From positions 1-64,000 of the forward strand of contig JAIRRJ010000056.1 of the NCBI GenBank assembly GCA_031256035.1: a stretch of DNA of 64,000 nt, given 5' to 3'. Numbering within the stretch: position 1 is the stretch's first letter; the number at the start of each line of letters is the position of its first letter. The DNA is from Treponema sp. Lineage in GTDB: Bacteria > Spirochaetota > Spirochaetia > Treponematales > Breznakiellaceae. Shown piece after piece: positions 1-64,000 of this stretch. A program made the position numbers and the translations under genes. Under the pieces are notes generated by a model that was not told the DNA's origin, did no database searches, and saw nothing but the letters and a program-made list of their open reading frames with translations.

Positions 1-18
1 TTTTCGCGTTACTTTTTT

Positions 19-1413
19 ATGTGGCTGTTCGTTGCGGCGGTTGCGGTCAGTTTCGCCGGAATGGCCCGTACACGGAAAAATTACTTGATTTTTTGGTGTT
101 TTATCATCATTGTATTGGCTTTTCAAACCGTCAACGCGCTGATCTGGAAGTACATGGTTTTAATGACCAGATTATTTCCGCTGTTTTTCCATGTGCCGAT
201 TGTTCTTTTTATCATCCTTTACCTGAAGCGCACGTGGCTGATAACGCTTACCAGTCTGTTTCTTTCCTTCCTGTGCTACCAGCTTCCCCGCTGGATCGGC
301 TCTTTTGCTGGCGAAGTTTTCAGAGCTGCCGCCATGAACTGGGGCGGAGTTTCCGAAGGCGTTTCCGAGAACTCAGGCATTGTTTCCAACGTTGTTTCCA
401 TGAACAACAGCGCAGTTTTGAACACTGTTTCCATGAACCACCTCGGTTTAATTGCGGGCGCGATTCTGACATTTTATTTCGTGCAAAAATACGCGGTAAA
501 ACCTGCCCGGCGCCTGATGGAACGTTCGGTGAAATCCTGCCTGCTCTTTGGCGCCATGCCGTTTATTTACTATATATTCGACTATGCCGTTGTTATTTAC
601 TCCGATTTAATGTACTCAGGAAACCGCGCGGTTATACAATTCCTGCCCTCTTTTATGTCGGCATTCTATCTGGCGTTTGTCCTTATGTACCATACCGAAA
701 TACAAAAGCTGGTAAACAGCCAAAAAGAGCGGGAAATGCTGGATGTGCAGTTCAGGATGGCGCAGACGGAGTTTGCTTCCATGCGGCAGATACAGGATAA
801 CGCCGCGTCCTACCGGCACGATATGCGCCACCATTTTGCTCTGTTGCAGGGGTTAGCATCCGGGGAACGCATAGACGAACTTAAGGACTATCTCAGGACT
901 GCCCAATCCGACATGGACGCCATCACGCCCGTACGCTTTTGCGAAAACGAAACGGTCAATCTGATTTTGTCCGCTTATGCCGCCAAAGCAAATCAATCGG
1001 GAATCAAATTGACTATTGACGCGAAGCTGCCTGACTTGCTGCCCTTCAGCGACACCGAACTTTGTTCCCTGCTGTCAAACGCTTTGGAAAACGCCATACA
1101 CGCCTGTGTGGATATACCTGAAAGCAACAGTGCCAAACTTCGTTTGGCTTCGATTAACAGCGCCGCTCACGCGGCTAAAGAAGGGGTTAGCCGCTGTATC
1201 AATCTGCATGTGTATACCAAGAATAACAAGCTGTGCATTAACATCAGTAACACCTGTCAGAGTGAACCTGTATTTGAACAGGGCATGCCCGTGTCAAAAA
1301 AACAGGGGCATGGCTTTGGCACAAAGAGCATGGTTCACATCATAGAAAAGCACAGCGGCGTATTTTGTTTTTCAGTCAAAGACGGCTGGTTTACATTTCA
1401 GGCAAGTGTGTAA
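19..1413 (+). CDS. Membrane sensor histidine kinase, GHKL (AgrC/LytS-like) type
   Basis: Predicted membrane sensor kinase. The first 230 residues are mostly hydrophobic helices (for example near 22-40, 58-70, 73-90, 143-157, 175-195 and 208-224). A short coiled region follows, then an H-box of the AgrC/HPK10 type (RHDMRHH, candidate phospho-His 267), an N-box (ALENAIHAC) and a glycine box (GHGFGTKS). There is no receiver domain, so a separate regulator, usually of the LytTR kind in this family, would be expected; none is seen downstream, and any partner could lie left of the window. The frame is open to base 1, so the true start may be outside. Residues 109-140 form a Val-Ser-Asn-rich insert made of repeated GTTTCC units, probably an extracytoplasmic loop. 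The ligand is unknown. The gene converges on the GH31 gene with only 20 bp between stops. Confidence 0.85.
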   Translation: MWLFVAAVAVSFAGMARTRKNYLIFWCFIIIVLAFQTVNALIWKYMVLMTRLFPLFFHVPIVLFIILYLKRTWLITLTSLFLSFLCYQLPRWIGSFAGEVFRAAAMNWGGVSEGVSENSGIVSNVVSMNNSAVLNTVSMNHLGLIAGAILTFYFVQKYAVKPARRLMERSVKSCLLFGAMPFIYYIFDYAVVIYSDLMYSGNRAVIQFLPSFMSAFYLAFVLMYHTEIQKLVNSQKEREMLDVQFRMAQTEFASMRQIQDNAASYRHDMRHHFALLQGLASGERIDELKDYLRTAQSDMDAITPVRFCENETVNLILSAYAAKANQSGIKLTIDAKLPDLLPFSDTELCSLLSNALENAIHACVDIPESNSAKLRLASINSAAHAAKEGVSRCINLHVYTKNNKLCINISNTCQSEPVFEQGMPVSKKQGHGFGTKSMVHIIEKHSGVFCFSVKDGWFTFQASV

Positions 1414-1433
1414 AACAGTGGAAATATAACCCC

Positions 1434-3440
1434 TTATATCTGCGCTCCCGGTCTTACCAAAAGCGGCATACTCATGTAGCCGTGTTTTTCTGTTTTCCAG
1501 CAGCCGCCCTTCACCGTTTCTCCTGTCAAAAGATTTTTCCAGTCCCCTGCGGGCAGATAATACGATACTTCGCCGTCTTCGCTGAATACGGGCGCAACAA
1601 GCAGGTCAGTGCCGAGCATATACTGGCGATCCAGGTACGAGCAGGCGGGATCATCTGGGAATTCAAGGAACATGGCGCGTAACACGGGAACGCCCTTTTC
1701 ACAGGCTTCTTTCGCGGATTTCAGAATGTACGGCTTTATGCGCGTTTTAAGTTCGATAAAGAAGCGGCAGACATCGGCTGATTCTTCATCAACGCTCCAC
1801 GGAACACGGTAGGAATGGCTGCCGTGGAGTCTTGAATGTGAGGAAAGAAGCCCGAACGCAAGCCAGCGTTTGAACAGGGCGGCGTTAGGTGTTCCTTCAA
1901 AGCCGCCGATGTCGTGGCTCCAGAAACCGAAGCCCGAAAGACCGAGTGAAAGGCCGCCGCGCAGTGTTTCCGCCATCGCCTCGAATGTTGATTCGCAGTC
2001 TCCGCCCCAATGCAGGGGGAAACGCTGCCCGCCTGTTGTGGCTGAACGGGCGAACAGGCACGCCTCGCCTTTTCCGCGCTTTTTTTCCAGCAGTTCAAAA
2101 ACCGCTTTGTTGTACAGGTAGGTGTAAAAGTTATGATGCCGCTGCGGATCGCCGCCGTCAAAATAAGCCGCGTCAACGGGAATGCGCTCGCCAAAATCGG
2201 TCTTGAAGCAGTCAACCCCCATGTCGAGTAACTTTTCAAGATGCTTTGTGTACCACTTGGCGGCATCGGGATTGGAAAAATCGACAATTGCCATTCCCGC
2301 CTGCCATTGATCGGTTTGGAAAATCGCGCCATTTTTGCGCCTGATGAAATAGCCGCCTTTTTTCCCTTCTTCGAATAACGGAGAACGCTGGGCGATGTAG
2401 GGGTTGATCCACACGCAGATTTTTATGCCTTTTGCTTTAATTCGTGACAGCATACCGGCTGGATCGGGGAAAGTTTCCTTGTCCCATGTAAAGTCGCACC
2501 AGTTAAAACCTTTCATCCAGAAACAATCAAAATGAAAAACAGAAAGCGGTATTTTTCTTTCTTCCATGCCGTTGATAAAACTCATTACTGTTTTTTCATC
2601 GTAGGAAGTAGTGAACGAGGTTGAAAGCCAGAGACCGAAACTCCATTCGGGCAGCATGGGGGGTCTTCCGGTAAGCGCGGTATAGCGTTCCAGAATAGCT
2701 TTGGGCTGCGGCCCGTAAATAATGAAGTACTCAAGGACTTCTCCGCTTACACAGAACTGCACGCGCGATGTTTTTTCGCTGCTGATTTCAAGCGATACTT
2801 TTCCGGGATCATTAATGAACACCCCGTATCCTTTGTTTGTCATGTAAAAGGGAATGTTTTTGTACGCCTGTTCGCTGGCGGTACCGCCGTCCGCGTTCCA
2901 GACATCTATGGTTTGCCCGTTCTTTACGAGAGGCCCGAAACGCTCGCCCAATCCGTATACCAGTTCCCCCACAGAAAGAGACAGTTCGTCCTTTACAAAC
3001 GGCCCTCCGGCGCGGTCAACCATGTAACCGGTTGATTTATACAGGTTTTTGGTGAGAGTCTTACCGCCGCCAAGGAAACTGTTGTTCCACCCGTAGCCGC
3101 GGTCGATAACTACCGAAAGCTCACCGCTTTCCAAAACGGCGTTTTCATTTGTAATGCGCACAGTCGGCTTAAACGCCGGATCATTTTCCAGTTGAAAATG
3201 CGGCCCTTTGTTTATTTCCCCTTCAAAGTGGGCAATTCGCACCTTGATAACGTTGCGCATGGGGCTGGAATAACGTATGGTGAGAAGCGAATTGCCAAGC
3301 GTATCGCCTCTGTGCCGGATATGCCTCTCCGGCGCGTACACCACAAGCTCGTTTCCCTGTTGTTCCGCCTCTATAACGCAGGATGCAAAATGGGGATCTA
3401 TTCCGTCTCTGATAAGCCAGTATCCATCGGTAAATTTCAT
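1434..3440 (-). CDS. yicI: GH31 alpha-xylosidase/alpha-glucosidase (YicI-like), C-terminally short
   Basis: Glycoside hydrolase family 31, closest by eye to YicI alpha-xylosidase, which removes alpha-xylose from the ends of xyloglucan-type oligosaccharides. An N-terminal beta-sandwich is followed by the (beta/alpha)8 barrel. The barrel carries KTDFGERIP, whose Asp is the nucleophile, and HWGGDCESTFEAM, whose Asp is the expected acid/base. No signal peptide is seen, so it should act in the cytoplasm on imported sugars. E. coli YicI is about 772 residues; this protein has 668 and stops at VRPGAQI, inside the proximal C-terminal beta-domain, so the distal beta-sandwich is missing. The start is set by AAGGAG eight bases upstream. 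It appears to be monocistronic with its own promoter, and no sugar transporter is adjacent. Xylosidase versus glucosidase specificity is inferred. Confidence 0.88.
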   Translation of the reverse strand: MKFTDGYWLIRDGIDPHFASCVIEAEQQGNELVVYAPERHIRHRGDTLGNSLLTIRYSSPMRNVIKVRIAHFEGEINKGPHFQLENDPAFKPTVRITNENAVLESGELSVVIDRGYGWNNSFLGGGKTLTKNLYKSTGYMVDRAGGPFVKDELSLSVGELVYGLGERFGPLVKNGQTIDVWNADGGTASEQAYKNIPFYMTNKGYGVFINDPGKVSLEISSEKTSRVQFCVSGEVLEYFIIYGPQPKAILERYTALTGRPPMLPEWSFGLWLSTSFTTSYDEKTVMSFINGMEERKIPLSVFHFDCFWMKGFNWCDFTWDKETFPDPAGMLSRIKAKGIKICVWINPYIAQRSPLFEEGKKGGYFIRRKNGAIFQTDQWQAGMAIVDFSNPDAAKWYTKHLEKLLDMGVDCFKTDFGERIPVDAAYFDGGDPQRHHNFYTYLYNKAVFELLEKKRGKGEACLFARSATTGGQRFPLHWGGDCESTFEAMAETLRGGLSLGLSGFGFWSHDIGGFEGTPNAALFKRWLAFGLLSSHSRLHGSHSYRVPWSVDEESADVCRFFIELKTRIKPYILKSAKEACEKGVPVLRAMFLEFPDDPACSYLDRQYMLGTDLLVAPVFSEDGEVSYYLPAGDWKNLLTGETVKGGCWKTEKHGYMSMPLLVRPGAQI

Positions 3441-3476
3441 CTTTATACTCCTTAAATTACTTTAGGTTTATTAGGC

Positions 3477-3505
3477 ATGATATGCGATAAAATGCAGACA
3501 ATCAA
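3477..3505 (-). promoter_or_regulatory. Sigma-70-type promoter of the GH31 gene
   Basis: On the minus strand, TTGATT (3500-3505) is followed by a 17-bp spacer and TATCAT (3477-3482), about 37 bp before the GH31 start codon. No clear long operator palindrome is seen around it. Confidence 0.6.
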
Positions 3506-3529
3506 GGGGCGAAAAGGAGCATCGTGCTT

Positions 3530-4720
3530 TCATTGCTGATTTTTTATTGGCACATATCCGGTTCTTTGAACCAATGTTTGCCCTTGCTCAGATAAAATCC
3601 ATTCAATAAATGATTCAATGTTTTCGTTTTTTTCATCGTTCTCAATATATATTGCATAAAAACTTTCTGAAAAAGGATAACTGTTATCTTGTATCGTTTC
3701 TGTTGACGGGGAAATACCATTAACAGACAATAGTTTTATATGATCATTTTTTACCATTTTTGTAGAAAAGAATAAAAAAGAATAACCTATTGCGTTGGAA
3801 AAATTTCTATAATCGGCAACTTGGTTTATTATAGTACCCATACCCCAGGACACATTTTCCCTGCGGGGTTTAATAATGGGATTGCCGCCCATTATTTTTT
3901 CCAATAACGTTTGACTTCCTGAATTCTTTGGTCTTTGAAAAGCCCTGATTCTCCGGTTTGCTCCATTTACTTTTTTCCAGTTTTTTATCCTGCCTGAATA
4001 TATCCCTTGAATGTTTTCTATTGTTAAATTGTTTACTTTGTTTTCTTTGTTTACAAAAAACACAAAGGCTTCCCTTCCAATGGCTGTAAATTTTACTTTT
4101 ATGCCATTGTCAGTAAAACGTTTTAACTGTGTGTCCGACGGCTCTGCGCAAAATATTATGTCTGCTTTTCCTTCAAAGAGATTATCATAAGCTCCATCGG
4201 TTTTATTGCAAAATACCGGATAACCGCTCATAGGTTTGTAATCATTAACATAATAATTACCTTTTGGATAAACTGCCTGCACAAACGAAGCATACACAGG
4301 GTAAAGAGCCGTTGCCCCATCAAGTACCGGCAAATTGTCATTTATATTTAATTTGGATTCTTCATCGAGTTCTGCCAAATATCCGCTTTCCCCAAATGGC
4401 GCATAACCGCCCAAAGAAATATCTTGATTAACAGTTGGAATTTCATCTACATAAAATTGATATTTAATAACTGCTGCTCCCGAAATAATACAGACAACAG
4501 AAACTAAAAAAAGAAAATAAATAACTTTTGATTTTATTTTGTTCCATGAAATCAAAAATACTATTATTGATACATAAGAAACAAATAATAATGTGATCAA
4601 AATTTCTCTTTGAGTAGAAAAAAGAAGTAATACCAGAACAATTAATGACAGAACACTGATTACAATTCCAATAAAGACACTAATTAATATTTTGACTGTT
4701 TTTCTTGTTTTTTCTTCCAT
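3530..4720 (-). CDS. Membrane-anchored PstS-like phosphate-binding-type protein
   Basis: The N-terminus holds three hydrophobic helices (about residues 11-34, 38-57 and 65-86). The remaining 300 residues are a periplasmic-binding-protein fold of the PstS type. Markers are LDGATALYPVYASF near the start of the domain, GIYSGRIKNWKKVNG in the middle, and RPKNSGSQTLL, which matches the phosphate-contact loop of PstS proteins. It has no lipobox or cleavable signal, so the binding domain is probably tethered outside the membrane by the helices. No PstC, PstA or PstB lies nearby, which argues for sensing or scavenging rather than ordinary transport. It is clearly more AT-rich than the flanking genes and is followed upstream by two small exported proteins on the same strand, so the three may be one transcript and recently acquired. 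The ligand is inferred, not shown. Confidence 0.7.
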   Translation of the reverse strand: MEEKTRKTVKILISVFIGIVISVLSLIVLVLLLFSTQREILITLLFVSYVSIIVFLISWNKIKSKVIYFLFLVSVVCIISGAAVIKYQFYVDEIPTVNQDISLGGYAPFGESGYLAELDEESKLNINDNLPVLDGATALYPVYASFVQAVYPKGNYYVNDYKPMSGYPVFCNKTDGAYDNLFEGKADIIFCAEPSDTQLKRFTDNGIKVKFTAIGREAFVFFVNKENKVNNLTIENIQGIYSGRIKNWKKVNGANRRIRAFQRPKNSGSQTLLEKIMGGNPIIKPRRENVSWGMGTIINQVADYRNFSNAIGYSFLFFSTKMVKNDHIKLLSVNGISPSTETIQDNSYPFSESFYAIYIENDEKNENIESFIEWILSEQGQTLVQRTGYVPIKNQQ

Positions 4721-4768
4721 AAGTTATCACCTCCGTGTCCATGTTGTACTTTCGGCGTCATATGTTTT

Positions 4769-5005
4769 TCATCTTATTTTCCGTATACAATGTATTATTA
4801 CAAAAATCATTGGAACAATAAATATTGCCATAAAAAACGACCCATGTGAATATGGAGCGCCTCTAAAATTTCCCGCTGTTTCTTCCATATCTTCCAGAGA
4901 TTCTTTTTCAACAAAAATAAAACCAATGATGAGATAAAAAACTATTATTGCTAAGACAATCAATATTAAAAGATATACAAATTTGTCTTTTTTATTTTCT
5001 TCCAT
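4769..5005 (-). CDS. Small membrane protein with two predicted helices
   Basis: A 78-residue protein with a charged N-terminus (MEENKKDK), one long hydrophobic helix at about residues 10-32, an acidic middle and a second hydrophobic stretch at about 57-74 ending in basic residues. The start is placed at the ATG at 5005 because GGAG lies nine bases upstream. An in-frame TTG at 5023 would add six residues but has no ribosome site. It lies between the PstS-like gene and the exported small protein, all on the minus strand and all AT-rich, which suggests one unit. I do not recognise a family; function unknown. Confidence 0.6.
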   Translation of the reverse strand: MEENKKDKFVYLLILIVLAIIVFYLIIGFIFVEKESLEDMEETAGNFRGAPYSHGSFFMAIFIVPMIFVIIHCIRKIR

Positions 5006-5026
5006 CGGAATACTCCAAATCAAAGA

Positions 5027-5320
5027 TTAAAATCTGAAACGAAGCCCCGCATAAAAATTGTTGTTTTGAGTTTGACCCATTTCAACATGCTGCAAAAAAT
5101 TAAAAGCTGAAGAAACCAATCTTATGCCGTCATCCGGACCATCAGCTTCAGCAGATGCGCCGCCTGCAACCGCAACAAGAATCATAAAAAGCGGAAGAAG
5201 CCCGATACCTACCACTATTAAAACTGCCGCATCTTTGTCGCTTATGCCGCTGTTATCCGCCCATACAGCCATGTTGACGAATATCACCATGATAAGAACT
5301 AGCGCGACTTTCTTTGACAT
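5027..5320 (-). CDS. Small exported protein of unknown function
   Basis: A 97-residue protein with a typical signal peptide (MSKKVALVLIMVIF) and likely cleavage after VWA. A second hydrophobic, glycine-rich segment sits at about residues 33-55. The C-terminus ends in YAGLRFRF, an aromatic-ending strand of the sort seen at the end of outer-membrane proteins, though the protein is too short to be a barrel alone. The ATG at 5320 is chosen because GGAGGA lies just upstream; a TTG at 5332 that would extend the frame overlaps that ribosome site. It is the first gene of the AT-rich three-gene cluster. Confidence 0.6.
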   Translation of the reverse strand: MSKKVALVLIMVIFVNMAVWADNSGISDKDAAVLIVVGIGLLPLFMILVAVAGGASAEADGPDDGIRLVSSAFNFLQHVEMGQTQNNNFYAGLRFRF

Positions 5321-5444
5321 AAATTCCTCCAATAATGGCTATAATAAAAACACATTAACAATTTAACTATGTATTGACAAGCCGTGTTTTTGTGCCAATC
5401 TGCCGCACCCAGCCAAAATATGCAGGTCAGTGTCCTGCCTTATA

Positions 5445-5575
5445 CCAGCCCGGTTCAAGGATCGCAAACTAACCCGGTTCAAGGATAGTAAACCAGCCCA
5501 GTTCAAGGATCGCAAACCAGCCTAGTTTAAGGATCGCAAACCAGCCCGGTTTAAGGATCGTAAACCAGCCCGGTT
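5445..5575. repeat. 24-bp direct tandem repeat, five full copies plus a partial one
   Basis: Unit CCAGCCCGGTTCAAGGATCG plus CAAA, starting at 5445, 5469, 5493, 5517 and 5541, with 11 bp of a sixth copy at 5565-5575. Copies differ at a few positions. The 24-bp period is a multiple of three and several frames stay partly open (for example an eight-residue unit PARFKDRK), but stops and the lack of a start codon with a ribosome site argue against translation. It fills most of the 338-bp gap between the small exported protein and the next kinase gene. No spacers are present, so it is not a CRISPR array. Confidence 0.9.
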
Positions 5576-5658
5576 GCGGATGCCGCCGGATTAGCTCCCT
5601 GCTTTTCATCTTGCAAAATTATGCGGTTTAGGCAAAAATATAATTACAAGAGGGTATA

Positions 5659-7512
5659 ATGCGTTCCATTACAAGGAAATTGTGGTCGATTATTACTCAG
5701 GCTCAGATGCTGGTTATATTTCTGGCATTTGCGTTAATGGTTGTTCTAAGCTATTTGTATGTGAGTGACGTTCAGCGTAAACATTTATGGACGCTTGCGC
5801 AGGACACCATTGCACATACGGAAGTCAATATCAAATCCGATCTGCTGGAACCAGAGACATTTTTGGGCGGCATTGCGGAAACAATACGTGTGATGATTTT
5901 GCAGGGCAAAACCCTGGATGAAGTTTGGGATTATTTAAATAACATCACCGAGTATGTAACCACCAATGAACAGTTTGCGTATGCTACCGGCGTTTACGGC
6001 TTTTTTGATGTGTTTGGCGGGAAGTTTTGCAACAGTATCGGCTGGATACCGCCTGACGATTATGTGCCGCAGAGCCGCCCGTGGTATATAGCCGCGGAAG
6101 AAGCAGACGGAAAAGTCGGAACTACAGAACCATATTTACTTGTATCGCTCCAGACGGTTGCCATAACATTTGCGCGCCGTATTTTTGATGATGACGGAAA
6201 TCCGCTGGGCGTAGTTTGCCTTGACATAAGGCTTGACAGAATCAGGCAGTATGCCGTTGAAACGCAATTTGCCGAAAAAGGTTACGGATTCCTGCTCAGC
6301 AGAGATTTTACGGTAATCGCCCATCCGAATCCGTCAATGGTTGGCATAGTGTTGGCTGACCAGAAAAGCGGCATTGCGGACTTTGCAAACGAATTAAAAC
6401 AAACAGGTTTTATTTCTGAGCGCATATCGACTGATTACCGGGGAATCAAATCCATTGTCTATATCGGAAGACTGTACAATGGCTGGTACATGGGGATTGT
6501 AACGCCCAGAGACACCTATTATAAAACCACCAGAAATCTGATGGTGATGCTTTCCGCGCTGGGTACGGTGCTGGCGGTAATACTCAGCCTCATACTGCTT
6601 CGCATAATTTCAGCGAAAATCAAGGCGGACACACTGGCAGCCGAAGTTGTTGAGCTGGAAAAGCGAAAAGCCGACATTGCGGAAGAAAGCAACAAAACAA
6701 AATCCGACTTTCTGGCGCGGGTTAGCCATGAGATACGGACACCGTTAAACGCCATTTTAGGCATTGCGGAAATTCAATTGCATGATGACAAACTTGCAGA
6801 TAACGCCAGAGATGCTTTTGGTAGAGTTTCAAATTCGGGCAGTCTGCTGTTGGCAATTATTAACGACATACTTGATCTTTCAAAAATAGAAGCCGGCAAA
6901 ATGGAATTGCTTCCGGCAAAATACGAAGTAGCGAGTCTGATACATGACACCGCGCAGTTAAACCTGATCCGTTACGAGAGCAAGCCGATTATTTTTTCAT
7001 TACATATAGGTGAAAATATCCCGACTATGCTTGTCGGAGACGAGCTGCGCATCAAGCAGATTTTAAATAACATTCTATCCAACGCGTTCAAATATACCGA
7101 AAAGGGCGAAGTTAAGCTGTCAGTGTCCGCCGAACCAATGGGCGGCGAGGATGAATCTGACATAATGATTTTGATTTTCAGCGTAACTGATACAGGGCAG
7201 GGTATGACTGCCGAACAGATAGAAAGACTTGGCGACAGTTATTCCCGTTTTAACATGGAGGCGAACCGGTTAACTGTGGGAACAGGCCTTGGTATGACTA
7301 TCGCAAAAACTTTGATACTGCTGATGGACGGTCAAATTTCCATAAAGAGCGAGCCGGGGAAGGGTTCGACTTTTACTGTCCGTCTGCCGCAGTGGACAAC
7401 CGGTTCCTCGCAGACAATAAGCAGGGAATTGGCGGACAATCTTTCAAAGTTCAGGATTAACAGCCTGTCTCAATTAAATAAATCTGAAATGAAGCGGGAG
7501 TTCATGCCCTAG
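5659..7512 (+). CDS. dCache sensor histidine kinase, N-terminal part of a hybrid kinase ended by an in-frame amber codon
   Basis: Membrane helix at residues 14-34, then an extracytoplasmic double-Cache sensor (about 35-290, with the RPWYIAA motif), a second helix near 293-312, and a kinase core. The core has HisKA (SHEIRTPLNA), an N-box (NNILSNAFKY), DTGQGM and GTGLGM. The start has GAGGG upstream, and a TATAAT box lies at 5639-5644. Translation stops at TAG (7510-7512), but the same frame continues straight into a receiver domain with no shift. A Tyr codon (TAC or TAT) at that place would restore one polypeptide of 942 residues. As it stands, the kinase half is complete and could work with a separate receiver. 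Sequencing error, a real nonsense mutation or readthrough are all possible. Confidence 0.88.
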   Translation: MRSITRKLWSIITQAQMLVIFLAFALMVVLSYLYVSDVQRKHLWTLAQDTIAHTEVNIKSDLLEPETFLGGIAETIRVMILQGKTLDEVWDYLNNITEYVTTNEQFAYATGVYGFFDVFGGKFCNSIGWIPPDDYVPQSRPWYIAAEEADGKVGTTEPYLLVSLQTVAITFARRIFDDDGNPLGVVCLDIRLDRIRQYAVETQFAEKGYGFLLSRDFTVIAHPNPSMVGIVLADQKSGIADFANELKQTGFISERISTDYRGIKSIVYIGRLYNGWYMGIVTPRDTYYKTTRNLMVMLSALGTVLAVILSLILLRIISAKIKADTLAAEVVELEKRKADIAEESNKTKSDFLARVSHEIRTPLNAILGIAEIQLHDDKLADNARDAFGRVSNSGSLLLAIINDILDLSKIEAGKMELLPAKYEVASLIHDTAQLNLIRYESKPIIFSLHIGENIPTMLVGDELRIKQILNNILSNAFKYTEKGEVKLSVSAEPMGGEDESDIMILIFSVTDTGQGMTAEQIERLGDSYSRFNMEANRLTVGTGLGMTIAKTLILLMDGQISIKSEPGKGSTFTVRLPQWTTGSSQTISRELADNLSKFRINSLSQLNKSEMKREFMP

Positions 7513-8487
7513 GGCCGCGTTTTAATCGTTGATGATGTTGAAACAAATTTGTATGTCGCCAGAGGGCTTATGGCGCCTTACGGATTGTCAATAGACACCG
7601 CAACCAGCGGCATTGATGCGGTGCAAAAAATCAAAGACAACTGCGTGTATGACATTATTTTCATGGATCACATGATGCCAAAAATGGACGGCATGGAAGC
7701 GACAAAGATCATCCGTGAAATGGGGTATGCGCATCCGATAGTCGCATTAACCGCAAATGCCCTGGTGGGGCAGGCGGAAATATTCATGCAAAATGGTTTT
7801 GACGATTTCATATCCAAGCCGATTGATACCCGCGATCTTAATGCAACATTGAACAGGCTGATACGTGACAAACAGCCGCAGGAAGTGATTGATGCCGCAC
7901 GGGAACAGGAGAAAAAATTAAACATTACCAAAGATGATAAACAAACATCAATAACTCCTCAGTTGGCGGATATTTTTATCCGTGACGCAAAAAAAGCGTT
8001 GGCGGTGCTGGAAACGGCGTATAACAACAGGCTGCAGAACAATGATGACATTTCAATGTATGTAATAAATGTCCACGCAATGAAGAGCGCACTTGCAAAC
8101 ATCAGCGAACAATCTCTCTCGGACGAAGCGCGTAAATTGGAGCATGAGGCGCGGGAGCGAAACATTGAATATCTGTTATCCGAAACTCAGGGATTTTTAA
8201 GAGCTTTGCATGAGGTAATCATAAAAATAACGCCCAAAGAAACTGAGGGCGGCGCTGTTGATGAAAGCAAAGAAGATGTCCGCAAGTTTTTACTTGAAAA
8301 ATTTACCGCCATACAAACAGCGGCGGGAGCGCTTGACAAAAAGACAATAAAAAAAGAAATGTCATCTCTTACTGAAAAAGTATGGTCGCCGCCCACTAAG
8401 AAAGTGATAGACTCTATTGCCGAGCATTTACTGCACAGTGATTTTGAAGAAATAGAAAAAGAAGCGGGAAAATTCCTGCAAAAATAG
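7513..8487 (+). pseudogene. Receiver plus Hpt half of the hybrid kinase, downstream of the amber codon
   Basis: In frame with the preceding kinase. It begins GRVLIVDDVETN, the first strand and acidic pair of a response-regulator receiver, followed by FMDHMMPKMDG (phospho-acceptor Asp) and the FISKP lysine. After a linker comes a histidine phosphotransfer domain with NVHAMKSALANI, whose His would complete a His-Asp-His relay. The final 90 residues are helical and unassigned. No ATG, GTG or TTG with a ribosome site precedes the receiver: the first ATG-like start at 7549 would remove the acidic pocket. Expression therefore needs amber readthrough or restoration of the codon. The reading frame and motifs are otherwise intact over 970 bp, which suggests a very recent change or an error rather than an old pseudogene. 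Confidence 0.75.
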
Positions 8488-8489
8488 CA

Positions 8490-8495
8490 TATACT
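8490..8495 (+). promoter_or_regulatory. -10 box directly upstream of pepT
   Basis: TATACT ends six bases before the pepT ATG and no Shine-Dalgarno sequence is present. No good -35 hexamer is seen. The position fits a leaderless or nearly leaderless transcript. Confidence 0.35.
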
Positions 8496-8501
8496 ATCAA
8501 C

Positions 8502-9740
8502 ATGAATAATCAGGCAGATATTGAAGAGCTGGTTGTCCCGCGTTTTTTAAATTATGTCCGGTATGACACGGAAAGCAGCCGCCATGTTGAAAAAACGCCT
8601 TCGACACCGGGTCAGTGGGAACTGGCAAAGGCTTTACGGGATGAACTTTTGAACATCGGCGTCTGTGATGTGAAAATAACCGATCATTGTTATGTGATTG
8701 CCCGCCTGCCGCCAAGCCCGGGAAAGGAAAATAAGCCTTCAATCGGATTCCTTGCCCACCTTGATACCGCAGGCGATGTTTCCGGAAAGGATGTAAAACC
8801 TCAGTATGTGCAAAATTACGACGGAGGCATAATCCGGCTTGCGGACGGTCTGTGCCTTGATCCGGCAAAAGAACCGGGCTTGGCGGAGCAGAAGGGTAAG
8901 GCTATCATCCACACTGACGGCTCAACCCTGCTGGGAGCGGACGATAAAGCGGGAATTGCCGAAATCATGGCGGCGGTAGAGTTTGTTACCTGCAAATCTG
9001 TAACGCACGGGCCTGTGGAGATCATTTTTACCCCCGATGAAGAAACCGGCAAGGGGCTGCCGGAATTTCCGCTGGAAGAAATCAGGTCTACAGCCTGTTA
9101 CACTCTGGACGGCGGCGCCATGGGAGAAATTGAAACCGAATGTTTTAACGCATGGAAAGCCGATGTTGAATTCAAAGGCAAAGTGATCCACATCGGCGCG
9201 GCGAGAGGCATCCTTGCAAACGCGGCGCTCATGGCTGCTTCATTTGCGCTGATGCTCCCCCGTTCCGAAAGCCCCGAAGCCACAGACGGTTATTACGGCT
9301 ATTATTGCCCCATGGAAATCTCTGGCAATTTGGAAAATGCCGCGCTTGAAGTTTTCCTTCGCGATTTTGACGCCAATGACATGAAACGCCGGCTTGAGGC
9401 GCTTGATACATTCGCGAAAACTGTGGAAGCCCAGTTCCCCGGCGGCAGGGTAATTGTTAAAACTCAGCCGCAATACTATAATATGAAATCCAAAATTGAC
9501 GAAAAGCCGGATGTTTTGGAATATCTTAAAAAGGCGATGAATAACGCCGGCGTTGAATGGCGGCTAAAACCAATACGGGGCGGGACTGACGGTTCCCGGC
9601 TGACGGAGCTGGGCACCCCCACTCCGAATATTTTTACCGGCGGCCGTAATTTTCACAGCCGGCTGGAGTGGGTCAGCGTAGATGAGATGTGCGCCGCCTG
9701 TAAGGTGATCATTGAATTAATCAGGCTTTGGGGAGAATGA
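8502..9740 (+). CDS. pepT: Peptidase T (tripeptide aminopeptidase, M20B)
   Basis: Cytoplasmic dizinc aminopeptidase that removes the N-terminal residue of tripeptides. The 412-residue length is normal. Zinc and catalytic motifs are in order: HLDTAGD (His and Asp), LGADDKAG (bridging Asp), DEETG (catalytic and zinc Glu), LDGGAMGE, and the C-terminal RGGTDGS and HSRLEW. The lid domain lies between about residues 210 and 320. No signal peptide. There is no ribosome site before the ATG; a -10 box six bases upstream suggests leaderless initiation. It is followed after one base by the acyltransferase gene, so the two are probably cotranscribed. Supply of amino acids from imported peptides is the likely role. 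Confidence 0.95.
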   Translation: MNNQADIEELVVPRFLNYVRYDTESSRHVEKTPSTPGQWELAKALRDELLNIGVCDVKITDHCYVIARLPPSPGKENKPSIGFLAHLDTAGDVSGKDVKPQYVQNYDGGIIRLADGLCLDPAKEPGLAEQKGKAIIHTDGSTLLGADDKAGIAEIMAAVEFVTCKSVTHGPVEIIFTPDEETGKGLPEFPLEEIRSTACYTLDGGAMGEIETECFNAWKADVEFKGKVIHIGAARGILANAALMAASFALMLPRSESPEATDGYYGYYCPMEISGNLENAALEVFLRDFDANDMKRRLEALDTFAKTVEAQFPGGRVIVKTQPQYYNMKSKIDEKPDVLEYLKKAMNNAGVEWRLKPIRGGTDGSRLTELGTPTPNIFTGGRNFHSRLEWVSVDEMCAACKVIIELIRLWGE

Positions 9741-9741
9741 T

Positions 9742-10617
9742 ATGGATACAATGTACACAGCTTTTGCCAAACAGATAAAAGCAGTTAAATCAATAATAAA
9801 ACCTGTTACGGAGATAAATGAACATAATGTGTTTCAGGAAGGGAATCGTGATGTCCTTCCGCTTTTTGATGAGATGATAGAAGACTATTCCCTTCCGGGC
9901 AGCAGATTTGCAGGTCTTGAGAATCTTGAAGAACTTCTTGCAAAAGCCGAATCCGGAAAAGCCTGCATGTTGTTAGTCGAACATTACAGCAACTTTGATC
10001 TTTCAATTGTTTATACAATGGCGAGCAGGGCGGGAGGCCGCGGCAAAGATATTTCAAACGCGATTATCGCCATTGCGGGAATGAAATTAAATGAAGATAA
10101 CCCCATTGTAGCCGCCTTTGCCGGGGCGTATACCCGGATTGTAATTTACCCGAGCCGTTCACTTCATGGGCTTGACCCTGAAAGAAAAAAAGAGGAACTT
10201 GCCCGCAGCATGGCGATTAACCACGCAGCCATGAAAGCGCTCAATGAACAAAAGGTAAAAGGCAAACTCATTCTGGTTTTTCCGTCAGGGACCCGCTACC
10301 GCCCCGGAGAGCCGGAAACAAAAAAAGGCGTCCGTGAAATTGATTCGTATATTCGTTCTTTTGATTATATGTGCTTCGTTGCCGTGAACGGTCAGATTCT
10401 CCATGTTCAAAAAACCGATATGTTGAACGATGCGGTAACCAAGGATGTTATCTGGGTTACAGCCGGACCGGTTGTGTCATGTTCTGAATTCCGCGAAAAA
10501 GCAAAAGCCGGCGCAGCCACTGAGGACAAAAAGCAGGCGGTTGCGGACGCAATTATGAATGAACTGGAGAAAATGCACCTTGCCGCGGAAGAGGAAAGAA
10601 AGAAAATCTTAAACTAA
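9742..10617 (+). CDS. Glycerophosphate acyltransferase-like protein (PlsC/GPAT superfamily)
   Basis: A 291-residue soluble-looking protein. Residues 80-86 (EHYSNFD) match the HX4D catalytic motif of glycerolipid acyltransferases, and FPSGTRYRPG near residue 177 corresponds to the second conserved block that binds the phosphate of the acceptor. It would acylate glycerol-3-phosphate or lysophosphatidic acid at the membrane surface in phospholipid synthesis; which of the two cannot be told. The start is one base after the pepT stop with GGGAG six bases upstream. The C-terminus is a charged helix. No membrane helix is evident, as in some bacterial GPAT-like enzymes. Confidence 0.75.
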   Translation: MDTMYTAFAKQIKAVKSIIKPVTEINEHNVFQEGNRDVLPLFDEMIEDYSLPGSRFAGLENLEELLAKAESGKACMLLVEHYSNFDLSIVYTMASRAGGRGKDISNAIIAIAGMKLNEDNPIVAAFAGAYTRIVIYPSRSLHGLDPERKKEELARSMAINHAAMKALNEQKVKGKLILVFPSGTRYRPGEPETKKGVREIDSYIRSFDYMCFVAVNGQILHVQKTDMLNDAVTKDVIWVTAGPVVSCSEFREKAKAGAATEDKKQAVADAIMNELEKMHLAAEEERKKILN

Positions 10618-10684
10618 AACAAGTAACGGCGGCGATGTCCAAACAAGTTTCTAACTTTTCGGACACCGCCTGCCGTTCACCGCC
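10618..10684. other. Gap between convergent acyltransferase and RRM genes
   Basis: A 67-bp gap. GGCGGCGATGTCC and GGACACCGCC form an imperfect stem (10626-10670 region) that could end transcripts from either side, but there is no T run. Confidence 0.3.
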
Positions 10685-10981
10685 TTACCAGTTGCCGCCG
10701 CCGCCATAGCCGCCACCGCCGCGTTCACGGCGGGGTTTGTCCATAGCTTCGTTGACGCGCAGTTGGCGTCCGTCGAATTCGCGGCCGTTGGTGCCAGCGA
10801 TTGCCGCATTTGCTTCATCTTCACTGCCCATTTCGATAAAGCCGAACCCCTTTGAGTTGCCGGTTTCACGATCGAAAATGATCTTGGAGGAAGCGACTGT
10901 GCCAAACCCGGAAAAAAGGTTTCGCAGACCATCTTCGGTGGTGTTGTAGGAGAGATTACCGACATACAGTTTCTTGGCCAT
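10685..10981 (-). CDS. RRM-type RNA-binding protein with a glycine-rich tail
   Basis: A 98-residue single RNA-recognition motif. RNP-2 is LYVGNL (residues 5-10) and RNP-1 is KGFGFIEM (about 44-51). The tail is RGG-like and glycine-rich, ending GGGYGGGGNW. Such proteins occur in cyanobacteria, spirochaetes and some proteobacteria, bind single-stranded RNA and are often cold-induced. The start has GAAGGA upstream. The gene follows radA on the same strand but has its own strong promoter overlapping the radA stop and a leader of about 250 bases containing two compact hairpins, a layout that recalls cold-shock mRNAs. Cold regulation is inferred from that layout only. Confidence 0.92.
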   Translation of the reverse strand: MAKKLYVGNLSYNTTEDGLRNLFSGFGTVASSKIIFDRETGNSKGFGFIEMGSEDEANAAIAGTNGREFDGRQLRVNEAMDKPRRERGGGGYGGGGNW

Positions 10982-11043
10982 TGAGAAAATTCCTTCACCC
11001 GGAACAAACCGAAACCGGTTTGCATAACGTCCGGGCCGCGCGA

Positions 11044-11081
11044 GGACTTTCGTCCAATATTCACGCCCGCAAAAGCGGACG
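11044..11081 (-). promoter_or_regulatory. Two compact hairpins in the leader of the RRM gene
   Basis: On the minus-strand RNA, a 7-bp stem (CGTCCGC/GCGGGCG, one G-U pair) closed by TTTT lies at 11064-11081. It is followed by GGAC-GAAA-GTCC at 11044-11055, a short stem with a GNRA tetraloop. Both are in the long untranslated leader. They may stabilise the leader or act as a protein or temperature target; the function is not known. Confidence 0.5.
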
Positions 11082-11246
11082 ACTCAAATTTCCCCTGTCA
11101 TGCCGACCTGAGAAAATAAGATGCTAATTGTAAAGGGAGATAAAGAAGAAGAGAGTAACAAAAACAAAATCCCTAAACCCCGCAAACTCTTAACAAAAAC
11201 ACAACAATAAACCTTACCCAAAATGAAAAATTACCTAATCAAGAAA

Positions 11247-11275
11247 AATATAGACGAAATAAGAAAAAATGTCAA
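11247..11275 (-). promoter_or_regulatory. Near-consensus sigma-70 promoter of the RRM gene
   Basis: Minus strand TTGACA (11270-11275), 17-bp spacer, TATATT (11247-11252). Transcription would begin about 11240, giving a 5' leader of roughly 255 bases to the start codon at 10981. The surrounding 11101-11276 region is AT-rich and holds no gene. Confidence 0.75.
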
Positions 11276-11276
11276 G

Positions 11277-12683
11277 TTAATTTTTAATTTCTTTGGAATT
11301 TCCGTATATCATTTTAATGGCGGATTTAATATCCGCGGCTGCCTTTAGTTCCGGTATTGGCTGGTCGGGAGCAGGGCCAAGAAAAGAGTTAAAACCCAGG
11401 TTTAGGGCGTTTTTTACCCGTCCCGCAAGACGGCGCACAGGCCGAATTTCGCCGGTTAGGGAAAGTTCCCCCGAAATAACCAGATCGGAAGGCAGGACAA
11501 GGCCGGTTCGCGCCGAATACAGAGCGCACGCAAGAGCCAATTCCACGCCTACCTCGGTGATACGGATACCGCCCGCCGCGTTCACATACAGGTCCTGGTC
11601 GGAAAGCCTAAGCCCCAGATGCTTTTCCAGAGCTGCGGAAACCCGCGAAACCCTTCCTGAATCGATTTTATCCGAAAAAACACGGCTAACCGCCCCCTTG
11701 GCAGGGATTGTGAGTGCCTGAATCTCCACCAAAATGGTTCTTGTACCCTCAAGTACCGCCGCTGTCGCAACTCCGGGGGGCAATTCCCCTTCCCGCCGTA
11801 TCAAAAAAAGACGATCCGCGTCTTCAACAGGCGAAAGCCCCTGCTCACTCATGGTAAAAATCCCGATTTCATCGACAGAACCAAACCTGTTTTTGGCAGC
11901 CCTAAGGAAACGGCAGTCAACAGTCCCGCTTAACCCCGATGTTTTGTCGTTTTGTTCAAAATATAGGACAGTATCTACCATGTGTTCCAGTGTTTTAGGC
12001 CCGGCAATAAACCCTTCTTTCGTAACATGGGCTGTCAAAAGCAGCGCCGCGTCATGTTCCTTTACCCATTCGATAAGTTCAAATGTGCAGAATTTCATTT
12101 GATTTATTGTGCCGGGAGCCGAACCGGCGTCTGCGGAAAAGAGGGTTTGCGCCGAATCAACCAGTATCAGGACAGGTTTGATGGCATTAAGGGCATTTTC
12201 TATTTCAACAAGGTTTCCGGTACTGAGTATTTCAATGCGTTCCATGCAGCCTTTTTTGTCATTCAGACCAAGCCTGTCCGCCCTAAGCCTTAACTGGCCT
12301 GCGGACTCTTCGCCTGAGACATACAAAATGCGCCCTTTGGTTTCCGCACAGGCGGCGGCTTGCAGCAAAAGAGTAGATTTCCCGATACCCGGCTCACCGC
12401 CCACAAGCACAGAGGAACGCCTCATAATGCCGCCGCCCAGAACACGGTCTAACTCGCCGATTCCGCTTCCAATGCGGCTGCCCTCCATCGGGTCAACAGC
12501 GGAGAGGGGCAGGATTTGCGGCACACCGCGGGTCTCTTTTCGCCGGTTTTCGATTTTTCCCGCGCTTACAGGCGTTTCCGCCAGAGTATTCCATTCGCCG
12601 CATTCGGGGCATCGCCCCAGCCATTTGGGTTCTTCACGCCCGCATGAGGAACATTTATAGACCAGAGTTTTCTGTTTTTTCAT
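11277..12683 (-). CDS. radA: DNA repair protein RadA
   Basis: RadA (Sms) is a RecA-like ATPase and DnaB-type helicase that drives branch migration of recombination intermediates. The 468-residue protein shows the four-cysteine zinc finger (CSSCG and CPECG, residues 10-30), Walker A GEPGIGKST, the family-specific KNRFG motif, and a C-terminal Lon-protease-like domain without the need for peptidase residues. The ATG at 12683 is preferred over a TTG at 12716, because the extra residues are hydrophobic and precede the zinc finger abnormally. There is no Shine-Dalgarno sequence; a -10 box ends five bases before the ATG, so the mRNA may be leaderless. It is divergent from the gene at 12806. Confidence 0.95.
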   Translation of the reverse strand: MKKQKTLVYKCSSCGREEPKWLGRCPECGEWNTLAETPVSAGKIENRRKETRGVPQILPLSAVDPMEGSRIGSGIGELDRVLGGGIMRRSSVLVGGEPGIGKSTLLLQAAACAETKGRILYVSGEESAGQLRLRADRLGLNDKKGCMERIEILSTGNLVEIENALNAIKPVLILVDSAQTLFSADAGSAPGTINQMKFCTFELIEWVKEHDAALLLTAHVTKEGFIAGPKTLEHMVDTVLYFEQNDKTSGLSGTVDCRFLRAAKNRFGSVDEIGIFTMSEQGLSPVEDADRLFLIRREGELPPGVATAAVLEGTRTILVEIQALTIPAKGAVSRVFSDKIDSGRVSRVSAALEKHLGLRLSDQDLYVNAAGGIRITEVGVELALACALYSARTGLVLPSDLVISGELSLTGEIRPVRRLAGRVKNALNLGFNSFLGPAPDQPIPELKAAADIKSAIKMIYGNSKEIKN

Positions 12684-12688
12684 TTTAT

Positions 12689-12716
12689 ATAATAATAGCA
12701 GTATCAAGACTGCCAA
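12689..12716 (-). promoter_or_regulatory. Probable leaderless promoter of radA
   Basis: Minus strand TTGGCA (12711-12716), 16-bp spacer, TATTAT (12689-12694), then five bases to the ATG at 12683. No ribosome site fits in between. Confidence 0.45.
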
Positions 12717-12731
12717 ACAAGGCGGTCTTTT
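12706..12731. repeat. 9-bp inverted repeat overlapping the radA -35 region
   Basis: AAGACTGCC and GGCGGTCTT pair over nine bases (one G-U) around a six-base loop and are followed by a short T run on the plus strand. It resembles a weak terminator, but no plus-strand gene ends here. Because it covers the radA -35 hexamer it could also be an operator. Confidence 0.45.
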
Positions 12732-12805
12732 ACCCCGGAATCACTAAAAAATTTTGATTTTTTGCCGATAATTGAAGATAGACGTTTGTTTTAAGGAGAT
12801 TGTCT

Positions 12806-14290
12806 ATGAAACGTACCGGGTTGCTAATGATCTTCATTTGTTTTGCCGCAGTTCATGGTTTCAGTTCAGGCGGAGGGGAAAATTATCCGCCGCCTGCCGC
12901 CCCCGATATGACCAGATGGGAACAAAGATTCAACGCGATTGAAAGGGAACAGACAAGAATAAGAGAGGTGCAGGCAGGAAGCGACAGAGCATTGAAAGAA
13001 ATGCAGGAGATGCAGCAGCAAATGGAAGCTTTTGAAAAAGAAGCCGAACAGCCTGTACCGGAGACAAAAGACATCAAGCCGGAAAGCGCCAAACGTCCTG
13101 ACACGAATGAATCGTGGCAGTACATACCAATTGATTCAAAAATTGTAAGGGAACATAAGGAATACCTCGGAGAACTGGACTATTATATTTCTGAAAATAT
13201 AGACCTGACAATTCAACATGAGCAAAACAAAAGTAATACGATAATCCGCTCCGGATTTCTTGTGGACAAAGAAGAAAATATTACTGAAGAAAAATTGATG
13301 ATTTCCATCGATGATACCGGAAAAATGATAAAATTCCACGATAATTCAAAGGACAAGGAAAGTTTTGAAATATTCTTTTCGGCTCAAACCGCCCTTTTGA
13401 AATTTATCATCAATGTACAGGAAGACTGCTACACTCTTGATTCGGTAATGAAAGACGGAAAAAAAATTGATTTGGATGCGCATAAACGGCCGCAGCTATT
13501 CATTAAATATGTAAGTACGCAAATTGTTGAGAAAACAGATGACAATCACACTCTTGCGGTTAATAACACGGATGAATCCTCGGAAAATTCAGTGGAAAAT
13601 TCAGGCGAAGAACTTGGCGATGAAGTTTATGTTGCTGAAGCTGAACAGGAAGATGAAACGCCCGATATAATAGCCGAAGCAGCCGATGCAAACGACGCCA
13701 CCCCCGCTGTCAAACAGGAAAAAGACGCCCCTCCTGAAATACCGGTTTATGTAATGCTTGGGATGGACAGAGACCATGGTTATCTGAAAGCGGAGTTTGT
13801 AGTTGAGTATATGCACAGGAACTCCCGTCCCCCTTCATGGTTTACCCGCAGGGATATTGAAACCGTTGTAAGGGCGTACATTAATGAAGCGGAAACAGAG
13901 CAAATAGATCATGACATTGCTCTGGCTCAAATGTGGCATGCAACACAAGCTTTTACAAACGATGAACTTTTAAGAAACCGTAACTATGCCGCTCTGGCTC
14001 CGGTAAAGGGAGTGAATGGCAGCAGGGACTGGAACGGCACATTCACCGGCGTTGACATGGGAGTTCGTTCTCATATTCAACATCTGAAAGGATACGCAAG
14101 TTCCGAAAAGCCCGCATCAGAAATTGTCGATCCGCGTTATAACATCCTGGTGATGAATAATATTTTGGGAAAAGGAAACACGCTCCCTAAATTAGCTGAA
14201 ATGTGGACACAAAAATTCGCAGAATACGAAAAAAGCATAACCGAAATACTGAAAAGAATGTACAAGTATCAGTTTGACAACGACAAATGA
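12806..14290 (+). CDS. Exported protein with a C-terminal glucosaminidase-like domain
   Basis: A 494-residue protein with an N-terminal signal peptide, a coiled-coil segment rich in Glu, Gln and Met (about 35-75), a middle domain of unknown family, and an acidic low-complexity linker (about 250-300). The C-terminal 150 residues resemble the GH73-like peptidoglycan glucosaminidase domain, including GVDMGVRSHIQHLKGYAS and IVDPRY. In relatives the catalytic Glu sits in an LETGF-like stretch after ALAQM; here that place reads HATQAF, so the enzyme may be inactive and serve for wall binding. This alignment is by eye. AAGGAG lies seven bases before the ATG; a TTG six bases earlier is less likely. 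It stands alone between radA and the next promoter. Confidence 0.7.
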   Translation: MKRTGLLMIFICFAAVHGFSSGGGENYPPPAAPDMTRWEQRFNAIEREQTRIREVQAGSDRALKEMQEMQQQMEAFEKEAEQPVPETKDIKPESAKRPDTNESWQYIPIDSKIVREHKEYLGELDYYISENIDLTIQHEQNKSNTIIRSGFLVDKEENITEEKLMISIDDTGKMIKFHDNSKDKESFEIFFSAQTALLKFIINVQEDCYTLDSVMKDGKKIDLDAHKRPQLFIKYVSTQIVEKTDDNHTLAVNNTDESSENSVENSGEELGDEVYVAEAEQEDETPDIIAEAADANDATPAVKQEKDAPPEIPVYVMLGMDRDHGYLKAEFVVEYMHRNSRPPSWFTRRDIETVVRAYINEAETEQIDHDIALAQMWHATQAFTNDELLRNRNYAALAPVKGVNGSRDWNGTFTGVDMGVRSHIQHLKGYASSEKPASEIVDPRYNILVMNNILGKGNTLPKLAEMWTQKFAEYEKSITEILKRMYKYQFDNDK

Positions 14291-14305
14291 GCCTAAAATA
14301 TTTCC

Positions 14306-14334
14306 TTGCCTTTCATTGTTCTGCCATATACAAT
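14306..14334 (+). promoter_or_regulatory. Promoter of the HigA-like/H1-tail gene
   Basis: TTGCCT (14306-14311), 17-bp spacer, TACAAT (14329-14334). The gene starts 30 bases downstream, with GAGGAG as the ribosome site. Confidence 0.5.
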
Positions 14335-14363
14335 TGGAGTATCTTGATTATTGAGGAGATTTT

Positions 14364-14816
14364 ATGTCGGAAAAAGTAATAACCCCCGCCTATTTCTTAA
14401 ATCAGTTAATGAATAAGTACCAGTTAGACTCCAATTCGCTTGCCAAGGCTCTTGGCATCACTCCGGCTGCAGCGCGTCTTTTGACACTTGGTAAAACCGC
14501 CATTACAACACTCATGGCATTGCGCCTCGGTAAGTTATTCGGTTATTCCCCGATTTATTGGATCAGCCTTCAGTATACAAAAGAAATTTTTGAAATCAGC
14601 AATGACAAAAAACTGATGAAAAGCTTAAACGACATTTCCAAAGCGCAAAAACCAAGAACTCCGGCTAAATCAAAAAAAGAAGGTAAAGCCAAAATTTCAG
14701 CTAAACCAAAAGTGAAAGCCAAGACAACAAAAAGAGCATCCTTGTCTGAAAAACGTAAAAAAGCCGGCAAGGCTCCGGGCGCAAGGCAAGCCAAAAGAAG
14801 CCGCAAAGCCAGGTAA
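14364..14816 (+). CDS. Orphan HigA-type helix-turn-helix protein with a histone-H1-like lysine/alanine tail
   Basis: Residues 1-85 form a HigA/VapI-type DNA-binding domain: an early hydrophobic helix, a helix-turn-helix around SNSLAKALGITPAAARLL, and the typical ending in which the Tyr-Trp pair (IYWISLQ) precedes a short helix. From about residue 90 the protein becomes a tail of Lys, Ala, Pro and Arg like eukaryotic or chlamydial H1-like proteins (about 45 percent Lys plus Arg). No HigB toxin gene is adjacent, so it is unlikely to be a working antitoxin. A nucleoid-binding or silencing role is inferred from the tail. A shorter relative with the same layout is encoded at 52683-52994. Confidence 0.8.
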   Translation: MSEKVITPAYFLNQLMNKYQLDSNSLAKALGITPAAARLLTLGKTAITTLMALRLGKLFGYSPIYWISLQYTKEIFEISNDKKLMKSLNDISKAQKPRTPAKSKKEGKAKISAKPKVKAKTTKRASLSEKRKKAGKAPGARQAKRSRKAR

Positions 14817-14820
14817 TATA

Positions 14821-15372
14821 ATAAATAACAAAACAGATGTAAAAAAAATAATAAAGCAGCTCATTAAAAAATATCATCCCGATTTATCTGAAAATGAAAG
14901 CACAGAAGCAATCAATACTGAAATTACCAAAAAATTAACCAGCATCCTGAATGATCTGAAAATACAGGCGAAAAACACTCAACAAGTATCTCCGGATGCG
15001 GCAGACCAAAATGACAAAGCGCTTGTTCAGGTTGATCAGCAGGATTATCATTACTACAAATTGGGCATAAAGTATTATAGAAACATTAACCCAAGTTTTA
15101 TTTACAAGCGCGAATCAAATAAAAGTTTTACCTTAAAACCATACAATGAATTAATGGAGGCGCTGAACAATATTATTTTCTCGTTTTATATGTCAGAACA
15201 TTATTTTACAAAAGTAATTCTGGAGTATCCGAATTCAGTCTGGCGGAATGACGCAATTGCAAAAGTAAAATTATTGCTAAAATTATCAAAAAGTTACGAA
15301 AACATTAACCCCAATGAAAAAAAGGTGGTTGACAGTACCCGCTTTGTAAATGAAATGGGAATAAGAATATAG
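14821..15372 (+). CDS. J-domain-like protein lacking a canonical start codon
   Basis: From 14716 to the stop at 15370-15372 one frame is fully open. Its translation contains a DnaJ-type stretch: a basic helix II (DVKKIIKQLIKKYHPDLS, with the diagnostic HPD) and a helix III. A helical, Tyr-rich C-terminal region ending NEMGIRI follows. No ATG, GTG or TTG occurs in frame before TTG at 15061, which lies after the J-domain. The natural-looking beginning is ATA at 14821, five bases after the stop of the H1-tail gene, with only AGG as a possible ribosome site. Options are a non-AUG start, a +1 or -1 shift from the upstream gene (an A6 run at 14755-14761 is a candidate site) or a mutated start. Function if expressed: DnaK co-chaperone-like, without helix I. 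Confidence 0.5.
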   Translation: MNNKTDVKKIIKQLIKKYHPDLSENESTEAINTEITKKLTSILNDLKIQAKNTQQVSPDAADQNDKALVQVDQQDYHYYKLGIKYYRNINPSFIYKRESNKSFTLKPYNELMEALNNIIFSFYMSEHYFTKVILEYPNSVWRNDAIAKVKLLLKLSKSYENINPNEKKVVDSTRFVNEMGIRI

Positions 15373-15458
15373 AATGATGCGGTCTTTTGTGTGTAATTAA
15401 GAAAAAATCCTGAATCAATCAATTCTGACAAATTTTCAAAAAATGTCATGTAAACCTC

Positions 15459-15488
15459 TTGCCTCTTATCCCGCTTTTCCGCTAGAAT
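15459..15488 (+). promoter_or_regulatory. Promoter of etfB-etfA-ACAD
   Basis: TTGCCT (15459-15464), 18-bp spacer, TAGAAT (15483-15488), followed by AAGGAG and the GTG start of etfB. Upstream, TGACA and TGTCA form an inverted repeat across 15426-15448 that might be a regulator site. Confidence 0.5.
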
Positions 15489-15510
15489 AACCCCGTAAGG
15501 AGAAAATTGC

Positions 15511-16371
15511 GTGAATCTGATAGTTTTGGTAAAACAGGTGCCTGACACCAAAAATATAACGGGCGAGGCGATGACGCCGGAAGGAACGGTGAACCGCGCC
15601 GCGCTTCCCGCTGTTTTTAACCCCGATGACCTTTATGCCCTGGAAGCGGCGCTGCAAATCAAGGACGCCAACCCGGGGACAAAGGTGAATGTGGTGACCA
15701 TGGGGCCTCCAGCAGCAGCGGCAGTGCTGAAGGAATGCCTTTTCCGGGGCGCGGATTTTACCGCCCTTGTGTCCGATCGCGGATTTGCCGGTGCGGATAC
15801 CCTCGCCACATCCTATGCGCTTAAGTGCGCGATAGAGAAAATCGGCGCTTTTGATCTTGTCCTTTGCGGCAGGCAGGCGATTGACGGGGATACAGCCCAG
15901 GTCGGCCCTCAAACCGCTGAAAAACTGGGGATCAATCAAATAACCTGCGTTTCCAAAATTGAAACGCTGAATTCCGCAAAGAAAGAAATCACCGCTGTCC
16001 GTTCCATCGAGGGCGGCTGGGAAAAAGTGAAGGCAAAACTGCCCGTGCTTGTTACCTTTACCGAAGAAGGTGAAGCGCCCCGTCCAGCTTCTGCGGTTAA
16101 GACCTGTGCCTTCAAACGGGTGGCTCCTTCTACAGACGTTTCGTCTGAGGATGCTTCGGCTGCTACTCAGAGTACCAACCCGATGGCGTTATGGGACATT
16201 GCGGCAATCAAAGCCGATTCGCCCCAGTGCGGGCTTGCCGGTTCTCCCACCAAGGTAAAACATATCAATTCCGTGGTACTGACAGCCGCGGACATCAGGT
16301 ATATCGATCCCGGTGAAGCGGGTATTACGGAACTGATCCACGGGCTTATCGCGGATCATACATTTGGATAA
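15511..16371 (+). CDS. etfB: Electron transfer flavoprotein, beta subunit
   Basis: EtfB carries electrons, with EtfA, from acyl-CoA dehydrogenase to a further acceptor. The 286-residue protein shows the family pattern: VLVKQVPDT at the N-terminus, NPDDLYALEAALQIKD, and the signature region LCGRQAIDGDTAQVGPQTAE, where the nucleotide (AMP or a second FAD) binds. The GTG start at 15511 is fixed by AAGGAG. Residues 210-235 are a Ser, Thr and Ala-rich insertion. The gene is first in an operon with etfA and an acyl-CoA dehydrogenase. Whether the complex bifurcates electrons cannot be told from the sequence alone. Confidence 0.95.
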   Translation: MNLIVLVKQVPDTKNITGEAMTPEGTVNRAALPAVFNPDDLYALEAALQIKDANPGTKVNVVTMGPPAAAAVLKECLFRGADFTALVSDRGFAGADTLATSYALKCAIEKIGAFDLVLCGRQAIDGDTAQVGPQTAEKLGINQITCVSKIETLNSAKKEITAVRSIEGGWEKVKAKLPVLVTFTEEGEAPRPASAVKTCAFKRVAPSTDVSSEDASAATQSTNPMALWDIAAIKADSPQCGLAGSPTKVKHINSVVLTAADIRYIDPGEAGITELIHGLIADHTFG

Positions 16372-16389
16372 GAGGTTGAGAGGTTAATA

Positions 16390-17400
16390 ATGAGCGAAAA
16401 CAGTGTAATGGTTTACATACAGCAAAACGGAGGGAAGGCGGCGGACGTGAGCCTTGAGCTGGTTTGCAAGGCGCGTGAGCTTGCGGACAGGTTAGGCGTA
16501 ACAGTGAGCGCCGCTCTCTTTGGCGAAAAGGTCGCGGGAGAGGTTTCCCGTGTTGCTTCACTGGGCGCGGACAAAGTGTACATCGTTGAAGACGCCCGTC
16601 TTAAATACTACACTCCCATCCCCTACAGCAAATTGATGATACAGACGATTTCCGAACACAAGCCGCAGATTGTTCTGTACGGCGCAACCACCGAAGGCCG
16701 CGACCTTGCGCCCCGTGTTGCGTCTAACCTGAAAGTGGGATTGACCGCCGACTGCACGGATTTGCAAATTGGGGATCACACGCAGAAGGAAAAGGAATAC
16801 AAAAATATTCTCTACCAGATACGGCCTGCTTTTGGCGGCAATATCATCGCTACCATTGTCAGCCCGGAGAAAAAGCCGCAGATGGCAACGGTTCGCGAAG
16901 GCGTTATGCGCATGATGGAGCCGGATAAATCGCGCAAAGCCGAAACTGTGAAGATCAGCGCGAAGCTGGACAAAAATGATTTCCCCAGCGAAATAATCGA
17001 CCGTGTCATGGAAGCGAAAACCGTAAACCTGAAAGGCGCTCAGATCATCGTGTCAGGCGGCATGGGCGTTGGCAGCAAAGAAAATTTCGCGCTTGTCCGC
17101 GAACTTGCCCATGCACTTGGCGCGGAAGTGGGAGCTTCCCGTGCCGCGGTTGATCAGGGCTTTATCGGCAAGGAACATCAGGTGGGGCAGACGGGAACTA
17201 CGGTTCGCCCAAAACTGTATATCGCCTGCGGCATTTCCGGGGCAATTCAGCACCGCGCCGGCATGGACGCATCCGCGCGGATTATCGCGATTAACAGCGA
17301 TCCCGAAGCGCCGATTTTCGGCATTGCCCATTACGGCATAGTTGGAGACTTGAACGAGGTTATCCCCAGAATGATTAAAGCGTACAAGGCGAGAGTGTAG
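16390..17400 (+). CDS. etfA: Electron transfer flavoprotein, alpha subunit
   Basis: The 336-residue partner of EtfB that holds the main FAD. The C-terminal FAD domain is typical: IIVSGGMGVGSKENF, GASRAAVDQGFI, the QVGQTGTTVRPKLYIACGIS block and INSDPEAPIF. The N-terminal half is the usual Rossmann-like region with LYGATTEGRDLAPRVAS. It starts 18 bases after etfB with GAGAGG as ribosome site and is followed ten bases later by the acyl-CoA dehydrogenase. No ferredoxin-like N-terminal extension is present. Confidence 0.95.
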   Translation: MSENSVMVYIQQNGGKAADVSLELVCKARELADRLGVTVSAALFGEKVAGEVSRVASLGADKVYIVEDARLKYYTPIPYSKLMIQTISEHKPQIVLYGATTEGRDLAPRVASNLKVGLTADCTDLQIGDHTQKEKEYKNILYQIRPAFGGNIIATIVSPEKKPQMATVREGVMRMMEPDKSRKAETVKISAKLDKNDFPSEIIDRVMEAKTVNLKGAQIIVSGGMGVGSKENFALVRELAHALGAEVGASRAAVDQGFIGKEHQVGQTGTTVRPKLYIACGISGAIQHRAGMDASARIIAINSDPEAPIFGIAHYGIVGDLNEVIPRMIKAYKARV

Positions 17401-17409
17401 GAGTAACAA

Positions 17410-19125
17410 ATGGAAAACTTTTTAACAGATAACGAAGATATTTTGTTCCAGCTGGATCATATCGATCTGGACAGGATCATTCAACTGAAAGAAGAAAATT
17501 TCACTCAGGCGAAACAGTACGCCCACGCTCCCACTGACGTTGAGGACGCGAAAGACTCATACCGGAGAATACTCAATATCATCGGGGAGATTGCCGGTGA
17601 TTTTATGGCGCCTAACGCTCCGGCTGTTGACGAGGCGGGACCGACACTGGCTAATAATCAGGTAACACTGCATCCGGCGACCAAAAAAGCGATGGATATG
17701 CTTGCGCAGGCCGACATGATGGGCTTTGTTATTCCCCGTAAATTCGGCGGCCTCAATATGCCTAACACGATTCTCACTATTGCCGCAGATATACTTTCAC
17801 GCGCGGACGGCTCTTTCCTCAATTTTGGACTACAGCAGGATAACGCCGGAACTATCAATAAATTTGCCTCCGAAGAACAGAAAAGCGCGTATCTGCCCAA
17901 ACTCTGTTCCGGCGAATGGGATTCCGCGATGGTTCTTACCGAGCCGGACGCAGGAAGCGATCTTCAATCTGTAAACCTCAAGGCGACACAGGGAGCGGAC
18001 GGCAAGTGGTATTTGAACGGGGTCAAACGCTTTATTACCAATGGCTGCGGAACCATCGGTCTTGTCCTTGCCCGAAGCGAGGAAAAAGGCAAAGGCGCGC
18101 GCGGACTTTCGTTCTTCCTGTACAAACGCGATGACAAAATGATCATCCGCCGGCTTGAGCATAAACTCGGTATCCACGGTTCTCCGACTTGTGAGCTGCA
18201 ATTCAACAATGCGCCGGCGGAACTGGTCGGCGAACGGCAGAGGGGTCTTACAAAGTACACCCTCTGGCTGATGAATAATGCGCGTCTTGGCGTTGCCGCA
18301 CAGGGCGTAGGTATTGCCGAAGCCGCCTACCGCGAAGCAGACCTTTACGCCGCCAAGCGAATCCAGTTCGGCGCGCCGGTGCGCGATCTGCCGCCGGTTT
18401 TTGAAATGCTCACCGAGATGAAAGTGGCGGTAGAGGCGGGGAGGACTCTCCTCTATGAAACCGCCCGCTTTGTCGATCTGAAAGAAGCGCTGGAAGAATA
18501 CTCCGAAAAACACCCCGAGGAGAAAGGCGAGATAATCGAGCAGAAAAAGAAATACGCGAAACTTGCCGGTTTCTTTACCCCGATGATAAAAGCCTACGCT
18601 ACCGAAATGGCGAACAAAGTCGCCAATGACGCGATTCAGATCCACGGCGGCACCGGTTACATGAAAGAGTTTAACGCCGAGCGTCATTACCGCGATGCAC
18701 GGATCACCAACATTTATGAGGGGACGACCCAGCTTCAGATTGTCGCCGCCATCGGACCTGTAACATCCGGCATCGCGCAGATGATAATGGACGAGTATGA
18801 TGCGGCGGGTTGTTCCCATAGCCCTGAGCTGCTTGAAAAAGTGCGCGAAGCCCGCAAAGTTTTTAACGAAGCCCTTGAATACGCGAAAGAGTACAAAGGC
18901 CACGACCAGTTCCTCACTTACCATTCACGGCGGCTGGTGGAAATGGCGACCGACCTTGTTATCAGCTACCTGTTCCTGAGGGACGGCAATCACAGCGAAC
19001 GCAAGCAAAAAGTAGCGGCAATCTTCATCGCAAAGATGCCTTCGCGGATCAAAGCGAACCGCGACTTTATCATAAGCGAGAATAGCACCCTGCTTAAAAA
19101 TTATCAGGCGGTGATTAACGGGTAG
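17410..19125 (+). CDS. Acyl-CoA dehydrogenase, long form
   Basis: FAD-dependent enzyme that introduces the alpha-beta double bond in an acyl-CoA and passes electrons to the EtfAB encoded just upstream. At 571 residues it is longer than classic short- or medium-chain enzymes (about 380) and resembles the DmdC-like long group, with an N-terminal extension of about 50 residues and a C-terminal helical domain. FAD motifs include TEPDAGSDLQSV and RFITNGCG. The region IHGGTGYMKEFNAERHYRD leads into IYEGTTQLQ, whose Glu is the probable catalytic base. Substrate is not determined; butyryl-CoA or a branched or longer acyl-CoA are all possible. No thiolase, crotonase or hydroxyacyl-CoA dehydrogenase is nearby. 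Confidence 0.92.
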   Translation: MENFLTDNEDILFQLDHIDLDRIIQLKEENFTQAKQYAHAPTDVEDAKDSYRRILNIIGEIAGDFMAPNAPAVDEAGPTLANNQVTLHPATKKAMDMLAQADMMGFVIPRKFGGLNMPNTILTIAADILSRADGSFLNFGLQQDNAGTINKFASEEQKSAYLPKLCSGEWDSAMVLTEPDAGSDLQSVNLKATQGADGKWYLNGVKRFITNGCGTIGLVLARSEEKGKGARGLSFFLYKRDDKMIIRRLEHKLGIHGSPTCELQFNNAPAELVGERQRGLTKYTLWLMNNARLGVAAQGVGIAEAAYREADLYAAKRIQFGAPVRDLPPVFEMLTEMKVAVEAGRTLLYETARFVDLKEALEEYSEKHPEEKGEIIEQKKKYAKLAGFFTPMIKAYATEMANKVANDAIQIHGGTGYMKEFNAERHYRDARITNIYEGTTQLQIVAAIGPVTSGIAQMIMDEYDAAGCSHSPELLEKVREARKVFNEALEYAKEYKGHDQFLTYHSRRLVEMATDLVISYLFLRDGNHSERKQKVAAIFIAKMPSRIKANRDFIISENSTLLKNYQAVING

Positions 19126-19175
19126 TTGCGCTCTGCGGTTTTTACAACACAAGAACAATGACGCGCCTAACCCCC

Positions 19176-19204
19176 TTGAATCATTTCTCAAAAACCGCGA
19201 TAAT
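19176..19204 (+). promoter_or_regulatory. Probable leaderless promoter of pyrG
   Basis: TTGAAT (19176-19181), exactly 17 bp, GATAAT (19199-19204), then eight bases to the ATG at 19213. There is no Shine-Dalgarno sequence, so transcription should start at or next to the ATG. Confidence 0.55.
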
Positions 19205-19212
19205 TTTATTAC

Positions 19213-20832
19213 ATGAACAAGTTTATTTTTGTCTCTGGCGGCGTTTGTTCCAGCTTGGGGAAAGGTGTTGCCGCTTCTTCCATTGGCGCATTACTGGAAG
19301 GCAGAGGGTTAAATGTCCGCATGGTAAAATGCGACCCATATATCAATGTTGACGCGGGAACTCAAAGCCCCTATCAGCACGGCGAGGTTTATGTAACCGA
19401 TGACGGCGCGCAGACAGACCTTGACCTTGGGAATTACGCCCGTTTTACAAGAGGGCGGCTGAGTCAGGCAAACTCAATTACCACTGGTCAGGTCTATGAA
19501 GCGGTTATCCGCAAAGAACGGGAAGGGCGTTACGACGGGCGCTGCGTACAGGTAATTCCTCACATCACCAATGAGATAAAAAGCAGGATTATGGCGGTTG
19601 CCAAAGAGAGTGAAGATACGGATGTGGTAATCGTGGAAATCGGCGGAACAGTTGGGGACATCGAATCCATACCTTTCCTGGAAGCTGCCCGTCAGATGAT
19701 TCACGAAAACGGCAAAACCAACGCCCTTTCGGTGCATCTAACCCTGATCACAGAAGTTGGCGGCGGCGAACTAAAAACCAAACCCACTCAACATTCGGTT
19801 AAAGCCATGCAGGAGATGGGAATTCAGCCGGATTTGCTGATTTGCCGCGCGCCCGTGATGCTGGACGAGGCGACTTGCCGGAAAATCGCTCTTTTTACCA
19901 ATGTCGATCCCGATGCGGTATTTACTTCACCCAACATAGATACTACAATTTATAAAGTACCCATAGTTTTCTTTGATCAGAAGCTGGATGAGGTAATTTT
20001 ACGGAAAATGGGGGTGGAAAGCCGTCATGCGGACATCCGTCCCTGGTATTCCGTCATGGAACGTTTTGCCGCCCGAAAGGGCAAGGTGCGGATCGGCGTC
20101 GTGGGGAAATACATGGAACTGCACGATGCCTACAAATCGCTATACGAGGCGCTGTTCCATGCCGGTCTTGAATGCGGGGTTGAAGTTGAACTGGTAAAGA
20201 TCGATTCATCCGCATTAAAGGAAACGGATGCCGGCGCTGTTTTGGGGCGTGATGCGCCAAATGGCGGCGTTGACGGCGTTTTGGTGCCATGCGGCTTTGG
20301 CCAGCGGGGTATCACCGGCATGGTGAAAGCGGCGGCTTGGGCAAGGTTGAACAAAGTTCCGTACTTCGGTATTTGTCTGGGTATGCACATAATGGTGATT
20401 GAATGGGCGCGGAATGTGCTGAATTGGAGCGATGCGGATTCTACGGAGTTCAACCCCGATTCAAAACATCCGGTGATGGGCCTTTTGGAAGAACAGGCTG
20501 ATGTGCAAAATTACGGAGGAACAATGCGGCTGGGCGCAAGCGAATCGGTGCTTCAGGAAGGAACTCACATTTTTGCCGCTTACGGCAGAAAACAGATATG
20601 GGAACGCCATCGGCACCGCTATGAATTTTCCAATCAGTACCGGAATGAAATAACCGCTTCCGGCCTGAAAATCGCGGCGCTCACTCCCGACAATAATCTG
20701 GTGGAAAGCGTTGAGTGGCCTGATCATCCATGGGGTGTCGGAGTTCAATTTCAGCCGGAATTTCAATCAAAGCCAACGGCGGCGTCTCCCCTGTTCAGGG
20801 ATTTCATCGCAGCAGTAAGGAAAAACAAATGA
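19213..20832 (+). CDS. pyrG: CTP synthase with an unusual glutaminase site
   Basis: Makes CTP from UTP, ATP and ammonia released from glutamine. The synthetase domain (residues 1-265) is canonical: SSLGKGVAASS P-loop, KCDPYINVDAGT, PYQHGEVYVTDDG. The class I amidotransferase domain (about 290-539) keeps the nucleophile Cys in GICLGMH and the Glu of the triad. Two nearly invariant residues are exchanged: the Gln that follows GICLGM is His (CAC), and the triad His in QFHPEF is Gln (CAG, giving QFQPEF). Either the glutaminase is impaired and free ammonia is used, or the new His replaces the old one. Length 539 is normal. pyrG is the first gene of a run with lptC, lptA and lptB; its stop overlaps the lptC start. 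Confidence 0.95.
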   Translation: MNKFIFVSGGVCSSLGKGVAASSIGALLEGRGLNVRMVKCDPYINVDAGTQSPYQHGEVYVTDDGAQTDLDLGNYARFTRGRLSQANSITTGQVYEAVIRKEREGRYDGRCVQVIPHITNEIKSRIMAVAKESEDTDVVIVEIGGTVGDIESIPFLEAARQMIHENGKTNALSVHLTLITEVGGGELKTKPTQHSVKAMQEMGIQPDLLICRAPVMLDEATCRKIALFTNVDPDAVFTSPNIDTTIYKVPIVFFDQKLDEVILRKMGVESRHADIRPWYSVMERFAARKGKVRIGVVGKYMELHDAYKSLYEALFHAGLECGVEVELVKIDSSALKETDAGAVLGRDAPNGGVDGVLVPCGFGQRGITGMVKAAAWARLNKVPYFGICLGMHIMVIEWARNVLNWSDADSTEFNPDSKHPVMGLLEEQADVQNYGGTMRLGASESVLQEGTHIFAAYGRKQIWERHRHRYEFSNQYRNEITASGLKIAALTPDNNLVESVEWPDHPWGVGVQFQPEFQSKPTAASPLFRDFIAAVRKNK

Positions 20833-21428
20833 CAAGAAAAATTGTTGTCTGTATCTGTGCAATTTTTCTCTTTGCCGCTTCCTGTACATTCAATTACGGA
20901 GACACTGATTCTACGGATGATGATCAGCCCGATCTGATAATGGATGATGTCGAATATATACGGATACGATCCGCCGATCCGATAGCGCGGTTCAGGGCGG
21001 AACGTGCGGAACGTTTTGAGAAACGCCGGATAATGGAACTGCTAAACTTTACTTTTGAACAGTACGGTGAACGCGGCGAAGAAGTGAACGCATTCGGAAA
21101 AGCGGGAAACGCATCGGTTGACATTGATACCGGAGACATAAGCATGGGCGGAGGCGTACGGATCGACGTGGAATCCGAAGATATAATCATTGAGACAAAC
21201 CGGCTTGAATGGAAAGATGAGGAAAAAACACTGTCAACCGGGGAAAGCGATCAGGTGTTCATTTTTCAGGAAAATGGCACCAACTTTACCGGCATTGGGT
21301 TATTTGCGGACTCGCGCAGGCGCACATGGAGATTTTTCGGGAATGTAGGCGGTACGTATATTTACGATGATGAAGAAGACGAATCCTTTGTCGAGGACGA
21401 AGGGACGGAACAGGCGGAGGAATCATAA
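20829..21428 (+). CDS. lptC: LptC-like lipoprotein of the Lpt export bridge
   Basis: A 199-residue lipoprotein (lipobox FAASC, Cys at about residue 19). After an acidic linker it shows the repeating beta-strand pattern of the LptC/OstA fold, for example NASVDIDTGDISMGGGVRIDVESED and IIIETNRLEWKDEEKTL (split here for brevity). In Gram-negative bacteria LptC hands lipopolysaccharide from the LptBFG pump to LptA. Gene order lptC-lptA-lptB supports the call more than sequence identity, which is low. The ATG overlaps the pyrG stop by four bases (ATGA), so translation is probably coupled, with AAGGA upstream inside pyrG. The C-terminus is strongly acidic. Being a lipoprotein rather than a single-helix membrane protein is a variation. 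Confidence 0.75.
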   Translation: MTRKIVVCICAIFLFAASCTFNYGDTDSTDDDQPDLIMDDVEYIRIRSADPIARFRAERAERFEKRRIMELLNFTFEQYGERGEEVNAFGKAGNASVDIDTGDISMGGGVRIDVESEDIIIETNRLEWKDEEKTLSTGESDQVFIFQENGTNFTGIGLFADSRRRTWRFFGNVGGTYIYDDEEDESFVEDEGTEQAEES

Positions 21429-21429
21429 A

Positions 21430-22047
21430 TTGAGAATGTATCGTTACTCGTCATTTGCCATTCTCTTTTTATGCTGCTTTTCGTTTGCTGCGGCGGATAC
21501 ATTTACTTTCAAAGCGGACAGGATGTCCGGTTCAAAGGCGCTTGGCCGGGAAATGACAATTTTAACCGGAAACGCCGAAGTCAGGTCGGACAATTTGCTG
21601 CTCCGCGCCGACAGAATTGAAATACAGGGAGATGATAACCAGTTCATTGTTTGTACGGGCGGCGTTTGGGGCTTGGAAGAGGAAAAAGAGATTCTGTTCC
21701 TCACTGAAAGGCTTCGCTATGACCGGAAATTAAAAATCGCCCGACTGGAAGGCAGATCAACCCTTGAGGACCGGAAAAATGAAATTGTCGCAAGCGGCCG
21801 GTTTATTGAATATGACGATCAAAACGAAATCACCGTGTTCCAAATCTCTGTCCGGCTTTTTAAGGACGATATGGTCTGCCGTTCAGAATATGCTGTTTAT
21901 CACCGTGAAGAAAAACTCCTTGACCTTTCCGGCTTCCCGGTTGTGTTCAAAAAAGACGACGAATTCCGCGCAGACCGGATTCGCGTAGACCTGGACACTG
22001 ATGATGTAACAATGGAAGGCGCTGTTTCGGGAATAATAAAGAATTAG
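21430..22047 (+). CDS. lptA: LptA/OstA-like periplasmic bridge protein
   Basis: A 205-residue exported protein with a signal peptide ending around FAAAD, followed by an OstA/LptA beta-jellyroll: [39 protein letters not shown], then two further strand repeats ([13 protein letters not shown] and [16 protein letters not shown]). It would form the periplasmic bridge for lipid export between LptC and the outer membrane. The start is placed at TTG 21430 because GGAGGA lies eight bases before it; ATG at 21436 is the alternative, with a 14-base gap to that site. It ends four bases before lptB. Confidence 0.8.
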
Positions 22048-22051
22048 AGCT

Positions 22052-23563
22052 ATGGCATCGGCGCGTTCGTTATTCAAAAGAGCGGAAAAGATAATTGAAA
22101 ATCCGCAAGACTGGGTACAAGACCCGGCACAAGACCTTGCTGTCAATACGCCCGCACCGGTAAAACGCTCATTATTTGACAGAGCTGTAAAAATGAACAT
22201 CACGGCAACGGAAAGCGCTCCGGTACAGCAGGACGAACCCCCGCCAATAGAGGAAACCCAGCCAATCCTTTCTGATGATATTCCTATTGATACTCCCGCG
22301 CCTGTGACGATCAAATACTCATTATTCGACAGAGCTGAAAAGATAAGAAGCACTCAAACAGAGGAGATCGCACCCGAACCTGTGGATATTCCCGTGGACA
22401 TTCCCATTGAGTATGCCGAAGAGATTACTCCCGAAGTCATCCCTGATGAAATCGTTCCCGAACTTACGGACATTCCTGCTGAATACACCGAAGATGTTAC
22501 TCTTGAAGCTATTCCCGAACCCTTAGACATTCCCATCGAGTACACCGAAGAAGCTGTTCTTGAAACGATCTCCGATGAAACCATCCCAGAACTTGCGTAC
22601 ATTCCCGCTGAGTGCGCCGAAGAAGCTCCTATCGAAACCGTTCCCGAGCCTTCGGACACTCCCGCCGAGTATACCGAAGAAGTTACTCCTGAAGTTGTTC
22701 CCGAATATGCGGACATTATCGCTGAATATGTTGATTACTGGCCGGGAGCAGATGGTGTTGTCGCAGAGAAACAGTCCGAACTCCCCGTTATTTCGTTTGT
22801 CACCCCGGATGTTTCGCCTGTTCCGCAAAATTATGAACTGCACACGTTAGGTGTAACAAATCTGCACAAGAAATTCGGACGCAAGGAAGTTGTCCGGGGC
22901 GTAGATTTTAATATGCGCAACGGCGAAGTAGCCGGTCTTCTGGGTCCCAACGGAGCGGGTAAGACAACAATTTTCTACATGATTGTCGGTTTTTATCAGC
23001 CTACTCAGGGGATTGTTACCCTGGACGATGCTGACATAACATCCAAGCCCATGTTTCGCCGTGCGCGGCTGGGTATCGCCTATCTCCCGCAGGAAGCTTC
23101 CATCTTCCGCAAACTTACAGTTGAACAGAATATTTGGGCTGTCCTTGAAAGCCGGCGCGACATAAACAAACATGAAAAGAAAGCGAAACTGGACAGCCTC
23201 CTTAGTGAGTTCGGAATTAACCGGATACGGTCGCAATTCGGGTACACACTTTCCGGCGGAGAGCGCCGGCGTACGGAAATCGCCAGAGCATTGGCTACCG
23301 AGCCAAAGTTTCTGCTTTTGGACGAACCTTTTGCCGGAATTGACCCCATCGCTGTTTTTGAAATCAAACAAATCATCCGCCGTCTCGCGGAAAAAGGAAT
23401 CGGTGTCCTGATTACAGACCACAATGTCCGGGATACCCTGGAAATAACTACCGAAGCCTTTATCATCGCCGAAGGCAATATTGTCGCCCGCGGCGACAGG
23501 GACGCAATTCTCAACAATGAAATGGTTCGGGAAGTTTACCTCGGCAGTGAGTTCAGGATGTAA
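22052..23563 (+). CDS. lptB: LptB ATPase fused to a long repetitive N-terminal extension
   Basis: Residues 264-503 are a complete LptB-type ABC ATPase: Walker [25 protein letters not shown] around the Q-loop region, signature LSGGE, Walker [12 protein letters not shown], and the switch His in TDHNV. It powers lipid extraction by the Lpt complex from the inner face of the membrane. Normal LptB is about 240 residues. Here 263 residues precede it, with three copies of a SLF(D/K)RAxK(I/M) motif (residues 6-14, 40-48, 90-98), a Pro/Glu-rich linker, and acidic repeats at 117-226. The extension is in frame, free of stops and shares the gene's start with no alternative ATG near residue 260, so it is probably translated. 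It is predicted to be disordered and cytoplasmic. Confidence 0.9.
22400..22729 (+). repeat. Acidic protein repeats within the LptB extension
   Basis: Encodes residues 117-226 of the LptB fusion. Units begin with IP(I/A)EY(T/A)EE and run 24, 19, 24, 19 and 19 residues, so a 24+19 pair (43 residues, 129 bp) appears twice and a last 19-residue unit follows. The DNA copies have diverged, but frame and acidic character are kept. The opposite strand is open and Ser/Gly-rich over the same stretch, which is a by-product of the repeat and not a gene. Confidence 0.8.
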
Positions 23564-23650
23564 ACAGCCTTTTCCTCTCTCCTCTCACCAAAAACCGCAG
23601 AATTCAGCCAAAATTCATCAAAAATACCTCAAAAAACGCCGTCTAATCAC

Positions 23651-23679
23651 TTGACACCCCTCCAATTTTAGTCTATCCT
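23651..23679 (+). promoter_or_regulatory. Sigma-70-type promoter of the RNase Y gene
   Basis: TTGACA (23651-23656), 17-bp spacer, TATCCT (23674-23679), about 37 bases before the start codon. The rest of the 153-bp gap after lptB is A- and C-rich and shows no other feature. Confidence 0.7.
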
Positions 23680-23716
23680 TACTTGAATTTGAATTATTTA
23701 CGGTAAGGGGTAAGCT

Positions 23717-25246
23717 ATGAGTGTGATGCTCTGGATTGTACTCCCTCTTGCCGGGTTAACCTTAGGCTGGATTATAAGATGGCTTTACGCCAGATTTCAA
23801 CTTACGGCATCTGAACAATATGCCGAACGCATAAGACAGGATGCGATAAAGGAAACTGAGGCCAAAAAGAAGGAAATACTTCTTGAGGCAAAAGAACAAG
23901 TAATCCGTGAACGGAACCAGCAGGAAAGGGAGACTCGGGAACGAAGGGCTGAGTTGCAGCGGTATGAACGCCGCGTTGTCCAAAAAGAAGAAGTTATAGA
24001 TAAAAAGATCGCTCAAATTGAGCGGACTGAACAGGCATACGTTGAAAAAGAGAAAGCCATTCAACAGCGGGAATCTGCCCTCACAAAAGAGGAGCAGCGT
24101 TACCGGGCTGAACTTGAACGTATATCCGGTTTGACCTCGGATGAGGCGAAGGCTCTCATCATCCGTAATCTGGAAAACGAAGCCAAACATGACGCCCAGT
24201 CCTTGATCAACAAGATCGAACAGGAAGCAAATCTTGCGGGTGAGAAAAAAGCACGCGACATTCTGGTCGCCACGATTCAACGGCTCGCCGCCGAAGTTAC
24301 AGGCGATGTTACCGTAGCCACCGTTAACCTTCCCAACGATGAAATGAAGGGAAGGATCATCGGCAGGGAAGGCCGCAACATCCGCACACTGGAAACGCTC
24401 ACCGGCGTAGACATCATCATTGATGATACTCCCGAAGCGGTGGTCATTTCCTGTTTTGATCCGGTGCGCAGGGAAATTGCTAAAGTCTCCCTTGAGCGGC
24501 TCATTCTGGACGGGCGGATTCATCCAGCGCGGATCGAGGAAATCGTTATCAGGGTCAGCAAGGACATTTCCCAGAAAATATTCGAAGAGGGCGAAAAAGT
24601 TCTCTTCGATATGGGAATCCACAATATCAAGCAGGATGCTGTCCGCGCATTGGGGCGGCTTTATTTCCGCACCAGTTACGGGCAGAATGTGCTCCATCAT
24701 TCAAAGGAAGTGGCGGTTATCGCGGGCATGCTTGCCGCGGAAGTCGGCTGCAACCGCGATCTGGCAAAACGCGCCGCCCTGCTTCACGACATCGGCAAAG
24801 GAGTCGAGTCCGATTCTGACCTGAACCACGCCGAGATCGGCATGGACATGGCGCGTAAAATGGGCGAAGACCCGCGCATTATAAACGCTATCGGCAGCCA
24901 TCATAACGATATTGAGCCAACCTGCGTTGAGGCTGTGCTGGTGCAGATTGCGGACGCTATTTCCGCGGCACGCCCCGGAGCGCGCAAGGAAACGCTGGAT
25001 AACTACATCAAGCGGCTTGAGAACCTTGAAAATATCGCCGTGGGCTTTACCGGCGTAGACAAGTCCTTCGCCATTCAGGCGGGACGCGAATTGCGCATAA
25101 TGGTGAACAACGAGGCTGTAACCGATGATCAGACGAGGGAATTGGCGAAGGAAATTGCCAAGAAGATTGAAAGTGATCTTCGCTATCCGGGACGCATCAA
25201 GGTTACAATGATTCGGGAAACGCGGATTACGGAATACGCAAGGTAG
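23717..25246 (+). CDS. rny: Ribonuclease Y
   Basis: Membrane-anchored endoribonuclease that starts mRNA decay in bacteria lacking RNase E. Domains in order are one N-terminal membrane helix (residues 4-22), a long charged coiled coil (about 30-150), a KH RNA-binding domain ([15 protein letters not shown], about 213-227), and an HD metal-dependent phosphohydrolase domain ([23 protein letters not shown]). Length 509 is typical. GTAAGGGG precedes the ATG. It has its own promoter. The next gene, another HD-domain protein, begins 23 bases later and may be cotranscribed, linking two proteins that may both act on RNA. Confidence 0.96.
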
Positions 25247-25269
25247 GTATTTACAAAGGATGATGCGCC

Positions 25270-26445
25270 ATGTTCAATGTTTTGGAAACGCTTACTTCCG
25301 CTGGTTTTTCCGCGTATCTGTGCGGCTATGGCGCAATTGATTCCTGGCTGGGCAGAGGCGGCGGCAGTGTCCGGCTTCTTACCAATGCGGATACGGCGGA
25401 GTTAGCGAAACTTTTTGAAGATTTGCGCTATCCGGGCATAGACCTTGCGGATGCCGCGCTGGACGGTAAAGACCAAACATGGTATTTTCACTGCGCGGAT
25501 TCCATAGCAGCCTTCCGCCCATCCTGTAAGTTACTGCAATTTTATCAGGATTGCAGATCGCGCACCTTTCATGACCCTTGCGGAGTTTATCCCCTGCTTG
25601 CCGAAATCAGGCGGAGTATTCACACCGAAACTCAGATCAACATAAACCCGCTGGAAATTTTCCGGGAAGGGAATTCATTAATGGACGCGGCGCTGATCCT
25701 TGCAAAGTACTTCCCTGTTGACAGCTTAACAGATCGGCACATAAGGGAAGTTGCGCAATTATTTCCCGATTGCGCCGTCCCGGCACAGGAGGAGCAGCGG
25801 TTATTGCTCTCTGAACTGATGCTCTCTCCAAATCCGGGGCTGGGGCTGGAACTTCTAAAAGCATCAGGCTTTATCGGTAAGTTTTGGCATGAACTGGCAA
25901 ATCTGGATCAGGCTGATCATTCCAAGGAATTTCATCCGGAAGGAAATGCCTGGAAACACACGATGGAAACATTCCGTTACCGGAAAACCGGCGCACCTAA
26001 TGCAACGAAGTTACCCGCGCATGATCTTCGGCTCTCACTTGGGCTTTTGCTGCACGACATCGGGAAACCAATCGCCATATCAGCAGGCAGCCGCCGTTAT
26101 GACGGCCATGCGGAGTTAGGTGAAAGTCAGGCGCGCCGGTTCCTTGGGCGGCTGGGTTTCAGTACGTCCGTATCAAACGATGTTTGTTTTCTGGTACGCA
26201 ACCACATGCTTCCCGCCGCCCTCCCCCGGCTGCCGCTTTACCGCACCGCGGAGATAATGGCGTCTCCTCTTTTCCCCGTCCTTCTGGAACTGTACCGCTG
26301 CGATGAATCATCGTCTTTTAAGGGGTTGGACGGTTACTATGAAAGCAGCGCGGCGTACCAGTCATTTTTGCGCAACCGGCGCAACCCCTACCGTTCCGCG
26401 GACGGAAAAAAACTGAAACAGATGAGCGGCGCTGGCGTCCGTTAA
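25270..26445 (+). CDS. CCA-adding-enzyme-like protein with degenerate head and intact HD domain
   Basis: A 391-residue protein with the layout of bacterial tRNA nucleotidyltransferase/poly(A) polymerase followed by an HD domain. The N-terminal region has the order of the nucleotidyltransferase head, but the glycine pair plus DxD metal site is not recognisable (it reads CGYGAIDSWLGRGG and later LLTNADTAE), so nucleotide transfer is doubtful. The HD domain looks complete: HPEGNAWKHTMET, LLLHDIGKP, HAELGE and RNHMLP. A phosphohydrolase acting on RNA ends or cyclic phosphates is the better guess. The start has AAAGGA nine bases upstream. It follows rny and is 15 bases ahead of the phosphoesterase. 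Confidence 0.65.
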   Translation: MFNVLETLTSAGFSAYLCGYGAIDSWLGRGGGSVRLLTNADTAELAKLFEDLRYPGIDLADAALDGKDQTWYFHCADSIAAFRPSCKLLQFYQDCRSRTFHDPCGVYPLLAEIRRSIHTETQININPLEIFREGNSLMDAALILAKYFPVDSLTDRHIREVAQLFPDCAVPAQEEQRLLLSELMLSPNPGLGLELLKASGFIGKFWHELANLDQADHSKEFHPEGNAWKHTMETFRYRKTGAPNATKLPAHDLRLSLGLLLHDIGKPIAISAGSRRYDGHAELGESQARRFLGRLGFSTSVSNDVCFLVRNHMLPAALPRLPLYRTAEIMASPLFPVLLELYRCDESSSFKGLDGYYESSAAYQSFLRNRRNPYRSADGKKLKQMSGAGVR

Positions 26446-26460
26446 GCAAAGGAGAATAGA

Positions 26461-26997
26461 ATGATTTTTTTTACAGCAGATACGCATTTTAACGATTCTT
26501 ATTGTATAGAATTATTCAAAAGACCGTTTTCCGGTGTTGAACAAATGGATGAAACAATTATAAGAAACTGGAATTCATGTGTGAATGACAATGATGAAGT
26601 ATACATTTTGGGAGATTTTGCATTTACCGGTAACAGCTTGGAACCTGAAATTCTTTTGAAAAAGTTGAATGGCAGGAAATATTTAATAAGAGGCAATCAT
26701 GATCATTTTCTTGACGATAAGAATTTCAACATAAAAAACTTTGAATGGGTCAAGGATTATTATGTACTGGAATATGAAACGAAAAAGTTTGTATTATTTC
26801 ATTATCCGATATTTATGTGGGATGGATATTTTGACGGTACGGCAATCCACTTGTATGGCCATGTACACAATATGTTAGGTAACAAAAAAGAGCAGGAAAG
26901 ACTTAACATACTTGGTAAAAAAGCAATGAATGTGGGCGTGGACATGAATAACTTTTTCCCGGTCAGCATTGAAAAAATAATACAGGAAACAGAGTGA
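26461..26997 (+). CDS. Small calcineurin-like metallophosphoesterase
   Basis: A 178-residue protein with the metal-binding signatures of the family: TADTHFND (standing for DxH), LGDFAF (GD), IRGNHDHF (GNHD) and LYGHVHN (GHxH). These bind two metals and hydrolyse phosphate esters; relatives of this size are often described as phage or host phosphoesterases of unknown substrate. AAGGAG lies seven bases before the ATG. The gene is much more AT-rich than its neighbours and ends beside a tRNA gene, which fits acquisition by horizontal transfer. No integrase or attachment repeat is visible. Confidence 0.85.
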   Translation: MIFFTADTHFNDSYCIELFKRPFSGVEQMDETIIRNWNSCVNDNDEVYILGDFAFTGNSLEPEILLKKLNGRKYLIRGNHDHFLDDKNFNIKNFEWVKDYYVLEYETKKFVLFHYPIFMWDGYFDGTAIHLYGHVHNMLGNKKEQERLNILGKKAMNVGVDMNNFFPVSIEKIIQETE

Positions 26998-27004
26998 TTC
27001 TCTT

Positions 27005-27087
27005 TGCCGGCGGTGAGACTTGAACTCACACATACTTGCGTACGGTAGATTTTGAGTCTACTGCGTCTGCCATTCCGCCACGCCGGC
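27005..27087 (-). tRNA. tRNA-Leu (anticodon CAA)
   Basis: On the minus strand the acceptor stem GCCGGCG pairs perfectly with CGCCGGC. The D arm (GGCGGAATGGCAGACGC), the anticodon stem GTAGA/TCTAC with loop CTCAAAA (anticodon CAA), a long variable arm as in class II tRNAs, and the T arm GTGAG-TTCAAGT-CTCAC are all present. The discriminator base is A and CCA is not encoded. It reads UUG codons. Confidence 0.96.
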
Positions 27088-27096
27088 TAATAAACG

Positions 27097-27193
27097 CACC
27101 CCGTCAAGGGGTGTCATCTCGAAAAAAATCAAAACGCCGTAGCGCCAATAAATGTTACCGTTTCCGGTAAATGTAGGCTGACTTTAGTCAGCC
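27097..27193. repeat. Three short hairpins in the gap between tRNA-Leu and yjbQ
   Basis: CACCCC/GGGGTG with a five-base loop (27097-27113), TTACCG/CGGTAA with a four-base loop (27155-27170) and GGCTGAC/GTCAGCC with a four-base loop (27176-27193). None is followed by a clear T run on either strand. The 171-bp gap has no gene; the hairpins may protect or end the flanking transcripts. Confidence 0.5.
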
Positions 27194-27258
27194 GTATGCG
27201 CGCCGGCTGCTACTATTATTTACTATATCTTAAAACAAACTGCTTTCACAAGCCCACA

Positions 27259-27675
27259 CTATTCCCCTATGATTTTAACCAGTACCCGTTTGCGGCGCTG
27301 ACCGTCGAACTCGCCGTAGAAAATTTGCTCCCACGGGCCAAAATGCAGTTTGCCGCCGGTTACGGCGACTACCACTTCGCGCCCCATTATCTGTCTTTTC
27401 ATGTGAGCGTCTGCGTTAACTTCACCAGTGTTGTGGCGGTAACCTGATACCGGCTCATGTGGCGCGAGTTTCTCAAGCCAAACATCAAAGTCGTGGTGCA
27501 AGCCGGACTCATCATCATTGATGAAAACGCTGGCGGTGATGTGCATGGCGTTGATGAGGCACAACCCCTCCTGAATGCCCGATTCCCTCAGCAGGGCTTC
27601 AACTTCACCCGTTATATTGATGAATTCCTTCGGTTTTTTTGTGTTGAACCACAACTCTTTGGCAATGGATTTCAT
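27259..27675 (-). CDS. yjbQ: YjbQ family protein (UPF0047)
   Basis: A 138-residue single-domain protein of the YjbQ/UPF0047 family, with the conserved His and Glu residues in [39 protein letters not shown] and [19 protein letters not shown]. coli YjbQ has weak thiamine-phosphate synthase activity, but the physiological role is unsettled. No signal peptide. No Shine-Dalgarno sequence is seen before the ATG; AATAAT ends five bases upstream, so it may be another leaderless gene, though the -35 is weak. It converges on tRNA-Leu and diverges from the EF-G-like gene. Confidence 0.92.
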
Positions 27676-27805
27676 GACTCATTATTGCCGGAAGATGCTC
27701 TCTGCACAAGGGATGAGTTTTGGTTTCTTGACAATACGGCTATAAAAGAGGCAATATATATGGAACGATAAAAGTATACGAAAAACTTTCCAAAAGGAGC
27801 CCCCT

Positions 27806-29887
27806 GTGAGCCATTCTACAGACCAAATCAGAAATGTCGCCATAGCCGGTCATGGACAAACCGGAAAAACCACCCTTTTTGAACATTTGCTGTTTGCCGG
27901 AGGAGTCATTCCCCGCGCCGAAACGCTGGAATCAGGCAAAACCACAAGCGATTCCAGCCCGGAGGAAATCGACCGTAAGATTTCAATTCACGCCGCTATG
28001 GGGCATGTTGAGCGCAGCGGGGTAAAAATCAACTTTTTCGATACTCCCGGCTCGTCCGATTTTTCGGGCGGCGTTATCTTAAGTTTCCGCGCCGCAGAGT
28101 TCGCCCTGCTGATGGTGGACGGGAAATCCGGCGTTCAAATCGAGACCGTTAAACTGTGGCGGAATCTTGATGGGCAGGGAAAACCTAGAGGCGTTTTCAT
28201 CACCAAACTCGATAACGATCAGGCGGATTTTTCCAAAGTTCTCGCCGACATTAAAGAAAAATTCAAGGTCGATCCTGTGCCGATTACCATTTCGATGGGA
28301 GCGGGCGGCGCATTCAAGGGTGTAATCGACGTACTGCACGAAAAGGCGTACCTGCTTCAAGGAGATGCTCTCGAAAAAGAAAGCCCCATCCCCGATGAAT
28401 TCAAGGACGCTCTCGCTGCGGCGCGTGAAAAGTTGATCGAGGCGGCGGCTGAGGGAGACGATGCCCTGATGGAACAGTACATCGAAAAAGGCTCGCTTTC
28501 CCCCGAAGAAATAAAAAAGGGGCTGATTGCGGCTCTGGCGGAAAACAAGTATGTTCCGGCTTTTGCCGGAGCGCCTTTGAAAAATGCAGGCGTTATTCCG
28601 TTTATCGATTTTGTCGCCGATGCCGCTCCGAATCCGAAAACAGCAAAAGACACGATGCTCAACTCCGAGGGCAAGGAACAGCCTGTTGCTATCGACCCGG
28701 GCAAACCGCTTTCCGCGCTTGTTATCAAAACCGCCTACGATCAGTTTTCAGGAAAACTTTCATGGATAAAAATCGTTACGGGCAAACTCGCCGCAGATTC
28801 CGAAACGATCAATGTTACGGAAAACAAGAAAGAGCGCATCGGCAAACTTTACACCTGTCAGGGCAAGAAACTTGAAGAGGTGAAGGAACTCTTTGCCGGC
28901 GACATCGGCATTATTACCAAGTCCGCCACTCTTAAAACCAGCGATACGCTGGCAGCCGCGGACGCTGGTTTAACCTTTGTGCCGCTGCGCCTGCCGGAAC
29001 CTGTTCATTCGATAGCGGTAAACGCAACCGCGAAAAAAGACGATGACAAACTCGGCGAATTCCTTGTACGCGCAGCAGAAGAAGATAAAACTTTCCGCTA
29101 TCACTTTAACGGTGAAACAAAAGAGACTGTCATTTCCGGCATGGGCGAATTGCAGATCAACATCATCCTTGACAAAATCAAAACCAACCAGAAGATTGAA
29201 GTTGAAACCCGCGTCCCCAAAGTCGCCTACCGCGAAACCATCACCAAAAAAGCGGGCGCTGAATACACTCACAAAAAGCAGACTGGCGGTCACGGTCAAT
29301 ACGGAAAGGTAGTGCTTGAAGTCGCGCCTCTGCCGCGCGGCGAAAAATATCAGTTTGTCAACGCCATTTTCGGCGGCGCAATCCCGAAGAACTACATCCC
29401 CGGCGTAGAAAAGGGCGTAGTGGAAGGCATGGCGCACGGCACAATGGCGCAGTATCCCGTTGTTGACGTGGAAGTGAAGATTACAGACGGAAAGTACCAT
29501 CCGGTAGATTCTTCTGAATTGTCGTTCAAGCTGGCGGCGCGTAACGCTTTCCGCGATGCCATGCGCCAGGCGAATCCTACCCTGCTGGAACCGGTTATGA
29601 CTCTGACGGTCTTTGTCGAAGAAAAGTACCTCGGCGATGTAATGAGCGATCTTTCCGGCAAGCGCGGGAAAATCCTCGGGCAGGATTCAGCGGGCGGCAT
29701 CGCGGAAATCCGCGCCGAAGTTCCACAGGCGGAATTGCTGCGTTATTCGATAGACCTGCGCTCGATTACTTCCGGCACCGGCTCGTTCAATGTGGCGTTC
29801 AGCCACTATGCGCCTATCTCAGGCCGCATCGCAGACGATGTGATCAAGGCAAGGGAAACCTTCAAAGTTCAGGAAGCAGACGAATAA
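27806..29887 (+). CDS. Elongation factor G-like GTPase (second, divergent EF-G)
   Basis: A 693-residue translational GTPase with the full EF-G layout. G domain: G1 GHGQTGKTT, G3 DTPGSSDF, G4 TKLD instead of the usual NKxD. Domains II to V follow, including HKKQTGGHGQYGKVVLE in domain IV. Members of this divergent group, sometimes named EF-G-like or FusA2, occur beside a standard EF-G and may work in ribosome recycling or under stress; which applies here is not known. The GTG start is fixed by AAAGGAG. No str operon genes (rpsL, rpsG, tuf) are near, in line with a paralogue rather than the main factor. Confidence 0.92.
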   Translation: MSHSTDQIRNVAIAGHGQTGKTTLFEHLLFAGGVIPRAETLESGKTTSDSSPEEIDRKISIHAAMGHVERSGVKINFFDTPGSSDFSGGVILSFRAAEFALLMVDGKSGVQIETVKLWRNLDGQGKPRGVFITKLDNDQADFSKVLADIKEKFKVDPVPITISMGAGGAFKGVIDVLHEKAYLLQGDALEKESPIPDEFKDALAAAREKLIEAAAEGDDALMEQYIEKGSLSPEEIKKGLIAALAENKYVPAFAGAPLKNAGVIPFIDFVADAAPNPKTAKDTMLNSEGKEQPVAIDPGKPLSALVIKTAYDQFSGKLSWIKIVTGKLAADSETINVTENKKERIGKLYTCQGKKLEEVKELFAGDIGIITKSATLKTSDTLAAADAGLTFVPLRLPEPVHSIAVNATAKKDDDKLGEFLVRAAEEDKTFRYHFNGETKETVISGMGELQINIILDKIKTNQKIEVETRVPKVAYRETITKKAGAEYTHKKQTGGHGQYGKVVLEVAPLPRGEKYQFVNAIFGGAIPKNYIPGVEKGVVEGMAHGTMAQYPVVDVEVKITDGKYHPVDSSELSFKLAARNAFRDAMRQANPTLLEPVMTLTVFVEEKYLGDVMSDLSGKRGKILGQDSAGGIAEIRAEVPQAELLRYSIDLRSITSGTGSFNVAFSHYAPISGRIADDVIKARETFKVQEADE

Positions 29888-30238
29888 CTAAACTTTCGGA
29901 TTGTCAACCTCTACCTTATCCCCTTCCTGATAGGGAGCTAAGGCAGCAACCATGCGTATCGGGGCAGAAGATTTGTTAATCACATAATGAACCTCTTTTG
30001 GTTCAATGTGGATGAACTGCCCGGGGCTGAGAGTGTGAGGCGTTCCGTCAACAACAATGGTAACAGTTCCTTCAAGGATGTAAAAGTTTTCTTCCATTAC
30101 ATCGTGATAATGTGCGCGAAAATCCTGACCCGGCATAAATTGCACAAGCGCAAAATTCATCCGCGGTCCCTGCATCAGGTACTTGGGACCGTTATCGCCG
30201 AAACGGTATTCCCTGTCTTTTTCGTCAACTACGAACAT
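29888..30238 (-). CDS. Small cupin-domain protein next to lsrK
   Basis: A 116-residue single cupin. Motif 1 is HYHDVMEENFYILEG (His, His, Glu ligands) and motif 2 is PGQFIHIEPKEVHYV (final His ligand), so a metal site is likely. The ATG at 30238 is chosen because GGAGGAATT is directly upstream; an alternative start 33 bases earlier lacks a site. It starts 11 bases after the lsrK stop on the same strand, so the two are almost certainly one transcript. By context it could act on the phosphorylated product of LsrK, for example as an isomerase in place of LsrG, but small cupins are too general for the sequence to show this. Confidence 0.8.
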   Translation of the reverse strand: MFVVDEKDREYRFGDNGPKYLMQGPRMNFALVQFMPGQDFRAHYHDVMEENFYILEGTVTIVVDGTPHTLSPGQFIHIEPKEVHYVINKSSAPIRMVAALAPYQEGDKVEVDNPKV

Positions 30239-30249
30239 AATTCCTCCAA

Positions 30250-31815
30250 TTACAAGCCCGGTGCAGCCCACATATATCGTGTGGTTTTATCATCACTGAG
30301 CTTTAACTGCGGCGCATAAGCCGCCTTCCATTGCTTGTATGCGTCTTCATAAACATTTCTGTTTTCTTTGTTAGGTGTAAACGTCTTTTCGATTTTTACC
30401 AGTTTACGTGCGGCTTCCCTGATGTCCGGGTATAAGCCGATGCCTTTGCCTGCCATAATCGCCGCCCCAAGCGCGGTTGCCTCTTTTACAGCGGGAACAT
30501 CAACCGGAATGTTGAGAACGTCAGCCAGTATCTGAGACCAGAGCCAGCTCTTTGAAGCGCCTCCCGCGAATACTATTTTTTCAGGGCGGTTGCCTGTTAC
30601 CCTTTCCACCAACTGTACATGACCAAGCGTAACAAGAGCGGTATTTTCTATGATCGCTCGGTAGAATGTAACTTTGTTGTATTTCTCTGGGTTAAGTTCA
30701 AAATTCATAAAAGCGGGTGAAGCGTGTTTCCAGTTGATATAGTTCATCACATCTGAAAAGGCGCAGATCATCCCGTAACATCCGGCAGGGACAGCGGCTG
30801 CCGCTTTATCCATGATTGTGTAAGGATCAACTCCTTTTTCGGCAGCAAGACGTTTTTCTTCGGCGCAGAAAGCGTCCCGGAACCAGCGCATCACAAGACC
30901 GGGGAAAAAGGCAATCGCTTCGTACTGCCACAATTTGCCAACGGCATGACAGTTAACGCGCACATCGCACTGTGGAGAACAGCCGGCGACTCCGGTGTTG
31001 TATTCGTACTGCCAGAAACTGCCGCCGAAAACGACCGCCTGCCCGGCGTCAACAACGCCGACTCCGGCCGCCCCCAACTGACAGTCTCCGCCGCCTGAGA
31101 CCAGCGGAGTGCCTTCGGCAAGTCCGGTTTCCGCCGCGCCTGCTTTGGAGACTTGGGCAACAACAGTTCCACATTCTTTTACTTCGGGAAAAATATCATC
31201 CCGTAGACCACAGCGGCGGGCAATGTTACTGTCCCATGTTCTTGTTTTAAGATCGAAAAGCCCTGTGGTTGAACCGTTGCTTGGTTCCACTGCAAGTACG
31301 CTGGAAAGTTTATAGATGATCCAGTCGTTGAACATTCCAATACGCGCGATTTTGCTGTACACATCGGGGAGTTTATTCTTTACCCAGAGAAGACGCGGTA
31401 AAGCGCCGAGCGCGAAGGTTTGACCGGATTCAAGGTAGAGTTCTTTTTCAAGCCCGGGATCAATTTGTTTGAGTTGGGCAACTTCGTCTCCCGCGCGTGC
31501 ATCGACATTGGCGCATGCCCAGATTTCCTTTCCCGCCGCATCGTACAGGATAATTCCTTCCCGCATACAGGTGCTGGACAATGCCGCAATTTCAGCGGGT
31601 TTAATTCCGGTTTGTGCGATAACTTCCCGGATACAAGAACAGGTTAATTCCCAGTTAACACTCCAATCAAAGTCCATGCTGCCCGGATAGCGGGGGTCTT
31701 CGCGGTGTTTCCATTCTTTCTGGACGCAGCCTATCTGGTTGCCGTTAGTATCGAAAATAACGGCGCGTACACTGCCTGTTCCCGCATCAACTGCCATTAG
31801 ATAATTGCTGGGCAT
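30250..31815 (-). CDS. lsrK: Autoinducer-2 kinase LsrK-like FGGY sugar kinase
   Basis: FGGY-family carbohydrate kinase that resembles E. coli LsrK along its whole length. Examples are LMAVDAGTGSVRAVIFD, STCMREGIILY, ACANVDARAGDEV, GLVMRWFRDAFCAEEK, LWSQILADVLNIPV and a C-terminus ending WAAPGL. LsrK phosphorylates the AI-2 signal (DPD) in the cytoplasm, trapping it and making the inducer of the lsr operon. Length (521) is normal. AGGAGG precedes the ATG. The cupin gene lies directly downstream and an LsrF homologue is divergent 678 bp upstream. No lsrACDB transporter, lsrR or lsrG is in the window, so the substrate could also be another linear or branched sugar. Confidence 0.9.
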   Translation of the reverse strand: MPSNYLMAVDAGTGSVRAVIFDTNGNQIGCVQKEWKHREDPRYPGSMDFDWSVNWELTCSCIREVIAQTGIKPAEIAALSSTCMREGIILYDAAGKEIWACANVDARAGDEVAQLKQIDPGLEKELYLESGQTFALGALPRLLWVKNKLPDVYSKIARIGMFNDWIIYKLSSVLAVEPSNGSTTGLFDLKTRTWDSNIARRCGLRDDIFPEVKECGTVVAQVSKAGAAETGLAEGTPLVSGGGDCQLGAAGVGVVDAGQAVVFGGSFWQYEYNTGVAGCSPQCDVRVNCHAVGKLWQYEAIAFFPGLVMRWFRDAFCAEEKRLAAEKGVDPYTIMDKAAAAVPAGCYGMICAFSDVMNYINWKHASPAFMNFELNPEKYNKVTFYRAIIENTALVTLGHVQLVERVTGNRPEKIVFAGGASKSWLWSQILADVLNIPVDVPAVKEATALGAAIMAGKGIGLYPDIREAARKLVKIEKTFTPNKENRNVYEDAYKQWKAAYAPQLKLSDDKTTRYMWAAPGL

Positions 31816-31833
31816 CAGTCCTCCTAATAATTT

Positions 31834-32091
31834 TTATTCATAATGTCCGCCGCATTGGACAATAATTATTTGGGTTTTTTCTGCTTTATATACTATGCGG
31901 TTTGCCTCGTCAATCCGGCGACTCCAATAACCTTGTAAATTTCCTACCAATGGTTCGGGCTTACCGATACCGGTAAAGGGATGCCTGTTTATATCTTCCA
32001 GAAGCTTATTGATACGCTTTAGTGTTTTTCTGTCCTGCTTCTGCCATTCAAGATATTCGTCCCATGCCCTGTCGTGCCATAATTTATTCAT
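31834..32091 (-). CDS. yoeB: YoeB-type mRNA interferase toxin
   Basis: An 85-residue RelE-superfamily toxin very like E. coli YoeB: WDEYLEWQKQDRKTLKRIN, GKPEPLVGNLQGYWSRRID, and a C-terminus CGGHYE. Residues matching the catalytic Glu (in KPEPL), Arg (in SRRI) and His (in GGHYE) are present, so it should be active in cutting mRNA at the ribosome. Its start overlaps the antitoxin stop by eight bases, the usual arrangement for coupled translation. The pair lies between lsrK and lsrF. Confidence 0.95.
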   Translation of the reverse strand: MNKLWHDRAWDEYLEWQKQDRKTLKRINKLLEDINRHPFTGIGKPEPLVGNLQGYWSRRIDEANRIVYKAEKTQIIIVQCGGHYE

Positions 32092-32356
32092 TTTCCGGCT
32101 CTATCAAATCGTGAGATGCAAGATTTTTTCCCGCTTTAATATCCGCAATTCTGCGCATCAACTCCGTTTGATTTTTATCACTAAAAAACGGGTCATAAAT
32201 TTCAAATGGTATTTTTCCCTGACGCAGGGCTTGACGTGCAAAAACACCAAAAGCAGTGGACAGATTCATTCCAAAATCCCCAAACAACTTTTCGGCATTT
32301 TCCTTTATATCACGGTCCAGCCTTATTGTTACGTTGATTGTCTGACTTTGCGTCAT
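32084..32356 (-). CDS. relB: RelB/DinJ-family antitoxin
   Basis: A 90-residue antitoxin. The N-terminal half is a ribbon-helix-helix of the RelB/DinJ type (TINVTIRLDRDIKENAEKLF and GMNLSTAFGVFARQAL), which binds DNA for autoregulation. The C-terminal half is a charged tail that wraps the toxin. The ATG at 32356 is preferred over one 21 bases upstream because GGAGG lies just before it. RelB/DinJ antitoxins normally pair with RelE or YafQ and YoeB with YefM, so this is a mixed pairing, which is common. Its promoter and a CTATC-A-GATAG dyad lie immediately upstream. Confidence 0.92.
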   Translation of the reverse strand: MTQSQTINVTIRLDRDIKENAEKLFGDFGMNLSTAFGVFARQALRQGKIPFEIYDPFFSDKNQTELMRRIADIKAGKNLASHDLIEPENE

Positions 32357-32388
32357 AGTAGAACCTCCAGTCAACAAATTACGCTTTT

Positions 32389-32418
32389 AATATACTATAT
32401 TAATTTCGTGCATGTCAA
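32389..32418 (-). promoter_or_regulatory. Promoter of the relB-yoeB pair
   Basis: Minus strand TTGACA (32413-32418), 18-bp spacer, TATATT (32389-32394), 33 bases before the relB start codon. Confidence 0.6.
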
Positions 32419-32434
32419 ATGATTTACACGACAA

Positions 32435-32472
32435 TCTATCAGATAGACAATTTTATCAAGTGCAGTTATTAT
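32435..32472 (+). promoter_or_regulatory. Promoter of lsrF with an overlapping dyad
   Basis: TAGACA (32444-32449), 17-bp spacer, TATTAT (32467-32472) before the lsrF ribosome site. The perfect dyad CTATC-A-GATAG at 32435-32445 touches the -35 hexamer and lies 17 bp from the divergent relB promoter, so one regulator could act on both. Confidence 0.5.
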
Positions 32473-32493
32473 TTCCATAACAGGAGAAATATC

Positions 32494-33384
32494 ATGGCTG
32501 ATAAGGACAAGGACACAGACAAGATTGAGAAAAACTACCAAACCGACAAACCATTTGCGGTTAACGGTAATTTTCATGTAAAGGGAGCTGCGAATCTTGA
32601 CTGGGGCATGAAGAAACATCTGACCAATATTTTTAGCCCAAGAAGCGGCAACACGGTGATGTTCGCTTTTGATCACGGCTACTTCATGGGGTCTGTGTCC
32701 GGCCTTGAACGGCTCGATCTGCTCATCCCCAGACTGGTGGATCATGTTGATGTACTGATGGCGACAAGAGGCGCGCTCAGGACATGCGTAAAACCGAATT
32801 GCAGAAAGGGCATTGCCCTGCGTGTATCAGCCGGTTCGTCAATGCTGAATGACGACCTCAGCCATGAGCTTGTCTCTGTCGATATTGAAGACGCGATCCG
32901 TATGAACGCGGACTGCATGGCGGTACAGACTTTTATTGGGGCGGACGGTCAGCTTTCAAGCATCGACAATCTTTCCAAAGTTATAAACGCGGGCAACCGT
33001 TACAGCATACCGACTCTCGGCGTTATCGCTGTTGGAAAAAACATGGAAAGGACAAGTCAGTATTTCAAACTTGCAACCAGAATTGTAGCGGAACTTGGCG
33101 CCCATATCATCAAGACTTACTACTGCGATAATTTCGAGGAAGTGGTCGCCGCTTGCCCTGTTCCGATTGTGGTGGCGGGCGGCAAGAAACTTTCTGAAAA
33201 AGACGCGCTAACAATGGCTTATCAATCAATGCAGGGCGGCGCACGCGGCCTTGATATGGGACGCAATATTTTTCAGAGCCATCATCCTGTTGCAATGGCG
33301 GACGCTATCGGCAAAATTGTGCATAACAAGTACACAGACAAGGAAGCGTTGGAGTTTTTCAAAGAGAAAACAAAGAGCAAGTAG
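32494..33384 (+). CDS. lsrF: LsrF-like aldolase/thiolase of AI-2 catabolism
   Basis: A class I aldolase-fold protein of the DeoC/FbaB group that matches E. coli LsrF closely: TDKPFAVNGNFHVKGAANLD, LDWGMKKHL, VMFAFDHGYFMG, AHIIKTYYCDNFE (Schiff-base Lys in IKTYY), VPIVVAGGKKL and DMGRNIFQSHHPVAM. LsrF transfers the acetyl group of phosphorylated 3-hydroxypentane-dione to CoA, giving acetyl-CoA and dihydroxyacetone phosphate. The ATG at 32494 follows AGGAG; upstream in-frame codons have no site. It converges with the lipoprotein gene at 33389. Together with LsrK it suggests that an AI-2-like sugar phosphate is broken down. Confidence 0.92.
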   Translation: MADKDKDTDKIEKNYQTDKPFAVNGNFHVKGAANLDWGMKKHLTNIFSPRSGNTVMFAFDHGYFMGSVSGLERLDLLIPRLVDHVDVLMATRGALRTCVKPNCRKGIALRVSAGSSMLNDDLSHELVSVDIEDAIRMNADCMAVQTFIGADGQLSSIDNLSKVINAGNRYSIPTLGVIAVGKNMERTSQYFKLATRIVAELGAHIIKTYYCDNFEEVVAACPVPIVVAGGKKLSEKDALTMAYQSMQGGARGLDMGRNIFQSHHPVAMADAIGKIVHNKYTDKEALEFFKEKTKSK

Positions 33385-33388
33385 GCGA

Positions 33389-34627
33389 TTATTTCAGACA
33401 ATAAGCCTCAGCCAGATTAAGTCTTCCTTCCTTTACGTCTACATTGTCCATTTTAACGGAATGGATTACTTGATTACCCGAGTCATAATAATTTATCACA
33501 AATGAATATGTGCCCGGATTAAGGTTTATACCTGTAACCCACGCCCATGCTGGGAAAAATCGTGAAGAACGAACATCGACTTTATCAAGATTCAAGCCTG
33601 TTTTCATAATTGAATTGCGCAGCAAAGTCCTGATTAGAACTAAATTAAATTTTTTCTTGTAGGTCTCATTGTAAACAGCCTCAAGATTTTCCAGCTTTTC
33701 CAGTTTTACTGTTTGACCATTGTCAAACTTTATTTCTATTCTGTTGACCAGAGAAGGACGCGGCTCAAGTACCGAAACGGCCGCAGATACATAGTTCCCT
33801 TCATCATAAAGCTGCTGTTGTACGACAGCGGCTTTTTTTACAGGAGAAAGACCGCTGAATCCGATGACATTAAGTCTTGCCATTCCTCTTGGCACTGCAA
33901 TCTCTCCGCTTGCAGTCGATGGAATTGGAAAGTCATAGATTTCAGGAGCATTGTTGAAAGCCGCTTTTAGCCAGTCATAATCGACACGGACGCCGTTTTC
34001 ATTTCCGCTTGCCCTGTGAAATAATACGCCCAAATACCGCCCCAGCGCCGAATTGGCAAATTTTGAAGAAACATAATCGATATTATCGCCTTGTCCCGCT
34101 CTTGCCTGCATTTCTTTGCTGCTAACGCTGTATTTATTTTCCAAAAAAGCCAGTTTCTCGTTTATCCGTCTTGCCTCTACCACAGCGCTTTCTATTTTAT
34201 CCTTGTGATAATAGTTCAAGGCATTAAACAGGTTGACATAAATATCTTCAAAATCCTCACTTTCATATTCAAGAAGATTATCACCGGCAAACCCGGAAGC
34301 TTCTCTTTTTGATATACTTTTGGTGTATGCTTCTTCAATGTGCCTTTCAGCTTCCCGCAGAAATTCAATGGAAGCGTCATGATTGCCCGCGTAATGATTC
34401 AATATTCCCGCATCCAGTTCATACAAGATAACTGAATTCATGGTATAGAGTTTATTCTTATTGGCGTCAAAGTCATTGACGGCTTCCTGATAATTACCAT
34501 TATGCGCGGCGGCATCTATTCCCTTAAAAAGAGAAGGATCGATATTATTGTTATTGCCGGCGCCGGTATTAGCGCAGGAAAATATCAACAACATTGCTGA
34601 CATGACGGTATATTTGGTTTTTTTCAT
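33389..34627 (-). CDS. Lipoprotein with TPR-like helices
   Basis: A 412-residue lipoprotein (lipobox LLIFSC near residue 18). The first half is helical and TPR-like: AAHNGNYQEAVNDFD, YELDAGILNHYAGNHDASIEFLREAERH, and YHKDKIESAVVEARRINEKL. The second half is beta-rich and ends VKEGRLNLAEAYCLK. The pattern recalls the uncharacterised COG3014 family of Gram-negative lipoproteins, a tentative match. GGAGG precedes the ATG at 34627; an earlier in-frame start is rejected because it would place the lipobox too deep. The small lipoprotein gene 34658-35029 lies 30 bases upstream on the same strand, so both are probably one operon. Confidence 0.75.
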   Translation of the reverse strand: MKKTKYTVMSAMLLIFSCANTGAGNNNNIDPSLFKGIDAAAHNGNYQEAVNDFDANKNKLYTMNSVILYELDAGILNHYAGNHDASIEFLREAERHIEEAYTKSISKREASGFAGDNLLEYESEDFEDIYVNLFNALNYYHKDKIESAVVEARRINEKLAFLENKYSVSSKEMQARAGQGDNIDYVSSKFANSALGRYLGVLFHRASGNENGVRVDYDWLKAAFNNAPEIYDFPIPSTASGEIAVPRGMARLNVIGFSGLSPVKKAAVVQQQLYDEGNYVSAAVSVLEPRPSLVNRIEIKFDNGQTVKLEKLENLEAVYNETYKKKFNLVLIRTLLRNSIMKTGLNLDKVDVRSSRFFPAWAWVTGINLNPGTYSFVINYYDSGNQVIHSVKMDNVDVKEGRLNLAEAYCLK

Positions 34628-34657
34628 AATTATCCTCCTGTTATCTGCAAATGCCAA

Positions 34658-35029
34658 TTATTTTCCCGGCTTTCTTGCTACGAAAATCATTGCCTCATCA
34701 GGATTAATGGCGGTACTCCTGAACATGTATATGTACCCCGCCTCAAAATCATGGTAATGTTCAATTGTTTTTTCGTTAAAAATAACTTTCATGGTGTGAT
34801 AACCTTCAGGGATACGAACTTTTAAATCTATAAGGCTGGACATTGGAGGCGTCCATTTAACCGGAGCTTCATCAAATTCCGTTATCGTTATAAAGTTGGG
34901 GATTTGCAAAGTGCATAATTTATCCTCCGGTACTGTTTCGTCATATACTATTGGAAGCGATGCACAACCGGAAAGCGCAAGAGCAAATAATACCGTAAAA
35001 AAAATTGACCCCAATCCCGTTTTTTTCAT
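34658..35029 (-). CDS. Small lipoprotein of unknown function
   Basis: A 123-residue lipoprotein with a clear signal and lipobox (LALSGC, Cys at residue 22) and a compact beta-rich mature domain. That domain includes PPMSSLIDLKVRIPEGYHT, which resembles a PEGA-like or transthyretin-like strand pattern, and a C-terminus AMIFVARKPGK. AGGAG lies upstream of the ATG. It is the first gene of a two-lipoprotein operon. No family is recognised with confidence. Confidence 0.7.
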   Translation of the reverse strand: MKKTGLGSIFFTVLFALALSGCASLPIVYDETVPEDKLCTLQIPNFITITEFDEAPVKWTPPMSSLIDLKVRIPEGYHTMKVIFNEKTIEHYHDFEAGYIYMFRSTAINPDEAMIFVARKPGK

Positions 35030-35159
35030 ATTTTACTCCTGTATCTTTTAGGATTTAATATACGGTTACTTTTACATTTTTACAAGCGACTTTTTTACGG
35101 TTTTACCGTGTTATATTCATCCGTTGTTAATTCGGACACGCTGGGTGACAGATTCGGTA

Positions 35160-35477
35160 TTACTTTCTCATTTCATCAAAGGCGGCCTTAATGTCATTTG
35201 ATACTGTTTCGACCAGTTTTTTTTGTATAGATTCCATCCGTTTTAAGTATGCTGACCGTCCCGGCTGTGTTTCATCAAAAAATAGCTGATACGGCTCAAT
35301 CTTCAGGGCATCGGCAAGCTTCCCAATGAACGCAAATGAAGGATGCCCTTTTCCGCTCTCAAGCTGCCTGATATATGAATGAGCGGTGTCGCACTTTTCC
35401 GCTAGTTCCTTCTGGGAAAACCCAATAATTTTACGCCATTTCTTTAAATTATGGATAAAAAGCTGGTCTAAATCCAT
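35160..35477 (-). CDS. XRE-family transcriptional regulator
   Basis: A 105-residue Cro/CI-type regulator. The helix-turn-helix covers residues 17-45 (FSQKELAEKCDTAHSYIRQLE), followed by the usual SFAFIGKLADALKIEPYQLF. The C-terminal 35 residues are a charged helix that may dimerise. AGGAT precedes the ATG and TATAAT lies at 35507-35512 on the minus strand. It is divergent from the AT-rich methyltransferase cassette, which it may control, since the two promoters are within 40 bp of each other. Confidence 0.9.
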   Translation of the reverse strand: MDLDQLFIHNLKKWRKIIGFSQKELAEKCDTAHSYIRQLESGKGHPSFAFIGKLADALKIEPYQLFFDETQPGRSAYLKRMESIQKKLVETVSNDIKAAFDEMRK

Positions 35478-35519
35478 TTTTGTATCCTACGAGCGATCTT
35501 TTATTAATTATAGAGACAC

Positions 35520-35549
35520 TTGACACATACATTATAAGTAAATTATGAT
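35520..35549 (+). promoter_or_regulatory. Promoter of the methyltransferase-aminotransferase-cytidylyltransferase cassette
   Basis: TTGACA (35520-35525), 18-bp spacer, TATGAT (35544-35549). GGAG at 35569-35572 serves the first gene. Confidence 0.6.
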
Positions 35550-35581
35550 CGTTATAAACTAACAATTTGGAGATTATGACA

Positions 35582-36319
35582 ATGAATACAATTGGAAGAA
35601 TTTATGGCGGAAAAGCGGCCATTGACACTGAAAGTGTGAAGGATTTTTTTAATAACAATGCCAAGAAAGACACTTCCCTAAAATCTGTTTTACTTGGGAA
35701 CGATTTTGGTGAAAATAGCGCCGATTTGCATAATCAAAAAGAAGCAAAAATTGTAATGGATTTTATCGGCAGTGGTAAAAAAAATGTTTTGGATATTGGT
35801 TGTGGAATTGGCAGGTGGGCATATAACCTAAAACAGTTAATTAGAAAATATGATGGAATAGATTTTTCAGAGGAATTTGTAAAAGCGGCAGCCAATAATT
35901 TAATGGATGTCAATGAAACAAAGTTTTATTGCATGTCTGCAACTGACATTGACAGGACAAAATTATTGGAAAAATATGATGTCATCATAGTAACAGGAGT
36001 GTCAATGTATATAAATGATAATGAACTGAAAAAACTATATGATTACATAAACAATTTTTCTCAAAGTGGTACTTTGCTATATTTACAGGATACAACAAGT
36101 CTACTTAAAACAAGACTAACACTAAAAGACTTTGACTCAAGGGAACTTAATACAAAATATAACGCTATTTATCGGACAAAGGCAGAATATGAAATATTAT
36201 TTAAACAATATTTATCCATGTTTAAATTGACTGAAAATGGCACAGACCTATTGCTAGATAAAAATAGTGGAGCAAGGGAAGAAACAAATGCCAGATATTG
36301 GTGTTTCAGGAAAGAATGA
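35582..36319 (+). CDS. Class I SAM-dependent methyltransferase
   Basis: A 245-residue methyltransferase with the SAM-binding glycine motif NVLDIGCGIGRWAYNL, an acidic residue after the second strand (YDGIDFSEEFV) and motif-IV-like YDVIIVTGVSMYI. The substrate cannot be read from the sequence. Its neighbours, an aminotransferase and a cytidylyltransferase, suggest a small amino-alcohol or aminophosphonate, where N-methylation would be chemically sensible; this is inference. The ATG at 35582 is nine bases after GGAG and is preferred to the ATG at 35576, which is too close to the site. The whole cassette is AT-rich compared with flanking genes. Confidence 0.8.
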   Translation: MNTIGRIYGGKAAIDTESVKDFFNNNAKKDTSLKSVLLGNDFGENSADLHNQKEAKIVMDFIGSGKKNVLDIGCGIGRWAYNLKQLIRKYDGIDFSEEFVKAAANNLMDVNETKFYCMSATDIDRTKLLEKYDVIIVTGVSMYINDNELKKLYDYINNFSQSGTLLYLQDTTSLLKTRLTLKDFDSRELNTKYNAIYRTKAEYEILFKQYLSMFKLTENGTDLLLDKNSGAREETNARYWCFRKE

Positions 36320-36337
36320 AACATTCCGGAGGATGTT

Positions 36338-37399
36338 ATGAAACTTTTTACACCCGGTCCTATTATGATGGCCCCTGAAACTATTATTGAAGCGGGCAGA
36401 CAATCGCAATACTTTCGCACTCCCGAATTTTCTAAAATGCTTAGTGAATGTGCGGAAATGCTTGGAGATATACTGAATGCACCCGATTACGCAAAAATGA
36501 TTTTCCTCACAGGAAGTGGAACAGCCGCAATGGAAGCAACAGTAACGAATCTTTTTACAGAACAGGATAAAATCATCATAATAAACGGCGGCAGCTTTGG
36601 AAAAAGATTTAAACAGATATGTGAAATTCATAACCTAAACTTTGTATCCATAGACCTGGAATGGAATGAAACATTCAGCACGGAAATTTTGACAAACTAT
36701 CAGGAATCCGGTTTTACTGGTATGTTGATTAACATGTGCGAGACATCTACCGGACAAAAATATCCCATGGAAGCAATAGCCGAATTTTGCAAAACCAACA
36801 ATATTTGTCTTGTTATTGACGCAATCAGTTCTTTTTTATGTGATTCAGTAAGAATGAAACCATTGGGGGCAGCAGCCGTTATTATCAGTTCTCAAAAAGG
36901 CTTGGGATTACAACCAGGAATGTCATTTGTCGCCTTGACAGAAGAAGCTTACAGGGGACGTTGTGAGCGGAACAAAGTTAAATCATTGTATTTTCGTTTT
37001 ACTGATTATGTTAGTGATATAGGGCGTGGGCAAACTCCGTATACGCCGGCGGTCAGTATTATTAATCAGCTCCATTGCAAACTCAATAAATTGGTTAGTG
37101 AAGGGGTATGGGCGCAAATTTATCACATTGCGACGCTTGCATCGTATTTTAGAGCGAAGCTTACGGAAAAAACAAATTTTATTATTCCAACGTATCCATT
37201 GTCGAATTGTTTAACGCCTGTTTACTGTGAGAAAAATAATGCGATGGAAATAGTTGAAATACTAAAAAAACGTCATGATGTATATGTTACACCGTGCGGC
37301 GGTTCAACAGCATCATTTTTATTCCGTGTCGCACACATGAGCAGGCAAATCACAAAAGATGATGTTGATGTACTGATTGAATTATTGCGGAATTATTGA
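36338..37399 (+). CDS. Class V PLP aminotransferase (2-aminoethylphosphonate transaminase-like)
   Basis: A 353-residue fold-type I PLP enzyme. It starts FTPGPIMMAPE, as in PhnW and alanine-glyoxylate transaminases, then shows LTGSGTAAMEA (PLP phosphate loop), VIDAISSFLCD (Asp that pairs with the pyridine N) and ISSQKGLGLQPG, whose Lys forms the Schiff base. The C-terminal domain ends with FRVAHMSRQIT. By order and motifs the best guess is transamination between an amino-ethyl or amino-alcohol phosphate/phosphonate and an oxo acid. GGAGGATGTT sets the start. It overlaps the region before the cytidylyltransferase, with the next start 12 bases after its stop. Confidence 0.82.
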   Translation: MKLFTPGPIMMAPETIIEAGRQSQYFRTPEFSKMLSECAEMLGDILNAPDYAKMIFLTGSGTAAMEATVTNLFTEQDKIIIINGGSFGKRFKQICEIHNLNFVSIDLEWNETFSTEILTNYQESGFTGMLINMCETSTGQKYPMEAIAEFCKTNNICLVIDAISSFLCDSVRMKPLGAAAVIISSQKGLGLQPGMSFVALTEEAYRGRCERNKVKSLYFRFTDYVSDIGRGQTPYTPAVSIINQLHCKLNKLVSEGVWAQIYHIATLASYFRAKLTEKTNFIIPTYPLSNCLTPVYCEKNNAMEIVEILKKRHDVYVTPCGGSTASFLFRVAHMSRQITKDDVDVLIELLRNY

Positions 37400-37410
37400 C
37401 GGACAGTAAA

Positions 37411-37872
37411 ATGATAGCTAATAAAACAGTGGTTTATACATCCGGCACATTTGATATGCTTCACATCAACCATTTGAAAATGATTGAATACGCGCGTTCA
37501 CTGGCTGATATTTTAATTGTCGGAGTAAATACCGATGAGTTGGTATCATCATATAAAACAGATCCAATTATACCATTTGAGGAACGTATAGCATTAGTTA
37601 AAGCGCTAAAATATCCCGATATAGTTATACCCCAACATTCACTTGATCATAGAGAAAAAGTTAAAAATTTGAATTTTGATGTTTTTGTAGTTGGTGACGA
37701 TTGGACCGGAAGATTTGACTATCTAAACGAACAAAAGGTAACGGTTGTATATTTTCCTTACGGGGTGGGTATTAGCTCCACTAATTTGAAAGAAAGGATA
37801 TACAAAAACTATGAAGCAATAAAGCAAAAAGCCGATTCACATTTTCCTATGGATTTAGTTATAGTACAATAA
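37411..37872 (+). CDS. TagD-like cytidylyltransferase
   Basis: A 153-residue nucleotidyltransferase of the glycerol-3-phosphate cytidylyltransferase type. It has the nucleotide-binding GTFDMLHINHLKMIEYA (HxxH), VGVNTDELVSSYK, and VGISSTNLKERI matching the RTSGIS-like block. It would couple a phosphate or phosphonate to CMP. In Treponema denticola the fused enzyme PntC pairs such a domain with an AEP transaminase, so the separate pair here could make CMP-activated 2-aminoethylphosphonate or a related head group. No PEP mutase is in the window. An in-frame TTG at 37396 is possible, but ATG 37411 gives a normal N-terminus. Confidence 0.85.
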   Translation: MIANKTVVYTSGTFDMLHINHLKMIEYARSLADILIVGVNTDELVSSYKTDPIIPFEERIALVKALKYPDIVIPQHSLDHREKVKNLNFDVFVVGDDWTGRFDYLNEQKVTVVYFPYGVGISSTNLKERIYKNYEAIKQKADSHFPMDLVIVQ

Positions 37873-37896
37873 CTATAAAAAGCCAGTCTAAATCCA

Positions 37897-39105
37897 CTAC
37901 CCATTGCCCTTAGGTGCTTCCGGTTGATTAGGTCCAAATCCCTTGATTAGCACCAGCGGCTCTACGGGGCTAACGTTGGTGATAACGATCCCTTTTTTGG
38001 CAGCGTCTTCGGACACAAAGAATTCGTCCGCGCTTTGCTGGCCGAAGCGCAGCATCCCCGGCGCTTCGCAATGGTACGCGCCGAATTTGCCATGCCCCTG
38101 GGTGAAAATCACGCTGTGTGCGGCAGGCTCCTTGATCGTAACCGTTTTTCTCGGATTAATCGAAAGTTCCTTCCCGCTGAAATAGCCGTCATTCGCATAA
38201 GAGATCCATCTCTCTTCATAGTCTGAGTTTTTGGCAATGGTGATCGGCGGTCTGCCAAAGCGTTTTTTGTAGTGGGGATCGACATTCTTTTCCCAGTCCA
38301 GCAGGCTGAAAATATAATCAATGTCATCTTTTTTATCGGGCGGACATTCGCCGTTCAAGAATTCGCGGGGGTAAGTTACGCCGGAGACTACATTTTCGTG
38401 TACTGAGTTGACGTCTCCGTTCCAGTTAAGTTCCCATGTCATCACAGAGCCGGGCGCGTGGATGACGCCGCCGGGGGAGTACCAGCCCGAACCAAGCTCA
38501 ATGCGCCATGCGCGGGAAAGTTCGGTGATGCGGGTGTCGCCCTTGTTGAAATCACGGAGGCGCTGTTTTACTTCTTCCGGTTTGGTGTCGGGATCGTAGC
38601 CGAAATAGGTCGCGTTCATTTCTCCGGTGTGGCTTGCGAACTGGTGCGGGAAGTAATAACACTCAGGTTTGCCGAGTTTGCCGACACGGGCTGCTGCTTC
38701 CATATCAAGATGCAGGTGATGAAAGAGCGGCGTTTTAAGATCATAGAATTTCGAGAACACGGGGAAACCGCCGTATTGCGTCATGAGTTCTTTCCCGATA
38801 ACCGCCGCGCCCAACGCCGCGATTGCATCTTTCAGGCTGAACTTTTCGTTGCTGCCGTAATCTGTCGCCACAAAACTCAAGCCCTCTTCAGGCCCTGCAA
38901 GCGGCCCGTTCTGGGCGATATTGGTAGAAGCCATCCACCGCTCTTTTATGGAGCCGCGTTCAAGCCCGTAGGCAAAGTAATCATCGGGATGCAGCCTTAA
39001 CCGCCTGCCTTCAACACCGAAAGGACGCGGGATAAAGTTCGGATTCAGGCGGAAGATGCCTTCGCCCTTTTGCAGTGTTTTTTCCATTAATTCTTTATTT
39101 GCCAT
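37897..39105 (-). CDS. Mannose-6-phosphate-isomerase-like bicupin protein
   Basis: A 402-residue cytoplasmic protein with the look of a class I phosphomannose isomerase: FHHLHLDMEAAARVGKLG, KPECYYFPHQ, and YFGYDPDTKPEEVKQRL follow the order of the PMI metal and substrate regions. The usual Gln of the QVHP-like metal motif is replaced (LFHHLHL), so the site differs. A second beta-barrel lies in the C-terminal half (TVTIKEPAAHSVIFTQGHGK). Sugar isomerase activity is possible but not assured. AGGAGG precedes the ATG. It is the last gene downstream of citrate synthase on the same strand with a 31-bp gap. Confidence 0.65.
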   Translation of the reverse strand: MANKELMEKTLQKGEGIFRLNPNFIPRPFGVEGRRLRLHPDDYFAYGLERGSIKERWMASTNIAQNGPLAGPEEGLSFVATDYGSNEKFSLKDAIAALGAAVIGKELMTQYGGFPVFSKFYDLKTPLFHHLHLDMEAAARVGKLGKPECYYFPHQFASHTGEMNATYFGYDPDTKPEEVKQRLRDFNKGDTRITELSRAWRIELGSGWYSPGGVIHAPGSVMTWELNWNGDVNSVHENVVSGVTYPREFLNGECPPDKKDDIDYIFSLLDWEKNVDPHYKKRFGRPPITIAKNSDYEERWISYANDGYFSGKELSINPRKTVTIKEPAAHSVIFTQGHGKFGAYHCEAPGMLRFGQQSADEFFVSEDAAKKGIVITNVSPVEPLVLIKGFGPNQPEAPKGNG

Positions 39106-39136
39106 GTGTTCCTCCTACCTGCCGGTTCTCTAAAAG

Positions 39137-40543
39137 CTAACGGGTAAACAAACGTTTAAAAAAGTCTGCTATCCCCCGGAAAAAGCCCTTGTTTGTTTTT
39201 GCACTTGACCGTTTCTCTATCGGCTTATATTCAAGATGCGGCTGGACACATTTGTACGCAGGACGGATGATCCTGCCGCCGGCGACAATTTCTTCCAGAC
39301 GGTGGGCGCACCAGCCGGCAACGCGGCTTATCGCGAAAATGGGAGTGTAGAGTTCAGCAGGCAGCCCCAACATTCCGTATACAAAGCCGGAATAAAAATC
39401 CACATTGGTGCAAATATCCTTGTCCGAGCCTTTGACTTTTTTGAAAACCACCGGTACCAGCCGTTCAATAAGGCAGTGAAGGTTAAATTCCTTCTTCAGG
39501 CCTTTTTCTTCCGCAAGGGCGGCGGCTTTGTCGCGTAACAAAATGGCGCGGGGGTCTGTAATGGTGTAAACCGCGTGTCCCTGTCCGTAGATCAGCCCCG
39601 TACCGTCATACGCCTTGCCTTTCAGAATCGTGGTAAGGTAGGCGGAGACTTCTTCTTCGCTTTCCCAGTTCTTTACGTTTTTCTTGATGTCTTCCATCAT
39701 GCCTATAACTTTGCTGTTTGCTCCGCCGTGCTTGAAACCTTTGAGCGAGCCAAGCCCCGCGGCTATGGCGGAATATGTATCAGTGTCGGCGGAAGAGACA
39801 AGATGCACGGCAAAGGTTGAGTTATTGCCGCCGCCGTGTTCCGCGTGAAGCACCAGCGACATATCCAGAAGTTCCGCCTCATAGCGGGTATAATTCTGAT
39901 CCGGCCTTATGAGAGAGAGTATTGTCTCGGCGGTTGAGCATGATGATTCGGGCAGGTGAATTACAAGGCTGTCATTGTCAAAGTAGTGTCTTTTCGCCAT
40001 GTAGGAATATGCCGCCATAGTCGGGAAACGGGCTATAAGTTCAAGGCACTGGCGGAGTACATTCTCCGGCAACTGGTTTTCCGGGTCTTCATCGTAAGAA
40101 TAGAGGGTAAGCACAGAACGCGCCAGTTTATTCATTATGTCGCGTGACGGCGCCTTCATGATTGCGTCTTCGGCGAAGTTTTTGGGAAGGGTTCGATTGC
40201 TGCCGATTAATGTTGAAAATTCTTCGAGGTGTTTTTTATCGGGAAGTTGTCCGAAAAGAAGAAGGTATATCGTCTCTTCAAAACATAAACGCTTGTCTTT
40301 CGCGGCGGCATCAATAATAGATTCCACATCAATGCCCCGGTAGAAGAGTTTGCCAGGTACGGCGATTTTTTTATCATTTTCAATGACATAGCCTTGAACA
40401 TCACCGACACGGGTAAGACCGACCAGTACGCCCGTACCATCCTCATTGCGTAAGCCGCGCTTTACCTTGAACTTGTTGTACAACTCGGCATCAATGTAGT
40501 CATTGCCGGTTATCTCGCTTAAGTGTTTATTAATGTCTTTCAT
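39137..40543 (-). CDS. gltA: Citrate synthase-family enzyme with a basic amphipathic tail
   Basis: A 468-residue citrate or 2-methylcitrate synthase. The catalytic residues lie in LVLHAEHGGGNNSTF (His), GSLKGFKHGGANSKV (His) and TNVDFYSGFVY (Asp). It condenses oxaloacetate with acetyl-CoA or propionyl-CoA. The last 25 residues, after the normal end, are Lys-rich and then amphipathic (GFFRGIADFFKRLFTR), perhaps a membrane-surface anchor. The gene begins six bases after the stop of the acyl-CoA synthetase, with AAGGAG inside that gene's end, so the two are coupled. Activation of acetate or another short acid followed by entry into citrate, possibly for glutamate synthesis, is the simplest reading. 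Confidence 0.92.
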   Translation of the reverse strand: MKDINKHLSEITGNDYIDAELYNKFKVKRGLRNEDGTGVLVGLTRVGDVQGYVIENDKKIAVPGKLFYRGIDVESIIDAAAKDKRLCFEETIYLLLFGQLPDKKHLEEFSTLIGSNRTLPKNFAEDAIMKAPSRDIMNKLARSVLTLYSYDEDPENQLPENVLRQCLELIARFPTMAAYSYMAKRHYFDNDSLVIHLPESSCSTAETILSLIRPDQNYTRYEAELLDMSLVLHAEHGGGNNSTFAVHLVSSADTDTYSAIAAGLGSLKGFKHGGANSKVIGMMEDIKKNVKNWESEEEVSAYLTTILKGKAYDGTGLIYGQGHAVYTITDPRAILLRDKAAALAEEKGLKKEFNLHCLIERLVPVVFKKVKGSDKDICTNVDFYSGFVYGMLGLPAELYTPIFAISRVAGWCAHRLEEIVAGGRIIRPAYKCVQPHLEYKPIEKRSSAKTNKGFFRGIADFFKRLFTR

Positions 40544-40549
40544 ATCTCT

Positions 40550-42253
40550 TCACTCCTTCTGGTTGTCATCTTCCCTGATCTGCACACGGCGTATCTTACC
40601 GCTGATAGTCTTTGGAAGCTCGGTTACAAATTCAATGATCCGCGGATACTTGTAGGGAGCGGTGGTTTTCTTGACATGGTTCTGCAGCTCCAGTTTGATT
40701 TCCTCCGAAGCTGAATAACCCTTCGCAAGTACCACTGTCGCTTTTACCACTGTGCCGCGGTCAGGATCGGGAACGCCGGTAATGGCACATTCAAGCACCG
40801 CCGGATGTTCCATTAGGGCGCTTTCAACCTCGAATGGTCCAATGCGGTAACCGGAACTTTTGATCACATCATCGTTGCGGCCTACAAACCAATAATAACC
40901 GTCTTCGTCTTTCCAGGCGACATCGCCTGTATAGTAGATGTTACCATACCACACGCTGTTTGTAAGGGCTGAATCGCGGTAATAACCGCCGAACATTCCC
41001 CACGGCATGCGTTTATCAGTACGGACAACTATCTGCCCTTCTTCGCCCGTGCCGCAGGAAGAGTTGTCATCGCGTAGCAGATCAATGTCGTATCCGGGGG
41101 CGGGCTTTCCCATTGAGCCGGGTTTTGGCTTGAGCCACGGCCAGGAGCAGAGGGTAACGGTAAGCTCTGTCTGACCGTAACATTCCCGCAGTTTGATTCC
41201 TGTCCCGGCAAGAAACTGTTCATAAATTTCAGGGTTCAGCGGCTCGCCTGCTACGGTGCAGTGCTTAAGTGCGAAAAAATCGTATTTTTTTAAGTCTTCC
41301 TTTATGAAGAAACGGTAAATAGTTGGCGGGGCGCAGAAGCTGGTGAGTTTGCATTTACTGATGATTTCCAACAGAGCAGAAGGCACAAAGCGGTCATAGT
41401 CATATACGAATATTCCCGCCTCACACAACCACTGTCCGTATATGCAGCCCCATGCGGCTTTTGCCCAGCCGGTATCAGCCACTGTTAAGTGCAAGCCGCC
41501 GGTTGTAACCCGGTGCCAGTATTTTGCGGTAGCGATGTGTCCCAGCGGATAGGCAAAATTATGCTGCACCATCTTGGGCATTCCGGTTGTGCCGGATGTA
41601 AAGTAGAGGAGCATGATGTCTTCGTTGGAATTTGCGGCATCCGGTTTTTTGAAATCAGAAGAGGCGCTTTCAAGAAGAGGGGAAAAGTCTGTCCATGATG
41701 CTGATTTTGCCGGATTGAAATCTTTGGGGTTGTGAACTGATCTGACAAAAGCCTTGTATCGCAGGTGGGATACAGAGCTGCGCACCGTAGTTTCAGCTTC
41801 ATCAATCCGCTGTATCAGATCGGGATCGTCTACGCAGATAATGCCTTTAATATCGGCGGCGTTACAGCGGTACACAATGTCTTTGGTAGTGAGAAGATGT
41901 GTCGCGGGAATGGCAACCGCGCCCAGCTTGTGCAGGGCAAGCAGCACCGGCCAGTATTCCCAGCGGCGTTTCAGGATCAGCATTACCGGATCGCCTCTGC
42001 CGATTCCGGCTGCGCGTAACACATTAGCCGCCTTATCGGACAGCTTCTTCATGTCCCCGAAAGTAAAAGAGGCTTCAGCGCCTTTTTCATCGCACCATTG
42101 CAGGGCGCGCTCATTCTCTTTTCTCTCTGCGAGAACATCAATTACATCGTAGGCAAAATTGAAATTCTCGGGGACATTTACGGAAAAATTTTTGTAAAAA
42201 TCTTCGTAAGATTCAAATTCAGTTTTGGGCAAAAACTTGTCAAGCAGTGTCAT
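40550..42253 (-). CDS. AMP-forming acyl-CoA synthetase
   Basis: A 567-residue ANL-superfamily ligase. The nucleotide motif is LLYFTSGTTGMPKMV, the A5 motif ECYGQTELT, the hinge region YTGDVAWKDEDGYYWFVGRNDDVI and the C-terminal Lys in KTISGKIRR. The overall pattern is that of medium-chain acyl-CoA synthetases (ACSM-like) rather than acetyl-CoA synthetase. Substrates could be butyrate, branched or aromatic acids. AAGGAG precedes the ATG. It lies between an XRE-cupin regulator and citrate synthase on one strand, which suggests a regulated acid-activation operon. Confidence 0.93.
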   Translation of the reverse strand: MTLLDKFLPKTEFESYEDFYKNFSVNVPENFNFAYDVIDVLAERKENERALQWCDEKGAEASFTFGDMKKLSDKAANVLRAAGIGRGDPVMLILKRRWEYWPVLLALHKLGAVAIPATHLLTTKDIVYRCNAADIKGIICVDDPDLIQRIDEAETTVRSSVSHLRYKAFVRSVHNPKDFNPAKSASWTDFSPLLESASSDFKKPDAANSNEDIMLLYFTSGTTGMPKMVQHNFAYPLGHIATAKYWHRVTTGGLHLTVADTGWAKAAWGCIYGQWLCEAGIFVYDYDRFVPSALLEIISKCKLTSFCAPPTIYRFFIKEDLKKYDFFALKHCTVAGEPLNPEIYEQFLAGTGIKLRECYGQTELTVTLCSWPWLKPKPGSMGKPAPGYDIDLLRDDNSSCGTGEEGQIVVRTDKRMPWGMFGGYYRDSALTNSVWYGNIYYTGDVAWKDEDGYYWFVGRNDDVIKSSGYRIGPFEVESALMEHPAVLECAITGVPDPDRGTVVKATVVLAKGYSASEEIKLELQNHVKKTTAPYKYPRIIEFVTELPKTISGKIRRVQIREDDNQKE

Positions 42254-42289
42254 TTATACTCCTTAAATTTAGGTTTGTCTGGCAGTGAT

Positions 42290-42844
42290 TTAAAAAACAA
42301 ATGCCAGAAAACGGGCGGCTTTTCCGCCAAGAGCCTTCATTCCGTGAGGCTCGCCGGAATCATAGTACACACAATCGCCGGGGCCGAGTTCAATATCAAG
42401 GCCGCCGATTGAAATCAGCAGCCGCCCCTCCAATACATAGTTAAATTCCTGCCCCGGATGGGTATTCAGATTTATGGGTTTGTTTTCAGTTTCGGAAGAC
42501 GCTTCAACCAAAAACGGCTCCGCTTTCTTCCGGTGAAAATTGTATGCAAGGTTCCAGTATCCGTACATGGGGCGGCGGCTTACTTCCGGCGCCTGCCCTG
42601 CTCTGGTAACGCAGCAGGTTTTTAGTTTTGAGGCGACCCCGCTGATGAGTTCTGAAAGGTCAACCTTAAAGCGGGAAGCGATCTCAACAAGCGCGCCTAC
42701 AGGGAAATCTTTTTCTCCCGATTCCCATGCGTTGTACTCGGCGGGATCAAAACCCAGTTCTTTTGCGAGAGTTTCGGAGGAGATTTCTTCAATTTCCCTT
42801 AATACCCGCACACGGGCGGAAATTTCTTTTACATTTTCTTTCAT
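42290..42844 (-). CDS. XRE regulator with C-terminal cupin domain
   Basis: A 184-residue regulator. Residues 8-65 form a Cro/CI helix-turn-helix (SSETLAKELGFDPAEYNAWESG) and residues 110-184 a small cupin (HPGQEFNYVLEGRL and GPGDCVYYDSGEPHGM) that should bind an effector. This architecture is common next to short-acid metabolism and amine catabolism genes. The start at 42844 is chosen because GAGGAAAG sits just before it; the ATG at 42856 has no site. It is 36 bp upstream of the acyl-CoA synthetase gene, which it probably controls together with citrate synthase. Confidence 0.9.
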   Translation of the reverse strand: MKENVKEISARVRVLREIEEISSETLAKELGFDPAEYNAWESGEKDFPVGALVEIASRFKVDLSELISGVASKLKTCCVTRAGQAPEVSRRPMYGYWNLAYNFHRKKAEPFLVEASSETENKPINLNTHPGQEFNYVLEGRLLISIGGLDIELGPGDCVYYDSGEPHGMKALGGKAARFLAFVF

Positions 42845-42893
42845 TTCTTTCCTCATGAGGCAGTTCTGCTGAATCTGATTTTTGACCGCTGCC

Positions 42894-43604
42894 TTAAATT
42901 GCTCTTACCTCAACCGTCCCGTCCGAATGTGCGATGTAAACCACCGGCTTTTTACCGGAAAAAAAACCATTCTCCACTACGCCCGGAATGTGATTTAACT
43001 CCGCCTCCATCAAGGCGGGATCAACAGGGGCGCTAAAGCGGATGTCCAGGATAATATTTCCGTGTTCGGTAATGACAGGCCCGGCCTTGCGTAACGCTTC
43101 TCTAAGTATAACAGATGCGCCAATTTTTTCAAGAGCTTTGGTAACTGAAACTCTGGCTTCGGGGATAACTTCTACCGGTACGGGAAAACCGGTTCCCAGG
43201 TGCGGAACAATTTTTGATTTATCGACAGTGATTGCAAATAACGCCGAATTATACGCGGCAAGTTTTTCAATCAACAGCGCGCCTCCGCCGCCCTTGATGA
43301 GGCGGTTTTGCGGATCAACTTCATCCGCGCCGTCAATGGTCAAGTCCAGTCCGCCTGAAAATTCCCGCGAATTGAGAGGGTAGATGGGTATCCCCAGCTT
43401 TTCACATTCAATCTCCGCCTGAAAGCTTGTGGCGAATGCGCTGATGTCGCATAATACCCCCTGCGCGATGAGTTCTCCTGCCCGCCTGATTGCGTGAATG
43501 GCGGTGGAACCGGTGCCAAGACCGAGTTTCATGCCGCTCTTTACAAGGGCGTCAACGGCTGCCGCCGCCGCCGCTTCTTTCATTTTTTCCTTATTTTGCT
43601 CCAT
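42894..43604 (-). CDS. rpiA: Ribose-5-phosphate isomerase A
   Basis: Interconverts ribose-5-phosphate and ribulose-5-phosphate in the pentose phosphate pathway. The 236-residue protein has the RpiA signatures GLGTGSTA (phosphate loop), TIDGADEVD (catalytic Asp pair) and KGGGGALLIEK (catalytic Glu and Lys). The ATG at 43604 follows AGGAGA; the 22 extra upstream codons that stay open read into the aroDE end and lack a ribosome site. It follows aroDE by 17 bp on the same strand. Confidence 0.96.
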   Translation of the reverse strand: MEQNKEKMKEAAAAAAVDALVKSGMKLGLGTGSTAIHAIRRAGELIAQGVLCDISAFATSFQAEIECEKLGIPIYPLNSREFSGGLDLTIDGADEVDPQNRLIKGGGGALLIEKLAAYNSALFAITVDKSKIVPHLGTGFPVPVEVIPEARVSVTKALEKIGASVILREALRKAGPVITEHGNIILDIRFSAPVDPALMEAELNHIPGVVENGFFSGKKPVVYIAHSDGTVEVRAI

Positions 43605-43621
43605 ACGTTTCTCCTGTCGAA

Positions 43622-45121
43622 TTATATCCGTGGTATAAGCTGATGGGGTATTTCTTTTCCCATGAAACAACTATATTGCAGACACGCCTGACGGATTACC
43701 ATGTCGTAACCGTTGCTGGTTCTGCATCCTGCGGCGGCGGCGCGTTCCAGGAACGGCGTCATTTCCGGTTTATAGATTAAATCCATCACTGCCTCTTTGC
43801 CTGAAAAATTGTATATTTCCAGAGGGTCCGAAGCGTCGCTTCCTTCCATCCCTGCGGAGGTGGTCTGTATTATTATATCGGAATATTTTCTTATCATTTC
43901 AATTCCGTGATTGTCCAGCCCTCCCCAGCGGAAACCATATTGTGATGCGACATTTCTGGCATTGTGGATGGTGCGGTTCAACACAACAGCTTTGCCGCCC
44001 AGCCGGTGGATTTCCGCAGCGACTGATCTGGCAGCTCCTCCCGCACCAATGATGGCAGCTTTTTGCCATTTCAGATTTTTTTTGTCCAGAAATTTTAGTA
44101 GCGAACCGGAAAAACCTTCGGCGTCTGTATTGTCCCCGAACCAGCCGTCCTTGGTGCGGATCATTGTGTTGCACACGCCGATTGACTGCACCGGTACTGA
44201 GCATTTTATCAAAAATGGAATAACGTCTTCCTTGTATGGCGCTGTAACAGAAAGCCCCTGAACCTTCATATCTTCCGCAAGTTCAAGCAGGTCGGCGACA
44301 GAGTCCGCAGGGAAGGGGACATACACCGCGTCGGTGTCTTCCTGTGAAAAAACCGTATTGAAAAACCACGGACTGACGGTGGCTTTTAGCGGATTACCGG
44401 CAATGCCGTAAACTTTTGTCTTTTTGGTTATTTTCCTGAAGCGGTACAGTTCAGCTAACTCCCGGACATCCAACTGCCCTGCGGCTGCAGGGGTTTCGCT
44501 TTCAGATGACGCGTATGAATATGAAAGGAAGGAGCCAAATCTTTCAGCCAATATTCTAGTGTATGAACCGTAATGTCCCATGCCGATGAGGATTTTTTCC
44601 TGCCCGGCGCAGGTTTTTGCGGCACGGTAAATCTGCAAAACATCATTTGTAGTTTTTACTGCAACGGCTACTTTTGCAATTTCATCTCCCACATGCCGCA
44701 GGGATTGAATCTTCGCAGGAATGTTATCAATAGTGCCGTTTAAGTTGTGATAGGAACGGATGATTCTGGTGCCGAATGTACGCGCCGCTTCTTCAAGGCT
44801 TGGCACATCAATGTCCTCTTCCAAATCCACATAAGCGAAATTTAACCTTGAGTCCGCTTTGGCATAAGCAAGCCCGTTCGCGAGAAGTTTTATCCGTGCG
44901 CCTTCGCCGCCTGTAAAAAACCCTCCGTCCGTATCACGCCGGATTGTCAGAATTACAGGCAGCCCCGCAAGTTCGGGAAAGCTGCGTATCTGCAGGCGTT
45001 CATCGGGATCAAGGCAGTCTACGCGCAGCTCGGCAATATCCGTAAACATGCGGTATTTGCTGAGAATTTCCATATTTCGTTTTATGGTTTTCCCGGTCAG
45101 ACACAGGCAGATTTTTGCCAT
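43622..45121 (-). CDS. aroDE: Fused 3-dehydroquinate dehydratase (type I) - shikimate dehydrogenase
   Basis: Bifunctional enzyme for two consecutive shikimate-pathway steps. Residues 1-225 are a type I dehydroquinase with the active-site His in RSYHNLNGT and the Schiff-base Lys in VAVAVKTTND. Residues 238-499 are shikimate dehydrogenase with SVTAPYKEDVIPF (catalytic Lys), the Asp of FGDNTDAEGF, and the NADP loop GAGGAARSVAAE followed by NRT. The same fusion is known from plants and chlamydiae and some other bacteria. Length 499 fits the sum. AGGAGA precedes the ATG. The upstream exported-protein gene ends nine bases before. Confidence 0.96.
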   Translation of the reverse strand: MAKICLCLTGKTIKRNMEILSKYRMFTDIAELRVDCLDPDERLQIRSFPELAGLPVILTIRRDTDGGFFTGGEGARIKLLANGLAYAKADSRLNFAYVDLEEDIDVPSLEEAARTFGTRIIRSYHNLNGTIDNIPAKIQSLRHVGDEIAKVAVAVKTTNDVLQIYRAAKTCAGQEKILIGMGHYGSYTRILAERFGSFLSYSYASSESETPAAAGQLDVRELAELYRFRKITKKTKVYGIAGNPLKATVSPWFFNTVFSQEDTDAVYVPFPADSVADLLELAEDMKVQGLSVTAPYKEDVIPFLIKCSVPVQSIGVCNTMIRTKDGWFGDNTDAEGFSGSLLKFLDKKNLKWQKAAIIGAGGAARSVAAEIHRLGGKAVVLNRTIHNARNVASQYGFRWGGLDNHGIEMIRKYSDIIIQTTSAGMEGSDASDPLEIYNFSGKEAVMDLIYKPEMTPFLERAAAAGCRTSNGYDMVIRQACLQYSCFMGKEIPHQLIPRI

Positions 45122-45130
45122 GCTTTTCTC

Positions 45131-45598
45131 CTAGTAATCGGAACGGTATACATAGATTGCGGCTACATTACCTGCGTTGTCTAAATTTACCCTGAGCATG
45201 AGCGGCCATGCGGCGCCGGTCTGCGGCAAGAGCAAATGATCCCCCTTGTCCTGCACTTCGTCTCCCAAAGTCAATAACGCCACCCGCCTGGAATCCCTCA
45301 GTGAGACTCCGCATACGGATGTGAGTTTTACCTGCCAGACACGGTCTCTATAGACGTAGAACTCGCCTGCGGGATACTGGAAAACGACATCGTCCTGCCA
45401 TGACTCAACGCCTCTTGCGGCAAAAACCGTTGACGGCGTTCCAAAACGCGCAAAAAGATCCGCCAGCCTCATGCCAACAAATGATAACTGTTCGTCCCGT
45501 CCCTGCAATTCCTGCGCGGATAACTTCGTTGCAAAATGCGGCGATAATGGGAAAGAAATTATCAATAACAACAGCAAACATTGAACGCTGCGCATCAT
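45131..45598 (-). CDS. Small exported protein of unknown function
   Basis: A 155-residue protein with a signal peptide (LLLLLIISF core, probable cleavage near LSAQ) and a single domain in which LADLFARFGTPSTVFAARG and YPAGEFYVYRDRVWQVKL recall the small BLIP-like/SmpA type of periplasmic domain, a weak resemblance. No ribosome site precedes the ATG pair at 45598 and 45595; a promoter -10 box ends five bases before, so the transcript may be leaderless. It is the first gene of a likely run into aroDE and rpiA. Confidence 0.7.
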   Translation of the reverse strand: MMRSVQCLLLLLIISFPLSPHFATKLSAQELQGRDEQLSFVGMRLADLFARFGTPSTVFAARGVESWQDDVVFQYPAGEFYVYRDRVWQVKLTSVCGVSLRDSRRVALLTLGDEVQDKGDHLLLPQTGAAWPLMLRVNLDNAGNVAAIYVYRSDY

Positions 45599-45603
45599 GT
45601 TTC

Positions 45604-45632
45604 ATTTTAGCTTATGAAGGAATAAAGGGCAA
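45604..45632 (-). promoter_or_regulatory. Probable leaderless promoter of the 45131-45598 gene
   Basis: Minus strand TTGCCC (45627-45632), 17-bp spacer, TAAAAT (45604-45609), then five bases to ATG 45598 (and eight to the next ATG). No Shine-Dalgarno sequence. Confidence 0.45.
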
Positions 45633-45646
45633 TATCACGATATATG

Positions 45647-46018
45647 TCAGAGTTGTCCGGATATTTCATCATCCTTTAACGACAAATCAGTGTAGGAATT
45701 GAGAACATTGTACAGTAATCCCGGATTCATTCCATCCTGAATCATCAGAACAGCTTCCTTTTGAATGATTTTAAGGATGAGCGAATATTCGTCTTTTTCC
45801 TGTGATATTAAGTTAGAAAGAATTTTGTCAATCAGACGCGAATCAGTACCATCAACAACAAAACGCATCCCGTATTCGAATATGTCGCGATCGTTAATTT
45901 TATCGTTGTCTAAATCGTCTTCCAGCGACAACAAACCTTCTCTTCTTGCTTTTTCCGCACAGCTCAACACTTTCCGGGTTATATTAACATAATTTTTGAT
46001 AAACTCATTCCTATTCAT
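45647..46018 (-). CDS. Soluble protein equal to the cytoplasmic loop of MotA
   Basis: A 123-residue protein without membrane helices. Residues 20-60 read AEKARREGLLSLEDD and then FEYGMRFVVDGTDSRLID, the hallmark of the large cytoplasmic loop of the flagellar stator protein MotA. Residues Arg25 and Glu33 align by eye with E. coli MotA Arg90 and Glu98, the two charges that contact FliG. No transmembrane segment is present, so it cannot form the ion channel. The rest is helical (IIQKEAVLMIQDGMNPGLL). Its ATG overlaps the stop of the upstream FliG-C-like gene by four bases, so the two proteins are made together. A role in tuning, loading or blocking the motor is inferred. Confidence 0.75.
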   Translation of the reverse strand: MNRNEFIKNYVNITRKVLSCAEKARREGLLSLEDDLDNDKINDRDIFEYGMRFVVDGTDSRLIDKILSNLISQEKDEYSLILKIIQKEAVLMIQDGMNPGLLYNVLNSYTDLSLKDDEISGQL

Positions 46019-46527
46019 TCGACTGTTTCTCCTCTGTTCGTGAGAATGATTTCACCGGTATCCAATAAATGGCGGATAATGACTATAATTTTTTCCTGTG
46101 CTTCGTTAACACTGTTTACAGGCACCGGTCCCATGTATTCCATATCTTCTTTTAGCATTGCCGCCGCTCTTTTTGACATGTTTTTAAATATTTTTTCTTT
46201 TACTTCTTCGGGTTCACCTTTTAACGCTTTGGCGATTTCCTGGGAATCAACCTCCCGCAGTATTTTTTGAATTGAGGTATCATCAAATTTTAGTATCATG
46301 TCGAATTTCTGCGGGACAAACTCATCTATCGCATGTTGGGTATTTTCTGAAACGATTTTGGCATGAATCCACGAGCTGCCTTTTAATTCAAGACCGTTTA
46401 TTGTATTGCAATATGTCTGGGCGTTTGATTCATTGTAGTCAGCTTTATCAAATAAGCTTACTGAAAATTTATCAATTTCCTTGTCATGGCCAAATACGGT
46501 AATGACAATGCTTTTTTCATTACTCAT
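46015..46527 (-). CDS. Short protein with only the FliG C-terminal (torque) domain
   Basis: A 170-residue protein. Residues 72-165 are a FliG C-terminal domain: DDTSIQKILREVDSQEIA, ALKGEPEEVKEKIFKNMSKR and GPVPVNSVNEAQEKI. Compared with E. coli torque residues, Lys264 is kept (Lys103), Arg281 is kept (Arg120), Asp288/289 become Glu127/Asp128, and Arg297 becomes Pro136. The FliG N and middle domains (FliF and FliM binding) are absent; residues 1-70 are an unrelated domain I cannot assign. GGGGGA precedes the ATG at 46527. It is translated with the MotA-loop protein downstream, so both faces of the stator-rotor contact are in one soluble pair. Confidence 0.82.
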   Translation of the reverse strand: MSNEKSIVITVFGHDKEIDKFSVSLFDKADYNESNAQTYCNTINGLELKGSSWIHAKIVSENTQHAIDEFVPQKFDMILKFDDTSIQKILREVDSQEIAKALKGEPEEVKEKIFKNMSKRAAAMLKEDMEYMGPVPVNSVNEAQEKIIVIIRHLLDTGEIILTNRGETVE

Positions 46528-46559
46528 ATATCCCCCTAAGACAACATTAACTTGTGTTT

Positions 46560-47339
46560 TCATTTTTGTCCATATTTATGATAAAACCATGCATTCCGGT
46601 TGCAGCGCAATATTCCTTCGCCGGAGATCCACACATCAATATCGGAGCGCACGGGAAAGACCGGAGTTTCATTTACCGGAAAATACAGGCTTTGAGCGAA
46701 GGGAGATGTTCCGTACCAGGGGCCGGAAGGTACGGGAATGAGCATTGATTCACGGACTTCGGGAACAAGTCGGCGCTTATCAAAACCGGATTTAATTGTT
46801 TTTTCCGCAACAGTACGCCAGTCTACAAGCCAAGGGTCTTTACGAACAGCCTCTTTAATTTTTTCATCCTGAAATATTTCCCGGAAACGAGGCCAGTCAA
46901 AATTGCTGGGTATTCTGGGACTGTCCTGCTCGGCAGCATAGGCAAGTTCCCAGTAATAAACCGTGGCCGGGCCTGCCTCCCAGCTTAACGAAAGGCTGTC
47001 TCCTGAAACATCAAAGGGAAAAAAAGCGCCCGCAGGTTTGAAATGCCCAGGAGTAATATTATGACTTGGCCAATGCGGCCATGCGGAAACCGGGCTTGCC
47101 CATGTCTTTGGCACTTCAACTTCCATGCTTTTTCCGGGCCGGACATCCGCCGTCTGTTTTTGGCCGTCCGGGTCCAGCCATTCAACGCGCCAATGGGGTT
47201 CGCCCAAAAAGGAAACCCATGCCTTCGGCGGCTGCGGCATGATCAAGGCATACCCTGATGGAAAACGATCCCCGCAGGCCGGGCATAAAGCCATGCACAT
47301 TAACAGGACAGCGGCAAGACTAAAAATATTTATTTTCAT
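46560..47339 (-). CDS. Probable lipoprotein of unknown function
   Basis: A 259-residue exported protein. The signal peptide ends in ALCPAC, a plausible lipobox with Cys at about residue 22. The mature part is Trp- and Pro-rich (for example WPHWPSHNITPGHFKP and VPSGPWYGTSPFAQSLYFP) and beta-rich, without a recognised family. No Shine-Dalgarno sequence is evident; a perfect TATAAT lies at 47344-47349, only four bases before the ATG. It is followed by the FliG-C-like gene after 32 bp on the same strand. Confidence 0.7.
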   Translation of the reverse strand: MKINIFSLAAVLLMCMALCPACGDRFPSGYALIMPQPPKAWVSFLGEPHWRVEWLDPDGQKQTADVRPGKSMEVEVPKTWASPVSAWPHWPSHNITPGHFKPAGAFFPFDVSGDSLSLSWEAGPATVYYWELAYAAEQDSPRIPSNFDWPRFREIFQDEKIKEAVRKDPWLVDWRTVAEKTIKSGFDKRRLVPEVRESMLIPVPSGPWYGTSPFAQSLYFPVNETPVFPVRSDIDVWISGEGILRCNRNAWFYHKYGQK

Positions 47340-47394
47340 GCATATTATATGGCGCGTACATGGTCTGCCGCTTTAGTAAAGTGGAGAAAATAAT

Positions 47395-47463
47395 TTAACG
47401 AGGAAGGCGGGTCTCGAGCCATTCCAGTGTCGCTATGGTTTGTTTCTGTTTTTCTTCATCCAT
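47395..47463 (-). CDS. Possible 22-residue small protein
   Basis: ATG at 47461-47463 with GAGG eight bases upstream opens a frame of 22 codons (MDEEKQKQTIATLEWLETRL plus two). It is charged and helical, without a membrane segment. It lies in the 241-bp gap between two minus-strand genes. The site and codon use are reasonable, but a frame this short can occur by chance. Apart from this and a GGGTAGAA/TTCTACCC hairpin at 47539-47564 the gap shows nothing else. Confidence 0.3.
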   Translation of the reverse strand: MDEEKQKQTIATLEWLETRLPR

Positions 47464-47580
47464 GTTAAAGACCTCATGGACAATTAGGAAGCTGTAAGTT
47501 TCGCCGGATTAAAAAGAGTGGAGTAAGCAATGAGGTATGGGTAGAAAAGAACACAATTCTACCCACACTTTTAAGTTACC

Positions 47581-48042
47581 TCAGTATGCTAATTCCTCAT
47601 ACGCTACAGTATAAGAAGAAAGAAGTGCGCCATCGGCATCGAACATACTGAAATTATTTCCAGCACGTTCAAGCAGATAGTCGGTTGTTTCGCCGGTGAT
47701 TTCCGTCACTCTCACAGAAAGCGTACCATCTTCATTTTTGACTGCGGTGAGGCGGTTTCCGTTCTCATCAATTTGTTCAAATGTGTTGCCGGACGCAATT
47801 ACGTTGTTACCGGTCCAGAACTCAATAACATTAAAAATAAATGTATCGGCGAATAAACATATTGAGAGGACAGGTCCCCCTAATATCCAGAACACTATCG
47901 CACCGATCCACTTCCCGCCGAGGTTGCCAATAAAAGGATGCGCCTTATTGAACAGCGCAAATTGACCGGCACAGCTACTAAAACTCATTCCCGCAATAAA
48001 TACCACAAGAACCATACACAGAATCCGTTTCTTGATACTCAT
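47581..48042 (-). CDS. DUF3332-type lipoprotein
   Basis: A 153-residue lipoprotein with signal peptide and lipobox (SFSSC, Cys at residue 24). The region CAGQFALFNKAH, then WIGAIVFWILGGPVLSICLFAD and IEFWTGNNV matches the DUF3332 pattern of small bacterial membrane lipoproteins, in which a hydrophobic hairpin is followed by a short beta-rich C-terminal domain. Function is unknown. A strong promoter lies 47-75 bases upstream and an AGGAG-like site precedes the ATG. Confidence 0.82.
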   Translation of the reverse strand: MSIKKRILCMVLVVFIAGMSFSSCAGQFALFNKAHPFIGNLGGKWIGAIVFWILGGPVLSICLFADTFIFNVIEFWTGNNVIASGNTFEQIDENGNRLTAVKNEDGTLSVRVTEITGETTDYLLERAGNNFSMFDADGALLSSYTVAYEELAY

Positions 48043-48088
48043 GCAAATACTCCTTGTTAAGAATTGGCGTTACATACATAACTATTCG

Positions 48089-48117
48089 AGTGTAACATAC
48101 TAATCAAACCGTGTCAA
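48089..48117 (-). promoter_or_regulatory. Promoter of the DUF3332 gene
   Basis: Minus strand TTGACA (48112-48117), 17-bp spacer, TACACT (48089-48094). Confidence 0.65.
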
Positions 48118-48334
48118 CACGCAGGGGAGGATTTTACCCAATGAAAAAATCCGGTGTTATTTATTTTTAATTTTTTGGCGGGTATTTCGCATAACGTTCC
48201 GGTGGTATATGATGTTCCAGCCCATCACATAAAGCAAACCGCAAGTTTGCAGGCGGACTGGAATGTGGATGAGGGAGGCAAAGGAATGGGCAAACTGAAA
48301 GCCCGATAAACAGGCCAAAAAAACCAGCCCATTG

Positions 48335-48363
48335 TTGATTTTTTCTCCTTTTTATTCCATAAT
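48335..48363 (+). promoter_or_regulatory. Probable leaderless promoter of the 48371 gene
   Basis: TTGATT (48335-48340), 17-bp spacer, CATAAT (48358-48363), then seven bases to the ATG. No Shine-Dalgarno sequence is present. Confidence 0.5.
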
Positions 48364-48370
48364 ATAAATA

Positions 48371-49774
48371 ATGGCAGGACCGGAACAAACCAATTATACC
48401 GATAAGCTCATGCAGGCCCTTGTTTCCCGAAAAGACTGGCTGGATAAGTCAGAATTGGTAAAACTCAAGGATGCGCTCAGGGGATTTCATAGTTCATTCG
48501 CTTCGCTTTACAACATTTACCTGAAAAAGAAGCTGATAGACGAAGACCCTTACAAGCAGGAAACCAAGATCAGCGAGCTGGAAGTGCCTGATGCCAGTGC
48601 GTTTAATGAAGCAAAGCGGCTGGAACAGCTTTCAATCAGACTTTCCAACTATGACAGCCAGTTGGACTTTTTGGTTAATTTTTACCAGTTAGGCATAGAT
48701 TTTCTCAATCTTGACCGGATTAAGCGGATTGTAGGGCTGGTGCGGTATATTGACTGGGTAAATATTACGCCGGATTCCCAATCCCCAAATACAAAGGCGG
48801 TGGCGGAGCTAAACGTCCAGTCAAAAGCCGGTGTTGACCAAATCACGCTCAGTATAATCTCAGAAAGTCTTTCCACTCTGTCCAGATCAACCGCTACGGT
48901 AATAACTATATTGAAGGACTTAAATTCCTATTACAGGGAAAGCTATAAACTCAATGTCCGTCAAACCGTCACCCAGAATATGTCCACAGGAGATGCAACC
49001 CCCGGAATTATCAAGAAGAAAATGGGCTCGGCAATGCCGGGAACGCCCTTTTATCAGGAGTTGATTGACGAACTCATCAAGGAGGATTATTCAAAAGACG
49101 GCGCCGAAATGAGAGAGGCTGTGTTAAAAGCCTTAAAAGTTGCGGAAGAAAAACCGAAGTCTACAAAACCTGCAGTAAATTTCAAAAATATACTTCTTGA
49201 CGGCATTCAGGTTATTGGCGGCGCGTCGACCGCTCTCAATGAGATCGGAGTTAAACTTGATGAAAACGAAAGTGTGATTGAAAGCAGAAAAAAAGGTTTC
49301 ATGGAATTTATCAAAAATCTGGTCAGGCAAATGACGCACGCTGAGCCGGAAGAAGTGGTATACACTGTAGAGTACCTGGATACCACCAAGGGTGTACCGG
49401 TTAAGGAAAAGGTAAATTTTCATCAGTTCCGGGATGACATGGACAAAAAAACCAAGATTTTGAACAGTTTTGTCCGGGGGCCTGCATATACGAAGCTATC
49501 CAATATGACCGAGGAGCAGATCATAGGTTATCTTGAAAGAAATATCAGAGATGTTCAGGCTTTTCATAAAACTCTGGGCGCTCTGGATGATTTTTTCAAG
49601 TCAAACGCCCCCTCTGATATACGTGAAAAAATAAAGGGAATAAAACCCGAGTTATCTACAATGAAGAATTCTATTGTAAGGGCAAATCAATTGCGGTATG
49701 AATACAGCGCTCAAAAGGAAGAAGATGATCAGATGAAGCGCCTTGGTATCACCCCTATTGATTCTGAAACATAG
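48371..49774 (+). CDS. Conserved-looking cytoplasmic protein of unknown function
   Basis: A 467-residue, largely helical, charged protein with no signal peptide, membrane helix or recognisable motif. A hydrophobic cluster (YDSQLDFLVNFYQLGIDFLN) lies near residue 97, and the last 150 residues are predicted helical and acidic. It is probably a spirochaete-specific family, judged only from not matching anything known to me. Transcription seems to begin next to its ATG. The peptide-binding lipoprotein gene follows after 44 bp on the same strand, with no sign of a functional link. Confidence 0.8.
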   Translation: MAGPEQTNYTDKLMQALVSRKDWLDKSELVKLKDALRGFHSSFASLYNIYLKKKLIDEDPYKQETKISELEVPDASAFNEAKRLEQLSIRLSNYDSQLDFLVNFYQLGIDFLNLDRIKRIVGLVRYIDWVNITPDSQSPNTKAVAELNVQSKAGVDQITLSIISESLSTLSRSTATVITILKDLNSYYRESYKLNVRQTVTQNMSTGDATPGIIKKKMGSAMPGTPFYQELIDELIKEDYSKDGAEMREAVLKALKVAEEKPKSTKPAVNFKNILLDGIQVIGGASTALNEIGVKLDENESVIESRKKGFMEFIKNLVRQMTHAEPEEVVYTVEYLDTTKGVPVKEKVNFHQFRDDMDKKTKILNSFVRGPAYTKLSNMTEEQIIGYLERNIRDVQAFHKTLGALDDFFKSNAPSDIREKIKGIKPELSTMKNSIVRANQLRYEYSAQKEEDDQMKRLGITPIDSET

Positions 49775-49818
49775 TCTTTCTGCCCACAGGGCGGTAAAAA
49801 AAATACAGGATAGTATCT

Positions 49819-51531
49819 ATGTTCTGTTTTAATTTGAAAATCCAACGCTTGTTGTGGCGTTTTATACCGCTGGCGGCCTTGTTGATGGCGGGATGCGGGA
49901 GTTCCCTGTTTGTAAGAGAACAGTCTCCGGCAACAGAAGAAGAACCGCCGGCGGCGGAAGAAAATGAACAGGATTTTGCGGAAATACGTCCCGGTGTTGT
50001 AGACAGGGATGTGCTTACCACGGTTTTTACAAAAGGCGAGATCGAGCTGGATTTCCGTAAATCCTTTCTTGCAAGCGAGGCCCAGCTTTTTACCGCGATT
50101 TACGAAGGGCTTTTTTCCTATCATCCCATAACATTGGAGCCGGTTCCGGGGGTTGCTGAAAGTTGGGAACTTTCCGAAGATAAAAAACAGTGGACTTTTA
50201 CTATCCGGCAGAATGTGCGTTTTTGGAACGGCGACACGATAACCGCGGAAGACTTCCGCGCTGCATGGCTGTCCCTCCTTGCTCCCGAACGGGAATCCCC
50301 CTATTCAAGCCTGTTTGACATCATTGAAGGGGCGAGAGATTTCCGCAATGGCATTGAAAAAGATCCAAAAAAAGTGGGTATCCAGGCGCCTGACCCAAGA
50401 ACTCTGGTGGTAAAACTCAATTCACCCGCGTCTTTTTTTCCGGTTATGTTATGCCATCATTCCTTCAGCCCCATCCATCCTTCAATGCTGAATATTGAAA
50501 ATTGGTCTCCAACAGAAAATCAAACAAACTGGAGACCTCCTGTTACAAACGGTCCTTTCCGCATCAGGTCAATGGACGATAACAGCATTGTATTGGTTAA
50601 AAATTTCCGGTACTGGGATTCAAGGCGGGTCTTCTTTAACAGAATAATCATTAAATTTACCGAAACTGCGGAGGAGGCTTCGAGCCTGTGGAATTCCGGC
50701 GAAGCCCGCTGGATTTCCGGTGATGTTAATATTGAAGCCCTGACCGACCGTTCAGGTATTCTGGTTAACACCATGTTTGCCACGCATTATTATTTTATCC
50801 GCTCTGCGGTCAAACCGTGGAACGATCACCGTGTCCGCCGCGCAATGGCTCTTGTTCTGCCCTGGGAAGAGATTCGTTCCGGTTTTTCTTTGCCGGCTAA
50901 ATCCTTGATTTATCCAATTACCGGCTATCCCGAAGTTGAAGGATTTACCCATCCCGATTACGAGCAAGCGAATAAACTTATGACCGAAGCCGGTCATGCC
51001 GGCGGCAGAAACACGCCGGAGCTGGTCATACGTCTGACTCCGTCCCGTGAAGCCGCACGTATCGGCGCGCTTATGGCCGGCGCATGGAAAGATCATCTTG
51101 GCCTTTCTGTGCGGGTGGAGGTTATTCCGTACAGACAGTATTTCCTGTCAATGAAAGATGAAAATTACAATGTCGGCTCATTGACATGGATTGGAGATTT
51201 TGCTGACCCCTACACATTCCTGCAAATGTGGCGCCGGGATTCCAACTTGAATGATGCCCGCTACAATGACGATGATTATGAAGCATTGATAGAAAAATCA
51301 ATGATGGAAGAAGGTGAGGCGCGGCTTACCACTCTTGCGGAAGCGGAAAAAATGCTGCTCGACAGGGGAACGGTTTTGCCTATCACTTACAGCCCCGCGC
51401 TAAACATTGTGGATACAGGCGAGTTGGAAGGCTGGTATCCCAACGCGCTGGACATTCATCCCTTTAAATATCTGAGGTACAGGAGTCTTCGTCCCCTGCC
51501 AGGGGTCGCCATGGCAGATACTGTCCGATGA
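49819..51531 (+). CDS. Oligopeptide-binding lipoprotein (SBP family 5, OppA-like)
   Basis: A 570-residue extracytoplasmic solute-binding lipoprotein (lipobox LLMAGC, Cys near residue 23). The SBP_bac_5 pattern is clear: IYEGLFSYHPITLEPVPGVA, SWELSEDKKQWTFTIRQNV, FWNGDTITAEDFRAAW and, later, NDHRVRRAMALVLPW. It would deliver peptides or nickel-like ligands to an ABC permease. No oppB, C, D or F genes are near, so it is an orphan binding protein that may use a distant permease. An acidic linker (residues 35-55) follows the lipid anchor. Its last four bases overlap the ispF start. Confidence 0.9.
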   Translation: MFCFNLKIQRLLWRFIPLAALLMAGCGSSLFVREQSPATEEEPPAAEENEQDFAEIRPGVVDRDVLTTVFTKGEIELDFRKSFLASEAQLFTAIYEGLFSYHPITLEPVPGVAESWELSEDKKQWTFTIRQNVRFWNGDTITAEDFRAAWLSLLAPERESPYSSLFDIIEGARDFRNGIEKDPKKVGIQAPDPRTLVVKLNSPASFFPVMLCHHSFSPIHPSMLNIENWSPTENQTNWRPPVTNGPFRIRSMDDNSIVLVKNFRYWDSRRVFFNRIIIKFTETAEEASSLWNSGEARWISGDVNIEALTDRSGILVNTMFATHYYFIRSAVKPWNDHRVRRAMALVLPWEEIRSGFSLPAKSLIYPITGYPEVEGFTHPDYEQANKLMTEAGHAGGRNTPELVIRLTPSREAARIGALMAGAWKDHLGLSVRVEVIPYRQYFLSMKDENYNVGSLTWIGDFADPYTFLQMWRRDSNLNDARYNDDDYEALIEKSMMEEGEARLTTLAEAEKMLLDRGTVLPITYSPALNIVDTGELEGWYPNALDIHPFKYLRYRSLRPLPGVAMADTVR

Positions 51532-52004
51532 TAAAAACCGGTCTTGGATATGATATACACCGCTTGAAAAAAGGGCGGCGTTTTTTGCTGGGCGGCGTTG
51601 ACATTCCTTCGTCAAAAGGTGAAATGGGTCATTCAGACGGAGATACTCTTGCCCATGCGGTAATTGATGCAATCCTGGGCGCTTCAGGGCTTGGAGACAT
51701 CGGCGAATTGTTTCCTGATTCCGATCCCGCGTACAAAGACGCCGATTCCATGTCTCTCTTGCGCACCGCTTTTGCCAAAGTGAAGCAGGCCGGCTGGCAG
51801 CTTGTCAATCTTGACTGTGTCGTAATCTGCGAAGAACCGAAAGTACTCCCTTTCCGTGAAGCTATCCGCGCTTCATTGGCAAATGCGCTGGAAGTTCCTG
51901 TTGAAAGAGTTTTTCTCAAAGGCAAGACCGCCGAGGGCTTGGGGGCGGCAGGCAAAGGAAAGGCTGTCGAAGTAATGGCATTGTGCCTTCTGGAAAAACT
52001 ATGA
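51528..52004 (+). CDS. ispF: 2-C-methyl-D-erythritol 2,4-cyclodiphosphate synthase
   Basis: Fifth enzyme of the non-mevalonate (MEP) isoprenoid pathway, a zinc-dependent trimer. The 158-residue protein has GYDIHRL (zinc Asp and His), HSDGDTLAHAVIDAILGA (second zinc His), DIGELFPDSDP and the C-terminal GKTAEGLG. The start overlaps the stop of the lipoprotein gene and its own stop overlaps nth, so the three are translationally linked. This shows that the organism uses the MEP route. Confidence 0.97.
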   Translation: MIKTGLGYDIHRLKKGRRFLLGGVDIPSSKGEMGHSDGDTLAHAVIDAILGASGLGDIGELFPDSDPAYKDADSMSLLRTAFAKVKQAGWQLVNLDCVVICEEPKVLPFREAIRASLANALEVPVERVFLKGKTAEGLGAAGKGKAVEVMALCLLEKL

Positions 52005-52681
52005 AACCGAAACGGGATCATTCTGTTTCATGGGATGCAATTTTCAAAGCATTGGAAAAATGGCGTATTGAACTTTCTGTTGAAGACCCTGCGGTGAGCA
52101 CAGTGGCGGACAGCTACCGGCATGATCCGTGGGCAGTGCTGGTCTCTACAATTTTAAGCCTGCGCACCAAAGATGAAGTAACCCTTGTGGCATCAAAACG
52201 GCTTCTTGAAAAAGCGCCTACGGTAGTGAAAATGTCGGCAATGAAAGAGGAAACAATCGCAAAACTGGCTTATCCCGCAGGTTTTTACCGGACTAAAGCG
52301 GCTTCATTAAAGAAAATAGCCGCAATTCTGCTTGAGCAATATGATGGCAAAGTTCCTGCGGATATGGACGCTCTCCTTGCTTTGCCCGGTGTCGGCAGAA
52401 AGACTGCAAATCTGGTACTCACGGAAGCATTTGACCTTGACGGCATCTGCGTGGATATCCACGTTCACCGTATTTCAAACAGGTGCGGCTGGCTTTCCGG
52501 TAAAAACCCGGAAGAAACCGAGATGATTCTGAGGAAAATACTTCCCCCAAAATACTGGAAGCGGATTAATGGCCTTCTGGTACTTTACGGTCAGAAGCTA
52601 TGCCGCCCTGTTAATCCTTTCTGTTCCCGCTGCGTCATGCAAAAACACTGTGTCCGAGTCGGCGTAGAACGTTCAAGATAA
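52001..52681 (+). CDS. nth: Endonuclease III-type DNA glycosylase
   Basis: Removes oxidised pyrimidines and cuts the abasic site. The 226-residue protein has the helix-hairpin-helix LPGVGRKTANLVL with the catalytic Lys, the catalytic Asp in VDIHVHRISNRCGW, and a C-terminal [4Fe-4S] loop (LCRPVNPFCSRCVMQKHC, spacing C-x6-C-x2-C-x5-C). The ATG at 52001 overlaps the ispF stop by four bases. It converges on the HigA-like gene with one base between the stops. Confidence 0.96.
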   Translation: MKPKRDHSVSWDAIFKALEKWRIELSVEDPAVSTVADSYRHDPWAVLVSTILSLRTKDEVTLVASKRLLEKAPTVVKMSAMKEETIAKLAYPAGFYRTKAASLKKIAAILLEQYDGKVPADMDALLALPGVGRKTANLVLTEAFDLDGICVDIHVHRISNRCGWLSGKNPEETEMILRKILPPKYWKRINGLLVLYGQKLCRPVNPFCSRCVMQKHCVRVGVERSR

Positions 52682-52682
52682 A

Positions 52683-52994
52683 TTACTTCTTTCGTTTGGC
52701 GGCGGAATTGCCCGCTTTGGAAATCCCCGCGAGCTTTTTTTGCAAAGTTTTGTTCTTTGCAGCCAAAGAAAGATCATAATCCATCTGCGCCATCAGCCAA
52801 TATTCAGGTTTTGTGGTGAAATATTTGGCAAGACGTACAGCGATGGATGTCGTGATCCGGCTTTTGTCAAGACTAATAAGCCTTAACGCGGTTTGGCTGC
52901 ACTTAATTTCTTTTGAAAGTCTGTTGCAATTAAGTCCATACTTGTCGAGTAAACTTAAAAGCTGGGATCCTGGTGATTGATTTGTTTTTGGCAT
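52683..52994 (-). CDS. Second orphan HigA-type helix-turn-helix protein with a basic end
   Basis: A 103-residue relative of the protein at 14364-14816. It has the same HigA-like domain (LSKEIKCSQTALRLISLDKS and TTSIAVRLAKYFTTKPEYWL, ending in Tyr-Trp) and, after KKLAGISKAGNS, a short basic end (AAKRKK) where the paralogue carries a long Lys/Ala tail. No toxin gene is adjacent. GAGG precedes the ATG. Two scattered orphan copies suggest a DNA-binding family used outside toxin-antitoxin pairs. Confidence 0.8.
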   Translation of the reverse strand: MPKTNQSPGSQLLSLLDKYGLNCNRLSKEIKCSQTALRLISLDKSRITTSIAVRLAKYFTTKPEYWLMAQMDYDLSLAAKNKTLQKKLAGISKAGNSAAKRKK

Positions 52995-53067
52995 GATAAC
53001 CTCGTTTTATGCTGCGCCGTTGCGTGCGCACTATTGTACGGCAACGAAGCGGCAAGTTTTAATTGAG

Positions 53068-53084
53068 CGCCGCCCAAGGCGGCG
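53068..53084. terminator. GC-rich hairpin in the gap after the PHP phosphatase gene
   Basis: CGCCGCC and GGCGGCG pair perfectly over seven bases with a three-base loop. It lies 106 bp beyond the stop of the minus-strand PHP gene and is followed on that strand by an AT-rich but not T-only stretch, so it is at best a weak terminator. The 195-bp gap has no gene. Confidence 0.35.
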
Positions 53085-53189
53085 ATGCCTCCGCCGCCAA
53101 CAACGTTGGCATGTACGAAGACATTAATCTCTTAACATAAAATATAGTATATAAAATCATTTTAGTCGAGTAATATTTGTTTTTTTATC

Positions 53190-54074
53190 TTAAAAAATTA
53201 TTTTTTCTTTCCGCCAGCTTGCTTTTCCGTCAATTCTTCCGTTAAAAAGCGTATGTTCTGAATAGCCGGCATTAATTAGGGTGTATAACGCGACATTATA
53301 GTGGCCGTCAATATCCACGGCCCGATGGGCATCGGCTGTTATTATTACCGGAATTTCACATTTCCTAAAAAAGTGCAAAAATGACAATGAAGGATATGTT
53401 TCATCTATACGTTTTTTATTTATACCTCCGGTGTTGATTTCTGCAACAACGACTGCATTTGCGGCCAATTCGGCGATTTCTTTTTGACGGACAGATTCGC
53501 TTTCTGTATTACAGCATTTTCTGTTATTACGGTTTACCTTGACTATATCTGCATGCCCCAAAATATCAAAACCGCCTACAGCTATCATTTCCGTCATAGC
53601 GTCATAATAACTGTGCATTAAAGCCTCTTCATCGCCGCCAAACCCTTCGTAAAGACCTTTTTCAAATTCTTCGGGCGGTCCGTCTACGGTAAACGGTTCT
53701 GCGCCGTTAATGGGAACAAGAAAATGCACAGAACCAATGATAAAATCAGGGTTTAGGGCTTTTATGTCATTGTCCTTAGCCGACCGGATGCCCTTTATAT
53801 AATCTACTTCAAAACCAAGATAAACATCGAGTTTTCCCTGCCAGCGGTTTTTTGCGGCAAGAACTTCAGCGGCATATTCTTCAAGCCGGTCTTCTTTTAT
53901 ATGCCAGTCGGGATTCAAGCCAATATGTTTTGGAAATGCCATGTGCGCGCTGAATCCTATGGCGCACATTTTTTTTTCAAACGCGGCGCGGCACATTGTT
54001 TCTATATCATCCTTGCCGTCACAGAACAATGTGTGTGTGTGCATACTTGAAAAATTCATTTGTGATGTATTCAT
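53190..54074 (-). CDS. hisK: PHP-family histidinol-phosphatase-like phosphoesterase
   Basis: A 294-residue PHP-domain protein. Metal-binding motifs are in order: MHTHTLFCDGKD, FSAHMAFP, GFEVDYI, IGSVHFL, DILGHADIVK, and ITADAHR near the end. Members dephosphorylate histidinol phosphate in histidine synthesis; other PHP proteins act on other small phosphates, so the substrate is inferred. GGAGG precedes the ATG. The stop of the upstream Rsm22-like gene overlaps its start by four bases. No other his genes are in the window. Confidence 0.85.
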   Translation of the reverse strand: MNTSQMNFSSMHTHTLFCDGKDDIETMCRAAFEKKMCAIGFSAHMAFPKHIGLNPDWHIKEDRLEEYAAEVLAAKNRWQGKLDVYLGFEVDYIKGIRSAKDNDIKALNPDFIIGSVHFLVPINGAEPFTVDGPPEEFEKGLYEGFGGDEEALMHSYYDAMTEMIAVGGFDILGHADIVKVNRNNRKCCNTESESVRQKEIAELAANAVVVAEINTGGINKKRIDETYPSLSFLHFFRKCEIPVIITADAHRAVDIDGHYNVALYTLINAGYSEHTLFNGRIDGKASWRKEKIIF

Positions 54075-55189
54075 TGAACCTCCGCCAATAAAGCTCCGCT
54101 TTTCGCATCACGCTGTCCGTTGGCGAATATGGGAGTAACCAGTGCGCCGGAAACAGTTTTGTCCATGCGCTTTTCATCCCCGGTCAATAGAACCAGCCCC
54201 TGTTCGGAACAGCCGTAGCGGCCATAGCAGTTGTCCGGGAGCGGAAAAGCATCGGAAACAACACGCGCACTTTTGTTTTTCCGCGCCGCCGCATGACCTG
54301 TTAGCAGATAACTTAAAGTAAGCCGTTCTTTGGGAATTCCTGCCGCGGCGGAAAGACGGCGCAAGTCTTTGGGCGCATCAACGGATTCATAACTAAAGTG
54401 GCACCAGCGTTTTTTCCCGCCGGAAAGTGGGCAGGCCGCGGTATGTGTGCATGGCGACAGGGGCGGGTGATCAAGTTCCAGAAACGCGGCGCGCAGCATG
54501 GCGATAAAATGCCCTGAGTGCGGGACTCCCGGCTCCACTGTCAAAATGGAAGCGGAAGGCGAAGCATAATTGCACATATTACGCGCAATGTTTGCCGAGA
54601 TGCGCCTTAACCCCTCTGTATCGCTGTGAGGCAAATCATCGTACAACTCGTTCAGTAAGTTCACCGCACAGACCAGAGCCGACTGTTTTTTCCCTGCGTT
54701 ATTTTTTGTCCTGAAATTGACGCTCTCCCGTACCGTATAAAGTTTCCATGGGCTGCCGCCTGCAAGCGCTGCAAAAAATTTCTTTCCAGCTTCCAGCGCT
54801 GGCGCACAGCGATCAATACAGCGAAATTCCAGAGGCAGCTTTCGTAAATCAGGGCGGGACATCCAGAGCGCTGAAACAAACGTAAGAGGCCCGCTGCCCA
54901 GATCGGTAATTATATCGCCGGCGGAAAGTTTCAGGTCAAGAGAGGGGAGCAGAAGACAAAGACGGTAAAGATTCCATGGTAGAAAATACCGCAGGTAAGC
55001 GGAAAGAAAATTGGGACGGCTCAGATAGGAGAGGGAACGATCCCCTCTTCCGCCGGTGAGCAGCCGCGATAGTTCCGCCACCTGCGAAGGCAGTGCGCCG
55101 CGAAAACGTCCCGGCATGGGAAACGTTTTTTCGATCAAGGCAGGAACTGAGTTTAACAGAGTACGCGTTTCATTTGATAGAAGGGTCAT
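54071..55189 (-). CDS. Rsm22-like methyltransferase-fold protein
   Basis: A 372-residue protein with a Rossmann methyltransferase core (DIITDLGSGPLTFVSALW) and a C-terminal part typical of the Rsm22 family, including VEPGVPHSGHF and the cysteines of PCTHTAACPLSGGKKRWCHF. Rsm22 proteins are linked to assembly of the small ribosomal subunit, including an Fe-S or zinc-binding cluster in mitochondrial versions; the bacterial role is unknown. The ATG at 55189, next to the stop of the propeller-deacetylase gene, is chosen; longer starts would run into that gene. It forms a tight run with the genes on both sides. Confidence 0.75.
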   Translation of the reverse strand: MTLLSNETRTLLNSVPALIEKTFPMPGRFRGALPSQVAELSRLLTGGRGDRSLSYLSRPNFLSAYLRYFLPWNLYRLCLLLPSLDLKLSAGDIITDLGSGPLTFVSALWMSRPDLRKLPLEFRCIDRCAPALEAGKKFFAALAGGSPWKLYTVRESVNFRTKNNAGKKQSALVCAVNLLNELYDDLPHSDTEGLRRISANIARNMCNYASPSASILTVEPGVPHSGHFIAMLRAAFLELDHPPLSPCTHTAACPLSGGKKRWCHFSYESVDAPKDLRRLSAAAGIPKERLTLSYLLTGHAAARKNKSARVVSDAFPLPDNCYGRYGCSEQGLVLLTGDEKRMDKTVSGALVTPIFANGQRDAKSGALLAEVQ

Positions 55190-55190
55190 T

Positions 55191-57428
55191 TTACTTGCCG
55201 GTGAATACCGATACCGGAACGATTTCGCAGCCCGAACGCGCCAGTGCGTCCAGCAGCACATCAATGCGTTGATACAGATAATCGTCTCTGCCGCCGGGCA
55301 GCAGACCCAAGCGTACGGGAATTACCGCGCCGTGTTTTTTTCTTTCGATAATCCGCTCAATTATTTCCGAAGCGCTGTTCCGGCGTATGCCGAGCCTTGC
55401 AGCTTCGTCTCTTGAGAGCCAATCGCCGCAATCAATGTCTCTGGAGACGGTAACATATCCGGCTGAGGCGGCGGCGGCGCTTATTGTTTCAGAATTGCGG
55501 TAAAAGGGCGGATGCCAGAGCATGGCAAGTTCTTTTCCCGTGGCTTTATTAAATTCATCTTCGTTACGCGCAAGCCCCTGTGTGATGAATCCCCTGTCTA
55601 CGCGGTAACGTGTGTCCGACAGATCAATGGGAGCGTAAAATAGCGAGGCTGTCTCATGCCCGGCTTCGATGATCGCGGCGGCAGCCCGCGGATTGCGGCG
55701 GATAAAATCGCCGTTAAGGAAAAAAGTGGCTTTTATTTTCAGCCGGCGCAGAGCGTCCATCACCTGAAACAGTCCCGTGTCGTCATCGTACAAATCAAAA
55801 CAAAGGGCAACTTGCGATTCCGCATCGTGTTTGTATGCGCTGCCGGCTGAATAACCGGAAACAAGCGGCACCGTGCCGGTAGAGCTTAAATTGCGTATCA
55901 TGGGAATGTTTTTATAGTACCCCGAAGATTGAGGTTCCAGAAAAACGCGATGACGCTCCGAAGTCAGCGAAGCGTTGCGTACTTTCGGATTGGTTATCTG
56001 TGTCCAGGGGCTTCTCCCATCGCTGACAAACCATGCGGTGTCTGTTTTTGCCAGTATTCGTGAGCCGCGGGTTGTTTCTGCATCCTCAAAGCCGAATTCT
56101 TCCGCGCTTGAAAGGCAGATAATCCTGCGGCGCGGTGATGTTCTGTCGGTGATATTGATTCCTGTAATAAAGTTCGCGTTTCCGGTAACAAGTTCATTGT
56201 TATTCATCCATGCGCATGAAAGAACCGGTTCCCTGCTCAATATCTGAATTAGCCGCCAATTTTGATAATCCCAAAGTTCAAGCCCGCTCTCTCCCCAGAA
56301 CAGGGCTTTTGTTCCATCCGGTGAAAGAACGCCGGCACACGATGCGGGATTTTCACGGGGCATCGACTGGTTAATTGACCTTCCGTTGATCTCGAACCGC
56401 CATACTGTCTTTCCTGCCGGCATTTCGGAGGTTACAGTCAGATGTCCCGAAGGCGACCAAAGCACATTAACGCTGACAACTCCTCCTGGAATTATCACAT
56501 GCGGCAGAATGACATTGCTGTCCTGATTCGCGCCTAACGGAAAATAAAAAATGCTTTTTCCGTTTTTATTCAGCAGTATTGATTTTGCATCCGGGGCAAG
56601 CCAGAAACGGTCGAAATTTGAATCAAAATCAACGGGAAGCGTGCCGGCAACGCTGCCGATGGAAAGAAAATCCCCGTAAATTGACCGTGTAAAAAGTTCG
56701 GGATTACTTATTCGGTAAAGAGTATTACCAAATAGGTAATAAAACTCTCTCTGCTGATCCCATAGCACAGAGTTAATCCCGCCCGAACCCATCTGCCTGA
56801 AACGTTCTTCTGTTACTATGGATATGTCGCCCAGAATGGGAAAGTAATAAAGTTTGCCGCCTTTTGAGTAGACAAAGAGCCGCGAGTCAGGACTCCAGCG
56901 CGCCGGAAAATCCGCAGCAGGCAGCTCAATTTTTTCGCTGACCAGCCGTCTTTCGCCCCTTGCCGTTTCAATGAGAAACAGGTTTCCGTAAGCCGCGCTG
57001 GTAGGCTCAACATAAAGAATCCAGCGGCCATCGGAAGAAGCGGCGCTTTCCTGCAACCTGCCTTTCAGTGGCGTTTTTCCCGCAGTTAAAGAGGGAAATC
57101 CCGGCAACTGTTCGGGAATGCCGCCTGAAGCCGGTATTCTTACCGTTCCGAAGCGGCTGTGCGCGTAAATTGTCCTTCCATCATCAACCAATTCCAGTTT
57201 TTCGGGGTAGGCGGTAAGCTGCCGCATTGATAAATCATAAAGATTGGAAATAAAGAGGGCAGACTCGTGTTCAAAGTCCGCCCTGAACAGCAGCCGTTCA
57301 TCTGCTGACAGATCAAGCCCGGTAAAACTGAGTGCGGATAGGCGGCATATTATTGCAAGAAATAAAAAAAGCGCGGGGATTGTTTTTGGGTTCTTCGCAA
57401 ACTTAATTTCCCCGGAAAAGAAATTCAT
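55191..57428 (-). CDS. Exported beta-propeller fused to a NodB-like deacetylase domain
   Basis: A 745-residue protein. After a membrane segment or signal (about residues 15-33) come roughly 480 residues of WD40/TolB-like repeats with recurring WSPDSRLFVYS, WLAPDAKSILLN and LSPDGTKALFW. From about residue 555 there is a polysaccharide-deacetylase (NodB) domain: VALCFDLYDDDTGLFQV in the place of the TFDDG motif, KIKATFFLNGDFIRRNP, EAGHETASLFY and MLWHPPFYRN. The second His of the usual HxxxH metal site is not clear, so activity is uncertain. A cell-wall glycan sensor or carbohydrate-bound deacetylase outside the cytoplasm is the likely role. It overlaps the small coiled-coil gene upstream by 26 bp. 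Confidence 0.8.
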   Translation of the reverse strand: MNFFSGEIKFAKNPKTIPALFLFLAIICRLSALSFTGLDLSADERLLFRADFEHESALFISNLYDLSMRQLTAYPEKLELVDDGRTIYAHSRFGTVRIPASGGIPEQLPGFPSLTAGKTPLKGRLQESAASSDGRWILYVEPTSAAYGNLFLIETARGERRLVSEKIELPAADFPARWSPDSRLFVYSKGGKLYYFPILGDISIVTEERFRQMGSGGINSVLWDQQREFYYLFGNTLYRISNPELFTRSIYGDFLSIGSVAGTLPVDFDSNFDRFWLAPDAKSILLNKNGKSIFYFPLGANQDSNVILPHVIIPGGVVSVNVLWSPSGHLTVTSEMPAGKTVWRFEINGRSINQSMPRENPASCAGVLSPDGTKALFWGESGLELWDYQNWRLIQILSREPVLSCAWMNNNELVTGNANFITGINITDRTSPRRRIICLSSAEEFGFEDAETTRGSRILAKTDTAWFVSDGRSPWTQITNPKVRNASLTSERHRVFLEPQSSGYYKNIPMIRNLSSTGTVPLVSGYSAGSAYKHDAESQVALCFDLYDDDTGLFQVMDALRRLKIKATFFLNGDFIRRNPRAAAAIIEAGHETASLFYAPIDLSDTRYRVDRGFITQGLARNEDEFNKATGKELAMLWHPPFYRNSETISAAAASAGYVTVSRDIDCGDWLSRDEAARLGIRRNSASEIIERIIERKKHGAVIPVRLGLLPGGRDDYLYQRIDVLLDALARSGCEIVPVSVFTGK

Positions 57429-57588
57429 CCAGTTCCCGCTCCAAATTGGTCAGGCGCGCTTCCATTTCCTGAATCCGCCGGATCGAGTGCTTGATTTGCC
57501 GATCCATAAGCCGCTCGCATGCTTCATCCACCACTTCGCTAAACGATGAAACGCCGGATACAGTTGCAGGTTTTTCGCCGAATACCAT
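57403..57588 (-). CDS. Small coiled-coil protein
   Basis: A 61-residue cytoplasmic protein. Residues 17-58 form an acidic-basic coiled coil (RIQEMEARLTNLERELDEFL), preceded by SSFSEVVDEACERLMD. No known family. The Shine-Dalgarno match is weak. It overlaps the start of the propeller-deacetylase gene by 26 bp and lies 13 bp from the 39-residue membrane protein, so the three are likely in one operon. Confidence 0.65.
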   Translation of the reverse strand: MVFGEKPATVSGVSSFSEVVDEACERLMDRQIKHSIRRIQEMEARLTNLERELDEFLFRGN

Positions 57589-57601
57589 ACAAATAAATCC
57601 A

Positions 57602-57721
57602 TCAATAATCCGACAAACTGATTATTTCCACAGGCGTTTCCGCAGCTTCCGTTTTTTCAAGTGCGCGTATGTAGGTAAACACCGCGATAAAAGCCAAAAG
57701 TATCAACAATAATTTACGCAT
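57602..57721 (-). CDS. 39-residue single-helix membrane protein
   Basis: ATG at 57719-57721 with AAGG close upstream. The product has a basic N-terminus (MRK), one hydrophobic helix of about 16 residues (LLLILLAFIAVFTYIR) and an acidic tail (LEKTEAAETPVEIISLSDY). It lies between the M23 peptidase gene and the coiled-coil gene on the same strand. A tail-in or signal-like topology is likely. Short, so moderate confidence. Confidence 0.5.
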   Translation of the reverse strand: MRKLLLILLAFIAVFTYIRALEKTEAAETPVEIISLSDY

Positions 57722-57745
57722 GGAACCTTCTTTACAATATCAGTA

Positions 57746-58984
57746 TTAATTCATCAAATCAAGCGGATTTACATAATCTCCGTTCTTTTTGTATACGCCG
57801 AAATGCAGATGAGGGCCGGTACTCAGACCGGTGTTGCCTGCCGCGCCTATTTTCTTCCCCTGAACCACCCGGTCTCCCTGTTTTACCGAAAAAGCTGAAA
57901 GATGGGCATAAAGGGTCTTATAGCCGTTATTGTGGCTCAGGATGATATACTGCCCGAACACGCGGTCATTACTCACCACCGAAACAGTACCGTCCATAGC
58001 GGCGAGAACCGGCGTGCCGGTATCCGCCCTTAAATCAATGCCGGTATGAAAAGCCGGTTTTCCGCTGATGGGGTCTTTTCTCATGCCGTAGCTGCTGGTG
58101 ATAAATTTGTTCTGTATCGGGCTGATGAACAGTTCTCCCATGCTTAATCTGAGGTCAACATCGTTCATCCGCGCGCCGGGAATGAAGATTGTTTCGCCTT
58201 CTTTTATGACATCGCTTTTTATGTCATTTACATCGAGGATTACATCCAGCGGTATTTTAAAAGCCGCTGAAATTTTTGTAAGGCTGTCGTTCTTTTTTAT
58301 GATGTAGGGAATACCGTCAATGTTCGGTATTCGTATAACAGCGCCCTCCTGCAGTTTTCTGACATTGCGAATCTCGTTTGAAGCGATAATGGCGCCGGTT
58401 GATACTCCGAACTTTTCGGCAATTTTTGATACAACATCCCCTTTTGCCACCTTGTATTGAGTCCATTTGAATGTAACCGTCAAATCAGACGCAATTTCTG
58501 CGCTGTCAATTACAGTTTCGGCTATATTTTTCCCGCTTTCGGTAACAGTAAGCCCTTGAGCAATGCTTGGAACCCCTGTTTGGACATAACCGAGCGCAAT
58601 ATTATTGCCTTTTTCTTCGTTAATTGTAACACGAAGAGAGGAATCGGGTGTTTTTATGTCGATTCCTTCCCATTTCAGGGCAACCAAGGATATAAAAACA
58701 ATCCCAGCAACAACTAATAGGGTCATCAGGCTGGGAACAGGAAAACTGAAACCGCTTCCGCGCGGTTCCTGCCTGTCTTCGTACTGCCGCTCTGTCCGGC
58801 TTTGCCCCTGTTTCCGGGGAACTGAAAAAGACCGCCTGTCAGCGCTGTTCCTTTTCGTTGTTTGAGCGGGTTTTTGCCTGAAATGGTTCATAAATCCGGT
58901 GTCAAAACCTGCCGATTTATTATTAAGCATAGAAGATGATCTGTACCGTTTTGATACGTGCTGGTTTTCAATTATGGCGGCCAT
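57746..58984 (-). CDS. Membrane-anchored M23 peptidase with two LysM domains
   Basis: Peptidoglycan endopeptidase or activator. A basic cytoplasmic N-terminus precedes a single membrane helix at about residues 85-107 (TLLVVAGIVFISLVAL). Two LysM modules follow (YKVAKGDVVSKIAEKFGVST and YIIKKNDSLTKISAAF), then a C-terminal M23 domain with FHTGIDLRADTGTPV (His and Asp zinc ligands), LYAHLS and GPHLHFGVYK (catalytic His and zinc His). All metal ligands are kept, so it may be an active endopeptidase. The start is uncertain: ATG 58984 gives a 412-residue protein and ATG 58930 is an alternative; neither has a good ribosome site. It is divergent from signal peptidase. Confidence 0.88.
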   Translation of the reverse strand: MAAIIENQHVSKRYRSSSMLNNKSAGFDTGFMNHFRQKPAQTTKRNSADRRSFSVPRKQGQSRTERQYEDRQEPRGSGFSFPVPSLMTLLVVAGIVFISLVALKWEGIDIKTPDSSLRVTINEEKGNNIALGYVQTGVPSIAQGLTVTESGKNIAETVIDSAEIASDLTVTFKWTQYKVAKGDVVSKIAEKFGVSTGAIIASNEIRNVRKLQEGAVIRIPNIDGIPYIIKKNDSLTKISAAFKIPLDVILDVNDIKSDVIKEGETIFIPGARMNDVDLRLSMGELFISPIQNKFITSSYGMRKDPISGKPAFHTGIDLRADTGTPVLAAMDGTVSVVSNDRVFGQYIILSHNNGYKTLYAHLSAFSVKQGDRVVQGKKIGAAGNTGLSTGPHLHFGVYKKNGDYVNPLDLMN

Positions 58985-59021
58985 ACTGGTTTTATCGACA
59001 AAAAAAGCGGCGGGGATTATA

Positions 59022-59403
59022 CATGAAAGGGACAAAAGCTGTTTTACTGGCTCTTACGGCCGCTTTTGTATTTAAACTTTTCTTTTTTGATTTTATGATA
59101 GCGCAGGGACATTCCATGGAACCGACTATAAAAAACGGAACTGTTCTTGTTATAAGCCGTCTGCGGTACGGTTTGCGGCTTCCCTGGCAGCAGGGGTATT
59201 TAATCCGCTGGACAGCGCCCAAAGAGGGGGAAGTGGTGGTTTTTTATACGCCTTTGGGAGAATTGGCGGTAAAACGATGCGTTGCGCCTTCAGAATCAGG
59301 TTTTTTTACAGCGGAGGGCGACAATGAGCTGTCGTCCTATGATTCGCGCGCCTATGGGCCTGTACCGGCGGATAATATCATCGGGAAAGTGTTGGGGTAT
59401 TAG
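59022..59403 (+). CDS. lepB: Signal peptidase I, compact form
   Basis: A 127-residue S26 peptidase with one N-terminal membrane helix (residues 5-25) followed by the catalytic GHSMEPTI (Ser) and LAVKRCVAPSESGF (Lys), plus the final GDNELSSYDSRAYGPV box. It cuts signal peptides from exported proteins. The length is near the minimum for the family; the E. coli insertion domains are missing. The ATG at 59022 is preceded by GGGGA; longer in-frame starts reach back into the opposite gene and lack sites. ftsI starts right after its stop. Confidence 0.92.
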
Positions 59404-61236
59404 ATGAACAAAAAACGTAATTATTTTTTTGTTTTCATAGTATTGATCCTTTTTGCCCTGTACCTTCTCGGTTTTTACGCTTACCTGATGATTAATGGTG
59501 AAAACGCGGCTGCCGCCATGCACCCTGCGGCGCTTCCCGAGCGCGGTCCGATTTTGGATCGTAACGGGCGTTTTCTTGCCATTCAAACCACACGCGCAAA
59601 TGTCAGCATCTGGAAACCCTCGATTGATAAACTTGATGTTTTTTCCGTTGAGCTTGCACCCATCCTCGGCATGAGTCCTGATGAAGTTATTCAGCGGATA
59701 AACAGCTCCCCCACATCCAATTTGTACATTAAAAGACAGGTGGATCATGACACTATCAAACTCCTCAACACCGCGCTTGAAGAAGGCAAGATCAAGGGTG
59801 TAAGAGTAGAACCCATTGTGGGTAGAATATATCCTGAAAAAAATCTCGCCAGCCAGATTGTCGGTTTTGTGGGAGATGAATACAGGGGTCTTGAAGGAAT
59901 AGAATACGCCTTCAACGATATTCTTGCCGGGCTTGAGAATAACGGCAAAGGTTCTCAGGTTGTGCTGACGATTGATGTAAACGTGCAGCGTATTCTGGAA
60001 AGAATAGCCGCGCAAACCAGAGAAGAAACCAGAGCCGAGGCGGTAATGCTTTTGGCAATGGATCCCCGCACAGGCGAGGTGCTTGGTTCGGCTTCACTGC
60101 CTGATTTTGATCCGAATAACATCCGCGCTTCTGATGAAACAAGACGCATGAACCGCCCGGTTATTTGGGCTTATGAGCCGGGTTCGGTTTTTAAGGTTTT
60201 TTCAATCGCGGCGCTCATGGATGCAAACGCCGTTTCCGGCGGCTCGGTTTTTATCTGCAACGGCGCTTATGTGCCAAGCCGGGGCGAGCCGATAAACTGC
60301 CTTGGCGTTCACGGCAGGGTAGGCCCCAGAGAGATAATCATTCATTCGTGTAACGCCGGCGCCGCCTACGCTTCGGATCATGCAAGTTCAGGCATCTTTT
60401 ATGAATTGATCAATGATTTTGGGTTTGGCTCCAGAACCGGCGCCGGCAGTCCCGGCGAAACAGCCGGTTATTTGATTCACAGCGACCGCTGGTCAGACAG
60501 ATCAAAACCCACACTGGCAATTGGTCAGGAAATTGCGGTTTCCGCCTATCAGATGATGCAGGCTGCTACCGCCATTGCCAACGATGGAGTGCTCGTCCCT
60601 CCGAAGATTGTTTCCCGGATAATTTCACCCGACGGGACGATAAAAGAATGGGAAGGGGCTGCTAACCGCCGTATCCTCAGGGCGGAAACCGCAAGAGCCA
60701 TGCGTTCATACATGGCGGACACCGCTACCAATATTGGCACAGGCTGGCGAGCCGCCGTTGATGATCTTTCCCTCGCGGTAAAAACCGGCACCGCCCAGAT
60801 AATCGATCCCGTTACCCGAAAATATTCATCTACCGATTTTATCGCAAGCTGCATAGCCATTCTTCCGGCGGAGTCCCCTTCGCTTATCCTGTACCTTGCG
60901 ATTGTTAAGCCGAAAGGCGAAATATTCGGCGGAAGGATAGCCGCTCCGGCTATCCGTGAAGCGGCGGAATCCCTGATTGATTATCTTGGCATCCCGCGCG
61001 GACGCAATCCACAGGTGAGCCATTCATCTTCGATAAATATTCCCGCAGGACGGCTTCCCGCTGTCAGCAATCAGGTTCCCGATTTTTCCGGCCTTGCAAA
61101 GCGGGTTCTGCTTCCGCTGTTGCAGCGCGAAGATATTAGCGTAACAATTAACGGAGACGGCTGGGTGCGCCGTCAAAGCCCGCCGCCGGGAACTCCGGTT
61201 ACGCACGGCATGGCAATTGTGCTGGAACTGGAATGA
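59404..61236 (+). CDS. ftsI: Class B penicillin-binding protein (FtsI/PBP2-like) with a PASTA-like end
   Basis: Septal or elongation transpeptidase that cross-links peptidoglycan. A short cytoplasmic part and one helix (residues 7-29) precede the dimerisation region (ERGPILDRNGRFLA) and the transpeptidase domain with GSVFK (active-site SxxK), HSCN (SxN) and KTGTAQ. The last 55 residues (VPDFSGLAKRVLLPLLQ and onwards) resemble a PASTA domain, as in spirochaete and Gram-positive FtsI relatives. It begins directly after lepB and overlaps the MAF gene by four bases. Confidence 0.94.
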   Translation: MNKKRNYFFVFIVLILFALYLLGFYAYLMINGENAAAAMHPAALPERGPILDRNGRFLAIQTTRANVSIWKPSIDKLDVFSVELAPILGMSPDEVIQRINSSPTSNLYIKRQVDHDTIKLLNTALEEGKIKGVRVEPIVGRIYPEKNLASQIVGFVGDEYRGLEGIEYAFNDILAGLENNGKGSQVVLTIDVNVQRILERIAAQTREETRAEAVMLLAMDPRTGEVLGSASLPDFDPNNIRASDETRRMNRPVIWAYEPGSVFKVFSIAALMDANAVSGGSVFICNGAYVPSRGEPINCLGVHGRVGPREIIIHSCNAGAAYASDHASSGIFYELINDFGFGSRTGAGSPGETAGYLIHSDRWSDRSKPTLAIGQEIAVSAYQMMQAATAIANDGVLVPPKIVSRIISPDGTIKEWEGAANRRILRAETARAMRSYMADTATNIGTGWRAAVDDLSLAVKTGTAQIIDPVTRKYSSTDFIASCIAILPAESPSLILYLAIVKPKGEIFGGRIAAPAIREAAESLIDYLGIPRGRNPQVSHSSSINIPAGRLPAVSNQVPDFSGLAKRVLLPLLQREDISVTINGDGWVRRQSPPPGTPVTHGMAIVLELE

Positions 61237-63092
61237 CGAACCCCTTTTGGGAAAGCAACAGTAAAATACTGATTAAGCAGTATCCCGGCCTCATCGAAGA
61301 ATTAACCAGAGAAGGCGATGACAACCTTGCGCCGGAAGAAATAAAAATTGATGTTGCGGCTTCGGGTGAACCTTCGCTCAGTATTAAAAATAATTATATT
61401 CATTCCCCCCGCGATCCGGCGCGCGAAGGCCGCCGTCTGGCTGAAACTGTTGAAAAGGGAAACGCGCCTGTTATCGTGCTTGGTTTTGGTCTTGGTTACG
61501 CCGCGCAAGCTGCCGCGGAACTTGGGCGGCCGGTCATCATCGTTGAAAGATACCGGAATCTGCTCGTGAGGGCGATGGAACTCCGGGATTTCAGCAGTTT
61601 ACTGTCCAAAAAAAACATTGTCTTTGTCCCCGGCGGATCGCCTGATGCCATCGCGGGCGCATTGTCTCTTTTTGATGATGCAGGTGATGATAAATCACCC
61701 TCTGTTATCCGCAACAGAGCGTTAATTGACATTGATAAAGACTGGTACGGCGCGGTGGAAGAGCGCATCCGCACATGGAAAATGAAAGACGAGGTGAACA
61801 TGGCGACCCTGAAGCGTTTTGGCAGGCGCTGGGTTCGCAATCTTTCACATAACATGAGGGCAATTTGCGAATACCCCGGAATATCCGGTCTAGCTGGTAT
61901 TGCTGGCAAAGCCGACATTGCCAACATTGCCGCAGACAGCGAGCCTCTTCCTGTTTTTCTTGCGGCGGCAGGACCAAGCCTTGACAGAACGGCTCCCATG
62001 TTACGCGAAATTCAGCGCAGGTGCATAGTTGTCGCGGTGGATACAAGTCTTCGCTTTTTCATTGAAAACGGCATAGAGCCTGATTTTGTTCTGGTTGTTG
62101 ATCCCCAATTCTGGAACAGCCGTCATCTTGACCGCTGTGTTTCGCAGCGGACGCGGCTCATTGCCGAATCTGCCGTGTACCCGCCTGTACTCAGGCTGCC
62201 GTTCAAAAATATTTATCTGTGCGGCTCGCTGTTCCCTCTCGGCAGTTTTATTGAGAATAAAGTCGATCCCAAGGGCAAACTGGGAGCGGGTGGTTCTGTT
62301 GCGACTACAGCATGGGATTTTGCACGTACCCTCGGCGGCGGAGAGATATGGATCGCCGGGCTTGATCTTTCCTTCCCCGGATTGAAAACACATTTTCGCG
62401 GCGCGCATTTTGAGAATCTTTCCAATTCGCGTTCAAATCGTTTCAGCCCCGCCGAAACCTGGGTTGTCCGCGCCCTGCGGGACGGCCTTCCGTTTAACGC
62501 CCCTTCCGCCGATGGAGGGCAGGTTCTCACAGACCGCCGCCTTTCCCTTTACGCCGCCTGGTTTCAAAACCGTTTTCGTCAGCATGCGGAAACACGCAGT
62601 TACAGCCTTTTTCAGGACGGCATTGCAATCGCCGGGCTTGAATACAAAAAACCGGAAGACCTTCTCGCCCTGCCGGATCGCCGCGATGAAATTGACAAAC
62701 GGCTGGAAGCGGCATTTTCCAAAATCGAAACCGGTTTTTTTGATCCGCAGGAGACGCGCAAACGCGCGGAGCGTTATGAAAACGCGGTCTTTGTCCTGAC
62801 GCGCGGGCTTAAAAGCATAAAAACCAACGCTGAAAAAGGCGCGGATGTTTCAGGGCAGGCGTTGAAACGCGGCGCAAATCCCGAACAGCAGAAAAATATC
62901 CTGAAAGAACTGGACGGTATTACCCGCCGCATCACCGAAAGCGAAGTTAAGGAAGTTGCCGGTTTCCTGTTCCCCCCCATCGAAGAAGAAAAAACCGAAA
63001 GCGACCCTTTCCGCGCCTACCTGAAATCCTCGTTTAAACTTTTTACGTCTCTTGCGGAAGCGGCAGGGTATAATCTGGATAAATTAGCGTAA
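61233..63092 (+). CDS. Motility-associated factor (MAF/DUF115) glycosyltransferase-like protein
   Basis: A 619-residue cytoplasmic protein with the DUF115/MptE-like core: VLGFGLGYAAQAAAEL near residue 76, AAAGPSLDRTAPMLREIQR near residue 246 and VVAVDTSLRFFIENGIEPDF. In Campylobacter and other flagellated bacteria MAF proteins transfer nonulosonic acids to flagellin; in spirochaetes the target could be the flagellar filament in the periplasm. The sugar is unknown. The start overlaps the ftsI stop (ATGA), so it is coupled to a cell-wall operon, an unusual place for a flagellar modification gene. Confidence 0.85.
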   Translation: MTNPFWESNSKILIKQYPGLIEELTREGDDNLAPEEIKIDVAASGEPSLSIKNNYIHSPRDPAREGRRLAETVEKGNAPVIVLGFGLGYAAQAAAELGRPVIIVERYRNLLVRAMELRDFSSLLSKKNIVFVPGGSPDAIAGALSLFDDAGDDKSPSVIRNRALIDIDKDWYGAVEERIRTWKMKDEVNMATLKRFGRRWVRNLSHNMRAICEYPGISGLAGIAGKADIANIAADSEPLPVFLAAAGPSLDRTAPMLREIQRRCIVVAVDTSLRFFIENGIEPDFVLVVDPQFWNSRHLDRCVSQRTRLIAESAVYPPVLRLPFKNIYLCGSLFPLGSFIENKVDPKGKLGAGGSVATTAWDFARTLGGGEIWIAGLDLSFPGLKTHFRGAHFENLSNSRSNRFSPAETWVVRALRDGLPFNAPSADGGQVLTDRRLSLYAAWFQNRFRQHAETRSYSLFQDGIAIAGLEYKKPEDLLALPDRRDEIDKRLEAAFSKIETGFFDPQETRKRAERYENAVFVLTRGLKSIKTNAEKGADVSGQALKRGANPEQQKNILKELDGITRRITESEVKEVAGFLFPPIEEEKTESDPFRAYLKSSFKLFTSLAEAAGYNLDKLA

Positions 63093-63107
63093 GTGCCTGG
63101 CATCGTT

Positions 63108-63521
63108 TTACTTCCCGCTGTCCGCTGCATACAGGCCGCCGGGCGGAAAGGAGCTGTAAACAACGCTCGTATCTTTGGTATGCAGGCTCCTGAGAGAACC
63201 GTGTTTTTTGACTAATTGCGCGATTCCGATGAGCATTTTCCGGTCGTCTTCGCATAATAGCCTGAAATTCTGCATTAACGCCCTCATTTCAGTTCCCAGC
63301 ATGGATTTTTCCTGCGCCATTTCTTCCCCGGTTACAAGGTATTCAACCGTAACCCCCAGCGCTTTCGCTATTTTAACGGCGACATCGACAGTCGGCATAT
63401 TTTCTCTTACATTAAGGTAATTATCCAGCGTATGACGGCTTATTCCGGTGATTTGAGCCAGTTCTTTGACCATAATATTCTGATAAACCAATTCGGTTTT
63501 CAAATTTTCCCTGAATCCCAC
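63108..63521 (-). CDS. XRE-family transcriptional regulator
   Basis: A 137-residue regulator with an N-terminal helix-turn-helix (MVKELAQITGISRHTLDNYL) and the standard continuation DVAVKIAKALGVTVEYLV. The C-terminal half is charged and helical. A GTG start is inferred because no ATG lies before the domain; no ribosome site is visible. It is divergent from a promoter at 63556-63583 and from the near-palindrome ATGCAAATTCGCAT at 63597-63610, a candidate operator, so it may control itself and the exported protein at 63706. Confidence 0.85.
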   Translation of the reverse strand: MGFRENLKTELVYQNIMVKELAQITGISRHTLDNYLNVRENMPTVDVAVKIAKALGVTVEYLVTGEEMAQEKSMLGTEMRALMQNFRLLCEDDRKMLIGIAQLVKKHGSLRSLHTKDTSVVYSSFPPGGLYAADSGK

Positions 63522-63555
63522 AAAAAAAGCATAAGCTAAACCGCATAATTAATGA

Positions 63556-63583
63556 TTGACAATATTCAAATACGCTGTATAAT
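63556..63583 (+). promoter_or_regulatory. Consensus sigma-70 promoter before the 63706 gene
   Basis: TTGACA (63556-63561), 16-bp spacer, TATAAT (63578-63583): both hexamers are perfect. Transcription should begin near 63590, giving a leader of about 115 bases. Confidence 0.8.
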
Positions 63584-63620
63584 ATTAGAGTAATTATGCA
63601 AATTCGCATTGAATAAGTGC

Positions 63621-63689
63621 CATCGAACCTTAGGAGTTATCGTCTCCGCGTTGCGGAGCCGTTCGATGAAAATCACCGCTCACGCGGTG
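63621..63689 (+). promoter_or_regulatory. Structured 5' leader of the 63706 gene
   Basis: CATCGAAC (63621-63628) pairs with GTTCGATG (63661-63668), enclosing the hairpin CTCCGC-GTT-GCGGAG (63644-63658). A second hairpin, CACCGC-TCAC-GCGGTG, follows at 63674-63689, six bases before the GAGG ribosome site. The layout would suit translational control by RNA folding, for example a riboswitch or protein target. I do not recognise the family. Confidence 0.55.
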
Positions 63690-63705
63690 TAAAATGAGGT
63701 TTTTT

Positions 63706-64000
63706 ATGAACAAAAGAAGAAATATCTGCACAGGTTCGTTCAGGCTCGGCGGCTATGCAGGCCCGGTGGAAAGCGGACGTGGCGGCCAGCGTAAAAACGC
63801 GGACAATTTTACCGGCGCTTCACCTCCGGTGAAAAAATCTGGCGTCTTTCAACTATTAAAAAAATTCATTGCAACCGGACTCTCGATATTTATGTTGGGG
63901 GGTACGGTATTGGGCGTAACAAACTGCGACGACAGCACGGGTAAATCGGGTCCGGTCGGCCCGGACGTAATCAACCCAGAAAACCCCGACCCCAAAAAAC
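63706..64000 (+). CDS. Start of an exported protein, cut by the window end
   Basis: ATG with GAGGT upstream opens a frame that is still open at base 64000. The N-terminus is long and basic (MNKRRNICTGSFRLGGYAGP and following), then a hydrophobic segment at about residues 49-70 (FIATGLSIFMLGGTVLGV) is followed by TNC and an acidic, Pro/Asn-rich linker (PENPDPKK). It is probably a surface-exposed or secreted protein with a long signal sequence; the Cys context is not a standard lipobox. The function cannot be judged from the part visible. It is preceded by a consensus promoter and a structured leader. Confidence 0.65.
   Translation, partial: MNKRRNICTGSFRLGGYAGPVESGRGGQRKNADNFTGASPPVKKSGVFQLLKKFIATGLSIFMLGGTVLGVTNCDDSTGKSGPVGPDVINPENPDPKK

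What the first reader, a model, noticed from the sequence alone, without database searches (positions are those of the whole stretch)
35520..37872. AT-rich methyltransferase, class V aminotransferase and TagD-like cytidylyltransferase cassette
Three tightly packed genes behind a divergent XRE regulator combine enzymes to transaminate, N- or O-methylate and CMP-activate a small molecule. Treponema denticola PntC, a fused cytidylyltransferase and AEP transaminase, is an established precedent for CMP-activated aminoethylphosphonate. Here the two activities are separate and a methyltransferase is added, which could give methylated aminophosphonate (phosphonocholine-like) or aminopropanediol head groups on surface glycans or lipids. 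Base composition differs from the flanks, suggesting transfer.
Basis: partly seen in the sequence, partly recalled or inferred. Interest (0 to 1): 0.5.

Follow-up and report, generated by a model that had tools for sequence, protein, structure and literature searches.

The report
Surface head-group donor gene cassette
Three genes that a spirochete probably acquired from elsewhere look able to build and activate a small methylated amino-alcohol phosphate for decorating the cell surface, using an enzyme set that recurs in gut bacteria and methane-making archaea.

Summary
The three genes are real, compact and AT-rich, in a variable slot between two conserved genes. Methyltransferase (MT), class V aminotransferase (AT) and a cytidylyltransferase (CT) recur together elsewhere, including Methanobrevibacter. 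The phosphonate reading is not supported: no PEP mutase was found in the genome, AT scores far below the AEP-transaminase cut-off that a PntC from the same genus passes, and only 7 of 48 tested AT-bearing relatives' genomes hold a PEP mutase over cut-off. AT belongs to a surface-polysaccharide family paired with one of three cytidylyltransferase kinds, usually near LicD or TagF transferases. CT is a distinct TagD-like clade with H-x-N-H in place of H-x-G-H. MT's profile matches phosphoethanolamine N-methyltransferases best. I propose that AT makes an aminoalkyl phosphate, most likely serinol phosphate from dihydroxyacetone phosphate; MT N-methylates it; CT makes the CDP donor; and a TagF-like transferase encoded elsewhere uses it. 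Related TagF-like genes sit beside AT-CT in Treponemas and beside genuine phosphonate genes in sister genomes, so this looks like a phosphate-based counterpart of phosphonate tailoring. All substrates are inferred.

The parts
35576..36319 (+). MT: SAM-dependent methyltransferase, best matched by phosphoethanolamine N-methyltransferases; start 35576 or 35582 (longest ORF from 35567)
   Evidence: Pfam; family alignment A2 with members from Spirochaetota, Bacteroidota and Methanobacteriota; profile search whose four best PDB sequences are all phosphoethanolamine N-methyltransferases
36338..37399 (+). AT: class V PLP aminotransferase of a surface-polysaccharide family whose nearest solved member by sequence is 3f0h, not PhnW
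37411..37872 (+). CT: TagD-like cytidylyltransferase of the H-x-N-H clade (153 aa; the ORF from TTG 37396 overlaps AT)
35160..35477 (-). Divergent XRE-family regulator; present here but not conserved with the cassette
33385..37896 (.). Variable slot between a conserved convergent gene pair, holding two small ORFs, the XRE gene and the cassette (4.5 kb here; about 0.5-1.3 kb in 6 of 13 same-genus loci examined)

Best explanation
The cassette makes a CMP-activated, N-methylated amino-alcohol phosphate (a phosphate ester, not a phosphonate) as a donor for surface glycan or lipid decoration. Step 1: AT transaminates a small phosphorylated carbonyl compound; the most likely one is dihydroxyacetone phosphate giving serinol phosphate (about 0.35 on its own). 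Step 2: MT N-methylates that phosphobase. Step 3: CT couples it to CMP from CTP. Step 4: a TagF-like transferase on another contig (C77) moves the head group to a polymer. Shown here: gene families, recurrence of the gene set, no PEP mutase found, and a TagF-like gene whose relatives sit next to AT-CT in Treponemas. Inferred: every substrate and product, the order of methylation and activation, and the link in trans to C77.
For: AT lies within 6 kb of a cytidylyltransferase in 71 of 78 related loci, within 200 bp on the same strand in 55 of 78, and LicD or TagF is within 6 kb in 58 of 78. Three cytidylyltransferase kinds alternate on the AT tree: H-x-N-H TagD-like, TagD fused to Gfo/Idh/MocA, and LicC-like. 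L086 carries AT and LicC in one frame. MT accompanies AT in 9 of 78 loci, two of them from one MAG, on at least three AT clades; its profile's four best PDB sequences are phosphoethanolamine N-methyltransferases, sharing the LMY-(I/L)-x-D region. CT is the only TagD-like enzyme found in the genome: the other three PF01467 hits read as CoaD, NadD and RibF (names by my reading). No PEP mutase found. The C77 TagF-like protein is 41-56% identical to the gene directly upstream of AT in Treponema L064, L068 and L099. In sister genomes a TagF-like gene of this kind directly follows PntC (L128, L130). In L176 a HisC-like aminotransferase takes the AT slot upstream of the same CT; it is 59% identical to the L069 protein, whose best PDB hits are histidinol-phosphate aminotransferases. 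HisC acts on an acetol phosphate (recalled), the group found in dihydroxyacetone phosphate, and Campylobacter Cj1437 makes (S)-serinol-P from it (PMC11800397, passages read).
Against: No substrate was measured. MT is not constant: L027, one of the three closest relatives, has AT-CT and no MT within 6 kb, and in L028 MT follows CT. The MT fold comparison does not single out phosphoethanolamine methyltransferases: alpha-N-terminal protein methyltransferases score Z 22.2 and AtPMT1 21.6, a tie. The shared C-terminal Tyr-Arg motif is not decisive: 6 of 500 shuffles scored above it and two tied. HisC-like and AT genes coexist in L053 and L069, so they need not do the same step, and only 1.5 kb around L176's CT was read. 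TagF-like genes are not tied to donor modules: of 13 same-genus genomes with one (this one included), 7 showed no PEP mutase, PntC or close copy of this AT, though one of the 7 was not in the AT search. The cassette and C77 lie on different contigs. The CT structure prediction failed (mean pLDDT 45.5).
Confidence: 0.6

Rival explanations
1. The product is phosphoethanolamine and, after methylation, N-methylated phosphoethanolamine up to phosphocholine: a choline-independent route to CDP-choline-like donors, with AT working on glycolaldehyde phosphate.
For: MT profile is closest to phosphoethanolamine N-methyltransferases; AT partners include LicC-like enzymes and LicD; CT matches ethanolamine-phosphate cytidylyltransferase nearly as well as TagD (2.7e-23 against 4.7e-27). 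Fusobacterium nucleatum polymorphum is described as lacking the lic operon except licC and licD (PMC1924603, passages).
Against: No known ready source of glycolaldehyde phosphate (recalled); TagD- and TagF-like partners and the HisC-like substitute fit a three-carbon substrate better.
Confidence: 0.2
2. Phosphonate reading: AT makes 2-aminoethylphosphonate, MT methylates it, CT makes CMP-(methyl)AEP.
For: AT's best NCBIfam match is TIGR03301 PhnW-AepZ, though below cut-off; CT resembles the Fom1 cytidylyltransferase domain in places; real pnt clusters occur in the same genus (6 of 39 genomes with PEP mutase over cut-off); the genome of L028 (full gene set) has a PEP mutase over cut-off and that of the closest relative L026 a truncated one.
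Against: No PEP mutase found in this genome, 94.87% complete. In L028's genome PEP mutase has its own fused cytidylyltransferase domain and decarboxylase, and L026's PEP mutase also has a fused cytidylyltransferase domain; neither lies in the 12-17 kb fetched around the cassette. PEP mutase is over cut-off in only 7 of 48 AT-bearing relatives' genomes tested.
Confidence: 0.08
3. CT simply makes CDP-glycerol for a teichoic-acid-like polymer and AT and MT are unrelated passengers.
For: Best PDB match of CT is B. subtilis TagD; the genome has TagF-like transferases.
Against: AT-cytidylyltransferase adjacency is widely conserved; H-x-N-H CTs form a clade (100/98) apart from TagD (with long-branch warnings); Treponema L068 has both this CT and a true TagD about 6 kb apart; score is below the TagD cut-off (109 against 165).
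Confidence: 0.07
4. The cassette is a recent, possibly non-working acquisition whose transferase partner was lost.
For: No LicD found, no transferase beside the cassette, foreign base composition; MT of the closest relative L026 loses its C-terminal part.
Against: All three ORFs are open; AT and CT are 77 and 84% identical to those of L026 and MT 68% over 187 residues; TagF-like genes exist in trans.
Confidence: 0.05

Closest known systems
Treponema denticola PntC-AEPT (phosphonyl tailoring, pnt)
   Same: Class V aminotransferase plus cytidylyltransferase activating a small amino-phosphorus compound for surface decoration; in sister genomes the pnt module lies beside the same type of TagF-like gene.
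   Different: LicC-type cytidylyltransferase fused to the transaminase; needs PEP mutase and decarboxylase, not found here over cut-off; AT lies on a separate branch from sister-genome PntC.
Lic pathway (LicC cytidylyltransferase, LicD transferase)
   Same: CDP donor logic; LicC-like and LicD proteins are partners of AT in many relatives.
   Different: No LicD found in this genome; choline kinase not searched; CT is TagD-like, not LicC-like.
TagD/TagF (CDP-glycerol, wall teichoic acid)
   Same: CT sequence family and TagF-like transferases.
   Different: H-x-N-H instead of H-x-G-H, no Arg at the RTEGIS position, below the TagD cut-off, separate clade.
Phosphoethanolamine N-methyltransferases of plants and nematodes (first domain)
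   Same: Best sequence-profile match of MT.
   Different: Stand-alone prokaryotic protein, 16-18% identical in the structural alignments; substrate untested.
Campylobacter jejuni Cj1437 serinol-phosphate pathway
   Same: Transamination of dihydroxyacetone phosphate for a capsule decoration is the chemistry proposed here.
   Different: In C. jejuni serinol-P is joined by an amide bond (PMC11800397, passages), with no CMP activation in the passages read; I did not compare the Cj1437 sequence with AT.

Membership tests
pnt / PntC phosphonate tailoring | PEP mutase encoded in the genome | tested here: not met
   PF13714 and TIGR02320, 0 matches in G000; draft genome, 94.87% complete
pnt / PntC phosphonate tailoring | Phosphonopyruvate decarboxylase over cut-off | tested here: not met
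   TIGR03297 best 28.3 bits against cut-off 312.5
pnt / PntC phosphonate tailoring | Transaminase passes the AEP-transaminase model | tested here: not met
   152.3 against 360.8 bits; positive control L009 381.3
pnt / PntC phosphonate tailoring | CMP-AEP formation | not testable with these tools
   needs enzyme assay
TagD glycerol-3-phosphate cytidylyltransferase | Score over TIGR01518 cut-off | tested here: not met
   108.9 against 165.4 bits; relative L066 112.2. The TagD-Gfo protein L099 also falls short (116.8); no accepted TagD was run as a positive control
TagD glycerol-3-phosphate cytidylyltransferase | HxGH and RTEGIS-type motifs | tested here: not met
   H-I-N-H and Y-G-V-G-I-S here; H-x-N-H invariant in 9 of 9 and present in 7 of 7 close copies from Spirochaetota genomes, some of which may repeat earlier genomes
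Phosphoethanolamine N-methyltransferase | Best sequence-profile match among solved methyltransferases | tested here: met
   four best of 154 sequences at E 0.01 or better
Phosphoethanolamine N-methyltransferase | Fold match above other N-methyltransferases | tested here: inconclusive
   Z 21.6 against 22.2 for alpha-N-terminal methyltransferases
Phosphoethanolamine N-methyltransferase | C-terminal phosphate-site Tyr-Arg motif | tested here: inconclusive
   columns align, but 6 of 500 shuffles scored above and two tied; role of the motif recalled
Lic pathway | LicD transferase in the genome | tested here: not met
   PF04991, 0 matches
Lic pathway | Choline kinase LicA | not tested
   no search made

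The most novel reading that the evidence does not exclude
A PEP-mutase-independent, de novo pathway to CDP-activated, N-methylated amino-alcohol phosphates (CDP-serinol type) is spread across gut Bacillota, Bacteroidota, Spirochaetota and methanogenic archaea. Its parts are freely exchanged: three kinds of cytidylyltransferase, two aminotransferase folds, optional methyltransferase, LicD or TagF transferase. In spirochetes it stands in for phosphonate tailoring at the same kind of surface-polymer locus.
Probability: 0.35. Interest if true: 0.65.

Novelty: new variant of a known kind. Interest (0 to 1): 0.47.

Why it matters
If right, many gut bacteria and Methanobrevibacter carry a surface head-group chemistry that would be annotated as scattered aminotransferases, cytidylyltransferases and LicD proteins. 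It could explain licC/licD sets that lack the other lic genes, as reported for one Fusobacterium (PMC1924603, passages), and it gives a compact set of three enzymes to assay. It would also show a phosphate-ester module standing in for a phosphonate module at the same kind of polymer locus.

Tried and rejected
Phosphonate reading: tested with PEP mutase, decarboxylase and the transaminase cut-off; rejected as the main reading. Plain TagD reading: rejected on motif, cut-off and tree. LicD in the own genome: not found. AlphaFold model of CT: mean pLDDT 45.5, not used. MT fold comparison: generic N-methyltransferase neighbourhood, no substrate. Plasmid and phage collections, searched with AT only: best matches 41, 39 and 35% identical in plasmids and about 40% in two unannotated phage records. 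The 2.1 Mb Fusobacterium 'plasmid' (L023) has no annotation in the stretch. Literature: no paper held 'LicD family' with 'aminotransferase class V', 'CDP-serinol', or 'phosphoethanolamine N-methyltransferase' with bacteria, archaea and cytidylyltransferase. Searches listed nothing on this gene set beyond the papers cited, judged from titles and starts of abstracts. The library is open-access only, so this is weak evidence of absence. All ten paper searches are used.

Rows dropped before counts: L034 and L063 (no AT ORF called), leaving 78 of 80 genome-collection loci; L087 and L088 come from one MAG and both count (L088 left out of the tree). The three cytidylyltransferase kinds add to 72 because one locus has two. 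PEP mutase was tested in the genomes of 48 of the 80 loci (49 loci given, L027 not held); five of the 48 have matches below cut-off.
Full report
OBSERVATION. MT (35567-36319, start more likely 35576 or 35582), AT (36338-37399) and CT (to 37872; start more likely ATG 37411, as in its close homologues) are on the + strand, tightly spaced, with an XRE-family gene divergent upstream. GC is 31.6, 38.6 and 33.5% against 47% for the window. The flanking aldolase gene and the 402-aa gene form a convergent pair. In 6 of 13 same-genus loci examined (L138, L139, L142, L144, L145, L146) their matched ends lie about 0.5-1.3 kb apart; here the gap is 4.5 kb. Six further loci show no aldolase in the 1.5 kb fetched and L147 has the two genes in tandem. 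Among 58 other genomes, 35 of them same-genus, none has a close copy of this AT; the nearest is 40% identical, in the same order. So the insert looks acquired.

ORIGIN. The genome is a 3.1 Mb draft in 120 contigs, 94.87% complete. It is placed in the same order as G051, whose contig of 511,612 bases matches the length of a Treponema sp. record (L064), so it is a spirochete. The closest AT homologues are a Spirochaetaceae MAG (77%), a Spirochaetia bacterium (64%) and a Bacteroidales MAG (60%). I take these isolate names as termite-gut material from recall; habitats were not checked.

RECURRENCE. A scan of the species-genome collection gave 282 AT relatives, of which the best 80 loci were kept. 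In 78 usable loci a cytidylyltransferase lies within 6 kb in 71, and within 200 bp on the same strand in 55. LicD or TagF is within 6 kb in 58, MT in 9, PEP mutase in 3, PEP mutase or its decarboxylase in 4. The cytidylyltransferase is one of three kinds: H-x-N-H TagD-like (11 loci), TagD fused to a Gfo/Idh/MocA domain (27), LicC-like (34). The kinds alternate on the AT tree, and MT occurs on several AT branches (window group, Methanobrevibacter, L096). MT is optional: L027 has AT-CT without MT within 6 kb, and in L028 MT follows CT. The AT family is separated from the AT domain of two sister-genome PntC proteins (100/100, long branch). L086 carries AT and LicC in one 593-aa frame. This repeated pairing with exchangeable cytidylyltransferases is the strongest evidence that AT's product is CMP-activated.

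CT. Close relatives are 75-84% identical across Bacteroidota and Spirochaetota, although the paired ATs outside the window group are only about 40-45% identical. In 392 Spirochaetota genomes, 8 including this one have the close form (76-100%); the next copies are 48% identical or less. The nucleotide-binding H-x-G-H reads H-x-N-H in 9 of 9 aligned members and in 7 of 7 close copies (some may repeat earlier genomes); the more distant copies L178 and L179 read H-I-G-H. The clade is separate from TagD and from PEP-mutase-fused domains (100/98); that tree carries long-branch warnings. Treponema L068 has this CT and a true TagD in one cluster, which argues for different substrates. It is the only TagD-like enzyme found in the genome: the other PF01467 hits read as CoaD, NadD and RibF (my reading of the sequences).

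MT. Ten sequences, the window's included, align; L026 lacks the C-terminal part and L052 and L096 are distant (20 and 28%). The profile's four best PDB sequences, of 154 at E 0.01 or better, are plant and nematode phosphoethanolamine N-methyltransferases (4e-23 to 6e-15), matched best in the first domain including the LMY region. The AlphaFold model (mean pLDDT 82.9) is near alpha-N-terminal protein methyltransferases (Z 22.2) and AtPMT1 (Z 21.6), which is a tie. The C-terminal Tyr-Arg motif aligns, but 6 of 500 shuffles beat it and two tied. I therefore claim a phosphobase methyltransferase as likely, not shown.

PHOSPHONATE TEST. No PEP mutase by two models; decarboxylase only at 28 bits against a cut-off of 312.5. 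AT scores 152 against 361, while the PntC of sister genome G019 scores 381. PEP mutase is over cut-off in 7 of 48 AT-bearing relatives' genomes, and five more have matches below it. Against me: L028's genome has one and L026's has a truncated one, and these are two of the three closest relatives (L027's genome was not held). Both have their own fused cytidylyltransferase domain and do not lie in the 12-17 kb fetched around the cassette. In the same genus 6 of 39 genomes have PEP mutase over cut-off.

TRANSFERASE. No LicD was found, but two TagF-like genes were. The one on C77 lies in a polysaccharide-type locus with an 896-aa protein and two genes that I read as glycosyltransferases. Its homologue sits directly upstream of AT in Treponema L064, L068 and L099, with a homologue of the 896-aa gene in the same loci. 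TagF-like genes adjoin the module in 5 of 7 further loci from L064's family, 4 upstream on the same strand and 1 on the opposite strand. In sister genomes such a gene directly follows PntC (L128, L130). So the same type of transferase locus is served by a phosphonate module in some genomes and by AT-CT in others. Limits: of 13 same-genus genomes with this TagF-like gene (this one included), 7 showed no PEP mutase, PntC or close copy of this AT; one of the 7, G108, was not in the AT search. Here the cassette acts, if at all, in trans.

SUBSTRATE. Dihydroxyacetone phosphate is my first choice. It is generally available (recalled). Serinol phosphate is the amino analogue of glycerol phosphate, which suits TagD- and TagF-like partners. 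In L176 a HisC-like aminotransferase occupies the AT slot upstream of the same CT. It is 59% identical to the L069 protein, whose best PDB hits are histidinol-phosphate aminotransferases, and HisC works on an acetol phosphate (recalled). In L172 a larger protein with a weakly HisC-like part does so. Campylobacter Cj1437 makes serinol-P from dihydroxyacetone phosphate (PMC11800397, passages). Against: HisC-like and AT genes coexist in L053 and L069, and only 1.5 kb was read beside L176's and L172's CT. Phosphoethanolamine is the main alternative, favoured by MT.

LITERATURE. PMC6697681 (abstract, passages and the section on nucleotidyltransferase enrichment) defines PntC. PMC13215547 (passages) describes a Mycoplasma MetRS with an aminotransferase domain, a distant AT relative, and a nucleotidyltransferase-like domain. 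PMC10434233 (passages) surveys phosphorylcholine pathways; the word aminotransferase does not occur in its main text. PMC1924603 (passages) reports licC and licD without the rest of the lic operon in F. nucleatum polymorphum, and a serine-pyruvate aminotransferase and a cholinephosphate cytidylyltransferase shared with vincentii; a LicD-AT-LicC set is seen in the vincentii record L023. Ten searches showed no paper on this gene set.

VERDICT. A real, recurrent donor-making cassette; the phosphonate reading fails on present evidence; class-level function fairly likely, exact substrate open.

Noticed in passing
window 31834-32377 (-): Two short adjacent ORFs read like a YoeB/RelE-type toxin and its RelB-like antitoxin (by eye; no family search).
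   Followed up: no
window 3530-4720 and 26461-26997: Other AT-rich ORFs (GC 32-33%) in a 47% GC window, possibly further acquired genes.
   Followed up: no
L128, L129, L130, L132, L133 (same-genus genomes): Genuine phosphonate clusters (two or more of PEP mutase, decarboxylase, PntC-type protein) in sister species; in L128 and L130 PntC is followed by a TagF-like gene.
   Followed up: partly
L124 7265-10207 (own contig C14): TagF-like gene beside an NAD epimerase and an IspD-like cytidylyltransferase; counterparts of the last two (41 and 68% identical) lie near LicD and AT-CT in L027.
   Followed up: partly
L026 7015-7653: MT of the closest relative loses the conserved C-terminal part, by a frame change or an assembly error.
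   Followed up: no
L061 6141-7952 and L076: Fusion of a LicC-like nucleotidyltransferase with a HisC-like class I aminotransferase, close to AT and PEP mutase: a different-fold analogue of PntC.
   Followed up: no
L023 (NZ_CP084075.1): A 2.1 Mb Fusobacterium vincentii record filed as a plasmid with one annotated feature; by its size it looks like a chromosome.
   Followed up: no
window 37897-39105 (-): A 402-aa protein with no Pfam match, 88-90% identical over nearly its full length in 13 other same-genus genomes, while 22 of 39 genomes show no match.
   Followed up: no
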